Shown here: one piece after another, positions 1-39,968 of the stretch
Layout: each line of letters starts with the position of its first letter
How positions within the stretch are numbered: position 1 is the first letter of the stretch
Position numbers and translations under genes: made by a program
Source: an uncultured Pseudomonadota bacterium
Lineage (GTDB): Bacteria; Pseudomonadota; Gammaproteobacteria; Steroidobacterales; Steroidobacteraceae
Assembly: GCA_902826575.1 (NCBI GenBank)
Contig: CADEFJ010000014.1
Location: forward strand, 1 to 39,968
Length of the DNA: 39,968 nt
Direction: 5' to 3'
Notes under the pieces: generated by a model
Seen by the model: only the letters and a program-made list of their open reading frames with translations
Database searches by the model: none
Told to the model about the DNA's origin: nothing

Positions 1-66
1 GGCTGGAGAGCGGCGCAGAGGTCGACTTAGCGCGCGATCCGCCGTGTTCGTGCGGGTCTCGCCGAA

Positions 67-402
67 ATGTCGTGCATCGCCGGAGTCGGTGGTGGCGTGG
101 CCGGGCTGGTGCGCACCGCGCGCAGCGGCCGCCGGATCCTCGCGCTCGATGGCTGCGTCCTTGCCTGCGTGAAGGCTTGTCTCGCGCAGGCCGGTGTGGC
201 GGCTGATCGGCATCTCGTCCTCTCCGACTATGGCGTGCGCAAGCGCAAGCACGCCGACGTGGACCAGGAGCAGGCGGACCAAGTGTACGCCGATCACGTA
301 CGTTCGGAGGCCGAGGCACTGCTCGCAACAGCGGATGACCCTGCGTGCGATGCGACCGCTGCACAGGCTCCCGGGCACTGCGCCCCCGGACACGCATGCT
401 GA
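67..402 (+). CDS. DGC-domain putative zinc-binding protein, 5' end apparently frameshifted
   Basis: The frame carries the hallmark DGC motif (LALDGCVLACVKACL) followed by a DYGVRKRK-type stretch, typical of the small DGC family of putative zinc-binding proteins whose molecular role is unknown. Family members normally have another 30-40 residues with a CxGC-type cysteine motif before the segment found here. Homology-like sequence continues upstream of the ATG (GLAE before MSCIAGVGG) with no start codon and runs into a TAG at 28-30. Frame 3 upstream (bases 3-35) reads like the missing part (SGAEVDLAR), so a one-base indel near 30-36 is likely. It is either a pseudogene or a sequencing error. 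The C-terminal tail is Cys/His-rich. The stop overlaps moeA by 7 bp, implying cotranscription with molybdenum cofactor synthesis. Confidence 0.6.
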   Translation: MSCIAGVGGGVAGLVRTARSGRRILALDGCVLACVKACLAQAGVAADRHLVLSDYGVRKRKHADVDQEQADQVYADHVRSEAEALLATADDPACDATAAQAPGHCAPGHAC

Positions 403-1595
403 CGCCCGACGAGGCCGACCGGATCATCCGCGCGCAGCTGCGGGCGCTCGCAGTCGAGTCGCTGCCGTTGCTGCAATGCGCGGGCGCGGTGCTGCGCGAA
501 GACATCCGCGCCGAGCGCGATCAGCCGCCCTTCGATCGCGTGGCCATGGACGGCATTGCGCTCGCCTCGCAGGCGGTGCGTGAAGGCCGCAGGCAGTTCC
601 AGGTGCAGGGCATGCAGGCCGCCGGTGATGCGCCGCGCACGCTCGGGGATCCGACCCACTGCATCGAGATCATGACCGGCGGGGTGTTGCCGTCGGGCTG
701 CGATGCCGTGGTGCCGGTCGAGCGGATCACGCTGCGCGGCAATGTGGCGACACTCGAAGACGGGCTCGAGGTTACCGCCTGGCAGAATGTGCATCGGCGC
801 GCCAGCGACGCGCATGCCGGTGCGCGCCTGCTCGCCGCGGGCTCGATATTGCACGCACCCGACATCGCGGTCGCGGCTGGCGCCGGCCATGCGCGTCTGC
901 GCGTGGCGGCGCAGCCCGCGCTGGTCGTCGTGTCGACTGGCAACGAGCTCGTGGAGCCGGGCGAGCCGATCGCGCCCCATCAGGTGCGACGTTCGAACGC
1001 CTACGGGCTCGTGGCACAACTGCGCCTGCACGGGTACACGCGTGTCGCGGACGATCACGTGATCGACGACGCGGAGGCGTTGCGCCGCAAGCTCGAACTG
1101 CACCTCGCCACGCATGATCTGCTGATCCTGAGTGGCGGCGTGTCGGCGGGCCGACTCGATCTCGTGCCGCAGGTGCTTGCGAAAATCGGCGTGCAGCAGC
1201 ACTTCCACAAGATCGCGCAGCGGCCCGGCAAGCCGCTGTGGTTCGGTACCGCGTCATCGGGCGCCGCCGTGTTCGGCCTGCCGGGCAATCCGGTGTCGTC
1301 GTTCGTGTGCCTCGCGCGTTATGTCCTGCCGGCGCTGCGCGCCGCAGCCGGCATCGTGCCGGCACCCCCCGAGATGGTCGCGCTCGCGGCGTCCGTGCGC
1401 GTCGCGCCACCGCTCGCATACTTCCTGCCGGTGCGGCTGGCGCGCGATGCCCGCGGAGCGATCGCCGCCGCGCCGTGTCCGACGAACGGTTCCGGGGATT
1501 TCACGAGCCTCGTCGGCACCGATGGCTTCGTGCAGTTGCCTCCTGGCCCCAACGAGTACCCGGCGGGGTTTGCTGCGGCGTTCTTTCGCTGGTAA
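396..1595 (+). CDS. moeA: Molybdopterin molybdotransferase MoeA
   Basis: MoeA inserts molybdate into adenylylated molybdopterin, the last common step of molybdenum cofactor synthesis in the cytoplasm. The 399-residue frame shows the N-terminal FDRVAMDGIAL motif, the central MoCF-binding block (LSGGVSAGRLDLVP) and the C-terminal GLPGNPVSSFV motif, in the normal order and at normal length. The ATG at 396 was chosen because MLTPDEADRII matches the usual MoeA N-terminus; an in-frame ATG at 345 would add 17 atypical residues inside the upstream gene. The start overlaps the DGC frame by 7 bp. The 3' end overlaps convergent nadB by 95 bp. A molybdoenzyme such as nitrate reductase would fit the neighbouring FNR-controlled anaerobic genes, but none lies in the window. 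Confidence 0.96.
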   Translation: MLTPDEADRIIRAQLRALAVESLPLLQCAGAVLREDIRAERDQPPFDRVAMDGIALASQAVREGRRQFQVQGMQAAGDAPRTLGDPTHCIEIMTGGVLPSGCDAVVPVERITLRGNVATLEDGLEVTAWQNVHRRASDAHAGARLLAAGSILHAPDIAVAAGAGHARLRVAAQPALVVVSTGNELVEPGEPIAPHQVRRSNAYGLVAQLRLHGYTRVADDHVIDDAEALRRKLELHLATHDLLILSGGVSAGRLDLVPQVLAKIGVQQHFHKIAQRPGKPLWFGTASSGAAVFGLPGNPVSSFVCLARYVLPALRAAAGIVPAPPEMVALAASVRVAPPLAYFLPVRLARDARGAIAAAPCPTNGSGDFTSLVGTDGFVQLPPGPNEYPAGFAAAFFRW

Positions 1596-3018
1596 TCGCA
1601 GTCAGGCCGGCTCGCAGCATCGATTCGATCAGCAGCAGGCGCGCGGGGCAATCCGGCTGCGGCTGTGCACGCACGGCCGCGATGCGCACAAGGCCCTGCG
1701 CCAGCGTCACCGCGTCGCGCGCGGGACCGAGGCAACGCCACATCAGCTCGCGCAGCTCATCCTCGAGACTCTCGCCCGCAGAGGCGCAGGGTGCCGCCGC
1801 GTGGATCGCGGGTGCGCGGGGCGCAAGTTCGGAGCTCGCCGATGGCGAGCCGCGCGTGTGCGCAAGCGCCTCTCCCAGCCGCCGGCCGAACACGACGGCT
1901 TCCAGCAGCGAATTGCTCGCCAGCCGATTCGCGCCGTGCAGGCCCGTGCAGGCGACTTCGCCGACGGCCCACAAATGCGGCACGCTCGTACGGCCGTCGA
2001 GGTCCACCGCGATGCCGCCCATGTGATAGTGCGCGGCACAGGTCACGGGGATCGGCTCGCGATGCGGATCGATGCCATGCGCGAGGCACTGCCGCCACGC
2101 GGACGGAAACGCGTGTGCGACATCCGTGCCGCGCAGTGACGTCGCATCAAGCCATACGTTCCCGCCCGCCACCTGCGCGGCATGCACGATGCCGGCGACC
2201 ACATCGCGCGGCGCGAGATCGCCGAGCGGATGCGCCGCGGCCATCAAGCGGTGCCCGCGATCGTCTATCAGGCGCGCTCCCGCACCGCGCAAGGCTTCGG
2301 AAATGAGTGGCAACGGATTCGCGGCCACGGCGAGTGCCGTGGGATGAAACTGCACCGCGGCAAGCTGCTCGCAGCGGGCGCCAATCGCGAGTGCCATCGC
2401 AAGGCCGTCGCCACGCGCGACCGGGGGGTTCGTGGTGCGACTGTACAGCCCGCCGATTCCGCCAGTCGCAATGACGACGTCACGGGCACGCACCGTGACC
2501 GGCAATCCGTCGGCGGAGATTGCCGCGGCCCCGCCTGCCCCGCCCGCACACCGAAGCAGGCTGTGTGCCTGCACGCGCGGCAGCCATTCGATGTGCGGGG
2601 CGTCAGCGGCCTCGAGTCGCAGCGCCCGCATGATCGCCTCGCCGGTGGCATCGCCACCGGCATGCAGCACGCGCGGCCGGCTGTGCGCAGCTTCGAGGTG
2701 CAAAGACCAGTCTGCGCCGGTGCGCGCGAAGCGCACGCCGCGCGACTCGAGCCAGGCGATGGCCGCGGGTGCGCGCTCGCACGCAAACTGCACTGCGCTG
2801 TCATCGTTGAGTGCATGTCCAGCGCGGCGCGTGTCCTCGGCGTGCAACTGCGGCGAATCATCGTGGCCCACCGCCGCGGCGATGCCGCCCTGGGCCAGTT
2901 CGCTGGCGGTGCCGGCCGCGTGCAGCACGCACACGCGACGTCCGCGGGCGCTCAACGCCGTGACCAGGCCGGCGGCCCCGGCACCGATCACCAGCAGATC
3001 CGTGTCGAGCGTGATCAA
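1501..3018 (-). CDS. nadB: L-aspartate oxidase NadB
   Basis: NadB is the FAD enzyme that oxidises L-aspartate to iminoaspartate, the first step of de novo NAD synthesis; in E. coli it can use oxygen or fumarate. The N-terminal dinucleotide-binding fingerprint (VIGAGAAGL) is at residues ~8-16, followed by SELAQGGIAAAV, the HPTAL region and the HYHMGGIAVD and ANRLASNSLLE blocks of the succinate dehydrogenase/NadB flavoprotein family. Length is 505 residues, normal for the family. The start is a TTG at 3018: nothing upstream in frame has NadB homology, and TTGA overlaps the nadA stop by 4 bp, matching the coupling style of this operon. Its product feeds NadA directly. The 3' end overlaps moeA by 95 bp on the other strand. 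Confidence 0.95.
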   Translation of the reverse strand: MITLDTDLLVIGAGAAGLVTALSARGRRVCVLHAAGTASELAQGGIAAAVGHDDSPQLHAEDTRRAGHALNDDSAVQFACERAPAAIAWLESRGVRFARTGADWSLHLEAAHSRPRVLHAGGDATGEAIMRALRLEAADAPHIEWLPRVQAHSLLRCAGGAGGAAAISADGLPVTVRARDVVIATGGIGGLYSRTTNPPVARGDGLAMALAIGARCEQLAAVQFHPTALAVAANPLPLISEALRGAGARLIDDRGHRLMAAAHPLGDLAPRDVVAGIVHAAQVAGGNVWLDATSLRGTDVAHAFPSAWRQCLAHGIDPHREPIPVTCAAHYHMGGIAVDLDGRTSVPHLWAVGEVACTGLHGANRLASNSLLEAVVFGRRLGEALAHTRGSPSASSELAPRAPAIHAAAPCASAGESLEDELRELMWRCLGPARDAVTLAQGLVRIAAVRAQPQPDCPARLLLIESMLRAGLTAITSERTPQQTPPGTRWGQEATARSHRCRRGS

Positions 3019-4031
3019 GGGCCGCGCGGGCGGCCGAGTTCGAGCATGCGCTCCACGGCCCGGCGCGCACCGCTCGCGATGGCGTCCGGGACCTCGATGG
3101 CAGGGCCGAGCCGCTCGAGGCTGGCGCGCACGGCGGGCAACGTGATGCGTTGCATGTGCGGACAAAGGTTGCAGGGGCGCAGGAAGGCCGTGCGCGGAAA
3201 CGCCCCCGCGATATTGTCGGCCATCGAGCACTCGGTGATCAGCACCGCGCGCTCGGGCTGCTCGCGCTCTAGCGCTGCGAGCATGCCCGATGTCGAGCCG
3301 ACATAGTCGGCGGCGTCCTGCACGTCGCGCGGACACTCGGGGTGTGCGAGCACATAGGCTTGTGTCGCTTGCCGATACTCCCGCACTTCCTGGCCCGTGA
3401 AGCGTTCATGCACTTCGCAATGGCCCTGCCACGGGATGATGCGCACGCTGGTGTGGGCTGCAACGTGCGCCGCGAGATACTCGTCCGGCACGAAGATGAC
3501 TTCCGGCGCGCCGAAGCTCTCGACGACGAGTTGCGCGTTCGACGAAGTGCAGCAGGCATCGCACTCGCTCTTCACCGCAGCGCTCGTGTTCACGTAGCAC
3601 ACCACTGGCACGCCGGGGTGTCGCCGGCGCAGTTCCCGAATGTCCTCGGGCGTAATCGATTCGGCCAGCGAGCAACCGGCTTCGAGGTCGGGCAGCAGCA
3701 CGGTCTTTTCCGGCGCGAGCAGCTTGGCGGTCTCCGCCATGAAGCGCACGCCGCACATCACGATGACGTCGGCGGTCGATCGGGCGGCCTGCCGGGCCAG
3801 TTCGAGGGAGTCGCCGTGGAAGTCGGCGATGCCATGGAAGATTTCCGGCCGCTGGTAGTTGTGCGCGAGCACGACGGCGTTGCGCTCGCGCTTGAGCGCC
3901 TCGATGGCGGCAATCAGCTCGTAGTGTGCCCGCCACTCGACGACGGGCATCAGCCGCGCGACACGCTGGTAGCGCTGCGCGTGCTGTGCGGCGTCGTAGT
4001 GCAGTCCGGTCGAAGGGGCGGCCGCGTTCAC
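3015..4031 (-). CDS. nadA: Quinolinate synthase NadA
   Basis: NadA condenses iminoaspartate with dihydroxyacetone phosphate to quinolinate using an oxygen-sensitive [4Fe-4S] cluster. The 338-residue protein has the three conserved cysteine contexts: AGCSLAES (Cys120), HPECP (Cys233) and CNLCPHM (Cys290), plus the [10 protein letters not shown] and TSSNA motifs. The start is a GTG at 4031 whose bases GTGA overlap the fabB stop by 4 bp; the first in-frame Met (residue 28) would cut into the N-terminal region. It lies directly before nadB, its substrate supplier. The arrangement fabA-fabB-nadA-nadB implies shared expression, possibly boosted without oxygen by the FNR-type box before fabA. Confidence 0.96.
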
Positions 4032-5236
4032 AGCCGGCTGAAGACGAGCGATGCGTTCGTGCCGCCGAAGCCGAAGCTGTTCGACATCACGGTCTGCACG
4101 CGCATCGGCCGCGTCTCCCTCAGGATCGGGTAATCGGCGCAGGCCGGATCGAGCTCATCGATATTGGCCGAGCCGGCGAGAAAGCCATCGCGCAGCATCA
4201 GCAGCGTATAGATCGCCTCGTGCACGCCGGCGGCACCAAGCGAATGGCCGGACAGGGATTTGGTCGAGGAGAGGAGCGGCAGGTCGAAGCCGAACACTTC
4301 GCGGACCGCATTGAGTTCGATCACGTCGCCGAGCGGTGTCGACGTGCCGTGCGCGTTCACGTAATCCACCGGGTGCGCGACCCCGCTGAGCGCCTGGCGC
4401 ATGCAGCGCACCGCACCTTCGCCCGAGGGCTGCACCATGTCCGCACCGTCCGCGGTGACGCCGAAGCCGACGAGTTCGGCAAGGATCGGCGCGCCGCGTG
4501 CCTGCGCGTGCTCGAGCGATTCGAGCACGAGCATGCCACCGCCGCTCGCGATCACGAAGCCGTCACGGCCTGCATCGTAAGCGCGCGAGGCGAGTTCCGG
4601 CGTGTCGTTGCGCGCCGTCGACAGCGCGCCCATGGCGTCGAACAGCGCCGTGAGCGACCAGTGCTCCTCCTCGCCGCCGCCGCAGAACATGACATCCTGG
4701 TTGCCCCAGCGTATCTGTTCGGCGGCAGCTCCGATGCAATGTGCGCTCGTCGCGCAGGCCGAGGTCAGCGAGTAGCAGACACCCTTCACATGGAAGCTCG
4801 TCGCGAGGCACGCGGCAACCGTGCTGCACATCGTGCGCGGCACGCGCGTAGCGCCCACTTTCCGCAGGCCGCGTGCGCGCAGCGTGTCGGCCGCCTCGAC
4901 GATATTCGCAGGCGAGCCGCCGCCGGAGCCGGCAATCAGGCCGGTGCGCGGATGGCTGATCTGCGCCTCGGTGAGGCCGCTGTCCGCGATCGCGCGCGCC
5001 ATCGCAATCGCGGCGAACGCCGCCGCGTCGCCCATGAATCGCAGGTCGCGACGATCGAGGTGATCGCCGACCACGATCTGCGGGACACCCGCGACGTGGC
5101 TGCGCAGGCCGGCTGCTGGATAGTCCGGCATGGCGCGGATGCCCGAGCGGCCCTCGGCGAGTGACTTGCTGACCGTGGCGGCATCGTTTCCGAGGCAGGA
5201 CACGATGCCGAATCCAGTGACCACCACGCGACGCAT
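4028..5236 (-). CDS. fabB: 3-oxoacyl-ACP synthase I FabB
   Basis: FabB is the beta-ketoacyl-ACP synthase that elongates cis-3-decenoyl-ACP in the anaerobic route to unsaturated fatty acids. The Cys-His-His triad is visible: Cys161 in [11 protein letters not shown], His296 in [11 protein letters not shown] and His331 in [12 protein letters not shown]. The length of 402 residues and the N-terminus [13 protein letters not shown] are normal for FabB and differ from typical FabF. The ATG at 5236 shares one base with the fabA stop (TGATG), so fabA and fabB are translationally coupled as in many Gammaproteobacteria. Downstream, nadA overlaps it by 4 bp. Confidence 0.97.
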
Positions 5237-5787
5237 CAGACGGCCTCGGGCAGGTTGAACAGGCCGACACGCAGCCCTTCAGCCGTGTAGATCTTCTCGC
5301 CGTCCGCGAACAGCGCGGCGTCGCCCACGATCATCACGAGACGTCGCTCGATCACGCGCTTGATGTCGATCTGGTACTGGACGAGTTTCACGGTCGGCAG
5401 CACCTGGCCAGTAAAGCGCACGGCATCGACGCCGAGCGCGCGCCCGAGGCCGCGATGACCGCTCCACGAAAGATGAAAGCCGATCAGCTGCCACATCGCA
5501 TCGAGACCGAGGCAGCCCGGCATCACGGGGTCGCCGATGAAATGGCATTGGAAGAACCACAGCGAGGGGTCGATGTCGAGTTCGGCGCGGATCTCGCCGG
5601 CGCCATGGGCGCCTCCCTCTGACGAGATCAGGCTGATCCGGTCGACCATGAGCATTGGCGGGCTCGGTAGCCGCGGCCTGCCGGGACCGAACAGGGTGCC
5701 TGCGCCACTGGCGATCAGCTCCTCTTTGGTGAAGCTGCTTTGCCGACGCGCTTCTGCGGCGTGTGCCGCTGTGCTGCTGGGTAACAT
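5236..5787 (-). CDS. fabA: 3-hydroxydecanoyl-ACP dehydratase/isomerase FabA
   Basis: FabA dehydrates 3-hydroxydecanoyl-ACP and isomerises trans-2 to cis-3-decenoyl-ACP, the branch point that makes unsaturated fatty acids without oxygen. The signature [20 protein letters not shown] holds catalytic His82 and Asp96. At 183 residues it is slightly longer than the E. coli protein at the N-terminus. The ATG at 5787 is the only start codon compatible with the family's SYTKE-type N-terminal block (here SSFTKEEL at residues 17-24). It lies 7 bp after the ubiD stop. No Shine-Dalgarno sequence is visible, but a TGTAAT hexamer (5794-5799) and an FNR-type box (5822-5835) are positioned so that transcription would begin on this ATG. 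Confidence 0.97.
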
Positions 5788-5793
5788 GGGCCG

Positions 5794-5835
5794 ATTACAT
5801 CCCGAGGCCGGCCCGCGCGCGTTGATGTGGGTCAA
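5794..5835 (-). promoter_or_regulatory. Predicted class II FNR promoter of fabA-fabB-nadA-nadB
   Basis: Read on the minus strand, TTGACCCACATCAA (5822-5835) matches 9 of the 10 conserved bases of the FNR/ANR consensus TTGAT-N4-ATCAA. A TGTAAT -10 hexamer (5794-5799, 5 of 6 to consensus) follows. With the box centre at -41.5, +1 falls at 5787, the A of the fabA ATG. The box lies inside the last codons of ubiD. The FNR consensus and the -41.5 geometry are established; use of this site is inferred. Confidence 0.55.
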
Positions 5836-7291
5836 ACAGTTCGGCCCACATCGCGTCGGTGCGCTGCACCACATCCGGGCTCATCGCGAGCGGGCGGCCC
5901 CAGCTGCGACGCGTCTCGGCGGGCCATTTGTTCGTCGCGTCGATGCCGAGCTTCGAGCCGAGGCCGGCGATCGGGCTCGCGAAGTCGAGATAATCGATCG
6001 GGCTGCGCCGCACGAGGTGCGTGTCGCGCGCCGGATCGACCCGGGTCGATATGGCCCAGACCACCTCCTGCCAGTTGCGCACGTCGATGTCATCGTCGGT
6101 CACGATCACGAACTTCGTGTAGAGGAACTGTCGCAGGCTCGACCATACGGCCTGCATGATCTGGCGCGCATGGCCGGGGTAGGCCTTGCGGATGCTCACG
6201 ACCGCGATGCGATACGAGCAAGCCTCGGGCGGCAGGTGGAAATCGACGATCTCCGGAAAGCTCCGCTGCAGCATCGGAACGAACATTTCATTCAGTGACA
6301 TCGCGAGGACGGAGGGCTCGTCCCACGGCGAGCGGCCCATGTAGCCACCGTGATAGAACGCCTGCCTTCTCATCGAAACCCGCTCGACGGTGAGTACCGG
6401 AAAGCGCGCCTGGCTGTTGTAGTAGCCGGTGTGATCGCCGAACGGGCCCTCGAGCGCCTCGTCATCCGGTGCGATGTGGCCCTCGAGCACGATCTCGGCA
6501 CTGGCGCAGACATCGAGACCGATGCTGCTGCGAAACACCTCACTGCGCCGGCGACGCAGCAGGCCGGCAAACTGATACTCGGACACGCTGTCGGGAATGG
6601 GTGTGGTCGCGGCGATCAGCAGCGCAGGGTCCGCGCCGATCATGACGGCCGCCGGGAACGGTTTGCCGGGCTTGTCGCGCTGCCAGTCGCGGAAGTCGAG
6701 TGCGCCACCGCGATGCGACAGCCAGCGCATGATCACGCGATTCGCGCCGATCACCTGCTGGCGATAGGGCGCCACGTTCTGGCGCGGCTTGCGCGTGCCC
6801 CGCGTCACCACCAGGCCCCAGGTGATCAGCGGGCCCGCATCCTCCGGCCAGCAGGTCCAGATCGGCAGCTGCGTCAGGTCGACGTCGGGTCCAACCTGCA
6901 CGGTTTCATGGTCGGGCCGGTGGGTCACGGTGCGCGGCGACGCCTTGAGCAGCGGCAGCAGCGCAGGCAGCTGGCCGAGCGCTTCGCGCGGGCGGTCCGG
7001 CCAGTGCGGTTCGCGCAGGAATGCGAGGGTCGAGCCGATCTCGCGGAACTGCTTGACGCTGTCGTAGCCGAGCGCCGCGGCCACGCGCCGCTGGGTGCCG
7101 AACAGATTGCCGAGTACCGGCATGGTCGAGCCGCGCGGCTGCTCGAACCACAGTGCCGGCCCGCCGGCCTTGAGGCTCCGCTGGCACAGGTCAGTCATTT
7201 CGAAGCGCGGATCGACGGGGAAGGGCACGCGCTTCAGGTCGCCGCTGCGCTCGAGCGACTGCACGAAGTCGCGAAGGCTCGCGTGGGTCAC
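5795..7291 (-). CDS. ubiD: 4-hydroxy-3-polyprenylbenzoate decarboxylase UbiD
   Basis: UbiD uses prenylated FMN (made by UbiX, not in this window) to decarboxylate 3-polyprenyl-4-hydroxybenzoate in ubiquinone synthesis; the step needs no oxygen. Family blocks are clear: [19 protein letters not shown], the acidic EIVLEG and [11 protein letters not shown] segments that carry the catalytic Glu-Arg network, and a conserved C-terminal ATNKWPAE. The GTG at 7291 ([14 protein letters not shown]) is preferred because UbiD proteins start near the LRDF block, giving 498 residues; the ATG at 7381 would add 30 low-complexity residues and extend past the shared promoter region. It heads ubiD-fabA-fabB-nadAB. 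The upstream FNR-type box at 7343-7356 is shared with divergent ubiT. Confidence 0.95.
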
Positions 7292-7342
7292 CGGAGCGCC
7301 TGCCGGTGGATGCGTCGCAACGCCTCCGGGCTGTTGCGCGTG

Positions 7343-7356
7343 TTGACCGGGATCAA
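7343..7356. promoter_or_regulatory. FNR-type box shared by divergent ubiD and ubiT
   Basis: TTGACCGGGATCAA matches 9 of 10 conserved FNR-box bases and is palindromic. Centred at 7349.5, a class II geometry gives +1 near 7391 for ubiT (23 nt before its ATG at 7414) and near 7308 for ubiD (17 nt before its GTG at 7291). One site could thus serve both genes. The -10 sequences on both sides are weak, as is common for activated promoters. In E. coli the ubiUVT genes are known to be linked to FNR and anaerobiosis; the extension to ubiD here is inference. Confidence 0.6.
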
Positions 7357-7413
7357 GCCGTGATGCGCGCGTCCATGGCATGAATGGCGGGTCCGCTTCC
7401 GCGCGAGCCCGTC

Positions 7414-7944
7414 ATGCCGCCCGACACGATTGCCATTGCCCACCAGGTCCTGCGCCGCGCGCCGGCGCCGTTGCAGGCGAGGCTGCTTGCGCTCGCGATC
7501 AACCAGTTGCTGCGCGGCCAGGCGCTCGCGGGCCGGCTCGACGAACTCGCGGGCAAGTGCTTCTGCCTGCGCGTCGAGGACATTCCGCTCGCGCTGTGCT
7601 TCGAGGTCGCGGGTGGCGGACTGCGGCCCTCGAGCGGAGCGCCGCACGTGACGATTCGCGGGACGCTGCAGGACTTCGTCGATCTCGCACGCCGCCGGGA
7701 AGATCCCGACACGCTCTTCTTCCAGCGTCGTCTCGCCGTCGAAGGGGAAACCGAGACCGGACTGCACCTGAAGAATCTGCTCGACGGCTGGGAGTACGAC
7801 TTGCCGGAGCACTTGCGCGCCGTGCTGCCAGGTCCGCTCGCGGGTCTCACCCTGCATGCTCTATCCCGGCTTCGCCCCGCAGGTAGCCGTCGCAATAGCC
7901 GCCCGGCAGCGAAGGCTCCGGGAACGTGGCAACTGCGCCCGTAG
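7414..7944 (+). CDS. ubiT: UbiT, SCP2-domain factor for anaerobic ubiquinone synthesis
   Basis: UbiT is a lipid-binding SCP2-fold accessory protein needed for oxygen-independent ubiquinone synthesis, acting with the UbiU-UbiV hydroxylase. The 176-residue protein has the SCP2 core (residues ~30-130) with the diagnostic block DPDTLFFQRRLAVEGETE and LHLKNLLD near residues 93-120. Two in-frame ATGs exist, 7384 and 7414. The second is chosen because it gives MPPDTIAIAHQVLRRAP, close to normal family length, and because the predicted FNR-dependent +1 (about 7391) lies downstream of the first. The C-terminal ~32 residues are Arg/Pro-rich and lie over convergent ubiV (98 bp overlap). It sits between ubiD and ubiUV, so the anaerobic pathway genes are contiguous. 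Confidence 0.9.
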   Translation: MPPDTIAIAHQVLRRAPAPLQARLLALAINQLLRGQALAGRLDELAGKCFCLRVEDIPLALCFEVAGGGLRPSSGAPHVTIRGTLQDFVDLARRREDPDTLFFQRRLAVEGETETGLHLKNLLDGWEYDLPEHLRAVLPGPLAGLTLHALSRLRPAGSRRNSRPAAKAPGTWQLRP

Positions 7945-8737
7945 TATCCAGCGCGGTTCGAAATGCATGGATCACCGCCGCAAAATCCCGCGACTGCGGC
8001 GAAAGCCGCAGGATGTCGACGCCGGCGGCGCGCAGCTCAGCGACATTGTCCGACAGGTTCTGCACCGCGGCGGATTGAGTCTGGATGCCGTTCAGCGTGA
8101 GGAAAGGCTGATCGTCACGCGAGAAGAGCGTGATGCCGTCGGGGTAGTTGCCGCAGATGAACCCGCAGTCATCCTTGGGCAGATCGTGGGAACGTGCCGT
8201 GAAGCAGCGCGCCGAGAAGGCGAGCGGCAGGCGGCCGTAGGCGAACACTTCGATCTCGAGCCCGGCCGGGCGGGCCGCACCGAGCGCGGCGATCGTGGCG
8301 AGCGGCAGCTCGACAGGCGCCACCCAGCGTCGTGCGCCGTGCGCCGCCATCCACTGCAGCGTGGCGTCGTTGTAGATGTTGAGGTGCGGTCCGGCGACGA
8401 ACGGGCGGCCGGCGGCGTACTGCACGACCGCCATGTCGTTGGCCTCGAGGCGCCCGCCCGAGGTGTCGACGATGCGCACCATCGTCGCAAGTTCCGATTC
8501 GGCCTCGATGAGTGCAAGGGTCGAGTAGACGACTTCCTTGCCGGCATTCTCGAGTGCGTGCGCGACCATCGGCCAGTCCTCACGCTGCAGCACGCGCCGC
8601 TTGCTGCACACGACTTCGCCGAGATAGACGATATCGACTGGGGCGTCGCACAGGGCGGCGTAGAAATCGAGCGCCGCGCGGCGCTCCCACAGATAGAGAA
8701 TCGGACCGACGGCTAGTTTCATGCGATGCCCGTTCAT
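7847..8737 (-). CDS. ubiV: UbiV, U32-family partner of the anaerobic ubiquinone hydroxylase
   Basis: UbiV is a [4Fe-4S] protein of the U32 peptidase family that forms a complex with UbiU and carries out ring hydroxylation in ubiquinone synthesis without O2. Visible features, numbered from MKLAVG (ATG 8722), are Cys39 in GEVVCSKRR, Cys173 in SARCFTARS, and Cys186 and Cys190 in DDCGFICGNYPDG, the expected cluster ligands, with the C-terminal RLSPQ motif. The 8722 ATG matches the E. coli N-terminus (291 residues). The ATG at 8737 adds MNGHR and overlaps the ubiU stop as ATGA; it is listed because such overlaps are the rule here, but 8722 is equally possible. It forms an operon with ubiU. Confidence 0.94.
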   Translation of the reverse strand: MNGHRMKLAVGPILYLWERRAALDFYAALCDAPVDIVYLGEVVCSKRRVLQREDWPMVAHALENAGKEVVYSTLALIEAESELATMVRIVDTSGGRLEANDMAVVQYAAGRPFVAGPHLNIYNDATLQWMAAHGARRWVAPVELPLATIAALGAARPAGLEIEVFAYGRLPLAFSARCFTARSHDLPKDDCGFICGNYPDGITLFSRDDQPFLTLNGIQTQSAAVQNLSDNVAELRAAGVDILRLSPQSRDFAAVIHAFRTALDTTGAVATFPEPSLPGGYCDGYLRGEAGIEHAG

Positions 8738-9786
8738 TGCCAGGGTCGGTGGTAGGCGCCGAGCGTGTGCGTGCGTCCCTCGGCAAGCGCATCGAGCGCG
8801 GCAAGCAGGTCGGCGGGCGGTGCCCAGGGTTCGATCGAGCCGTCGCTCGCGTTGCCGGTCAACTCGTCCCCCGGCGCCGCGCGCGCCGCCGCCGCGCACA
8901 GATCGAGCGCGCGGCGCAGCAGGCCCGTTACCTGCCCCACATAGGCCGGTGAACGCTGGCGTCCCTCGACCTTGATCGCCTTGACTCCGCTTGCCGCGAG
9001 CGTCGGCAGAACGTCGAGCGCGTTGAGGCTGGTCGGCTCCTCGAGCGCATGGAATACCACGTCGTTGACGCGAAAGCGGCCCTTGCACAACGTCGGATAG
9101 CCGGCGGCTTCGCCCGGTGCGTACCGATCGATCAGGATGCCGTTCAGGCGTGACTCTCGCCCGGCGGGGGTTTCGTCCCAGCGTACTGCATGCGCCGGCG
9201 AGCAGACGCCCTGCGAGTTCGGCGAGTGGCCGGTCGCGTAGGAGGAGAGGGCGCAGCGGCCCTCCACCATCACGCAGAGGCTGCCGAAGCCAAACACCTC
9301 GATCTCGACTGCCGTGCGCTTCACCAGGCGCGCGACCTGCGTGACCGACAGTACGCGCGGCAGCACGGCGCGCTGGATGCCGAACTCCCGGCGGTACAAC
9401 TCGATCGCGCGCCAGTTGGTCGCCGAGCCCTGCACGCTGAGGTGCAGGCGCAGCGCGGGATGCCGGTCCGCCGCGTAACGCATCAGTCCGGGGTCGGCGA
9501 GGATCAGCGCGTCGACGCCGAGTCGCGCCGCGCGATCGATCGTCTCGGTACCGATCTGCCAGGTCGCGGGCGAGGGATAGATGTTGAGTGCGACGAACAC
9601 GCGCACGCCGCGCGCGTGCGCATAGCGGATGCCCGTTGCCGCTTCGACCTCGCTGAAGTTCAGGCCGGGAAAATTGCGCGCGTTGGTCGCGCCGCGAAAA
9701 CCGATGTATACGGCGTCGGCACCGTGATCGACGGCGGCGCGCAGCGCCGGCAGTGTGCCGGCCGGGCAGACGAGTTCGAGGCTCAT
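8734..9786 (-). CDS. ubiU: UbiU, U32-family subunit of the anaerobic ubiquinone hydroxylase
   Basis: UbiU is the second [4Fe-4S] U32-family subunit of the O2-independent hydroxylase complex. The protein (350 residues) follows E. coli UbiU closely: CPAGTLPALRAAVDHGADAV at residues 7-26, NARNFPGLNF, ILADPGLMRYAA, SVQGSATN, VLPRVLS and EGRQRSPAYV. The four ligand cysteines are Cys171, Cys178, Cys195 and Cys234, and the C-terminal LGAYHRPWQ signature is intact. The ATG at 9786 matches the family N-terminus exactly. No Shine-Dalgarno sequence is visible. An FNR-type box (9821-9834) is centred 41.5 bp upstream of this ATG. UbiU precedes ubiV with a 4-bp overlap. Confidence 0.96.
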   Translation of the reverse strand: MSLELVCPAGTLPALRAAVDHGADAVYIGFRGATNARNFPGLNFSEVEAATGIRYAHARGVRVFVALNIYPSPATWQIGTETIDRAARLGVDALILADPGLMRYAADRHPALRLHLSVQGSATNWRAIELYRREFGIQRAVLPRVLSVTQVARLVKRTAVEIEVFGFGSLCVMVEGRCALSSYATGHSPNSQGVCSPAHAVRWDETPAGRESRLNGILIDRYAPGEAAGYPTLCKGRFRVNDVVFHALEEPTSLNALDVLPTLAASGVKAIKVEGRQRSPAYVGQVTGLLRRALDLCAAAARAAPGDELTGNASDGSIEPWAPPADLLAALDALAEGRTHTLGAYHRPWQ

Positions 9787-9820
9787 CCGCGCATGGTCGC
9801 GTCAGACGAGTCGTCCCGTG

Positions 9821-9834
9821 TTGACGACGATCAA
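9821..9834 (-). promoter_or_regulatory. FNR-type box upstream of ubiU-ubiV
   Basis: TTGACGACGATCAA (plus strand) matches 9 of 10 conserved bases of the FNR consensus and overlaps the fnr stop codon. Its centre (9827.5) is 41.5 bp from the A of the ubiU ATG, so class II activation would start transcription on the start codon. The expected -10 position (9793-9798, GACCAT on the minus strand) keeps only the A2, A5 and T6 of TATAAT. FNR control of ubiUV is known in E. coli; the leaderless geometry is my inference. Confidence 0.6.
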
Positions 9835-10514
9835 GCAGTCGGCTTGAGGGAAAGCAAGGTCACCTGCTGGCCTGTGATTTCGATCTGCCGCTCGCGATTC
9901 AGCTTCTGGATCATGCGGCTCACCGTTTCGATGCGCGTGTCGAGCAGGTTGGCGATCTCCTGCCGGGTCATGCCGAGCGAGAAGCTCCGGCCATCGAGGC
10001 CACGCTGCTCGAAGCGCCGCGCGAGATCGAGAATGAACCCGGCGACGCGGTTGCGCATCGAGCCGCGGGCAAGCGCAGGGCGCGGCGCCGATATGCGACT
10101 CAGCAGGTTGATCAACGCCGCCGCGAGCTCGCGCACGCGCGGATACTGATCGCTCAGCAGCGACAATGGCAGCTCGCAGCACACGACAGGTTGCACCGCG
10201 ACGACGTCGTGCGAGAAGACGCGCTTTGCGAAGACTTCCGTGCCAAGCACGTCGCCCGGGGTGTTGACCGCGACGATGCGCTCCTCGCCGTCGGTGCCGA
10301 CGTCGACCGACTTCAACATGCCCTGGCGCACGGCAAACAGCGAGTGCGCGGGCTCGCCGGCCCGATAAAGGCGCGTACCGGCACGCAGGGTCCTCAGGGC
10401 TCCCGTGCGCTGCACGCCGCGATTTTCGCCGAGGGCAGTGATGCCGCAGAGCCGGCAGACCTCATAGAGGTCGCAGGAGCGGCAGGCTATGGGACCGGGG
10501 GTGGGCGTTGTCAT
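9831..10514 (-). CDS. fnr: FNR/ANR-type oxygen-sensing transcription regulator
   Basis: A CRP/FNR-family activator holding an O2-labile [4Fe-4S] cluster. Cluster ligands are at Cys11, Cys14 and Cys20 (CRSCDLYEVC, identical C-x2-C-x5-C spacing to E. coli FNR) and Cys112 or Cys113 (VVCCELP, equivalent to Cys122). A cyclic-nucleotide-binding-like barrel follows. The C-terminal winged helix has the recognition signature IETVSR (Glu196, Ser199, Arg200), which reads TTGAT half-sites. The ATG at 10514 is chosen over the TTG at 10541 because the predicted +1 is near 10539 and AAGG lies upstream. Length is 227 residues. Two FNR-type boxes upstream imply autoregulation. Its targets probably include the adjacent ubi genes and fabA. 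Confidence 0.95.
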   Translation of the reverse strand: MTTPTPGPIACRSCDLYEVCRLCGITALGENRGVQRTGALRTLRAGTRLYRAGEPAHSLFAVRQGMLKSVDVGTDGEERIVAVNTPGDVLGTEVFAKRVFSHDVVAVQPVVCCELPLSLLSDQYPRVRELAAALINLLSRISAPRPALARGSMRNRVAGFILDLARRFEQRGLDGRSFSLGMTRQEIANLLDTRIETVSRMIQKLNRERQIEITGQQVTLLSLKPTA

Positions 10515-10527
10515 GGCGTTCACTGCC

Positions 10528-10541
10528 TTGAGATTGATCAA
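10528..10541 (-). promoter_or_regulatory. FNR-type box near the fnr transcription start
   Basis: TTGAGATTGATCAA matches 9 of 10 conserved FNR-box bases. It lies just before the fnr ATG and covers the +1 predicted from the upstream perfect box, a position that would repress. E. coli fnr is also negatively autoregulated through a site near its start; a similar role here is inferred. Confidence 0.5.
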
Positions 10542-10570
10542 GGCAATTGTCCACCGGGCGCCAGGCCTCG

Positions 10571-12925
10571 TTATTGATCCAGATCAAGTGCGCCGAGGCG
10601 CAGGGCGTTGCCCACGACCGAAACCGACGACAGGCTCATCGCGAGCGCCGCAATCATCGGGGAGAGCAGCAGGCCGGTGACCGGATAGAGGACGCCCGCC
10701 GCGATCGGCACGCCGAGCGCGTTATAGAGGAAGGCGAACGCGAGGTTCTGCTTCATGTTCCGAACCGTCGCGATCGAGATCGAGCGCGCCCGCACGATGC
10801 CGTTCAGGTCGCCCTTGACCAGCGTGACCTGGGCGCTCGACATCGCCACGTCGGTGCCGGTACCCATCGCAATGCCCACATTGGCGCCGGCGAGCGCCGG
10901 GGCGTCGTTGATGCCGTCGCCCGCCATCGCGACTCTGCGGCCCTGGCCCTGGAGCTTCCGCACCAATTCGATCTTGTCCTGCGGGCGCACCTCGCCGTGC
11001 ACTTCATCGATGCCGAGCTGATGCGCGACGGCATGCGCCGTGGTGGAGCCGTCGCCGGTCGCCATCACGATGCGCAGGCCCGCGGCATGCAACGCATCGA
11101 TCGCCGCGGGTGTCGAGGCCTTGATCGGATCGGCGACCGCGATGAGTCCCGCGAGTGCGCCATCGACACCGATCCACATCACACTGGCGCCATCCTTGCG
11201 CAGGGATTCGGCGTCGGCCGACAGCGGTGCGGTGTCGACTCCAGCCTGCTGCATGAGGACGGTGTTGCCGATCACGAGCTGCCTGCCGCCCGCGCGGCCG
11301 CGCACGCCAATGCCGGTCGAGGACTCGAAGTCCTCGGGCTGCTCGAGGGCAAGATTGCGGCGCCTCGCCTCGGCAACGATGGCATCGGCCAGCGGGTGCT
11401 CGCTCACCTGGTCGAGGCTCGCCGCAAGGCGCAGCAGGTCGTCGTCGGTGTAGCCCGGCGCGGGCACGGTGGCGCGAAACGCCGGCTTGCCTTCGGTGAG
11501 CGTGCCTGTCTTGTCGACGATCAGCGTGTCGATCGCGCGCAGGTGCTCGATGGCTTCGGCGTCGCGGAACAGCACACCGCTGCCCGCGGCGCGGCCGGTA
11601 GCCACCATGATCGACATCGGTGTCGCAAGTCCGAGCGCGCACGGGCAGGCGATGATCAGCACCGAGATGGAATTCAGCACCGCGTAGGTCCACGAGGGCT
11701 CGGGACCCGCCAGGCCCCATATGAAGAATGTGGCAATGGCCACCGCGAACACCGCGAGTACGAACCAGTAGGCCACCTTGTCGGCCATGCGTTGCAGCGG
11801 TGCGCGCGAGCGCTGCGCCTGGGCGACCAGCTGCACGATGTTCGACAGCACCGTCGCCGAGCCCACCCTCTGCGCACGGATCACCAGGCTCCCGCTGCCG
11901 TTGAGCGTCGCGCCGATCACGGCGGCCCCCGCAGTCTTCTCGACCGGCACCGGCTCGCCGGTCAGCATTGATTCGTCGACGTTCGAGCGCCCTTCGAGCA
12001 CGACGCCGTCGACCGGCACCTTCTCGCCGGGCCGCACGCGCAGCCGATCGCCCACGTGCACGTGGGAGAGATCGATATCTTCCTCGGTGCCGTCGTCGCG
12101 CAATCTCCGCGCCGTCTTCGGCGCAAGCCCCAGCAGTGCCTTGATTGCGGCCGAGGTCTTCGAGCGCGCGCCCAGCTCGAGCAACTGGCCGAGCAGCGTC
12201 AACGAGACAATTACCGCCGCGGCCTCGAAGTACACGCCCACACGACCGTGCTCGCGGAACGAGTCCGGAAAGATCTCCGGCGCAAGCGTCGCGACGACGC
12301 TGTAGCCATACGCGGCGAGTACGCCGCTGCCGATCAGCGTCCACATGTTCGGGCTGCGATTGCGGAACGATTGCCACCAGCGCTCGAAGAATGGCCAGCC
12401 GGCCCACAGCACGACCGGTGTCGCACCCACGAACTCGATCCACGTGCGTGTCTCGATCGACGGACCATGGAAGTAGTGGCCGAACATCCCGAGTACGAAC
12501 ACCACGATGGTCAGCGGCAGCGACCACCAGAAGCGCCGGGAGAAATCCCGCAGTTCCGGATTCTCCTCCTCGTCGAGGCTCGGCATCTCCGGCTCGAGTG
12601 CCATGCCGCACTTGGGGCAGATGCCCGGGCCTTCCTGTCTGACCTCGGGATGCATCGGGCAGGTGTAGATCGTGCCGGGAGGCGCGGCTGGCGCCGCGGG
12701 CGGAATGCCTGTCGCGGCTGCAGCGCGATACTTTTCCGGATCGGCGATGAAGCGCTCGCGGCAGCGTGCGCCGCAGAAGTGATAGGTCTCGCCGCCATGC
12801 ACGACATGGTGCGGCGTCTTCCGCGGGTCGACCTTCATGCCGCAGACCGGGTCGGTCACGCGATCGTCGCGCTCGTGGTGCGCGCCATGGGCATGGTGCG
12901 CGTGATTGTGGTGTTCGTGGCTCAT
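10571..12925 (-). CDS. copA: Copper-translocating P1B-type ATPase CopA
   Basis: An inner-membrane P-type ATPase that exports Cu(I). Domains in order: a His-rich start (residues 1-17), a YHS metal-binding domain (DPVCGMKV at ~25, CGARC at ~51), a heavy-metal-binding domain (YTCPMHPEV and [10 protein letters not shown], ~87-112), transmembrane helices, the actuator loop with [11 protein letters not shown], the CPC metal motif in [12 protein letters not shown], phosphorylation motif DKTGTLT, hinge GDGINDAP and a final [16 protein letters not shown] with the copper-type MxxSS. The ATG at 12925 overlaps the regulator's stop by 4 bp (ATGA), giving 784 residues; an ATG at 12961 would lie inside the regulator gene. 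Its last codons hold the perfect FNR box of the next gene. Confidence 0.95.
10574..10587 (-). promoter_or_regulatory. Perfect FNR box within the 3' end of copA, upstream of fnr
   Basis: TTGATCCAGATCAA matches all 10 conserved bases of the FNR consensus. It encodes the last residues of CopA on the minus strand. A -41.5 geometry gives +1 at about 10539 with GACAAT (10546-10551) as a 4-of-6 -10 hexamer, and a 25-nt leader to the fnr ATG. Binding by the product of the neighbouring fnr gene is inferred from the consensus. Confidence 0.6.
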
Positions 12926-13320
12926 GTTTCCTCGCCGGACAATGCGGTCAGGATCGGGCACTGCGCGAGATCGCCGTGGCCTGGGCAGGCGGCAACGAGC
13001 TTGCGCAGGCCGTCCCTGACACGCGTCAGCTCCGCGAGCTTGAGTTCGACATCGGCAAGCTTCGCCGTCGCGGCCGTTTTCACGCGTGTCATGCTGCGAC
13101 CGCGGCGGCCGGTGAGGGCGAGGAGGTCGTGGATTTCCTCGAGCTTGAAGCCGAGTGCCTTGGCGCGCCGGATGAAGCGCAGGCGGGCGACGTCGTCCTC
13201 ATCGTAGTTGCGATAACCCGAAGGCCGCCGGCGCGGTGCGGGCAGGATGCCTTGACGCTCGTAGTACCGCACCGTGTCGATGGGTACGCCGGCCGATTTG
13301 GCAAGTTCACCGATTTGCAT
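12922..13320 (-). CDS. cueR: CueR-like MerR-family copper-responsive regulator
   Basis: A MerR-family dimeric activator (132 residues) with an N-terminal winged helix ([12 protein letters not shown] through YYERQGIL), a long dimerisation helix and a C-terminal metal loop [14 protein letters not shown] with two cysteines spaced C-x8-C. E. coli CueR has C-x7-C; ZntR-type sensors have x8. No cysteine occupies the dimerisation-helix position used by divalent-metal sensors (the segment [13 protein letters not shown] is Cys-free), which favours a monovalent ion such as Cu(I). Context agrees: copA follows with a 4-bp overlap. The ATG at 13320 is preferred over 13335 because MQIGELAK is the standard MerR start and the promoter geometry places +1 on this ATG. 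Confidence 0.88.
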
Positions 13321-13326
13321 ACTCCC

Positions 13327-13358
13327 AGTATGCACCCTGGACTCAAGTCCAGAGTCAA
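13327..13358 (-). promoter_or_regulatory. MerR/CueR-type promoter and operator for cueR-copA
   Basis: On the minus strand a -35 TTGACT (13353-13358) and a -10 CATACT (13327-13332) are separated by 20 bp (19 if GCATAC is used), the over-long spacing that MerR-family activators correct by twisting DNA. The spacer holds a dyad, CTGGACT and AGTCCAG around a TG centre (13337-13352). The layout closely parallels the E. coli copA promoter. The predicted +1 is 13320, the A of the regulator's ATG. Confidence 0.75.
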
Positions 13359-13393
13359 GGCGGCGTATACTGGCGCCTTCAGGGAGGACACCG

Positions 13394-13591
13394 ATGCTCG
13401 CATTCCTGCTCTGGCTGCTGCTGTTCGTGATCTGCTGGCCCGTCGCGCTGATCGGGCTGCTGCTCTACCCGCTCGTATGGCTGCTCCTGCTGCCGTTCCG
13501 GTTGCTCGGCATCGCCGTGAATGGCGTGTTCGAGCTGTTGAAGTCGATCATCCTGCTGCCGGCGCGGGTGTTGAGGGGAAAGCCGGGCTGA
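13394..13591 (+). CDS. Small hydrophobic membrane protein (65 aa), unrecognised
   Basis: A 65-residue protein dominated by two hydrophobic stretches (residues ~2-28 and ~29-57), rich in Leu, Trp and Pro, ending in a basic tail (RVLRGKPG). Two membrane helices in the inner membrane are likely. The start is firm: AGGGAGG at 13381-13387 sits six bases before the ATG. A TATACT -10-like hexamer is at 13366-13371, next to the divergent CueR-type operator, so it could be co-controlled with cueR-copA; no good -35 is visible for it. I do not recognise the family and assign no function. Confidence 0.65.
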   Translation: MLAFLLWLLLFVICWPVALIGLLLYPLVWLLLLPFRLLGIAVNGVFELLKSIILLPARVLRGKPG

Positions 13592-13598
13592 GAAGTGG

Positions 13599-13714
13599 AG
13601 CGAACAGCGAACAGCGAACAGATTACAGCCAGAACCGTCAGCCGGCGTGTGGCGCCCGGCCGTGCGCTCTGGCCCTGAGCTCTAGGCTCTAAGCTCTAAG
13701 CTCCACGCTCTGAG
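13599..13714. repeat. Heptamer-periodic intergenic repeat, copy 1
   Basis: This gap between convergent genes holds GCGAACA three times in tandem, then GATTACA and GCCAGAA, and further on six 7-mers (CCCTGAG, CTCTAGG, CTCTAAG twice, CTCCACG, CTCTGAG at 13673-13714). The first 36 bases recur at 22995-23030 with three mismatches. It resembles the short 7-bp periodic intergenic repeats common in Xanthomonadaceae-type genomes. Confidence 0.7.
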
Positions 13715-13722
13715 CCGGGGCA

Positions 13723-13911
13723 TTAAGGCGGCGGCTGCTTTTTCGCTTCCGCGTCTTCATCGGCCGGTGTCGGCGCCGCCACGGGGCCGGTTTCCGTCGC
13801 CGGGCGCACGATGACGTTGCCGTCCTGGTCTGGCAGGTAGAGCGGGCCTTTCTGGCCGCATGCCGCAAGCAGCGCGAGCGCCAGCGTCGCGGCGAGCACG
13901 GCGCTGCGCAT
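13723..13911 (-). CDS. lptM: LPS translocon maturation chaperone LptM (YifL-type lipoprotein)
   Basis: A 62-residue outer-membrane lipoprotein. The signal peptide ends in a lipobox LAAC with the lipidated Cys18, followed at once by the family signature GQKGPLYLP. In E. coli LptM binds LptD and helps its disulfide maturation, so the likely role is assembly of the LPS export translocon. The rest is a low-complexity acidic/proline tail. The ATG at 13911 shares one base with the upstream stop (TGATG); a GTG one codon earlier is possible. In many Gammaproteobacteria this gene precedes lysA/dapF; here it ends a different operon. Confidence 0.88.
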   Translation of the reverse strand: MRSAVLAATLALALLAACGQKGPLYLPDQDGNVIVRPATETGPVAAPTPADEDAEAKKQPPP

Positions 13912-14327
13912 CACAGGAACATCGTGCGTTTGTCACGCAGCGCGATCCAGCCGCGCGCGACGCGATAGACGATCCAGATCGCAATGACCACGGCCGCCAG
14001 ATAGAAGGTCACGATGCCGAGCCCGAACAGCAGCACCAGCGGCGCCGACACGATGGCCGCGACCACGATCCACAGGAACGCGAACCAGAAGGTGCGAATC
14101 TGCCAGCGGAAGTGTGATTCGAGCCAGGTGCCGCGCACTTCGGACTGGCGCACGTAGTTCATGATCACGGCGATGATCGACGGCAGGCCGAAGACGAAAC
14201 TGCCAATGACCGTTGCAGGGCCGGTGACGCCGATCAACACGGACAATGCGTGCAGCCCGTAGATGATATTGGTGTAAGTGATGAGGCCGGGGTCAAGGCC
14301 GGCAGTGCCCTGGCTGGACTCGTTCAT
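13911..14327 (-). CDS. DUF4870-like inner-membrane protein
   Basis: A 138-residue protein with three to four hydrophobic segments (residues ~22-52, ~77-105 and ~106-128) and a polar N-terminus. The pattern LITYTNIIYGLHALSVLIG, MNYVRQSEVRGTWLESHFRWQIRTFWF and a final RVARGW block resembles the DUF4870/YtcA-like small membrane proteins of unknown function common in Proteobacteria. The ATG at 14327 has a clear AGGAG nine bases upstream, so the longer frame from 14345 is not needed. It follows a large perfect hairpin and precedes lptM with a one-base overlap. Confidence 0.8.
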   Translation of the reverse strand: MNESSQGTAGLDPGLITYTNIIYGLHALSVLIGVTGPATVIGSFVFGLPSIIAVIMNYVRQSEVRGTWLESHFRWQIRTFWFAFLWIVVAAIVSAPLVLLFGLGIVTFYLAAVVIAIWIVYRVARGWIALRDKRTMFL

Positions 14328-14345
14328 CGGCTGGATCTCCTGCAA

Positions 14346-14418
14346 GGTGCCGGGTTTTCGGTATTTCGGTTATTGCGGCGCAGCCGCGCAATAACCGAAA
14401 TACCGAAAACCCGGCACC
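14346..14418. repeat. Perfect 32-bp inverted repeat with a 9-nt loop
   Basis: Bases 14346-14377 and 14387-14418 are exact reverse complements (GGTGCCGGGTTTTCGG... against ...CCGAAAACCCGGCACC) around GCGCAGCCG. The arm is built from near repeats of CCGAAAT/CCGAAAA. It fills the gap between the thioesterase stop and the DUF4870-like gene's ribosome site. There is no T-tract after either arm, so it is not a classical terminator; a palindromic mobile repeat (REP/MITE-like), an mRNA processing site or a barrier between arg genes and the last two genes are options. Confidence 0.85.
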
Positions 14419-14422
14419 AAGT

Positions 14423-14854
14423 CTATACCCGTCGGCGTTCCACGGTCGCCATCGTGATGCGCGAGATGCAGGTGAGGTTGCCAGCCGGGTCGCGCAGCTC
14501 GATGCCCCAGACCTGGCTGCGCGCGCCGATGTGGTAAGGGCGAGTGGTGCCGGTGACGAGGCCGCTGGTCACCGGGCGCAGGTGATTGGCGTTGATCTCC
14601 TGCCCGAGGCACACGAAGCGGGTCGTATCGACGCAGCAGGTTGCCGCGGTGCTCGCGAGGGTTTCAGCCAGCGCCACGGATGCACCGCCGTGAAGCACGC
14701 CGAGCGGCTGGTGCGTGCGCTCGTCCACGGGCATCGTCGCGCGCATGAAATCGTCGCCGATCTCCGTGAAGCGGATGCCGAGATGGTCAACGAGGGTTCG
14801 CGGCGCCATTCCATTCAGTTGATCGAGTGTCGGCTGCTGGAACCAGATCGCCAT
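14423..14854 (-). CDS. YdiI/MenI-type hotdog-fold acyl-CoA thioesterase
   Basis: A 143-residue single hotdog domain closely resembling E. coli YdiI (MenI) and EntH: IWFQQPTLDQLN, IGDDFMRATMPVDERT, the active-site helix LGVLHGGASVALAET with the catalytic Glu, and INANHLRPV. Such enzymes hydrolyse aromatic or aliphatic acyl-CoAs; the natural substrate here is unknown. The ATG at 14854 lies two bases after the argH stop, so it is the last member of the arginine operon before the 14346-14418 hairpin. Menaquinone genes are not visible nearby, so the MenI name is not transferred. A link to acyl-CoA use in arginine synthesis is possible but unproven. Confidence 0.88.
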   Translation of the reverse strand: MAIWFQQPTLDQLNGMAPRTLVDHLGIRFTEIGDDFMRATMPVDERTHQPLGVLHGGASVALAETLASTAATCCVDTTRFVCLGQEINANHLRPVTSGLVTGTTRPYHIGARSQVWGIELRDPAGNLTCISRITMATVERRRV

Positions 14855-14856
14855 GC

Positions 14857-16044
14857 TCACTCCTTGCGCAAACGCGCGCCGATGCGTCGGTAGGCCTCGC
14901 GAAACGGGATGCCTTCCTTGACGACGAGCGCGTTGGCTTCCTCGGCTGCGCGGATCGCCGGGTCGAGTGTGATCCCCTGCGCACGGAAGCGCACCGCACC
15001 GATAGCGGCAGCCATGATGTCGAGCGACTGCAGCGCAGTGTCGATGCCGCGAAACAGCGGCAGCTTCAGCAGCTGCAGGTCGCGCTGATAACCCGAGGGC
15101 AGCTTCGCGAACAGGCCGAGTGCCTCGATGAGGTTCGCGTGTGCCGTCGCGGTGCGGCCGCGCACCAGCTCGAATACATCGGGATTGCGCTTCTGCGGCA
15201 TGATCGACGAGCCGGTGGTGAACTCGTCCGGCAACGTGACGAATGCAAACTCCTGCGTATAGAAGAGCAGCAGGTCGGCGGCGAGCCTGCCGAGATCCTG
15301 CATGGCGAGGGCGATCTCGAACAGCACTTGCGCCTCCGCCTTGCCGCGCGAGAGCTGCACGGCGGTGACCGGCTCGTGCACGACCGCGAATCCGAGCGCC
15401 GCGCGGGTGGCGTCCCGATCGAGCGGCAGGCCGGGCGTGCCGTAGCCGGCGGCGGAGCCGAGCGGGCTCTTGGCGTTGCGCCGATGCGCGAGACGCAGGC
15501 CTTCGGCGTCGTCGCGCAGTTCGGCGGAGAATCCGCCGGCCCACAACGCGACCGTGCTCGGCATCGCCTGTTGCATGTGGGTGTAGCCGGGCAGGGTGAT
15601 GCCGCCTTCACGCGCCGCAAGCGCATCGAGCGCGTCCGCGACCTGCAAGGCGCCCGCTCGCAGCTGCTCGATCGCATCGCGCAGGTACAGGCGCAGCGCG
15701 GTCAGGACCTGGTCGTTGCGGGAACGGCCGAGGTGCACGCGCCCGCCGGCGGCACCGATGCGCGCGGTAAGGCGCCGCTCGAGCGCGCTCTGGCCATCCT
15801 CATCGGCGAGTTCGACGTGCCATTCGCCGCGCGCGTGCGCCTCGCCGAGTGCGGTGAGACCGTCACGGATCGCCACGAAGTCGGCCTCGGTGAGCAACCC
15901 CTGCGCATGCAGCATCGCGGCGTGCGCGATCGAGGCCGCGACGTCGTAGCGCACCAGGCGCTCATCGAGCGCGTAGTCCTCGCCCGCGGTGTAGGCGAGC
16001 ACCCGGGCATCGAGCGGCGCGCCCTTGTCCCACAGGCGGGTCAT
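14857..16044 (-). CDS. argH: Argininosuccinate lyase ArgH (short form)
   Basis: ArgH cleaves argininosuccinate to arginine and fumarate. The signature GSSIMPQKRNPD (residues 278-289) carries the catalytic Ser loop; LGRSRNDQV and GYTHMQ (His156) complete the active site. The protein has 395 residues, about 60 fewer than typical ArgH (~457): it stops right after GIPFREAYRRIGARLRKE, so the usual C-terminal segment is missing and no ArgA acetyltransferase domain is fused, as occurs in some marine bacteria. The ATG at 16044 overlaps the argB stop (ATGA). It is the final biosynthetic gene of the operon. Confidence 0.94.
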   Translation of the reverse strand: MTRLWDKGAPLDARVLAYTAGEDYALDERLVRYDVAASIAHAAMLHAQGLLTEADFVAIRDGLTALGEAHARGEWHVELADEDGQSALERRLTARIGAAGGRVHLGRSRNDQVLTALRLYLRDAIEQLRAGALQVADALDALAAREGGITLPGYTHMQQAMPSTVALWAGGFSAELRDDAEGLRLAHRRNAKSPLGSAAGYGTPGLPLDRDATRAALGFAVVHEPVTAVQLSRGKAEAQVLFEIALAMQDLGRLAADLLLFYTQEFAFVTLPDEFTTGSSIMPQKRNPDVFELVRGRTATAHANLIEALGLFAKLPSGYQRDLQLLKLPLFRGIDTALQSLDIMAAAIGAVRFRAQGITLDPAIRAAEEANALVVKEGIPFREAYRRIGARLRKE

Positions 16045-16976
16045 GCGGCTCCGCTCTGCTGCTCGGCGCTGCTGAGGGCATTGATGTCGGCGACGATCAG
16101 CGTGCCCGTGCCCTCGTTGGTGAATACCTCCGCGAGGATGCTCTCCGGCGAGGTGTAGGCGATCACGTGCACGCGCCGCACGCCGCCGCGGATCGCGTCC
16201 TCGATCGCCTTGGCCTTCGGCAGCATGCCGTCCTTGATGCTGCCGTCCTCGCGCATCCGCCTGAGGCCGTTCAGGTCGGTGTACGAGACCACCGAGGACG
16301 GATCCTCGACGCGCTCGAGGATGCCGGGCGCCCCGGTGCAAAGGATCAGTTTCTCGGCGCCGAGCGCCGCGCCGACGGCCGCGGCTACGGTGTCGGCGTT
16401 GATGTTGAGCAGCACGCCACCGGCGTCGGCCGACAGCGGACTCACGACCGGCATCAGGCCGTTGTCGAGGAGCTTGCGCAGAACCGTGGTATCGACCGAG
16501 TCGATGTCGCCGACGAAACCGAAGTCGACGCTCTCGCCGTCGGGCATCTTCACGACCGGGCGCCGGTGCGCGGTGATGAGGCCCGCATCGACGCCGCTGA
16601 CGCCGACCGCGCTGATGTCGAGCTCACGGCATATGCCGAGAATGCGGGTATTGATGAGGCCGTTCAGCACCATCGAGGTGGCGTCGATCGATTTCTGGTC
16701 GGTGATGCGCCGGCCCTGCACCATGCGGGTCGGCACGCCGAGCGCCTCGGTGAGCTCGGTCAGCTGCGGACCGCCGCCGTGCACGAACACGACGCGCACA
16801 CCGAAGTAATGCAGGATCGCGATCTGCTCGATCAACGCGCGAGTGGCCTGCGCATCGCCGAATACGGCGCCGCCGGCCTTGATCACGAAGGTCTTGCCTT
16901 TGTACATGCGTATGTACGGCGCTGCGCTGCGCAGCGAACGGACGGCGAGGGCCTGGTCGGCGCGGTGCTTCATCAT
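16041..16976 (-). CDS. argB: N-acetylglutamate kinase ArgB (possibly N-acylglutamate kinase)
   Basis: An amino-acid-kinase-fold enzyme that phosphorylates N-acetyl- (or N-succinyl-) glutamate. Motifs: FVIKAGGAVF (Lys of the phosphate site), VFVHGGGPQLTEL, NINADTVAAAVG and IKDGMLPKAKAI. About 30 residues precede the kinase core (MKHRADQALAVRSLRSAAPY); such an N-terminal helix is typical of arginine-inhibited kinases, suggesting feedback control. At 311 residues it lacks the acetyltransferase domain fused to the kinase in Xanthomonas, so it does not supply the missing first step. Adjacent ATGs at 16976 and 16973 are both usable. It lies 8 bp after argF' and overlaps argH by 4 bp. Confidence 0.94.
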   Translation of the reverse strand: MMKHRADQALAVRSLRSAAPYIRMYKGKTFVIKAGGAVFGDAQATRALIEQIAILHYFGVRVVFVHGGGPQLTELTEALGVPTRMVQGRRITDQKSIDATSMVLNGLINTRILGICRELDISAVGVSGVDAGLITAHRRPVVKMPDGESVDFGFVGDIDSVDTTVLRKLLDNGLMPVVSPLSADAGGVLLNINADTVAAAVGAALGAEKLILCTGAPGILERVEDPSSVVSYTDLNGLRRMREDGSIKDGMLPKAKAIEDAIRGGVRRVHVIAYTSPESILAEVFTNEGTGTLIVADINALSSAEQQSGAA

Positions 16977-16984
16977 TGTGGTCT

Positions 16985-17989
16985 TCAAGCTCCCTGGGAA
17001 AGCATGCGGTGCAGGACCGCCATCTGCGCGGTCATGCGATTGTAAGCCTCGTGCCGCACTATGCTGCGCGGGCCGTCGAGCACGGCGTCCGTGATCGCCA
17101 CATTGCGACGCACGGGCAGGCAGTGCATGAGTCGGCAGTCGGGATCGGCCGGCTCGAACCACTGCGGCGTGACGCACCAGTCGGCAAGCCGCGCGCGCAG
17201 CATTGCATCCCCTTCGGCGTCACCATAGTGGGTGGTCGAGCCCCATTCCTTTGCATAGATCACCTGTGCGCCGGCCAGCGCATCGCTGCGCTCGCTCGTC
17301 TCGCGCACCGAGCCGCCGGAGACTGCAGCGGCAGCGCGCGCCTTTGCCATGACCGCGGGCGGCAGTGCGTAGCCGTCGGGGCGCAGCACCACGACCTCCA
17401 TGCCGCGCATCGCGGCCATGTGCACGGTGGCCGACGGCACTGCGAGCGGCAGCGCGCGCGGGTGCTGCACCCAAGACAGCACGAACTTCGCATGCCGCGG
17501 GACCTCGAGGTCGTCCATCGTCTTCCAGTCGGCGAGCGACTGGCACGGATGGTTCATCGCGGACTCGAGGTTGATCAGCGGCTTGTCGATGACCTCGGCC
17601 ATCGCCCCGAACTGGCTCTCGGCGAGATCGCGGGCGAGGTCCTTGCCCTCGGCGAACGCGCGGATACCGAGCGCATCGCAGTACGAGGCGAGCACCGGCA
17701 GGCCCTCGCGCACATGCTCCGCAGCCGCGCCGTTCATGATGGCGCCGAGTTGCGTCTCGAGCTGCCAGGTGCCCTGGCCGGGCGTGACCACGAACGAGCT
17801 GCCGCCGAGGCGCGCCATGCCCGCCTGGAACGAGGCGAGCGTGCGCAGCGACGGATTGAAGAACACGAGCCCGAGAATGCGGCCTGCGAGCGCGCGCGGC
17901 TCGGGATGCGTCTCGAGGCGGCGCGCGAGCTCGAGCAGCGACACGATCTCGTCGCGGCTGAAGTCGGCAAGGTCGAGGAAGCGATGCAT
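16985..17989 (-). CDS. argF': N-acylornithine carbamoyltransferase (AOTC/SOTC type)
   Basis: A 334-residue transcarbamylase of the Xanthomonas N-acetylornithine/Bacteroides N-succinylornithine subgroup, not ordinary ArgF. Evidence: VFFNPSLRT in place of the STRTR box, Trp75 in PGQGTWQLE (equivalent to the substrate Trp77 of Xanthomonas), NHPCQSLADW and MHCLPVRRNVAITDAV. The residue that decides substrate, Glu92 in the Xanthomonas enzyme and Pro90 in Bacteroides, is Ala90 here (NGAAAEH); published E92A mutants of the Xanthomonas enzyme prefer N-succinylornithine. The second Arg of the carbamoyl-phosphate box is Leu51. The ATG at 17989 fits the family start; a GTG at 18007 overlapping the argD stop (GTGA) would add six residues. 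Confidence 0.92.
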   Translation of the reverse strand: MHRFLDLADFSRDEIVSLLELARRLETHPEPRALAGRILGLVFFNPSLRTLASFQAGMARLGGSSFVVTPGQGTWQLETQLGAIMNGAAAEHVREGLPVLASYCDALGIRAFAEGKDLARDLAESQFGAMAEVIDKPLINLESAMNHPCQSLADWKTMDDLEVPRHAKFVLSWVQHPRALPLAVPSATVHMAAMRGMEVVVLRPDGYALPPAVMAKARAAAAVSGGSVRETSERSDALAGAQVIYAKEWGSTTHYGDAEGDAMLRARLADWCVTPQWFEPADPDCRLMHCLPVRRNVAITDAVLDGPRSIVRHEAYNRMTAQMAVLHRMLSQGA

Positions 17990-18003
17990 GGGTGAGCTGC
18001 GCG

Positions 18004-19131
18004 TCACAGCGACGCGAGCGCCTCCGCCAGCAGATCCACGTGCTGCTCCTCGAGGATATATGGCGGCAGCAGCCGCAGGACCTGCGGGTCGCCGCTCGTG
18101 CCGGTGAGGATATCGCGCGCGAGGAGCGCCGCCTGGATGTCCCTGGCGGGCCGGCTCATGCGCAGTCCGAGCAGGAAGCCCTCGCCCTGGAACCCGGTGA
18201 CCGGGCCGACCGCGCAGCGCGCGCGCACATATTCCGATACCCGCCGCACATTCGCGAGCAGCCCTTCGGATTCGATCGCCTCGATCACCGCCTCGATGGC
18301 CGCGCCCGCCATCGGGCCGCCGCCAAAGGTCGTGCCGAGCGAATCGAGCTTCACGGCCTGCGAGACGCGCGGTGTCATCAGCAGCGCGGCACACGGGAAG
18401 CCGTTGCCGAGGGCCTTCGCGGCCGTGATCATGTCGGGCCGCACGCCGTACAGGTCTGCCGCAAACGCATACCCCGTGCGGCCGACGCCGCATTGCACTT
18501 CGTCGAAAATCAGTATTGCGCCGACTTCGTCGCAGCGCCGGCGCAGTGCGTCGAGGAAACCCGCGCCGAGGTCGAACGCGCCGCCAACGCCCTGCACGGG
18601 CTCGACGATGACGGCTGCCGTATCCTCGGTCACGTGCTGCGCGATCGCGCCGTTCTCGCGCCGCGGGATCCACGATACATCGAAGGGCGCGCGCGGAAAC
18701 GCATGCCATTTCTGCATCGCGCCCCAGGTTACGGCGCCGGCCGCAGCCGTGCGCCCATGGAAGCTGCCTTCGATGGCGGCCACCTGGGCGCGACCGGTCA
18801 TGCGAAACGCCATCTTGAGCGCGTTCTCGTTGGCTTCGGCGCCGCTGTTGACGAAGAAGACGCTGTCGAAGGCACCACCGGCGAAACGCAGCAGTCTTCC
18901 GGCCGCGCGCTCGCGCACGGCCATCGGCACCGCGTTGCTCTGGAAATTGCAGGCAGCGGCCTGCTCCTGCAGCGCGCGGGTCCAGCCGGGATGTCCGTAG
19001 CCGAGGGCAGCAACCGCGTGTCCACCGTAAAGGTCGAGCACACGTCGACCATCGCGCGAATGCAGCCACACGCCTTCGGCGCGCTCGACCTCGAGCGGAT
19101 ACTGCGCGAAGACCGCGGCGAGGGCGCTCAT
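18004..19131 (-). CDS. argD: N-acylornithine aminotransferase ArgD
   Basis: A class III PLP aminotransferase that converts N-acylglutamate semialdehyde and glutamate to N-acylornithine. It has VNSGAEANENALKMA, GSFHGRTAAAG, IFDEVQCGVGRTG (cofactor Asp) and the Schiff-base Lys239 in TAAKALGNGFP. Length is 375 residues, slightly short for ArgD (~400). The ATG at 19131 overlaps the argC stop by 4 bp (ATGA). AstC-type enzymes share this family and act on succinylornithine, so the acyl group cannot be told from the sequence alone; the neighbouring transcarbamylase suggests that succinyl is possible. Confidence 0.93.
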   Translation of the reverse strand: MSALAAVFAQYPLEVERAEGVWLHSRDGRRVLDLYGGHAVAALGYGHPGWTRALQEQAAACNFQSNAVPMAVRERAAGRLLRFAGGAFDSVFFVNSGAEANENALKMAFRMTGRAQVAAIEGSFHGRTAAAGAVTWGAMQKWHAFPRAPFDVSWIPRRENGAIAQHVTEDTAAVIVEPVQGVGGAFDLGAGFLDALRRRCDEVGAILIFDEVQCGVGRTGYAFAADLYGVRPDMITAAKALGNGFPCAALLMTPRVSQAVKLDSLGTTFGGGPMAGAAIEAVIEAIESEGLLANVRRVSEYVRARCAVGPVTGFQGEGFLLGLRMSRPARDIQAALLARDILTGTSGDPQVLRLLPPYILEEQHVDLLAEALASL

Positions 19132-20207
19132 GTCCACCCCGCCGCCGGTGCCGTGAGGCCGGCGCTCTCGGGCAGGTCGCAAAGGCGGTTCATCCATTGC
19201 ACCGCGCCGCCGGCCGCGCCCTTGTTCAGGTTGTCGACCACGCAGGTGACGGCAACCGTGCGGCCGTTGCTCACCGCGGACAGCCGCGCGTAGTTGCTTG
19301 CGGCGACGTCCTTGACGTGGGGTGCCTCCGCCGCGACCTGCACGAACGGCGAGTCGCGATAGAAATCGTGAAGCGCCGCGAGCACCGCTGCGGTATCGGG
19401 CGCCGCTGCGCCACCGCTCGACTTCAGGCTTGCCTGCACGGTGACGTGGATGCCGCGTGCAAAGGGGCCTGAATGCGGCACGAACGAGAAGTCTGCGGCG
19501 ATGCCGCTCGCCGCGAGCGCACAGGCGGCAACCTCGGGCGTGTGCCGGTGCACGAGCGCGTTGTACGAGTAGTAATCACTGCTTCGCTGCGGATGGTGCG
19601 TGCCCTCGGACGGCTTGCGGCCCGATCCGGTGCTGCCGGTCACGGCGGCGACGAACAGTGTGGGCGTGACCAGGTCGAGCGCGAGCAGCGGCACGCTCGC
19701 GAGCAGCGTGGCGGTCGAGAAGCAGCCGGGATGCGCCACATGTCGGGTCGGCGCGCGCGCCAGATGCTCCGGCACCGCGCAGGTGAACTGCGCGAGTCGC
19801 CCCGGCGCGCCGTGCGCGTGCCGGTACACGGCCTCGTAAGCCCCGGCATCCCGGAAACGAAAATCGGCAGAGATGTCGACCACGCGCACATCGGAACCCG
19901 CAGCTTCGGCGCAGGTCAGCAGCCTGTCGATCAGCGCGGCGGACACGCCATGCGGTGCGGCGCCGAAGATCGCCGCGCGCGGAAGGCTGCCGCTAAGCGA
20001 CTCGATGTCGGACTGGGAGCTGAAACGCAGGTCGCCGAGGACCGGAGCGAGATGGCGGAAGGCCTTCGCGACCGGTTCGCCCGGCTGGCTGTCGGAGAGG
20101 ATGCCCGCGATCGCGAAGTGCGGATGCGCGGCGAGCAGGCGCAGCAGTTCGCCGGATACATAGCCGGTCCCGCCGAGCACGATCGCCGGAATGCGCCCGC
20201 TGCTCAT
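19128..20207 (-). CDS. argC: N-acyl-gamma-glutamyl-phosphate reductase ArgC
   Basis: An NADPH-dependent reductase that makes N-acylglutamate semialdehyde. An N-terminal nucleotide fold (IVLGGTGYVSGELLRLL, residues 9-25) is followed by the catalytic Cys162 in AHPGCFSTATLL and the dimer domain with GSTGSGRKPSEGTHHP and VPHSGPFARGIHVTV. The GCF-A/S-T-A and GTHHP variants resemble ArgC of Xanthomonas and Bacteroidetes more than the E. coli type, consistent with the transcarbamylase type. The 359-residue frame begins with an ATG at 20207 that overlaps the P-loop gene stop by 4 bp, and ends in a 4-bp overlap with argD. Confidence 0.95.
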   Translation of the reverse strand: MSSGRIPAIVLGGTGYVSGELLRLLAAHPHFAIAGILSDSQPGEPVAKAFRHLAPVLGDLRFSSQSDIESLSGSLPRAAIFGAAPHGVSAALIDRLLTCAEAAGSDVRVVDISADFRFRDAGAYEAVYRHAHGAPGRLAQFTCAVPEHLARAPTRHVAHPGCFSTATLLASVPLLALDLVTPTLFVAAVTGSTGSGRKPSEGTHHPQRSSDYYSYNALVHRHTPEVAACALAASGIAADFSFVPHSGPFARGIHVTVQASLKSSGGAAAPDTAAVLAALHDFYRDSPFVQVAAEAPHVKDVAASNYARLSAVSNGRTVAVTCVVDNLNKGAAGGAVQWMNRLCDLPESAGLTAPAAGWT

Positions 20208-21283
20208 CCTGCGAGCGCCTCCACGGGTTTGGCGTGCAGTCCGACTGCCTCGATGATGTGATCGCCGAGTGCGGCGCCAGCGCTGAGTGCGTTGAATGCC
20301 GCGACGTTCATCTGCTGGCGGATGATATCGACGCCGACCGCGTTGTCGGTGGCCGGTCCGGTGACGACGCAGGGTTCGATGCCGAATCGCTCGCGCAGCA
20401 TCTTGACGCCGCCCCATGCCGCGACCGGATCGTTGGCCGACAGCACCACGCCGGTGAGCGAGCGCTTGATGTCGTCGCAGGAGAGGATCGAGTCGACGCC
20501 GTAGGTGCCCATCATGCCGTCGCCCAGCTCGAACACGATCACGTCGGGCTTGCCCGCCGCGAGTTCGGTGAGCATCGTGCGCGTGAGCGCAGGCCCCGTC
20601 TGCGGCGTGGTAGTGATGACGCCGAGGTCGGTGAAAATCATCGTATTGCGCGCGCCGGCGTCCGCCATCGCCAGGATGTCGCGGCGGAGCGAAACACCGG
20701 TCGCCTTGAACGCATCGACGACGAGGCCGCGATGGCGCATGCGGCTCACGATCGAGCAGGCGGCGGCCGTCTTGCCGGCTTCCATGCAGGTGCCGGCGAG
20801 CGCAACCACCGGTACGCCCCGGGTGTCGAGCGCCGCGCCGTAGTCGAGGTTGCGATACCCGGCTCTCGCCGGCACGCCGATGCGCTCGCCGAGGTAGGGG
20901 AACTGCAGCACGACGCCGAGCACGCGGCAGTCGAACGGCGTGCCCTTGTCGGGATTCACCGAGTCGCAAATGCCGAGCACGCCACCGATATTGAGCATCT
21001 GGATCACGTCGCCGGCCTTGAGCGCGGTCGGCACATGGCCCGAGTAGCCGAACAGTGCCTTGCGATGGCCGAGCGCTCCGACCACGATGTCGCCCTTGCC
21101 AAGCTTCGCCATGCGCCCGCTCGTGAGCTCGAGCGTGTTGTAGGTCGACTTGTTCGTCAGGATCTCGACGACAATGATCACGCCTTCCTCGGACGGGATG
21201 TCGGTGGAGATGCGCAGTTCGCGCGACAGGCCCGCGGCTTGCGTGATCGAGGCGATCTTGTCGACGACGACAGACTTCATCAT
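20204..21283 (-). CDS. Unrecognised SIMIBI-like P-loop protein embedded in the arginine operon
   Basis: A 359-residue protein I cannot assign to a named arginine enzyme. Residues ~1-155 are beta-rich with repeated Gly turns (GDIVVGALGHRKALFGYSG; KAGDVIQMLNIGG). Residues ~158-345 form a P-loop domain: Walker A GTCMEAGKT (164-172, Lys171), then FKATG (192-196), TDLG (218-221), FELGDG (251-256), GVVLSANDPVAAWGG and VVTGPATDNAVG. The GTxxxxGKT plus KATG pattern recalls BioD/CobQ and DUF1611 proteins; some DUF1611 members are D-glutamate N-acetyltransferases. The ATG at 21283 shares a base with the argG stop, and the stop overlaps argC by 4 bp. As the operon lacks an N-acylglutamate synthase and a deacylase, a role in one of these steps or in regulation is inferred. 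Confidence 0.85.
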   Translation of the reverse strand: MMKSVVVDKIASITQAAGLSRELRISTDIPSEEGVIIVVEILTNKSTYNTLELTSGRMAKLGKGDIVVGALGHRKALFGYSGHVPTALKAGDVIQMLNIGGVLGICDSVNPDKGTPFDCRVLGVVLQFPYLGERIGVPARAGYRNLDYGAALDTRGVPVVALAGTCMEAGKTAAACSIVSRMRHRGLVVDAFKATGVSLRRDILAMADAGARNTMIFTDLGVITTTPQTGPALTRTMLTELAAGKPDVIVFELGDGMMGTYGVDSILSCDDIKRSLTGVVLSANDPVAAWGGVKMLRERFGIEPCVVTGPATDNAVGVDIIRQQMNVAAFNALSAGAALGDHIIEAVGLHAKPVEALAG

Positions 21284-22497
21284 CAGCGGGCACCCCCAGC
21301 GAGTTTGCCGGCGCGCGTGTGGAACACGCCCGGCAGTGCGACGAGCTTCGAGAAACCGAGCGCGTCGGCCGCGGACCATTCCCCGACCGACTCGCCATAG
21401 ACGCCCTTCGAGGCGGCCATCAACGACCACGGCGAACTCACGCCTTCGACGAACAGGCTGCCGGGGCGCAGCAGGACGGACACCGTGCCGCTCACGCGTT
21501 CCTGCGAGGAGAGCAGCAGCGCCTCGATGTCGCGACACACCGGGTCGAGCAGCTGTCCCTCGTGCACGAGATCGCCATACGGCTGCGCCACCGATTCCTT
21601 GATGCGCTGCTGGCGCGCTGTCAGGACGAGCTTCTCGAGCTCGCGATGCGCCGTGAGCAGCACTTCCGCGGCGGGCGCCTCGAAGGCGACCCGGCCCTTG
21701 GTGCCGATGATCGTGTCGCCAAGATGGACGCCGCGGCCGATGCCGAACGGCGCGGCCAGCGCCTCGAGCGCCTCGATGACCTCGACGGGCGACAGCTTGC
21801 GCCCGTCGACACCGACCGGGCGGCCCGCCGCGAACTCGATCGTGTGGCGCTGCGGCGCGCGCGGGCTCGTGAACGCGTCCTTCGACAGCACCCACTGCTC
21901 TTCCGGAATGCTGCCTTCCGACGTGAGCGTTTCCTTGCCGCCGATCGTCACCCCCCACAAACCGCGGTTGATCGAATAGGCGGCGCCGAACGGCGGCACC
22001 GGCAGATTGCGCGCCTGCAGGTACTCGAGCTCCTCCTGGCGCTGGAACGCCCGGTCGCGCACCGGCGCGATGATTTCAAGTTCGGGCGCGAGCGTGCGCA
22101 GCGCGACCTCGAAGCGCACCTGGTCGTTGCCGGCCGCGGTGCAGCCGTGCGCGATGCTGCGAGTACCGAGCTTTTCCGCCATGCGCGCGATCGTCTGCGC
22201 CTGCATGACGCGTTCGGCGCCGACGCACAGCGGGTAGAGCTGGCCGCGACGCACGTTGCCCATGATCAGGAAGCGCAGCACCTGCTCGAAGTAGTCGGCG
22301 CGCGCATCGACCTGATGGTGCGCGACGGCGCCGAGGGCGAGGGCGCGCTCCTTGAGCGTGCGCGCGGCGGCGGCATCGATGCCGCCGGTGTCCACGGTGA
22401 CGGTGATCACCGGCCGGCCGTACTCTTCAGCCAGCCAGGGCACGAGGAACGAGGTGTCGAGTCCGCCCGAATAGGCGAGGACGATGGGTTGGGTCAT
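21283..22497 (-). CDS. argG: Argininosuccinate synthase ArgG (Xanthomonas/Bacteroides type)
   Basis: ArgG joins citrulline and aspartate with ATP to form argininosuccinate. The N-type ATP pyrophosphatase motif SGGLDTS is at residues 10-16, with AHGCTAAGNDQVRFE, SINRGLWGVTIGGKETL and GDTIIGTKGRVAFEAP further on. These blocks follow the Bacteroidetes/Xanthomonas ArgG subfamily rather than the E. coli or Pseudomonas types. Length is 404 residues. The ATG at 22497 is 10 bp downstream of the argR stop. The product stop shares one base with the P-loop gene (TGATG). As first enzyme gene of the operon it would be controlled by the ARG box before argR. Confidence 0.95.
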   Translation of the reverse strand: MTQPIVLAYSGGLDTSFLVPWLAEEYGRPVITVTVDTGGIDAAAARTLKERALALGAVAHHQVDARADYFEQVLRFLIMGNVRRGQLYPLCVGAERVMQAQTIARMAEKLGTRSIAHGCTAAGNDQVRFEVALRTLAPELEIIAPVRDRAFQRQEELEYLQARNLPVPPFGAAYSINRGLWGVTIGGKETLTSEGSIPEEQWVLSKDAFTSPRAPQRHTIEFAAGRPVGVDGRKLSPVEVIEALEALAAPFGIGRGVHLGDTIIGTKGRVAFEAPAAEVLLTAHRELEKLVLTARQQRIKESVAQPYGDLVHEGQLLDPVCRDIEALLLSSQERVSGTVSVLLRPGSLFVEGVSSPWSLMAASKGVYGESVGEWSAADALGFSKLVALPGVFHTRAGKLAGGAR

Positions 22498-22507
22498 GGT
22501 TTCGGGA

Positions 22508-22948
22508 TCAGATGTGGAAGAGGGAACGCAGGCGCCTGACTAGCGCGGCCTGCTCGCGAGCGCCGGCCGTCGCGATGAAAATCGTGTCGTCACCGGAAAT
22601 CGTGCCGGCAACCTCCGGCCAGTTCGCCTGGTCGATCGCGACTGCGACACTTTGCGCGGCGCCGACCGACGTGCGCAGTACGGCCAGCGCCGGGCCCGCC
22701 AGGCGCAGGTCGCGCACGAACTGCGCGAGTGCGGTGAAATCCCCGCCGGCGCGGGCATCATCGGTCGAGGGCAGAACATAACCGTCGGCCGCCTTGAGCA
22801 CGCCGATTTCGCGCAGGTCCCGGCTGACCGAGGATTGCGTGACCGCATGGCCCTCGGCCTTCAGCAGGCGCACGAGGTCGGCCTGCTTGCGCACGGTACC
22901 GGTGCGCAAGAGGCGAGTGATGGCGTGATGACGGGCGACCGGCTGCAT
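22508..22948 (-). CDS. argR: Arginine repressor ArgR
   Basis: ArgR is an arginine-dependent hexameric DNA-binding regulator. The N-terminal winged helix contains VTQSSVSRDLREIGV (the VTQ-x2-VSRD recognition helix) and the C-terminal domain has the arginine-binding GTISGDDTIFIA. The sequence is closer in style to AhrC-type ArgR (VTQATVSRD) than to E. coli ArgR. The ATG at 22948 is selected because MQPVARHHAITRLL aligns with the usual ArgR start and a promoter with +1 near 22952 is visible; the ATG at 22960 would add MRLI. Length is 146 residues. It heads the arginine operon, implying autoregulation and coordinated repression of the whole pathway. Confidence 0.94.
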   Translation of the reverse strand: MQPVARHHAITRLLRTGTVRKQADLVRLLKAEGHAVTQSSVSRDLREIGVLKAADGYVLPSTDDARAGGDFTALAQFVRDLRLAGPALAVLRTSVGAAQSVAVAIDQANWPEVAGTISGDDTIFIATAGAREQAALVRRLRSLFHI

Positions 22949-22988
22949 AATCAACCGCATCTTTGCATAAAAATGCGCGTGCAGTCAA
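22942..22988 (-). promoter_or_regulatory. argR-arg operon promoter with ARG boxes
   Basis: TTTGCATAAAAATGCGCG (22962-22979) matches the ARG-box core TGAATAAAAATKC at 12 of 13 positions, in the Bacillus-like form. A second, weaker half-box TGCAT-N4-A lies at 22942-22959, centred 20 bp away, the usual pairing distance. TTGACT (22983-22988) and AAAGAT (22959-22964) form a plausible -35/-10 pair with 18-bp spacing, so ArgR binding would block the polymerase. Confidence 0.65.
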
Positions 22989-22994
22989 GCGGAA

Positions 22995-23090
22995 AGCGAA
23001 CAGCGAGTAGCGAACAGATTACGGCCAGAAGGCCAGCCTGCCGGCGCGGAGCGCCTCTGGCTGCAATCTGTTCGCCGCCCGTTGTTCGCT
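22995..23090. repeat. Palindromic intergenic repeat, copy 2 (related to 13599)
   Basis: The left arm (22995-23030: GCGAACA, GCGAGTA, GCGAACA, GATTACG, GCCAGAA) repeats the 13599 element with 33 of 36 bases. The right arm is its reverse complement: TCTGGCTGCAATCTGTTCGC (23056-23075) pairs with 23011-23028 at about 18 of 20, and a terminal GTTGTTCGCT closes a large stem. It fills the gap between tamB and argR and touches the tamB stop, so it could act as a terminator or RNA-stabilising structure. An origin as a non-autonomous mobile repeat is inferred. Confidence 0.7.
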
Positions 23091-26000
23091 ATTTTTCTAT
23101 CGTGTATTCCAGATCCGCGCTCTGCACCGCGCCCGATTCGAGCTTGATCGTCCAGTCGTCGCCCAGCGTGTAGCGCATCTTGATCGTGTTGATCGCCTCG
23201 GTGAGGCTGATGCCGTAGCTGACGAACAGGCGCGGGGTGAGATAACGACCTAGCACCAGCGAGGTTTCGTTGTTGAGCGACGACTCGAGGCTCACGTCCT
23301 CGAGACCGACGATCTCGCCGAGCTGCTGCGCGAGGATGGCGCCGCCCTGTACGGCAAAGGGATTGCTGCTCCGGCCGCCTTCCTGCGCCTGCACGGACTC
23401 GAGCGAGCCGCCGGCAATCAGCAGCGAAAGGATCTGCGACTGCGGAATCTGCGGATCGGAGAACAGCGTGAGACGCGGCGCACGCAGTGTGCCGCGTATG
23501 TTGGCGCCGGCCGTGACGTCCGGAAACTCGCGGCTCGCGCGGATGTCGATGCCGGGATCGCCAAGCGGCCCGTTGTTGAAGATCAGCCGGCCGTGTTCGA
23601 TGTCGAGCCGCCTGCCGAACGCCACATAGCGACCCTCGGCCACATTCAGCTCGCCGGTGCCGCGCGCCACGTCGTTCGCGTCCGTGCGCGCCTCGAGCGC
23701 ACCGGTCAGTCGGCCGGACAGGCCGAAGGTGTCGATGGTGACGCGGTCACCCAGCACGATGTTGACGCGGGTCGTCACGGTGAAGCGCTTCGACGGGTCG
23801 ACCTCCGGCTCGCCGACGATGCGCTCGTCCGCGGACGCGAAGACCGCACCGGTGATATCGGCCGGGTCGAGGCGCGCGTTCGGCACGAGCACGCTGCCGG
23901 TGACATCGATGTGCCGGCCGCTGACGTCGAACACGAGGTCGGGCGAGGCAAAGACGCGTGCCTCGGGCACGTTTGCAATGCGAAGGTTCTCGCCCTTCAT
24001 CGTCAGCTTGCCGAAAGGCAGGCCCTTGCGCCAGGTGAGTGCGCCGCCGGCATTCAGGCTGCCGTCCCCCGCGGTGGCCGAACTCTCGAGCGTCAGCGTG
24101 TTCTCGAGGAAATGCGCGTCCAGCGTTACCGCACGCAGCGGCAGGTTCACCTGGTAGAAATCGAACTGCCCGTCGCGGATCGTGAGCAGGCCCTCGAAGC
24201 GCGGCGCACCGAGCGTGCCGGACAGTTGCAGGTGGGTCGCGAGGCGGCCGGATGAGCGATCGATGGTGCCGACCAGCACGGCAATGAAGCCGAGCGAATC
24301 CGTACGCGCCTCGAGCTCGCCCTGCAGCGGCCAGTCGCGCCATTCGTCACCGCTGCGCGCGATCAGGGCATTGCCCGTGAGGTTGCCGGAGGCGCCGGCG
24401 TCGAGCCTGGCATCGAGGACGATCGAGTCGGCGGTCGCCGATCCGGTGATGACACCAGCGCCGATCACGGTGACGTCCTCGCGATTGTTCGCGAGCCGCC
24501 GCCGTGCCTGCACGTCGAGCAGGTCCGCGCGCAGGCTGCCCTGCCACGGGCCGCTGCCGCGGGCGCCCGCGGCGGCCTCGATGTCGACCGAGCCCTCGTA
24601 GGTCACGCCCGGCGTGAGACCCACCGTGAACGTACTGATCGGCAGCTTCTGCGCGGAAAGCGTCACGGCCCAGTTCCCGGGATCGTGGTTGCCGGTCGCG
24701 CAGAGTTCGGCGATGGCGCCGCGCAGGCAGGTCGTCTCGAGTCGCTGCGAGTCGCGCGAGAGCGTGAGCAGCGAGGGCGCGGCGAGGCGCAGTGCCGCCT
24801 CCTCGCCGTTCACGAGGTCGATGCCCTGGAACCGCAGTTGCCAGGTACCTGCCTGAAAGTTGCCGCTGCCACGCGCGTCGACCACGACCGGCGCGGCACT
24901 CACCGCCATCTGCACGTCGTGCCGGTCGGTCGTGCCCTGCGCGGTGATGGCGAAGGTGTCGATGTGCCGCGCACCCCGCGTGAGCCCCCTGGCCCGCAGG
25001 TCGACGTCGAGCGGTTGGCCGGCGCGGCCGTCGAAGCGCAAGCGGCCCTCGATGCCGTCGATCTGCACGCCGGCGTAGTCGATGGCTGTACCCCGCAGCG
25101 TGGCATCGAGCGCGGGGGAGTCGCGCGATCCGCTCACCGTGCCGCGCGCGGCCAGCCTGCCGGTGGCGCCGGCATCGAGCAGGGCGAGATCGTCCGCGTC
25201 GAAATCGAAACGCAGCGCGTAGGCCTCCGGCGAAATGCCACCCTCGAGTTGCGCATGCGCGGCTCCGAGGCGCATGTCGAAGTCATGGAAGCTCAGCATC
25301 GCGCCACGCCGGATGACGCGCCCGCCGCCGCTGGCGCGACCGCCGCGCACCTGGCCGCCGAGGCGCGTCAAGCGCAGGTCGAGATTGCCCCCGGGAGAGA
25401 AACCTTCGCCGCGCGCGTCGATGTCGAAGCTGACGCGCCCGGGCAGGCGCTCATCGAGCAGGCCGGTGTTCATGCCGGTGATGCGGCCACCGACCTGCCA
25501 GGCTTCCGCGGGCTGCCACTGCACGGCGCCGCGCAGGTCGCCGCGACCCTCGTAGGCGCCGACCCGCAACACGTCGGCATCGAGCCGGTCGCCGGCGAGC
25601 CGGCCTTCGAGCGTGACCTGCATCGGCTCGAGGCCTGCCGCGGTGACGGCGCCGCTCGCGGTGATTGCATAGGGCATCGTGCCCGCCAGGTGATAGTTGC
25701 CCTGGGCGCTGTGCACGGCAGGCTCCGCGGCAGGCAGCGGCCAGCGAAACTCGCGCCATTGGCCAGTCAGGTCGAGGGACGGGCCGGCTTCGTCGATGCG
25801 GATCAGGCCGGCAACTGTCGCCAGCGCGCCCGAGCCCTGGTGGCGAAACTGCGCGTGGCGCACGGCCAGGGTTTTCGCCGCGTACTTGCCGTTGAACTGC
25901 ACGTCGAAATTGCCGGCTTCGAGACCCGCGGGATGCAGCACGCCATCCGCGGCAATGCCATCCGTGGTGACGCCGATCCGCACGCGACCGTCGATCTCGC

Positions 26001-26814
26001 CCAGTACGCCGCCGCCGCCGAAGTCCGCGATGTCGAGCTGGCTGACCTGCGCATTGCCGGTGATCTTCCAGCCGCTCGTGAGAGTCGCGGCAGCGCCGGC
26101 CACCGTGGCGCGAAATGGCGCTTCCACGCTGCCCGTGAACGGCAGTCTGTCGAGGTCGCCCTCACCGGTGACATTCGCGATCCAGCGCGTGTCCTTCGGC
26201 GCGAACCATTCCGCGCGGCCGCTTGCGTCGATCCGCATCGGATCGGCGGCGCGCACCGTGCCGTTGGCCGTGAGGTCCATGCCCTGGAAGCGGGCGGCCG
26301 CGCTGAACACCCGGATCGAGCGGTGGCGCACGACGCCGCTCGCGCGGATGTCGGCAAACTCGTTGCGGGTGCCGTTCGGCGCCACCAGCGTGAGCAGTCC
26401 GGCGCGCGCATCGTCCGTCTCGATGCGCAGCAGCCGCGGCAGGAACTTCGGCGGACCCTTGCGCGGCCGCTTCGGCACCGTCCTGACCTCGATCAGGAGG
26501 TTCCGCGCGCGCACCTCGGGCACGTCGATCTTCTGCCACAGCAGGGGCGCCACCGCGAGCCGCGCGTGGATGTCCTCGGCGACGAGGTGCACGCGCTCAT
26601 GGTCGAGTTCGAAGCGCGACAGCGTGAAGCCACCGGCGATCGTGCCGCTGACCGTGCCGATGTCGAGTGTCACGGGGCCCACCCGATGCGGCACCCGCGC
26701 GACGATCATCGCGAGTCCCTGCGGCGTGAAGGCGATGAAATGGATGAGTGCGAACGGCAGCGCGCACAACACGGCGATCGCGAGCACAAGCAGGATGCTG
26801 ACGGGGCGGGTCAT
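23089..26814 (-). CDS. tamB: Translocation and assembly module inner-membrane protein TamB
   Basis: A 1241-residue AsmA-like bridge protein: one N-terminal membrane helix (PVSILLVLAIAVLCALPFAL, residues 4-23), a very long beta-helical periplasmic body with repeated Gly/Asp-rich strands, and the C-terminal TamB domain (roughly the last 350 residues) ending in LGDDWTIKLESGAVQSADLEYT. With TamA it spans the envelope and is implicated in outer-membrane protein assembly and phospholipid transport. The ATG at 26814 shares one base with the tamA stop. The same frame stays open antisense-free beyond the start into tamA, but that part is out of register with any protein. A palindromic repeat follows the stop. 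Confidence 0.96.
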   Translation of the reverse strand: MTRPVSILLVLAIAVLCALPFALIHFIAFTPQGLAMIVARVPHRVGPVTLDIGTVSGTIAGGFTLSRFELDHERVHLVAEDIHARLAVAPLLWQKIDVPEVRARNLLIEVRTVPKRPRKGPPKFLPRLLRIETDDARAGLLTLVAPNGTRNEFADIRASGVVRHRSIRVFSAAARFQGMDLTANGTVRAADPMRIDASGRAEWFAPKDTRWIANVTGEGDLDRLPFTGSVEAPFRATVAGAAATLTSGWKITGNAQVSQLDIADFGGGGVLGEIDGRVRIGVTTDGIAADGVLHPAGLEAGNFDVQFNGKYAAKTLAVRHAQFRHQGSGALATVAGLIRIDEAGPSLDLTGQWREFRWPLPAAEPAVHSAQGNYHLAGTMPYAITASGAVTAAGLEPMQVTLEGRLAGDRLDADVLRVGAYEGRGDLRGAVQWQPAEAWQVGGRITGMNTGLLDERLPGRVSFDIDARGEGFSPGGNLDLRLTRLGGQVRGGRASGGGRVIRRGAMLSFHDFDMRLGAAHAQLEGGISPEAYALRFDFDADDLALLDAGATGRLAARGTVSGSRDSPALDATLRGTAIDYAGVQIDGIEGRLRFDGRAGQPLDVDLRARGLTRGARHIDTFAITAQGTTDRHDVQMAVSAAPVVVDARGSGNFQAGTWQLRFQGIDLVNGEEAALRLAAPSLLTLSRDSQRLETTCLRGAIAELCATGNHDPGNWAVTLSAQKLPISTFTVGLTPGVTYEGSVDIEAAAGARGSGPWQGSLRADLLDVQARRRLANNREDVTVIGAGVITGSATADSIVLDARLDAGASGNLTGNALIARSGDEWRDWPLQGELEARTDSLGFIAVLVGTIDRSSGRLATHLQLSGTLGAPRFEGLLTIRDGQFDFYQVNLPLRAVTLDAHFLENTLTLESSATAGDGSLNAGGALTWRKGLPFGKLTMKGENLRIANVPEARVFASPDLVFDVSGRHIDVTGSVLVPNARLDPADITGAVFASADERIVGEPEVDPSKRFTVTTRVNIVLGDRVTIDTFGLSGRLTGALEARTDANDVARGTGELNVAEGRYVAFGRRLDIEHGRLIFNNGPLGDPGIDIRASREFPDVTAGANIRGTLRAPRLTLFSDPQIPQSQILSLLIAGGSLESVQAQEGGRSSNPFAVQGGAILAQQLGEIVGLEDVSLESSLNNETSLVLGRYLTPRLFVSYGISLTEAINTIKMRYTLGDDWTIKLESGAVQSADLEYTIEK

Positions 26815-28571
26815 CAGAGCTTCGGCGAGAAGTTGACGTGCAGTCGCGGCGTCGCGCCAGGTTCCGATAGCGCCTGCGCGACATCGAAGCCCACCGTCGC
26901 GATCGGCAGGCGGAAGCGCAGGCCGATGCCCGCCGAATACTCGAGGCCGTCGCCGAAGCTGTTGAAGGCATTGCCCGCGTCGACGAACACGGCGAGACCG
27001 AGGTTGCGCGGCAGGTCGCGAATCACCTCGAGCGTGCCGGCAACCATGTGTTTGCCGCCGGTCTTCTCGCCGTTCTCGTCGACGGGCGACAGGTCGTTGA
27101 AGCCGAAGCCGCGCACGCTGCGGTCGCCGCCGGCAAAGAAGCGCTCCGAACCCGGGACGCCGTCGAAGTTCTGCGCCCATGTGGTACCGAACTCCGCGCG
27201 CAGCAGCAGATGCCACCTTGATGCGATCGGGAACACGTGCTCGGTGGCTGCGAGCAACTGCAGGTAGTCGGAATCGGCGCCGAGGGCGGTATGTGAGCCG
27301 CGCAACTCGGCATAGAGCTGCCGCCCGAACAGCGGCTCGCCCAGGTAGCCCTTGGGCACCGAGGCGATGCTGATGCCGGGGATGAAAAGCAGCGAATCGA
27401 CACGCGACGTGGCGTCCTCGGTGATCGCATGCACGAGGCGGGTGTAGTAGACGCGCTGCCAGCGATGCGGCACACGTGTGATGCCGGCACGTGCCTCGGT
27501 GTTGTAGGTGTCGAGGTCGGCGCGAACCTGGTGTTCCCAGGTGCCTTCGAGCTCGAATTTCTCGAGCGCAGGATCTCCGATCGGCCAGATATAGCGACCG
27601 GATATCTTCTGCGAGACTTCCGCGAGCTTCAGTTCGGCGCGGAAGCGATGCCCGAGCGTATTGACGATGCGGTTGTCCCAGCTGATCGTGCCGCGCACTT
27701 CGGTGTCGGTGCCGTAACCGACGCCGAGTGTCCAGCGCGATTGCCGGTTCGGGGTCGCGGCGATGCGGATCGGCACCGTGAGCGTGGCGGGGTCGCGATC
27801 CAGCGGCCGCACTTCGACCGTGGCGAAGTAGGCGCTGTCGTCGAGCGCAAACTGCGTGCGCAGCAACTCGGTGGCGTCGAACGGCTGGCCCTCCTCGTAG
27901 CGCAGGAAGCGGCGCATCAGTTCGGGGCGGATGACTTCCTGCGCGATCTCGGTCGGACCGAACCGGTAGCGCTCGCCGGTCTCGAACACGATGTGCGCGC
28001 TCGCGGTGCGGTTCGCCGGATCGACCAGCAGTTCGTGGCGCAGCAGGCGCCCGTCGAGATAGCCGTAGGCTGCCGCGCTGCGCTGCAGGTCGCTCTTCAC
28101 CTGCTCGTACTCGCCGTGATGCAGCTGCGCCCCTTGCCGCAGCGGCATGCCCGCGAGCAGGTTGGTGAACACCGGATCGTTGGCACGCGGCCCGGTGACC
28201 TGCACATCGACGGTGGTGAGGATCACCGGCGGCCCGGGCACGATGTGGATTTCGATGCGCCAGTCCTGGCCGTTGGGCCGCGCCTCCACGCTCGAGCGGA
28301 CCGTCGGCTCGTAATAGCCGAACGGGCGCAGCGCCGCGCGCACTTCGCGCTCGGCGCGCTCGTGCAGGCGATCGATCGTGTCCTCGCGCAGCCGGTCGCG
28401 ATCCTTGTAGCGCTCGAGGGACAGGAGCGCGAGCACGTTGCGGCGCACGGGACCCTCGACGCCGTCGACCACGATGTCGATGTCGGCCTGTGCCGATGTC
28501 GCGGCGAGCGCGCACAGCACGAGCAGGCATCGCGCCGTGGCCGACCGGGTGTCGCGCTGGGTTCCTGGCAT
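26814..28571 (-). CDS. tamA: Translocation and assembly module outer-membrane protein TamA
   Basis: A BamA/Omp85-family protein (585 residues). A signal peptide (CLLVLCALAATSAQA, residues 15-29) is followed by about three POTRA domains (residues ~30-260) and a 16-strand barrel with the lid-lock motif SVRGFGF in the L6 loop (FFAGGDRSVRGFGFNDLSP). The final strand ends LHVNFSPKL rather than in an aromatic residue. It partners TamB, whose gene follows immediately. The gene lies 34 bp after the NRDE gene, so the pair may be read as part of the nudC-DUF4126-NRDE-tamAB transcript. No strong Shine-Dalgarno sequence is visible. Confidence 0.95.
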   Translation of the reverse strand: MPGTQRDTRSATARCLLVLCALAATSAQADIDIVVDGVEGPVRRNVLALLSLERYKDRDRLREDTIDRLHERAEREVRAALRPFGYYEPTVRSSVEARPNGQDWRIEIHIVPGPPVILTTVDVQVTGPRANDPVFTNLLAGMPLRQGAQLHHGEYEQVKSDLQRSAAAYGYLDGRLLRHELLVDPANRTASAHIVFETGERYRFGPTEIAQEVIRPELMRRFLRYEEGQPFDATELLRTQFALDDSAYFATVEVRPLDRDPATLTVPIRIAATPNRQSRWTLGVGYGTDTEVRGTISWDNRIVNTLGHRFRAELKLAEVSQKISGRYIWPIGDPALEKFELEGTWEHQVRADLDTYNTEARAGITRVPHRWQRVYYTRLVHAITEDATSRVDSLLFIPGISIASVPKGYLGEPLFGRQLYAELRGSHTALGADSDYLQLLAATEHVFPIASRWHLLLRAEFGTTWAQNFDGVPGSERFFAGGDRSVRGFGFNDLSPVDENGEKTGGKHMVAGTLEVIRDLPRNLGLAVFVDAGNAFNSFGDGLEYSAGIGLRFRLPIATVGFDVAQALSEPGATPRLHVNFSPKL

Positions 28572-28605
28572 CTCGCCCGTGCGAAAGTGAGTTAGCGGAG
28601 TTTAA

Positions 28606-29409
28606 TCAGAGTTGCGCGGGCGCGGGCGGGTTCCCTGCGGGCCATTCGCCCGGGCCCAGCCGGTACGACGCCGTGGCGGCGAGTCTGCCGTTCACATCGT
28701 AAGACTGCTCTTCGAGCTGCAGGCTGTCGTCATGGCCCAGCGCCAGCACGGTCGAGCAGCGTGTGCCGTACTCGCCATGGGCCACGAACGGGGCCGAGAG
28801 CGCCCGCTCCCATTCCGGCGTGAGCCCGCTATCGGGCAGATCGCCGTCGCTGGCAGGCGCGCGATCGGCCAGCAGCGTGAACAAGGCGCGCGGATCCGCG
28901 GCGCGGCCGGCGAGCCAGCGTTCGAGCCCCTGGCGCACGCGCAGCACCTTCGGCCACGGCGTGTCGAGGTAGTGGTTGGCGAGTCCGTAGACGCCGCTCG
29001 CAAGCGCGCGCGCGAAGGGCTCGGCGCGGTTCGAGAGGTAGTGCAGCGAGTCGCGATCGGCGAGCAACAGGTTGAAGCCCGCGTAGCGGGCCGCAGTGTC
29101 GCGCAGTCGCGTCGCGTGGTCCGCGACGCAACGGGTGTCGGTGAGCCATGCGGGAATCAGGCCGCCGCGCGACGGCGCCCCTGCCGGACGACGCACCATC
29201 TCGCGGAAGTTCGTCACGACACCGAAGCGGCGCTCGCGATCGACACCGAACCAGGTCCCGCCCGCCTCGAGATCGCGGCCGGCAAGGATCGGCGCCTCGT
29301 TCCACGGAGCGAGCGCCGCAGCGGGGCGGCTGTGGTACTCGTCGCGGTTGGCGGCGACGATGAGCCGATAGCGCGGATGCGCGTGCCACGCGAGCACCAG
29401 CAGGCACAT
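28606..29409 (-). CDS. NRDE (TANGO2-like) family protein
   Basis: A 267-residue protein of the NRDE family, named for the conserved Asn-Arg-Asp-Glu seen here as VAANRDEYHSRPAAAL near residues 20-35. The family has an Ntn-hydrolase-like fold with Cys2 exposed after Met removal (MCLLVLAWH), followed by GGTWFGV and NFREM. The eukaryotic homologue TANGO2 is linked to lipid and heme homeostasis; the bacterial role is unsettled. The ATG at 29409 is the one that places Cys at position 2; upstream residues in the frame are unrelated. It lies 10 bp after the DUF4126 gene. Confidence 0.92.
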   Translation of the reverse strand: MCLLVLAWHAHPRYRLIVAANRDEYHSRPAAALAPWNEAPILAGRDLEAGGTWFGVDRERRFGVVTNFREMVRRPAGAPSRGGLIPAWLTDTRCVADHATRLRDTAARYAGFNLLLADRDSLHYLSNRAEPFARALASGVYGLANHYLDTPWPKVLRVRQGLERWLAGRAADPRALFTLLADRAPASDGDLPDSGLTPEWERALSAPFVAHGEYGTRCSTVLALGHDDSLQLEEQSYDVNGRLAATASYRLGPGEWPAGNPPAPAQL

Positions 29410-29419
29410 GCCGGCCGCC

Positions 29420-29995
29420 TCAGCGCGCCGGGCGCAGCAGCCGGCGCAGGAGCCGCACTGCGAGCCAGACGACGAGCACGACCAGCGCAACGGCGATCAC
29501 CGGTGCGGCAATCGCGAGCACGGTGAGCAGGATCGAGCCGCCGAGCTCACCGGTCGCCACCGCGCTGTTGCCGAGGCCGCCGGTCATGGCGGTGGACTTC
29601 GCACGGATCAGCGCCGTGACGCCTTGGGTGAGTCCGGCGACGCCGCCACCGGCGATGATCGCCGTGGTCCACTTCACGAGCGGCGGCAGGTCGGCCATGA
29701 CCGCCGCCGCCACGACCGCGCCGGCGACGACCGCCGTGGGCGTGGCGATGGCATCGAGCAGGTTGTCGACGCCCGGTATGTAGTACGCGAACAGCTCGAG
29801 CACCGTGGCGACGCCGAGCATCACGAGTGCCGGCGTGGTGGCGAGCCACGCGAACGACGGCGCGAGATCGACATGTCCGGTGGCGCCGGCGATCCCCGTG
29901 ATCAGCAGCGGCAGGAACACTCGCAGGCCCACGGCCGCGGCAAGGCCGATGCCGAGCGCGACCGAGAGCAGGGCATGCGCCGTCGTGATTTCCAT
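29420..29995 (-). CDS. DUF4126 family membrane protein
   Basis: A 191-residue hydrophobic protein with about five membrane segments: an N-terminal VALGIGLAAAVGLRVFLPLL block, TPALVMLGVATVLELFAYYI, a Gly/Ala-rich AVVAGAVVAAAVM helix, GGGVAGLTQGVTALIRAKST, and a C-terminal helix ending in a basic tail (RLLRRLLRPAR). The conserved ELFAYYIPGVDNLLD and AKSTAMTGGLGN motifs match DUF4126, a family of unknown function. The ATG at 29995 overlaps the nudC stop by one base (TGATG), so it is coupled to nudC. No function is assigned. Confidence 0.88.
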   Translation of the reverse strand: MEITTAHALLSVALGIGLAAAVGLRVFLPLLITGIAGATGHVDLAPSFAWLATTPALVMLGVATVLELFAYYIPGVDNLLDAIATPTAVVAGAVVAAAVMADLPPLVKWTTAIIAGGGVAGLTQGVTALIRAKSTAMTGGLGNSAVATGELGGSILLTVLAIAAPVIAVALVVLVVWLAVRLLRRLLRPAR

Positions 29996-30921
29996 CAGCC
30001 GATCTGCGCGAGCGGCGTGTGCCAGCCTGCGTCGAACCAGGTCTCGAGCAATCGCCAGGAAATCGAGGTGCGTGGCGAGAGCAACGGGTAACCCGCGGCT
30101 ATTTCCGAGCGCGAGAACCAGCGCGCGTCCTCGAGTTCGCCGTCGCGGCGCACGATCTCGCTGCTCGCGGCGCGGGCGTGAAAGCCGAGCATCAGCGAGG
30201 AGGGGAACGGCCAGGGCTGCGACGACTGGTAATTCACCTCGTCCACCTCTATGCCGGTTTCCTCCTGCACCTCGCGCGCGACGGCGTCCTCGATGCTCTC
30301 GCCGGGCTCGACGAAGCCGGCGATGGTCGAGTAACGATCCTTCGGCCAGCTTGCCTGGCGGCCGAGCAGCGCGCGCTCGCCGTCGGTCACCAGCACGATG
30401 ACCGCTGGATCGATGCGCGGGAACAGTTGCTGGCCGCAATCCGGATTCGAGCAACCGAGCACGTGGCCGGCGCGCAGCGGTACGGTGGGCGCGCCGCAGG
30501 CACCGCAGAAGCGGTGGCGGGCGCGCCAGATCGACAGTGCGCGCGCGTAGGCGAGCAGCGCCGCCTCGCGCTCGGGCAGCGTGGCCGACAGCGGACGCAG
30601 TTCCTCGAACCGGGCACCGGAGGGCGCGATGTCCTCGTCGGCGTCGTCCTCGACCAGCACGCAGCGCGCGCCCTCGAACCAGCCGAGCAGCACGGTCTGG
30701 CGCTCCTGGACAAGGGCAATGCGCGGGTGATCGCCGCCAAGGAAGACGACATGGGGCGCCGGCTCGTGCACCACCAGGTGTGCCGTGCCACGCGCGACCA
30801 GGTAACGGGTGGTGGCATCGCGCCGCGCGCTCTCGAGCCACCCGGCGTCCTCGCGCTCCCACGCGTTGCGGTCGAGATAGGGGCCGGCGAAATGATTGAA
30901 GTGCTTGCGCTGCTGGTGCAT
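29995..30921 (-). CDS. nudC: NAD(+) diphosphatase / RNA-deNADding enzyme NudC
   Basis: A Nudix hydrolase cleaving NADH/NAD+ and removing NAD caps from RNA. The zinc ribbon CGACG...CSNPDCG lies mid-protein, followed by the Nudix box GFVEPGESIEDAVAREVQEE and the NudC signature SQPWPFPSSLM. The N-terminal ~120 residues form the NudC-specific domain. Two ATGs are possible, 30948 and 30921. A perfect TATAAT (30947-30952) overlaps the first, which places +1 near 30941, so the second (308 residues, MHQQRKHFNHF) is chosen. It heads a run of closely spaced minus-strand genes through tamB. Confidence 0.92.
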   Translation of the reverse strand: MHQQRKHFNHFAGPYLDRNAWEREDAGWLESARRDATTRYLVARGTAHLVVHEPAPHVVFLGGDHPRIALVQERQTVLLGWFEGARCVLVEDDADEDIAPSGARFEELRPLSATLPEREAALLAYARALSIWRARHRFCGACGAPTVPLRAGHVLGCSNPDCGQQLFPRIDPAVIVLVTDGERALLGRQASWPKDRYSTIAGFVEPGESIEDAVAREVQEETGIEVDEVNYQSSQPWPFPSSLMLGFHARAASSEIVRRDGELEDARWFSRSEIAAGYPLLSPRTSISWRLLETWFDAGWHTPLAQIG

Positions 30922-30946
30922 GGGGCCCGTCCCGGGGCTACGGGCC

Positions 30947-30952
30947 ATTATA
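30947..30952 (-). promoter_or_regulatory. Perfect -10 hexamer (TATAAT) before nudC
   Basis: On the minus strand TATAAT ends within the ATG at 30948. No convincing -35 is seen at 16-18 bp. The predicted +1 near 30941 leaves a 20-nt leader to the ATG at 30921 and argues against translation from 30948. Confidence 0.5.
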
Positions 30953-30963
30953 GAGGTGTGCGC

Positions 30964-31602
30964 TCAGCCCGTATCGGGCGGCCCGAGCCGGGCGGGCACC
31001 GGGGTGCCGCGTGCGCCCGCCGGCGGCGCGCGCCGACCGTCAATGCGCAGCGCGGCCAGCGGCGCCGCCGACTCGGCGCATACGGCACATACGGTGATGC
31101 GCAGCGTATAGCGGTCGGCGAGCGCGAGTGCCCCGCAACAGCTGCAGTGGCGCAGCGCGAGTTCATCGCCACGGGTCAGCGCGATCGCGAGGAACGCCGC
31201 GTGCTCGAACGAGATCTGCGGCTTCCGCACCAGTGCGAGGTAGGTCTCGTATGCGACGCACAGCAACTCGCCCTGCGTGACCGACAGGGCGCGCGGATCG
31301 AGACGCGCGCCCTGCGCGACGATGCCGACCATGCAATACAGGCCGGCCAGCACGGCCGCTTCCTGCTGCACGCGCGGCGTGCGCAGGAAGTAGCTGCAGC
31401 GCTGCGGCGACTTGCCGCGACGGCGCGCGACAGTCTCGCCGGGGTGCTCGGCAATGTAGGTGCGATAGAGCTTTCGAACCCGGTCTTCGGTAAGCCCGGT
31501 CCAGGCGCGGATCGTGTGCGTGCGCGCCTCGTGTCCTATCAGGCGCAGCGCGAGATCGAAACGCAGGCGATCGCGGCTGTAGCGGTCATCGGAGATACGC
31601 AT
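30964..31602 (-). CDS. FlhC-like transcriptional regulator
   Basis: A 212-residue protein with the layout of FlhC, the zinc-containing half of the FlhD4C2 flagellar master regulator. The N-terminal region (residues ~8-50: LRFDLALRLIGHEARTHTIR, then GLTEDRVRKLYRTY) matches FlhC's helical/HTH-like part. Four cysteines lie in RHCSCCGALAL (Cys153, Cys156) and VCAVCAE (Cys172, Cys175), the same C-x2-C...C-x2-C arrangement as the FlhC zinc site. A Pro/Arg-rich tail follows. The ATG at 31602 has GGGAG nine bases upstream. No flagellar genes are in the window; the divergent neighbour looks FlhD-like, so the two may form a dedicated heteromeric regulator with other targets. Confidence 0.78.
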   Translation of the reverse strand: MRISDDRYSRDRLRFDLALRLIGHEARTHTIRAWTGLTEDRVRKLYRTYIAEHPGETVARRRGKSPQRCSYFLRTPRVQQEAAVLAGLYCMVGIVAQGARLDPRALSVTQGELLCVAYETYLALVRKPQISFEHAAFLAIALTRGDELALRHCSCCGALALADRYTLRITVCAVCAESAAPLAALRIDGRRAPPAGARGTPVPARLGPPDTG

Positions 31603-31625
31603 GGCAGTTCGCTCCCTGAAAAGTG

Positions 31626-31655
31626 CCAAACCAGATTTGGTTGAAATATCCCAAA
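31626..31655. promoter_or_regulatory. Alternating inverted repeats in the divergent flhC-like/flhD-like promoter region
   Basis: CCAAA (31626-31630), TTTGG (31636-31640) and CCAAA (31651-31655) alternate, giving a perfect 5-5-5 dyad and an overlapping 5-10-5 dyad in an unusually AT-rich stretch between two divergent regulators. Such layouts are typical of operators; which protein binds is unknown, autoregulation by the neighbours being the simplest guess. Confidence 0.45.
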
Positions 31656-31714
31656 TTTAGGTGTGGTCGGGAAGCCCTGATTGCGCGCAATATCGGGCCC
31701 GAATGGAGGGAATC

Positions 31715-32341
31715 ATGGATACAGGGGCATCTGCCGCGGCTTTTGCCGCGCTCGCGCCGCTCGCCGAGATCAACGAGCTGGCACTCGAGCTGATGATCCG
31801 GCGGGCGGCGGGCGAGCCCGCGGATCTGCCCGCCATCCTGCGTGAGCCGGTCGATTTGTGGCGCGCGCTCACTCCCGAGCAGTGCTTGCGGATCGCCGGC
31901 TGTCCATTCCTGCTGGTCGAGGTCAGTCTTGGCGCGCTCGCCGGGGCCACCCGCTGCGCGAGTGGCGGGGTGCGCGACACCGGCGAGGGCGAGCGCTGGT
32001 TCGAGGAGGCTTCGCTACCCCGACTGGCTTATCTCACGCTGACTTACGCGTGGCATGTCGTGCGAAATCGACCTCTGGCGGCGCGGGTGGTGCTCGGCCT
32101 GCGCGGGGCCGAGAGTGCCTGGCTCGCCGGCCTCACCCTGCGCGAGCTCGGCGAGTGCATCGAGCGCGCCCCGGGGCTGTTGCGACCGCGGTGGCTCGCA
32201 CACCCGGATGTCTGGCGCCACCTGCTCTCGGCAGCAACCAGCGGTACGCCGGGGGATTTCGAGCTCGCGCGCCTGCGCGGCATGCAGCTGTTGGCCGCGC
32301 CCTACTGGCCGGTGGATTCCCGGCGCGCGCGCCTGCGCTGA
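31715..32341 (+). CDS. FlhD-like protein with a duplicated core
   Basis: A 208-residue protein. Residues ~13-70 (LAPLAEINELALELMIRR, then DLWRALTPEQCLRIAGCPFLL) follow FlhD's pattern of a helix with xxIN, a basic stretch, then LT-x2-Q and a Leu-rich helix. A second, similar block occurs at ~113-161 (AARVVLGLRGAESAWLAGLT, then LRELGECIERAPGLLRP), so it may be a tandem FlhD-like repeat in one chain. Assignment is by pattern only and is moderate. The ATG at 31715 is supported by GGAGGG four bases upstream. It is divergent from the FlhC-like gene across a 112-bp operator-like region. No flagellar genes are nearby. If not FlhD-related, it is an unrecognised helical protein. Confidence 0.6.
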   Translation: MDTGASAAAFAALAPLAEINELALELMIRRAAGEPADLPAILREPVDLWRALTPEQCLRIAGCPFLLVEVSLGALAGATRCASGGVRDTGEGERWFEEASLPRLAYLTLTYAWHVVRNRPLAARVVLGLRGAESAWLAGLTLRELGECIERAPGLLRPRWLAHPDVWRHLLSAATSGTPGDFELARLRGMQLLAAPYWPVDSRRARLR

Positions 32342-32413
32342 GGGCGGGGGCCGGGTCCCGTCGGCGCGTCCGGCGGCCGGCTTGCGGGACCGTATGGTAG
32401 GCTTCGCGCCCCC

Positions 32414-33337
32414 ATGTACGCGCTTTCCGCCCGCGGGCTCGTCAAGACCTACGACAATGGTGTCCAGGCCCTCAAAGGGGTCGATCTCGAAGTCGAGCAG
32501 GGCGATTTCTTTGCGCTGCTCGGCCCGAACGGCGCCGGCAAGACCACCCTGATCGGCATCGCCACCTCGCTCGTCAACAAGACCGGCGGCACTCTCGAGG
32601 TGTTCGGCCACGACGTTGACCGCGAGCTCGATGCCGCCAAGGCTTGCATCGGCGTGGTGCCGCAGGAAGTCAATTTCAACATGTGGGAGACGCCGCTCGA
32701 GATCGTCGTCAACCAGGCGGGCTTCTACGGCATCGACCGCAAGCTAGCGAGGCAGCGCGCGGAGTTCTACCTCGGCAAGCTCTCGCTGTGGGACCGTCGC
32801 AAGACGGTTTCGCGCGCGCTGTCCGGCGGCATGAAGCGCCGCCTGATGATCGCGCGCGCGCTGATGCACGAGCCGCGCCTGCTGATCCTCGATGAGCCCA
32901 CCGCCGGCGTCGACATCGAGATCCGCCGCTCCATGTGGGATTTCCTGCGCGAGATCAACGCGCAGGGCACTACCATCATCCTCACCACCCATTATCTCGA
33001 GGAAGCCGAGACGCTCTGCCGCAACATCGCGATCATCAACGGCGGGCAGATCGTCGAACGTGATCGCATGGCGAGCCTGCTGCGCCGGCTGAAGAGCGAG
33101 GTGTTCGTGCTCAGCCTGCGCGATCCGCTCGCGGCGGTGCCGCGGATCGACGACTACCTCGTGACGCGCATCGACGACAACACCATCGAGGTTGAGGTCT
33201 CGGACGAGCAGAGCCTGAACGAGATCTTCGCGCGCCTCAGCGGGCAGGGCATCGTCGTGCAGTCGATGCGCAGCAAGGTGAACCGCCTCGAGGAGATCTT
33301 CATGCGGCTCGTCGACGGCCGGGGAGCGAAGCGGTGA
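32414..33337 (+). CDS. yadG: ABC exporter ATP-binding protein, YadG type
   Basis: The nucleotide-binding subunit of an ABC-2 type exporter (307 residues). Walker A GPNGAGKTT is at ~38-46, the Q-loop in VVPQEVNFN, the ABC signature LSGGMKRRL, Walker B LLILDEPTAGVD and the switch His in LTTHYLEEAE. A C-terminal extension of about 80 residues (SEVFVLSLRDPLAAVP onward) matches E. coli YadG. The substrate is unknown. The 3' end overlaps the permease gene by 4 bp (GTGA), so the two are coupled. No Shine-Dalgarno sequence is visible before the ATG at 32414; TATGGT (32394-32399) is a possible -10. Confidence 0.93.
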   Translation: MYALSARGLVKTYDNGVQALKGVDLEVEQGDFFALLGPNGAGKTTLIGIATSLVNKTGGTLEVFGHDVDRELDAAKACIGVVPQEVNFNMWETPLEIVVNQAGFYGIDRKLARQRAEFYLGKLSLWDRRKTVSRALSGGMKRRLMIARALMHEPRLLILDEPTAGVDIEIRRSMWDFLREINAQGTTIILTTHYLEEAETLCRNIAIINGGQIVERDRMASLLRRLKSEVFVLSLRDPLAAVPRIDDYLVTRIDDNTIEVEVSDEQSLNEIFARLSGQGIVVQSMRSKVNRLEEIFMRLVDGRGAKR

Positions 33338-34125
33338 GCGCGGGCAGCCCGACGCTCGGGCAGGTGCGGTGGGTCGGCTTCAAGACCATCCTGCTGCGCG
33401 AGTACGGTCGGATCATTCGCATCTGGGGCCAGACGATCGTGCCCTCGGCGGTGACCTCGACGCTCTATTTCGTCATCTTCGGTGCGCTGATCGGCAAGCG
33501 CATCGGCCCGATGGGCGGCGTCGACTACATGCAGTTCATCGCCCCGGGCCTGATCATGATGGGGGTGATCACCAACTCCTATTCCAACGTGGTGTCGTCG
33601 TTTTTCGGCGCGAAGTTCAGCAAGCACGTCGAGGAAATGCTGGTCGCGCCGCTGCCCGCGTGGGTGATCGTGCTCGGCTATGTCGGCGGCGGGGTGATCC
33701 GCGGCCTGCTGGTGGGAGGCGCGGTGACCATCATCTCGCTGTTGTTTGCCGAGATCGTGATCCACCACGCGCTGATCATCATCGCGGCGGTGGTGCTGAC
33801 GGCCGTCGTGTTCTCGCTTGGCGGCTTCCTCAATGCGATGTACGCGAAGAATTTCGAGCAGGTGAACTGGATCCCGTCATTCGTGCTGACGCCTCTCACC
33901 TACTTCGGCGGCGTGTTCTTCTCGATTTCCCTGCTTCCGGCATGGGCACAGGCGCTCTCGCACGCCAACCCGGTCCTGTACATGGTGAACGCGTTCCGCT
34001 ACGGCTTCCTCGGCACCTCCGACGTGGATGTCGTGCTGGCCTTCGCGCTGATGATCGGTTTCGCGGCCGCGATGTTCGTCATCGCCATCGTGCTGATGAA
34101 CCGCGGCACCGGCATGCGCGAGTAG
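33334..34125 (+). CDS. yadH: ABC-2 type exporter permease, YadH type
   Basis: The membrane subunit partner of YadG (263 residues). Six hydrophobic segments are visible, starting at VPSAVTSTLYFVIFGALIG, with the ABC-2 family blocks FIAPGLIMMGVITNSYSNVVSS, EEMLVAPLP and LTPLTYFGGVFFSISLLP, and HANPVLYMVNAFRYGFLG before the last helix. The start is a GTG at 33334 overlapping the yadG stop; GGGGAG lies 8-13 bases upstream. The pair is an inner-membrane exporter of unknown substrate. The gene ends 7 bp from the convergent SLC13 permease gene. Confidence 0.93.
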   Translation: MSAGSPTLGQVRWVGFKTILLREYGRIIRIWGQTIVPSAVTSTLYFVIFGALIGKRIGPMGGVDYMQFIAPGLIMMGVITNSYSNVVSSFFGAKFSKHVEEMLVAPLPAWVIVLGYVGGGVIRGLLVGGAVTIISLLFAEIVIHHALIIIAAVVLTAVVFSLGGFLNAMYAKNFEQVNWIPSFVLTPLTYFGGVFFSISLLPAWAQALSHANPVLYMVNAFRYGFLGTSDVDVVLAFALMIGFAAAMFVIAIVLMNRGTGMRE

Positions 34126-34132
34126 TGCTTGG

Positions 34133-35989
34133 CTATAGCGGGAAGTAACGCGGCAGCAGCCAGCTCAGTGTGAGCCACATGATGATCATCAGCGGCACGC
34201 CGACCCGCACGAAATCCTTGAAGCGGTAGCTGCCAGCACTGAATACCAGCAGGTTGCAGTTGTCGGCGAGCGGCGTGGCATAAGCCATGTTGACCCCGAA
34301 CAACACCGCGAGCACGAACGGCTCCGGTGCGAGTCCGAGCTGGAGCGCGCTCTCGACGGCAATCGGCGTGCCGATGACCGCGGCGGCGCTGTTCGACACG
34401 AAATTCGCCAGTACCGCCATGAACAACATGGTCAAGCTCAGGATCACCGGTGGCGGCAGCGAAGACATCGCCGACACGAGCACGCTCGCGAGGAATGCCG
34501 CGGCGCCGGTCTTGACAAGCGCCAGCGACAGCCCGATCGCGGCCACAGTGAGGAAGATCATCGAGGAATCGAGTGAGCGCGTCGCATCGCGCCACTTGAG
34601 GCAGCCGGTGAACACCATCAGCAGCACGCCAGCCAGCGCCGCGATCGATACCGGCGCGATGTGCAGCGTGGCGGCGAGCACGATCATCGCCATGATCGCC
34701 AGCGCGAGCGGCGCCTTGCGGGTCACCGGGACATCGGTGGTGGCATCGAGCACCAGCAGCTCGCCGCTGCGCTTGACCGCGGCGATCTGCTCGGCCGGGC
34801 CCTGGACGAGCAGCACGTCGCCGACGCCGAGCAGTTCCGCGTGCAGGTCGACCGGCTCGTTGCCCCGGGCCGTCAGCACTTCGACGTTGCCGGGCCGGTG
34901 CCGGGCGAGCGCGACGAGTTGATAGCGTTTGTCGAAGTCGATGCCATCGAGCGACTGCCCGACGAGCACCGAGCCGGGGGTCACGACCAGCTCCGCGGTC
35001 TGCTGGTCGTCGGCCCGCAGCGGGTGCTCGGCGTCGACCGCCACGTCACCGGAGTACAGGGTGCCGCCGATCACCCGCGCGTACTCCATCAGCTGCTCAG
35101 GCGTATCGCGCACCTGCAGCTGGTCGTCGGCGGCGAGCACCGTGCCGGGCAGCGGCATGATCGACAGGCCCGCGCCGCGCATGATCGATTGCACGTTCAT
35201 TGCCCCGCCGGTCTTGCGCAACACGTCGGCGAGGCGCGCGCCAGCGGCGGGGCCGTCGGGGCGGATGCGCATCTGCGCGACGAAAACGCGCGGCGAGGTG
35301 TCGGCCACCGCGACGCCCTTCGGCAGCAGCCGCGGCGCGATCAGCCACAGGTAGAGGATGCCGACGCCGCCGGCGATGGCCGCGGGCTCGAGGAAGTCGA
35401 ACATGTGGAAGCGAGGTATGCCGAGGCCGGCGGCGGTGCCGATCACGAGCAGATTGAGCGAGGTGCCGATCGGAGTGCCCATGCCGCCGATCTGCGATGC
35501 GAAGGTCATCGGCATCAGGGTCGAGGAGGGCGAGGTCCCGGAACGCAACGCGACGCTCGTCAGGATCGGGATCATCAGCGCGACCTGCGGCGTGTTGTTC
35601 GTGAACGCGCTGATCGCCGCGGTCATGACCAGCATGACGCCGAGCGCAGCGATCGGGCTCGCGGCCCACAGTCGCGTGACCACGCGTCCCATGGGCGCGA
35701 GCGCCCCGGTACGCACCATCCCCTGGCTCGCCATGACGAGGCCGCAGATCGCGACCAGCGCCTCGTTGCCGAAGCCGAGGAAGAAATCAGTGGGCTCGAG
35801 CGGGCCGTCCGCGGCCTGGTAGGGAAACAGGATGAAGCCGGTGGCGAGCAGCGTGACGATCAGCAGGCTCGAGGTCTCGATCGCGATGTCGTCGCGCGCG
35901 AACAGCACGAACGCGAACACCGTCAGCGCCAGGACGGCGATCGCATGCGCATCGAGGACCAAGGAGGGAGCCTGCGGACCGGCGGCCAC
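34133..35989 (-). CDS. SLC13-family permease with two RCK_C domains
   Basis: A 618-residue DASS/SLC13-type transporter. Two membrane halves (residues ~15-215 and ~420-618) flank a soluble insert with two RCK_C (TrkA_C-like) domains (about 225-310 and 330-405). Transport motifs include FTNNTPQVALMIPIL and MGTPIGTSLNLLVIG in the first half and NFVSNSAAAVIGTPIAVES and NMAYATPLADNCNLLV in the second; the SNT-like hairpins are those that bind Na+ and substrate. Likely substrates are sulfate or di-/tricarboxylates, which sequence alone does not settle. The start is a GTG at 35989 lying inside a strong hairpin (35977-35999), so translation may be structure-limited; no ATG fits the N-terminus. Confidence 0.9.
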   Translation of the reverse strand: MAAGPQAPSLVLDAHAIAVLALTVFAFVLFARDDIAIETSSLLIVTLLATGFILFPYQAADGPLEPTDFFLGFGNEALVAICGLVMASQGMVRTGALAPMGRVVTRLWAASPIAALGVMLVMTAAISAFTNNTPQVALMIPILTSVALRSGTSPSSTLMPMTFASQIGGMGTPIGTSLNLLVIGTAAGLGIPRFHMFDFLEPAAIAGGVGILYLWLIAPRLLPKGVAVADTSPRVFVAQMRIRPDGPAAGARLADVLRKTGGAMNVQSIMRGAGLSIMPLPGTVLAADDQLQVRDTPEQLMEYARVIGGTLYSGDVAVDAEHPLRADDQQTAELVVTPGSVLVGQSLDGIDFDKRYQLVALARHRPGNVEVLTARGNEPVDLHAELLGVGDVLLVQGPAEQIAAVKRSGELLVLDATTDVPVTRKAPLALAIMAMIVLAATLHIAPVSIAALAGVLLMVFTGCLKWRDATRSLDSSMIFLTVAAIGLSLALVKTGAAAFLASVLVSAMSSLPPPVILSLTMLFMAVLANFVSNSAAAVIGTPIAVESALQLGLAPEPFVLAVLFGVNMAYATPLADNCNLLVFSAGSYRFKDFVRVGVPLMIIMWLTLSWLLPRYFPL

Positions 35990-35999
35990 GCCGCCGGTC
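35977..35999. terminator. Strong hairpin over the SLC13 permease start, downstream of ydbL
   Basis: GACCGGCGGC and GCCGCCGGTC form a 10-bp perfect stem with a CAC loop, whose loop holds the permease's GTG. It starts about 20 bp after the ydbL stop. It lacks a T-tract. It could attenuate transcription from ydbHL or mask the permease start; neither is shown. Confidence 0.4.
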
Positions 36000-36019
36000 G
36001 GTCCGCCGTGTTACGCGGA

Positions 36020-36628
36020 CTACTTCTGCTTCCAGGCGCCGGAGGCGTCCTGGTAATACCAGCCTGGCTTCGCACCGCGGTCGACCCAGCGGCGCGCGAA
36101 GGTCTTGCGGATGTCCGCTTCCCACTCCGGGTGGTTGTTGGCCTTCGCGATCTCGGCGTACAGCGCGTTGCGGTCGGTGTTGTCCTCGGCGACGAGGCGC
36201 TTCACGGCCGCGCGATCAGGCAGCGCGATCGCTCCCTGGTCGCGCACTTCGATCAGGCCGTCGGCCGTGAGGCCCACTGCACCGGACGCGAAGTGCTTCT
36301 CGAGCTGCGGGAAGCGCTGCGCCATCGACGCGGTGATCGCGCGGATCTCCGGCGTGGCGATGTCGAGGTTCGGTGTTGCCTGGGCGTGTGCCGCCGGCAC
36401 GAGGGTATCGAGTATCGCGGCGGCGGCGCTGCGCAGCAGCGACGGCTCCGGGGCCTGCGATGGCTGCTCGGCCTTGCCGGTCGTGGTCCCCGAGCCGGTG
36501 ACCTGGTCGATGATCTGGTCAGCGGCTTTCTCGGCGGCGGCGGCCGGGAAGTACACGTTGATCGTGACGCAAGCCGCGAACAGCGTGCAGGCGAGCGCGA
36601 GTTTGAAGGGCAGCATTACCTTCTGCAT
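36020..36628 (-). CDS. ydbL: YdbL-type DUF1318 protein with lipoprotein-like N-terminus
   Basis: A 202-residue envelope protein. The N-terminal signal ends in FAAC (Cys20, probable lipidation site) followed by VTINVYFPAAAAEKAADQII, a common start for this family outside enterobacteria. The C-terminal ~90 residues are DUF1318, with RAAVKRLVAEDNTDRNALY, EIAKANNHPEWEADIRKTFA and the closing PGWYYQDASGAWKQK. In E. coli YdbL works with the AsmA-like YdbH and the small lipoprotein YnbE. Here no separate ynbE exists in the 73-bp gap, so this lipoprotein may fill that role. The ATG at 36628 has AGAGG close upstream (GGGAGAGGACC). Confidence 0.85.
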   Translation of the reverse strand: MQKVMLPFKLALACTLFAACVTINVYFPAAAAEKAADQIIDQVTGSGTTTGKAEQPSQAPEPSLLRSAAAAILDTLVPAAHAQATPNLDIATPEIRAITASMAQRFPQLEKHFASGAVGLTADGLIEVRDQGAIALPDRAAVKRLVAEDNTDRNALYAEIAKANNHPEWEADIRKTFARRWVDRGAKPGWYYQDASGAWKQK

Positions 36629-36701
36629 GGTCCTCTCCCGAAACACAGTGTCATTGTGGGGCCACCGGATGAATGGAGCCTGAACCAGTGTACCCGCCAC
36701 G

Positions 36702-38783
36702 CTACTGCACCACCACGCCTTCGCTGTTCCTGATGCCCGAGGCGATTTGGCTGAACAGTTGCGGCCAGTTGACGCGCCCCTGGTTGCCGATGATGTCGAT
36801 ACGCGGGATGCCGCGGCCCTTGACGATGTAGTAGCCTTGGGACGCGGGTTCGACCCCCGACATCAGGCACACGTCGTTCGCGAGCTTGCAGCGGATGCCG
36901 AGGCGGTCGTAGCTGTACTCGTCGAAGAATTGCAGCAGGCCGGACTGCAGCGCCTGCGCCACCCCGCCGCCGCCGCCGCCGACATTGGACAGCTGGCTCA
37001 CCGCACGGGCGCTGATGCGATGGCGTGAACGGTCGCCTTTGGTGGTCTCGATGCGCGCGTCGAACGCGACCGGCGACCATGCGAACAGCTCGAGCGCGAG
37101 TACATCGACATCGATGCGCCCGGTGATCGAGCCGACCGCAAAGGTGCGCGTGACCTCCTCGAGGTCGAGGTTGCGGCCGCGCAGGTCGGCGTAGAAGCGT
37201 GGCCACTTGCCGAGCGGATCGACGAGCCGCAGGTTGCTCGCCACGAAAGTGCCGTCGAAGACCTGGGCCTGGATATCGCCCGCGACCCGCAATTCATCGC
37301 CTCGCAGTTCGACGCCCGGCACGCTGCCCGAGATGCGGCCCGAGAACTCCGGCCAGCCGAATGCCCTGGACAAGGGTTGCATGCTGATCGGCTCGATCCC
37401 GGCGTCGAAACGGATGCTCATGTCGTCGCCGCCGAGGTCGCTGATCGCGAGCGTGCGGATCGCGACCGCGCCGTCGAATATCGGCATGTGCCACGGCTCG
37501 ATCAGCATGAAGTTGGCCGCGCGCGTCACGAACTCGACTCGCGAGGCGCCGCCCGACAGGCCGTAGGCGCCGCCCTCGGTCCACGTGAGCCACGACGGCG
37601 ACACGTCGGCGTTCTTAGCCGCAGCCCAGCGCACTTCGCCGGCGACGTGCTTCATGAAGAACGCGCGATCGTTGTACATCGAGACGTCCTCGACCTTGAT
37701 CGCGATGCGCTCGATGGCGTTCGCGGCGAGGTCGATCGTGCCGCTCGCGCGCCCGCTCGTGACCAGATCGCCGAAGTCGGTGGCGGCGAGGGTGATCTGC
37801 ATCAGGCTGGTGTAGGCCGCCGGAAACTCGAGCGCATCGATCACGAGGCGGCCGGTCTCGAGTGCGGGGGTTTCCCCGAGCGTGACTCGCGCCGTGCCGT
37901 GCAGCGCGAGCAGCCGCGGTGCGGTGGCCTCGATCTGCGTGAGGTCGAGCGCCGCATCCACCAGCGTGCCGCGCGCCTGCACGTCGAGCGGGTTCTTGCC
38001 GAAATCGAGCAGGACCGGGCCGAAGAGTGCCTGGCCGGCTCCCGCGGCCATCGTCACTCGCGCATCGTAGCCCTGCGGCCGGGCGGCGAGCGCAGCGGCC
38101 AGTGTCAGCGCCGCGCCCTCGGCGATGATCGTGCTCTGCGGGTTCGACAGGTTGATGTCGGTCAGCGTCAGCGTGGCGTTGAGTTGCTGTGGCGCGCCGC
38201 GGCCGCGAGCGGTGAACTCGGCCGCGGCGCCGCCTTCGAGCACCCAGTCGTCCGGCACACTGAAAATCGGGGCAAGCAGGGTGCGCAGGTCGGCGATGCG
38301 CACGCCCTGCGCACGGCCCTCGGCCGTCCAACCCGCGGGCGCGTAGCGCCCCTGCACCTCGACGCGGCCACCGGCAAGCTGCGGGATGACGGCGCGCACG
38401 CTGCCGGTCGATGAACTCACATTGAAGTCTCCGGACAGTGACAGCGACACGGCGCCGATCGGGGTCTGCTGCACGGCGACCTGCGCACGGGCGCAGTCGA
38501 AGCGCGGATCGTCGATCGTGAGTTCGGCGCAGGCGAGCACGATCTGCCGCAGCTCCGGCCGGCCCGCGCCGGGCTGCACGCGCGCGATGCGCACCACGGC
38601 CGCCGACCGCGTTGAGGTACCGATGGTGATCTGCGCGCCGATGTCGGCGAGGTGTACGTCGCCGTAGGTCGCCTCGTCGATGTGCACGGTCAGCGTATCG
38701 ATCGCGCGCGCCGCGCCCGGTGGCATAAGGCCGAGCGCTGCCATGAGGCAGCACAGAATGAGGCGATCAGGGGCCCGCGGCAT
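36702..38783 (-). CDS. ydbH: YdbH-family AsmA-like envelope protein
   Basis: A 693-residue protein with a signal peptide or anchor (LILCCLMAALGLMPPGAARA, residues 8-27) and a long repeat-rich beta body, ending in the YdbH-type C-terminus: FFDEYSYDRLGIRCKLANDV, CLMSGVEP, YYIVKGRGIPRIDIIGNQG and VNWPQLFSQI. YdbH, with YhdP and TamB, is one of the bridge-like proteins that carry phospholipid between membranes in E. coli; the domain and the ydbL neighbour support the same role here. A Gly run (GGGGGGV) precedes the C-terminal block. The gene is shorter than E. coli ydbH (about 880 residues). The ATG at 38783 fits the signal sequence. Confidence 0.87.
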   Translation of the reverse strand: MPRAPDRLILCCLMAALGLMPPGAARAIDTLTVHIDEATYGDVHLADIGAQITIGTSTRSAAVVRIARVQPGAGRPELRQIVLACAELTIDDPRFDCARAQVAVQQTPIGAVSLSLSGDFNVSSSTGSVRAVIPQLAGGRVEVQGRYAPAGWTAEGRAQGVRIADLRTLLAPIFSVPDDWVLEGGAAAEFTARGRGAPQQLNATLTLTDINLSNPQSTIIAEGAALTLAAALAARPQGYDARVTMAAGAGQALFGPVLLDFGKNPLDVQARGTLVDAALDLTQIEATAPRLLALHGTARVTLGETPALETGRLVIDALEFPAAYTSLMQITLAATDFGDLVTSGRASGTIDLAANAIERIAIKVEDVSMYNDRAFFMKHVAGEVRWAAAKNADVSPSWLTWTEGGAYGLSGGASRVEFVTRAANFMLIEPWHMPIFDGAVAIRTLAISDLGGDDMSIRFDAGIEPISMQPLSRAFGWPEFSGRISGSVPGVELRGDELRVAGDIQAQVFDGTFVASNLRLVDPLGKWPRFYADLRGRNLDLEEVTRTFAVGSITGRIDVDVLALELFAWSPVAFDARIETTKGDRSRHRISARAVSQLSNVGGGGGGVAQALQSGLLQFFDEYSYDRLGIRCKLANDVCLMSGVEPASQGYYIVKGRGIPRIDIIGNQGRVNWPQLFSQIASGIRNSEGVVVQ

Positions 38784-38832
38784 GCGCGGAAGTGTACCGC
38801 GGGGGCACTGTCATACAGCGGTAACAAGACTG

Positions 38833-38848
38833 CAATACGGCTGTATTG
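38833..38848. promoter_or_regulatory. Operator-like palindrome between ydbH and the PAP2 gene
   Basis: CAATACGGCTGTATTG is a perfect 6-4-6 palindrome in the divergent promoter region. ATACAGC at 38814-38820 mirrors its right half (GCTGTAT). Its location suggests a repressor site; the binding protein is not known. Confidence 0.4.
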
Positions 38849-38890
38849 ACGCGCAGTCATGGTGTCCGCATGAGTCAGGGAACGAGACAC

Positions 38891-39415
38891 ATGCAGGGGC
38901 TGATGGCGCGCTTCGATGTCGCCGAGTACCGGCTTTGTCGCCGCCTGAACCGCGGCGCCGCCCGTTGGCCGGTGCGGGCGCTGTTTGCCGGTGCGAGCCG
39001 GCTCGGCGACGGTGTCGTCTGGTATGCGCTGCTGCTGGCGCTGCCCTGGATGTACGGGGTGTCGGCCGTGCGACCCGCGCTGGCGATGGCCGTGAGCGCC
39101 CTGGCGGGGCTGCTGTTGTACAAGTGGCTGAAGCGCACCTTCGTGCGCGAGCGCCCCTTCATTCGTCATCCCGGCATATCGCTCGCAGCCGCGCCGCTCG
39201 ATCGCTACAGCTTTCCCTCGGGCCACACCCTGCATGCCGTGTCGTTCACGTGGCAGGCGGTGGCCTTCGCGCCGGAACTCGGGTTCGTGCTGTTGCCGCT
39301 TGCCGCGCTGATCGCCGCATCGCGCGTGGTCCTCGGGCTGCACTATCCGACCGATGTACTGGTCGGCGCCGCGCTGGGCGCGGGATTCGGTGCGCTCGGC
39401 GTCGCGATCGCCTAG
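38891..39415 (+). CDS. PAP2-family membrane phosphatase
   Basis: A 174-residue type 2 phosphatidic acid phosphatase with several membrane helices. The tripartite active site is complete: KRTFVRERP (K-x6-RP), FPSGHT (PSGH) and SRVVLGLHYPTDV (SR-x5-H-x3-D). Likely substrates are undecaprenyl pyrophosphate, phosphatidate or related lipid phosphates. Start codons at 38846 (TTG), 38870, 38891 and 38903 are all in frame; 38891 is chosen because AGGGA lies about 10 bases upstream and the palindromic operator covers the TTG. The next gene, a glycosyltransferase, starts 14 bp after the stop, so the two probably act on a lipid-linked substrate together. Confidence 0.85.
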   Translation: MQGLMARFDVAEYRLCRRLNRGAARWPVRALFAGASRLGDGVVWYALLLALPWMYGVSAVRPALAMAVSALAGLLLYKWLKRTFVRERPFIRHPGISLAAAPLDRYSFPSGHTLHAVSFTWQAVAFAPELGFVLLPLAALIAASRVVLGLHYPTDVLVGAALGAGFGALGVAIA

Positions 39416-39429
39416 CACCAGCCTCACTC

Positions 39430-39968
39430 ATGCACGTCCTGTACGTCTCCGACGTATATTTTCCGCGCGTCAACGGCGTCTCGACGTCGATCCACACCTT
39501 CCGCACCGACCTTGCGGCGCTCGGTGTCACGACCACGCTCGTCGCCCCGGACTACCCGGCCGCCAGGCCGACCGACGACGATGCGAACGTCCTGCGCGTG
39601 CGCTCGGGCGCGGTGCCTCGCGACCCGGAGGACCGGCGCATGCATCGCGGCGCGCTGCGGGCGACCCTCGCATCACCGGCCCTTCGCGACGTCGATCTGG
39701 TGCACATCCAGACGCCGTTCGTCGCGCACTATGCCGGGGCAAGCGCCGCGCGCCGGCTGGGTGTGCCGGTGATCGCCACCTATCACACTTTCTTCGAGGA
39801 ATACCTGCATCACTACGTGCCGGTCCTGCCGCGTGCCTGGGGTCGGGCCCTCGCGCGCCGCTTCACGCGCTCGCAATGCGCGGCGGTGGACAGCCTGATC
39901 GCGCCCTCGGATCCGATGCGCGCTTCCGGGAGCGCCACGGCATCGGGGCGGGCAGGCCGGTGCTGCTG
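39430..39968 (+). CDS. GT4-family glycosyltransferase, partial and apparently frameshifted near the window edge
   Basis: The N-terminal half of a GT-B glycosyltransferase of family 4: MHVLYVSDVYFPRVNGVSTS, LVHIQTPFVAHYAG, VIATYHTFFEEYLHHYVP, and IAPSDPM before the second domain. Relatives transfer hexoses to diacylglycerol or phosphatidylinositol-type lipids, which fits the preceding PAP2 gene. No stop appears before the window end. From about 39919 the starting frame becomes unlike the family, while the frame one base earlier reads RFRERHGIGAGRPVLL, the expected continuation, so a one-base deletion or sequencing error is likely. The N-terminal assignment is firm; the acceptor is unknown. Confidence 0.85.
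   Translation, partial: MHVLYVSDVYFPRVNGVSTSIHTFRTDLAALGVTTTLVAPDYPAARPTDDDANVLRVRSGAVPRDPEDRRMHRGALRATLASPALRDVDLVHIQTPFVAHYAGASAARRLGVPVIATYHTFFEEYLHHYVPVLPRAWGRALARRFTRSQCAAVDSLIAPSDPMRASGSATASGRAGRCC

Follow-up and report, generated by a model that had tools for sequence, protein, structure and literature searches.

We propose that an unnamed gene, here called X, which lies within an arginine operon of a gammaproteobacterium, encodes the enzyme that N-acylates L-glutamate, and that the acyl group is most likely succinyl. This candidate N-succinyl-L-glutamate synthase would be based on a P-loop domain of the dethiobiotin synthetase type in place of a GNAT or ArgJ fold. We infer this activity because the operon position of X, its conservation, its mutual exclusion with known synthases, the succinyl-type residues of the neighboring carbamoyltransferase ArgF′ and the predicted fold all point to it, and we put its probability at roughly two in three. 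Several unrelated enzymes have evolved for the first step of arginine synthesis, and X would add another. The earlier note had listed a new N-acylglutamate synthase among several roles for X; with the operon linkage and the missing synthases, this became the best reading, and the deacylase and regulator on the same list proved less likely.

X is a conserved gene locked into an arginine operon

The window (the whole stretch of 39,968 nucleotides analysed) holds an open frame of 359 residues at 20204–21283, as the earlier note had described, with its strand now set right to minus; the plus strand is likewise open across 20204–21283, and the gene is the minus frame. That frame is far above chance because a scan returned 184 relatives, of which the 80 kept are 76–90% identical to the window's X and show a conservation similar to that of argG. 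The N-terminal half of the protein is beta-rich and the C-terminal half is a P-loop domain. The gene and its motifs are as follows.

20204..21283, minus strand: X, two-domain candidate N-succinyl-L-glutamate synthase of 359 residues (open frame, ATG start at 21283)
20768..20794, minus strand: Walker A motif GTCMEAGKT, X residues 164–172 (9 of 9 residues invariant throughout the 81-sequence alignment A5)
20696..20710, minus strand: FKATG motif, X residues 192–196 (K193, T195 and G196 invariant throughout the 38-sequence alignment A2)
20516..20533, minus strand: FELGDG motif, X residues 251–256, Walker-B-like (E252 invariant throughout the same alignment A2)

X sits between argG and argC in the order argR-argG-X-argC-argD-argF′-argB-argH.

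22508..22960, minus strand: argR, arginine repressor (best match TIGR01529, below its cut-off)
21283..22497, minus strand: argG, argininosuccinate synthase (NCBIfam, above curated cut-off)
19128..20207, minus strand: argC, N-acyl-gamma-glutamyl-phosphate reductase (NCBIfam, above curated cut-off)
18004..19131, minus strand: argD, N-acylornithine aminotransferase (best matches below their cut-offs)
16985..18007, minus strand: argF′, N-acylornithine carbamoyltransferase with succinyl-type residues at two of three diagnostic positions
16041..16976, minus strand: argB, bare N-acylglutamate kinase lacking an acetyltransferase domain (TIGR00761, above curated cut-off)
14857..16044, minus strand: argH, argininosuccinate lyase (NCBIfam, above curated cut-off)

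These genes had been described as one continuous overlapped operon. The order stood, as did the overlaps at five of seven junctions (1 base at argG/X; 4 bases each at X/argC, argC/argD, argD/argF′ and argB/argH, with the argD/argF′ overlap hinging on a GTG start), but gaps of 10 bases at argR/argG and 8 bases at argF′/argB interrupt it. All seven genes adjoining X are arg genes, none of them ArgA, ArgJ or ArgE, and argB is a bare kinase, in agreement with the earlier description of an operon without ArgA, ArgJ, a fused NAGS domain or ArgE. Three loci carry insertions that separate argB from argH. By eye, these hold no deacylase: L012 has frames of methyltransferase-like and other kinds, and L061 and L065 have a single long frame apiece, which is probably spurious. 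In nine other loci, unlabelled frames viewed over their opening 70 residues showed no deacylase either.

A gene-neighborhood survey, which the earlier note had suggested, showed X to be locked into the arginine operon. Among the 80 loci of relatives, 79 carry argG upstream of X and 78 carry argC downstream; the two without argC lie on contigs that stop 101 and 122 bases past X. The argG-X-argC arrangement was also present in 4/4 genomes of three other families, where X is 41–46% identical, and where the whole operon was read in these families, gene order differed and X was retained. Among the open-licence papers listed by literature searches, we recognised none about X.

X and known first-step synthases exclude each other

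An argA or argJ elsewhere in the genome had been named as evidence that would speak against a role for X in the pathway; the search for them left that role standing. Across 78 genomes of the order, we found no ArgJ (PF01960; 0/78) and no classical ArgA above cut-off (0/78), and a NAT-domain synthase occurred only without X: 48 genomes held X, 18 held the PF04768 synthase domain (Xanthomonas type) and none held both. The X genomes span 8 families and the PF04768 genomes 7, with no family common to both. Neither X nor the PF04768 domain was present in the remaining 12 genomes, 11 of which also had no ArgF′ match above cut-off. At the class level, ArgA above cut-off was found in 0 of 9 X genomes versus 249 of 360 others (249/369 overall), ArgA being the sole synthase looked for in four divergent X genomes; G331, from the same family as two divergent X genomes, had neither X nor ArgA above cut-off. 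All 19 genomes with only distant X relatives carried an ArgA match at E 1.2e-122 or better. Fisher values for the presence pattern were 4e-10 and 3e-5, and are overstated since the species are not independent.

A stand-alone GNAT with weak, sub-cut-off similarity to ArgA's acetyltransferase half (E 3.6e-7 to 4.4e-4) was seen in 13 of 48 X genomes and 13 of 30 others. The single PF00583 acetyltransferase of X genome G373 (1.6 Mb, 98% complete) is RimI, above its cut-off. Two PF00583 matches (one unnamed) were found in G378 and 5 to 17 in eight other X genomes; PF00583 does not cover every GNAT, and the inventory is clean for G373 only.

The Xanthomonas-type argB::NAT opens the pathway in sister families within this order, likewise in a cluster with an ArgF′-type carbamoyltransferase, but it differs from X in that a GNAT-type domain is fused to argB and the ArgF′ is acetyl-type. 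The five PF04768 loci that were read run argF′-argG-(argE′)-argB::NAT-argC-argH, with argE′ in 4/5, and their proteins are only 24–43% identical to those beside X. Exclusion thus runs between two whole clusters, and X could therefore replace argE′ rather than the synthase.

ArgF′ residues point to succinylated intermediates

Passages of two papers tie S, P, A or V (also Q) at the Glu92 position of AOTCase to succinyl preference, and place Pro at AOTCase Asn185 and V, I or E at AOTCase Lys302 in SOTCase (PMC4581275, PMC7311316). They also relay a 2007 result in which one mutation switches the specificity of the carbamoyltransferase. The corresponding codons of the window's argF′ are as follows.

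17720..17722, minus strand: Ala codon at the AOTCase Glu92 position (succinyl-type)
17447..17449, minus strand: Pro codon at the AOTCase Asn185 position (Pro as in SOTCase)
17096..17098, minus strand: Ala codon at the AOTCase Lys302 position (neither type)

Ala, Pro or Val at 92 together with Pro at 185 was found in all 86 readable rows of ArgF′ beside X, which are not 86 independent genomes (L063 and L156 are apparently the same genome, and other doubles are possible). The rows number 87, one of them unreadable (L052); the set leaves out 13 of the 80 X loci, mostly at contig ends, where no ArgF′ match reached E 1e-15. The third position was Ala in 71 of 85 readable rows, including the window, V in 11 and E in 3; the Lys of AOTCase was never present. 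Since Ala is outside V/I/E, we describe this ArgF′ as one that would work like SOTCase and do not class it as one. On the N-acetylornithine carbamoyltransferase model NF003384, the window's argF′ scored 338 bits (cut-off 288), and 47 of the order's 48 X genomes had an ArgF′ above this cut-off. Among the 18 synthase-domain genomes, 17 had argF′ (G427 showed only a divergent paralogue, L146), and all 17 read carried the acetyl-type Glu92/Asn185, which was otherwise found only in G406. The residues indicate that succinyl is most likely the acyl group of the pathway, which sharpens an earlier suggestion in which succinyl-CoA was one option among others.

For the deacylation step, DapE was present above cut-off in 62/78 genomes of the order and in 44/48 of those with X. 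The expectation that X genomes have no argE elsewhere held in G401 (100% complete), where the single PF01546 hydrolase is DapE above its cut-off, and failed in G416, where an acetylornithine deacetylase lies above cut-off (NF003474, 539 versus 460 bits) and would fit acetylated intermediates. DapE may remove the succinyl group, and its putative use here would be shared with lysine synthesis.

The P-loop domain of X resembles dethiobiotin synthetase

No match above cut-off was found for X in Pfam or NCBIfam, the best being DUF1611 at 14.5 bits versus 25. No GNAT family was detected in either scan, the predicted fold being P-loop instead; likewise, PF01960 (ArgJ) had no match in the Pfam scan and bioD had none in NCBIfam up to E 1. 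Sequence searches of the PDB gave no match to X or to its close alignment, while a profile of the wider X family gave dethiobiotin synthetase as its top PDB match (E 3e-4), spanning the P-loop and the K..TG motif, with which the FKATG of X aligns.

A first structure model of X was poor (mean pLDDT 67). A second, from a deeper alignment of 81 sequences, reached a mean pLDDT of 75.7, with weak stretches at residues 48–57, 128–143 and 218–224. Its top Foldseek matches were dethiobiotin synthetases (E about 1e-5, TM 0.55–0.60 on the target), and CTP synthetase and the GTPases FtsY and HypB were also among the structural matches; in a viral structure library, one match fell under E 0.001, CTP synthase at 6e-4. 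In this predicted model, the P-loop domain has the BioD fold, but the matched chains are of about 220 residues and X has an added beta-rich N-terminal half. The P-loop assignment of the earlier note was thereby upheld, with Walker A fully conserved and a P-loop fold predicted, and the profile and structure searches that it had suggested gave no named family above cut-off and dethiobiotin synthetase as the closest named fold.

Of the two family links drawn earlier, BioD emerged as the top fold match and DUF1611/DgcN stayed weak. Membership of X in DUF1611/DgcN was not supported: PF07755 matched at 14.5 bits (E 0.024), below its 25-bit gathering score, and NF041892 gave no match up to E 1, a model with a cut-off of 480 that the genuine DgcN member L211 exceeds at 518.7. 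By hhalign, X alone gave a probability of 2% and the wider alignment A2 gave 37% across 175 columns, and one relative of X (L090) passes PF07755 at 29.5 bits. The DUF1611 structure 2obn_A ranked 37 for the first, poor model and was absent among the best 50 matches listed for the second. DgcN too has a C-terminal P-loop domain, which may be related to that of X, with a K/R-x-TG motif that looks similar by eye, but an X genome (G017) holds two PF07755 matches above cut-off (E 8.8e-75 and 3.1e-68) besides X. From these comparisons, X would be at most a distant relative of the DUF1611/DgcN P-loop domain. DgcN acts on D-glutamate, and NCBIfam (NF041892) does name it an N-acetyltransferase, in line with the earlier remark that some DUF1611 proteins N-acetylate. 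A DgcN-DgcA route from D-Glu to L-Glu is mentioned in a passage of PMC10845958.

An unnamed DUF1611-like family (alignment A4) has near full-length homology to X (hhalign 99.9%, E 1.5e-33, 305 columns). It differs in its surroundings: the loci read place it beside an M20 hydrolase and mostly a small third protein, and we recognised no arginine gene in them.

Discussion

In the pathway we propose, X would N-succinylate glutamate, with succinyl-CoA as the first choice of acyl donor and succinate plus ATP, via an acyl phosphate, as a close second. ArgB, ArgC and ArgD would carry the product to N-succinylornithine, which ArgF′ would carbamoylate to N-succinylcitrulline. A desuccinylase, probably the DapE of lysine synthesis, would free citrulline, and ArgG and ArgH would complete arginine.

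The same linkage and exclusion evidence would fit equally well if X were an N-acetyl-L-glutamate synthase of a new family, with ordinary acetylated intermediates and ArgF′ residues that misreport the acyl group. The deacetylase of G416, the ArgF′ scores on the acetylornithine model and a third diagnostic residue that is mostly Ala, outside the published list, all lean that way, but we consider this improbable given residues 92 and 185, tied to succinyl preference in passages of PMC4581275 and PMC7311316 and uniform in 86/86 rows, and given that acetyl-type ArgF′ keeps to the synthase-domain genomes and G406. Within the synthase reading, X might instead be an ATP-dependent amide ligase, joining succinate or another acid to glutamate, and not an acyl-CoA transferase. 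The canonical GxxxxGKT, the K..TG alignment and the lead of dethiobiotin synthetases, with CTP synthetase, among the structural matches favor such a mechanism, which we nonetheless hold to be rather unlikely: DgcN, an acetyltransferase by name, may have a related P-loop, so the scaffold may serve acyl transfer. To our knowledge, and in part from passages of PMC4490483, synthases of the first step outside the LysW route take their acyl group from acyl-CoA or acetylornithine, which counts against a ligase.

A very improbable alternative is that X is the pathway deacylase, in the place of argE′, and that an unrecognised protein elsewhere in the genome is the synthase. The excluded cluster does hold both a synthase domain and, in 4/5 loci, an M20 argE′ beside argG, G401 has DapE as its one PF01546 hydrolase, and a family related to X is paired with an M20 hydrolase. 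Yet X carries a canonical Walker A, its predicted fold is ligase-like and not that of a hydrolase, RimI is alone among the PF00583 matches of G373, and DapE is a ready desuccinylase in 44/48 X genomes. We give equally little credence to X as a regulator, chaperone or assembly factor with an energy-sensing P-loop, acting beside an unseen enzyme that makes N-acylglutamate. Its fold class includes GTPases such as FtsY and HypB, and it shares an operon with argR, but such a role would explain neither the exclusion with known synthases nor the gap at the start of the pathway, and X is retained across families despite different gene order.

Returning to X as an N-succinylglutamate synthase, a close known counterpart is BT3761 of Bacteroides, likened to X by description alone: it has the same predicted step, succinylated intermediates and a succinylornithine carbamoyltransferase (passages of PMC7311316). 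According to passages of a 2015 review (PMC4490483), no gene had by then been assigned to the enzyme that succinylates glutamate; BT3761, over 50% identical to the synthase Cabys_1732, has since been proposed as the N-succinylglutamate synthase candidate of Bacteroides (in passages of PMC7311316). In passages of a 2018 gap-filling paper, N-acetylglutamate, DUF1611 and P-loop do not occur (PMC5764234).

More tentatively, X might found a new family of P-loop N-succinyl-L-glutamate synthases that opens a succinylated Gammaproteobacterial arginine pathway, with DapE serving both lysine and arginine, and the wider family with its M20-paired branch might form an amino-acid N-acylating P-loop superfamily. 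If X is such a synthase, it would solve the opening step of the arginine pathway with a new structure and would show that the succinylated route reaches beyond Bacteroidetes. It would also close a pathway gap in whole Gammaproteobacteria families otherwise mistakable for arginine auxotrophs, and would offer a first clue to the function of a broad protein family that has no name.

X and its place in the arginine operon

The gene under study lies within a continuous run of arginine genes in the window:

20204-21283, minus strand, open frame of 359 residues (X)

We found X to be the third gene in the order argR-argG-X-argC-argD-argF'-argB-argH, with overlaps at five of the seven junctions, confirming the earlier note's placement of X within an arginine operon and correcting its strand to minus. 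The operon neighbours were named by NCBIfam (argR and argD with scores below cut-off); ArgF' reached 338 bits with the N-acetylornithine carbamoyltransferase model (cut-off 288), and ArgB was a bare kinase only. X itself had no match over any cut-off (best, DUF1611, 14.5 of 25 bits). The source genome (G000) is a draft assembly (3.1 Mb, 225 contigs, completeness 89%). A hotdog thioesterase (14423-14845; TIGR00369 over cut-off) follows argH, as does a similar protein, by eye, in another locus, L151. Upstream of argR, two large genes (23089-28571, minus strand) resemble, by eye, a TamA/TamB-like outer-membrane translocation pair.

Scanning one genome per species returned 184 relatives of X, of which 80 were kept, mostly from metagenome-assembled Gammaproteobacteria, several labelled Steroidobacteraceae, and 76-90% identical to X. 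An argG match lay upstream of X in 79 of these 80 loci, the exception being L057, and an argC match downstream in 78 of 80, the contigs of the other two (L033 and L041) stopping 101 and 122 bases past X. At L057:9463-13132, uniquely among the 80, argR and argB flank X and argC, and argG, argD and argF' gave no match. The X operon also occurs, with X at 82% identity, in two public metagenome-assembled records labelled Klebsiella pneumoniae (L007, L036), a label that looks wrong.

In a class-wide sample, the X profile matched 28 of 369 genomes: strongly in 5 genomes of the order Steroidobacterales (E < 1e-170), at an intermediate level in 4 genomes of three other families (E 1.0e-89 to 1.9e-102), and as distant relatives only in 19 (E 4.3e-16 to 8.0e-28). 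All four intermediate-match genomes had argG-X-argC. The operon of genome G288 reads argD-argF'-argB-argH-argG-X-argC, X is likewise flanked by arginine genes in G040 and G118, and the X locus of G234 lies on a contig of 4.8 kb. The window's arginine genes had no match in 21 fetched distant-relative loci (about 3 to 4 kb each), nor in six such loci read more widely.

X as a probable replacement for the known synthases

Across 78 genomes of the order, we looked for X (threshold E < 1e-160) and for each known synthase type. X was present in 48 and the PF04768 synthase domain, an acetyltransferase joined to argB in Xanthomonas, in 18; no genome had both and 12 had neither. X spanned 8 families and PF04768 7, with none common to both. 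Neither ArgJ nor classical ArgA over cut-off was found (0/78 each); sub-threshold ArgA matches were the kinase half at the argB position plus various short GNATs, which occurred in 13 of the 48 genomes with X and in 13 of the 30 without. Class-wide, ArgA was over cut-off in 249 of 369 genomes; its best E value reached only 4.5e-31 to 4.3e-48 in the nine X genomes, whereas it was 1.2e-122 or lower in all 19 genomes with distant relatives. By these distributions, X behaves like a substitute for the synthase, unlike its distant relatives.

ArgF' was over cut-off in 65 of 78 genomes, comprising 47 with X, 17 with the synthase domain, and G406; a further X genome, G395, had a partial match. Among the 12 genomes with neither X nor PF04768, 11 lacked ArgF' over cut-off. 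These 11, of families f190 and f193 (e.g. G388, G379), may be arginine auxotrophs. The twelfth is G406, whose synthase may simply be unassembled because its argF' lies on a contig of only 3,119 bases.

The five synthase-domain loci read had a wholly different cluster, argF'-argG-(argE')-argB::NAT-argC-argH, with proteins 24-43% identical to their counterparts beside X. An M20 argE' lay between argG and argB in 4 of 5 (that of L127 passed the cut-off for acetylornithine deacetylase), L144 being the exception. Thus, the exclusion is between clusters, with argE' mostly swapped along with the synthase. After argH in L144 (7643-8767; genome G433), a 374-residue protein has, by eye, the look of an aspartoacylase/AstE-type deacylase.

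Fold and relatives of X

A second structure model of X, built from 81 sequences (mean pLDDT 75.7, pTM 0.67), gave an N-terminal part rich in beta strands and, with higher confidence, a P-loop domain. Foldseek ranked dethiobiotin synthetases first (E about 1e-5), in the company of FtsY/Ffh and HypB; CTP synthetase came at rank 40, and the DUF1611 structure 2obn had been the rank-37 match of an earlier model. A wider X-family profile searched against the PDB also matched dethiobiotin synthetase (E 3e-4) across the P-loop and K..TG. Residues invariant among X and distant relatives (38 sequences) include G164, G170, K171, T172, K193, T195, G196, D202, F217 and E252.

The DUF1611 link proposed for X in the earlier note needs correction. 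One genuine DUF1611 protein was identified by NCBIfam as DgcN (518.7 versus 480 bits), with 7xrj as a close relative in the PDB, and it compared poorly with X by profile, whereas an unnamed DUF1611-like family, A4, matched X very well (hhalign 99.9%). The X genome G017 has, in addition to X, two PF07755 (DUF1611) matches over cut-off (contigs C28 and C3), so X is more than a displaced DgcN.

Besides the reference L117, an M20 hydrolase adjoined the A4 gene in all seven A4 loci read (L236, L237, L238, L239, L240, L241, L245), five of which were chosen with a nearby M20 already known, leaving L241 and L245 as the free tests. Three more loci fetched alongside belonged to another branch or had frames that were not resolved. 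A third protein of about 200-234 residues lay next to M20 in 6 of 7. In L236 (3242-6106), the first and third proteins had no NCBIfam match. The A4 gene set looks like acylation plus deacylation of an amino compound.

The acyl group and the proposed route

Glu92, Asn185 and Lys302 mark acetyl-specific (AOTCase) carbamoyltransferases, and A/S/P/V/Q, P and V/I/E the succinyl-specific ones (SOTCase), according to PMC4581275; PMC7311316 attributes succinyl preference to a first position occupied by S, P, A or V. With numbering verified against the printed AOTCase chain, A, P or V followed by P was found in all 86 readable ArgF' rows beside X (87 in total, window included): APA 71, APV 11, PPE 2, VPE 1, and AP with the third position unread 1. 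The Ala found third in most is outside the published succinyl list, yet it is not the acetyl-type Lys. By contrast, all 17 ArgF' read in synthase-domain genomes were of the acetyl type at the first two positions (ENK 13, ENQ 3, EN with the third unread 1); G406 had ENK. The eighteenth synthase-domain genome, G427, had only a divergent paralogue with KPS (L146, contig C257). In G386:C20, G167:C5 and G420:C22, the coordinates likewise place a divergent ArgF'-like match and an M20 match about 0.5 kb apart.

Most simply, X would make an N-acylglutamate, and the earlier note's core idea of a new type of N-acylglutamate synthase is strengthened. Succinyl-CoA was one of the assay substrates listed there, and the ArgF' residues now make N-succinylglutamate the most likely product. 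Succinyl-CoA would be the preferred acyl donor, by analogy with other synthases and DgcN, but the predicted fold fits an ATP-dependent ligase almost as well.

PF01546 and PF00583 matches were listed for 15 selected genomes, of which 10 have X. In the X genome G373 (1.6 Mb, 98% complete), the single PF00583 match was RimI over its cut-off, and the M20 proteins were DapE and one more, over no cut-off among the matches listed. The single PF01546 match of G401 (X genome, 100% complete) was DapE (552 versus 362 bits). Of the 78 genomes searched in the order, 62 had DapE over cut-off, including 44 of 48 with X; it would serve as the desuccinylase, a choice based only on gene inventory and chemistry. 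Both DapE and an acetylornithine deacetylase were over cut-off in the X genome G416; the deacetylase either argues against a uniform succinyl route or reflects a second use.

Arginine synthesis through succinylated intermediates is known from Bacteroidetes, and for the N-acylglutamate step there PMC7311316 proposes a different protein. Here, a familiar reaction is probably carried out by an unrecognised protein family.
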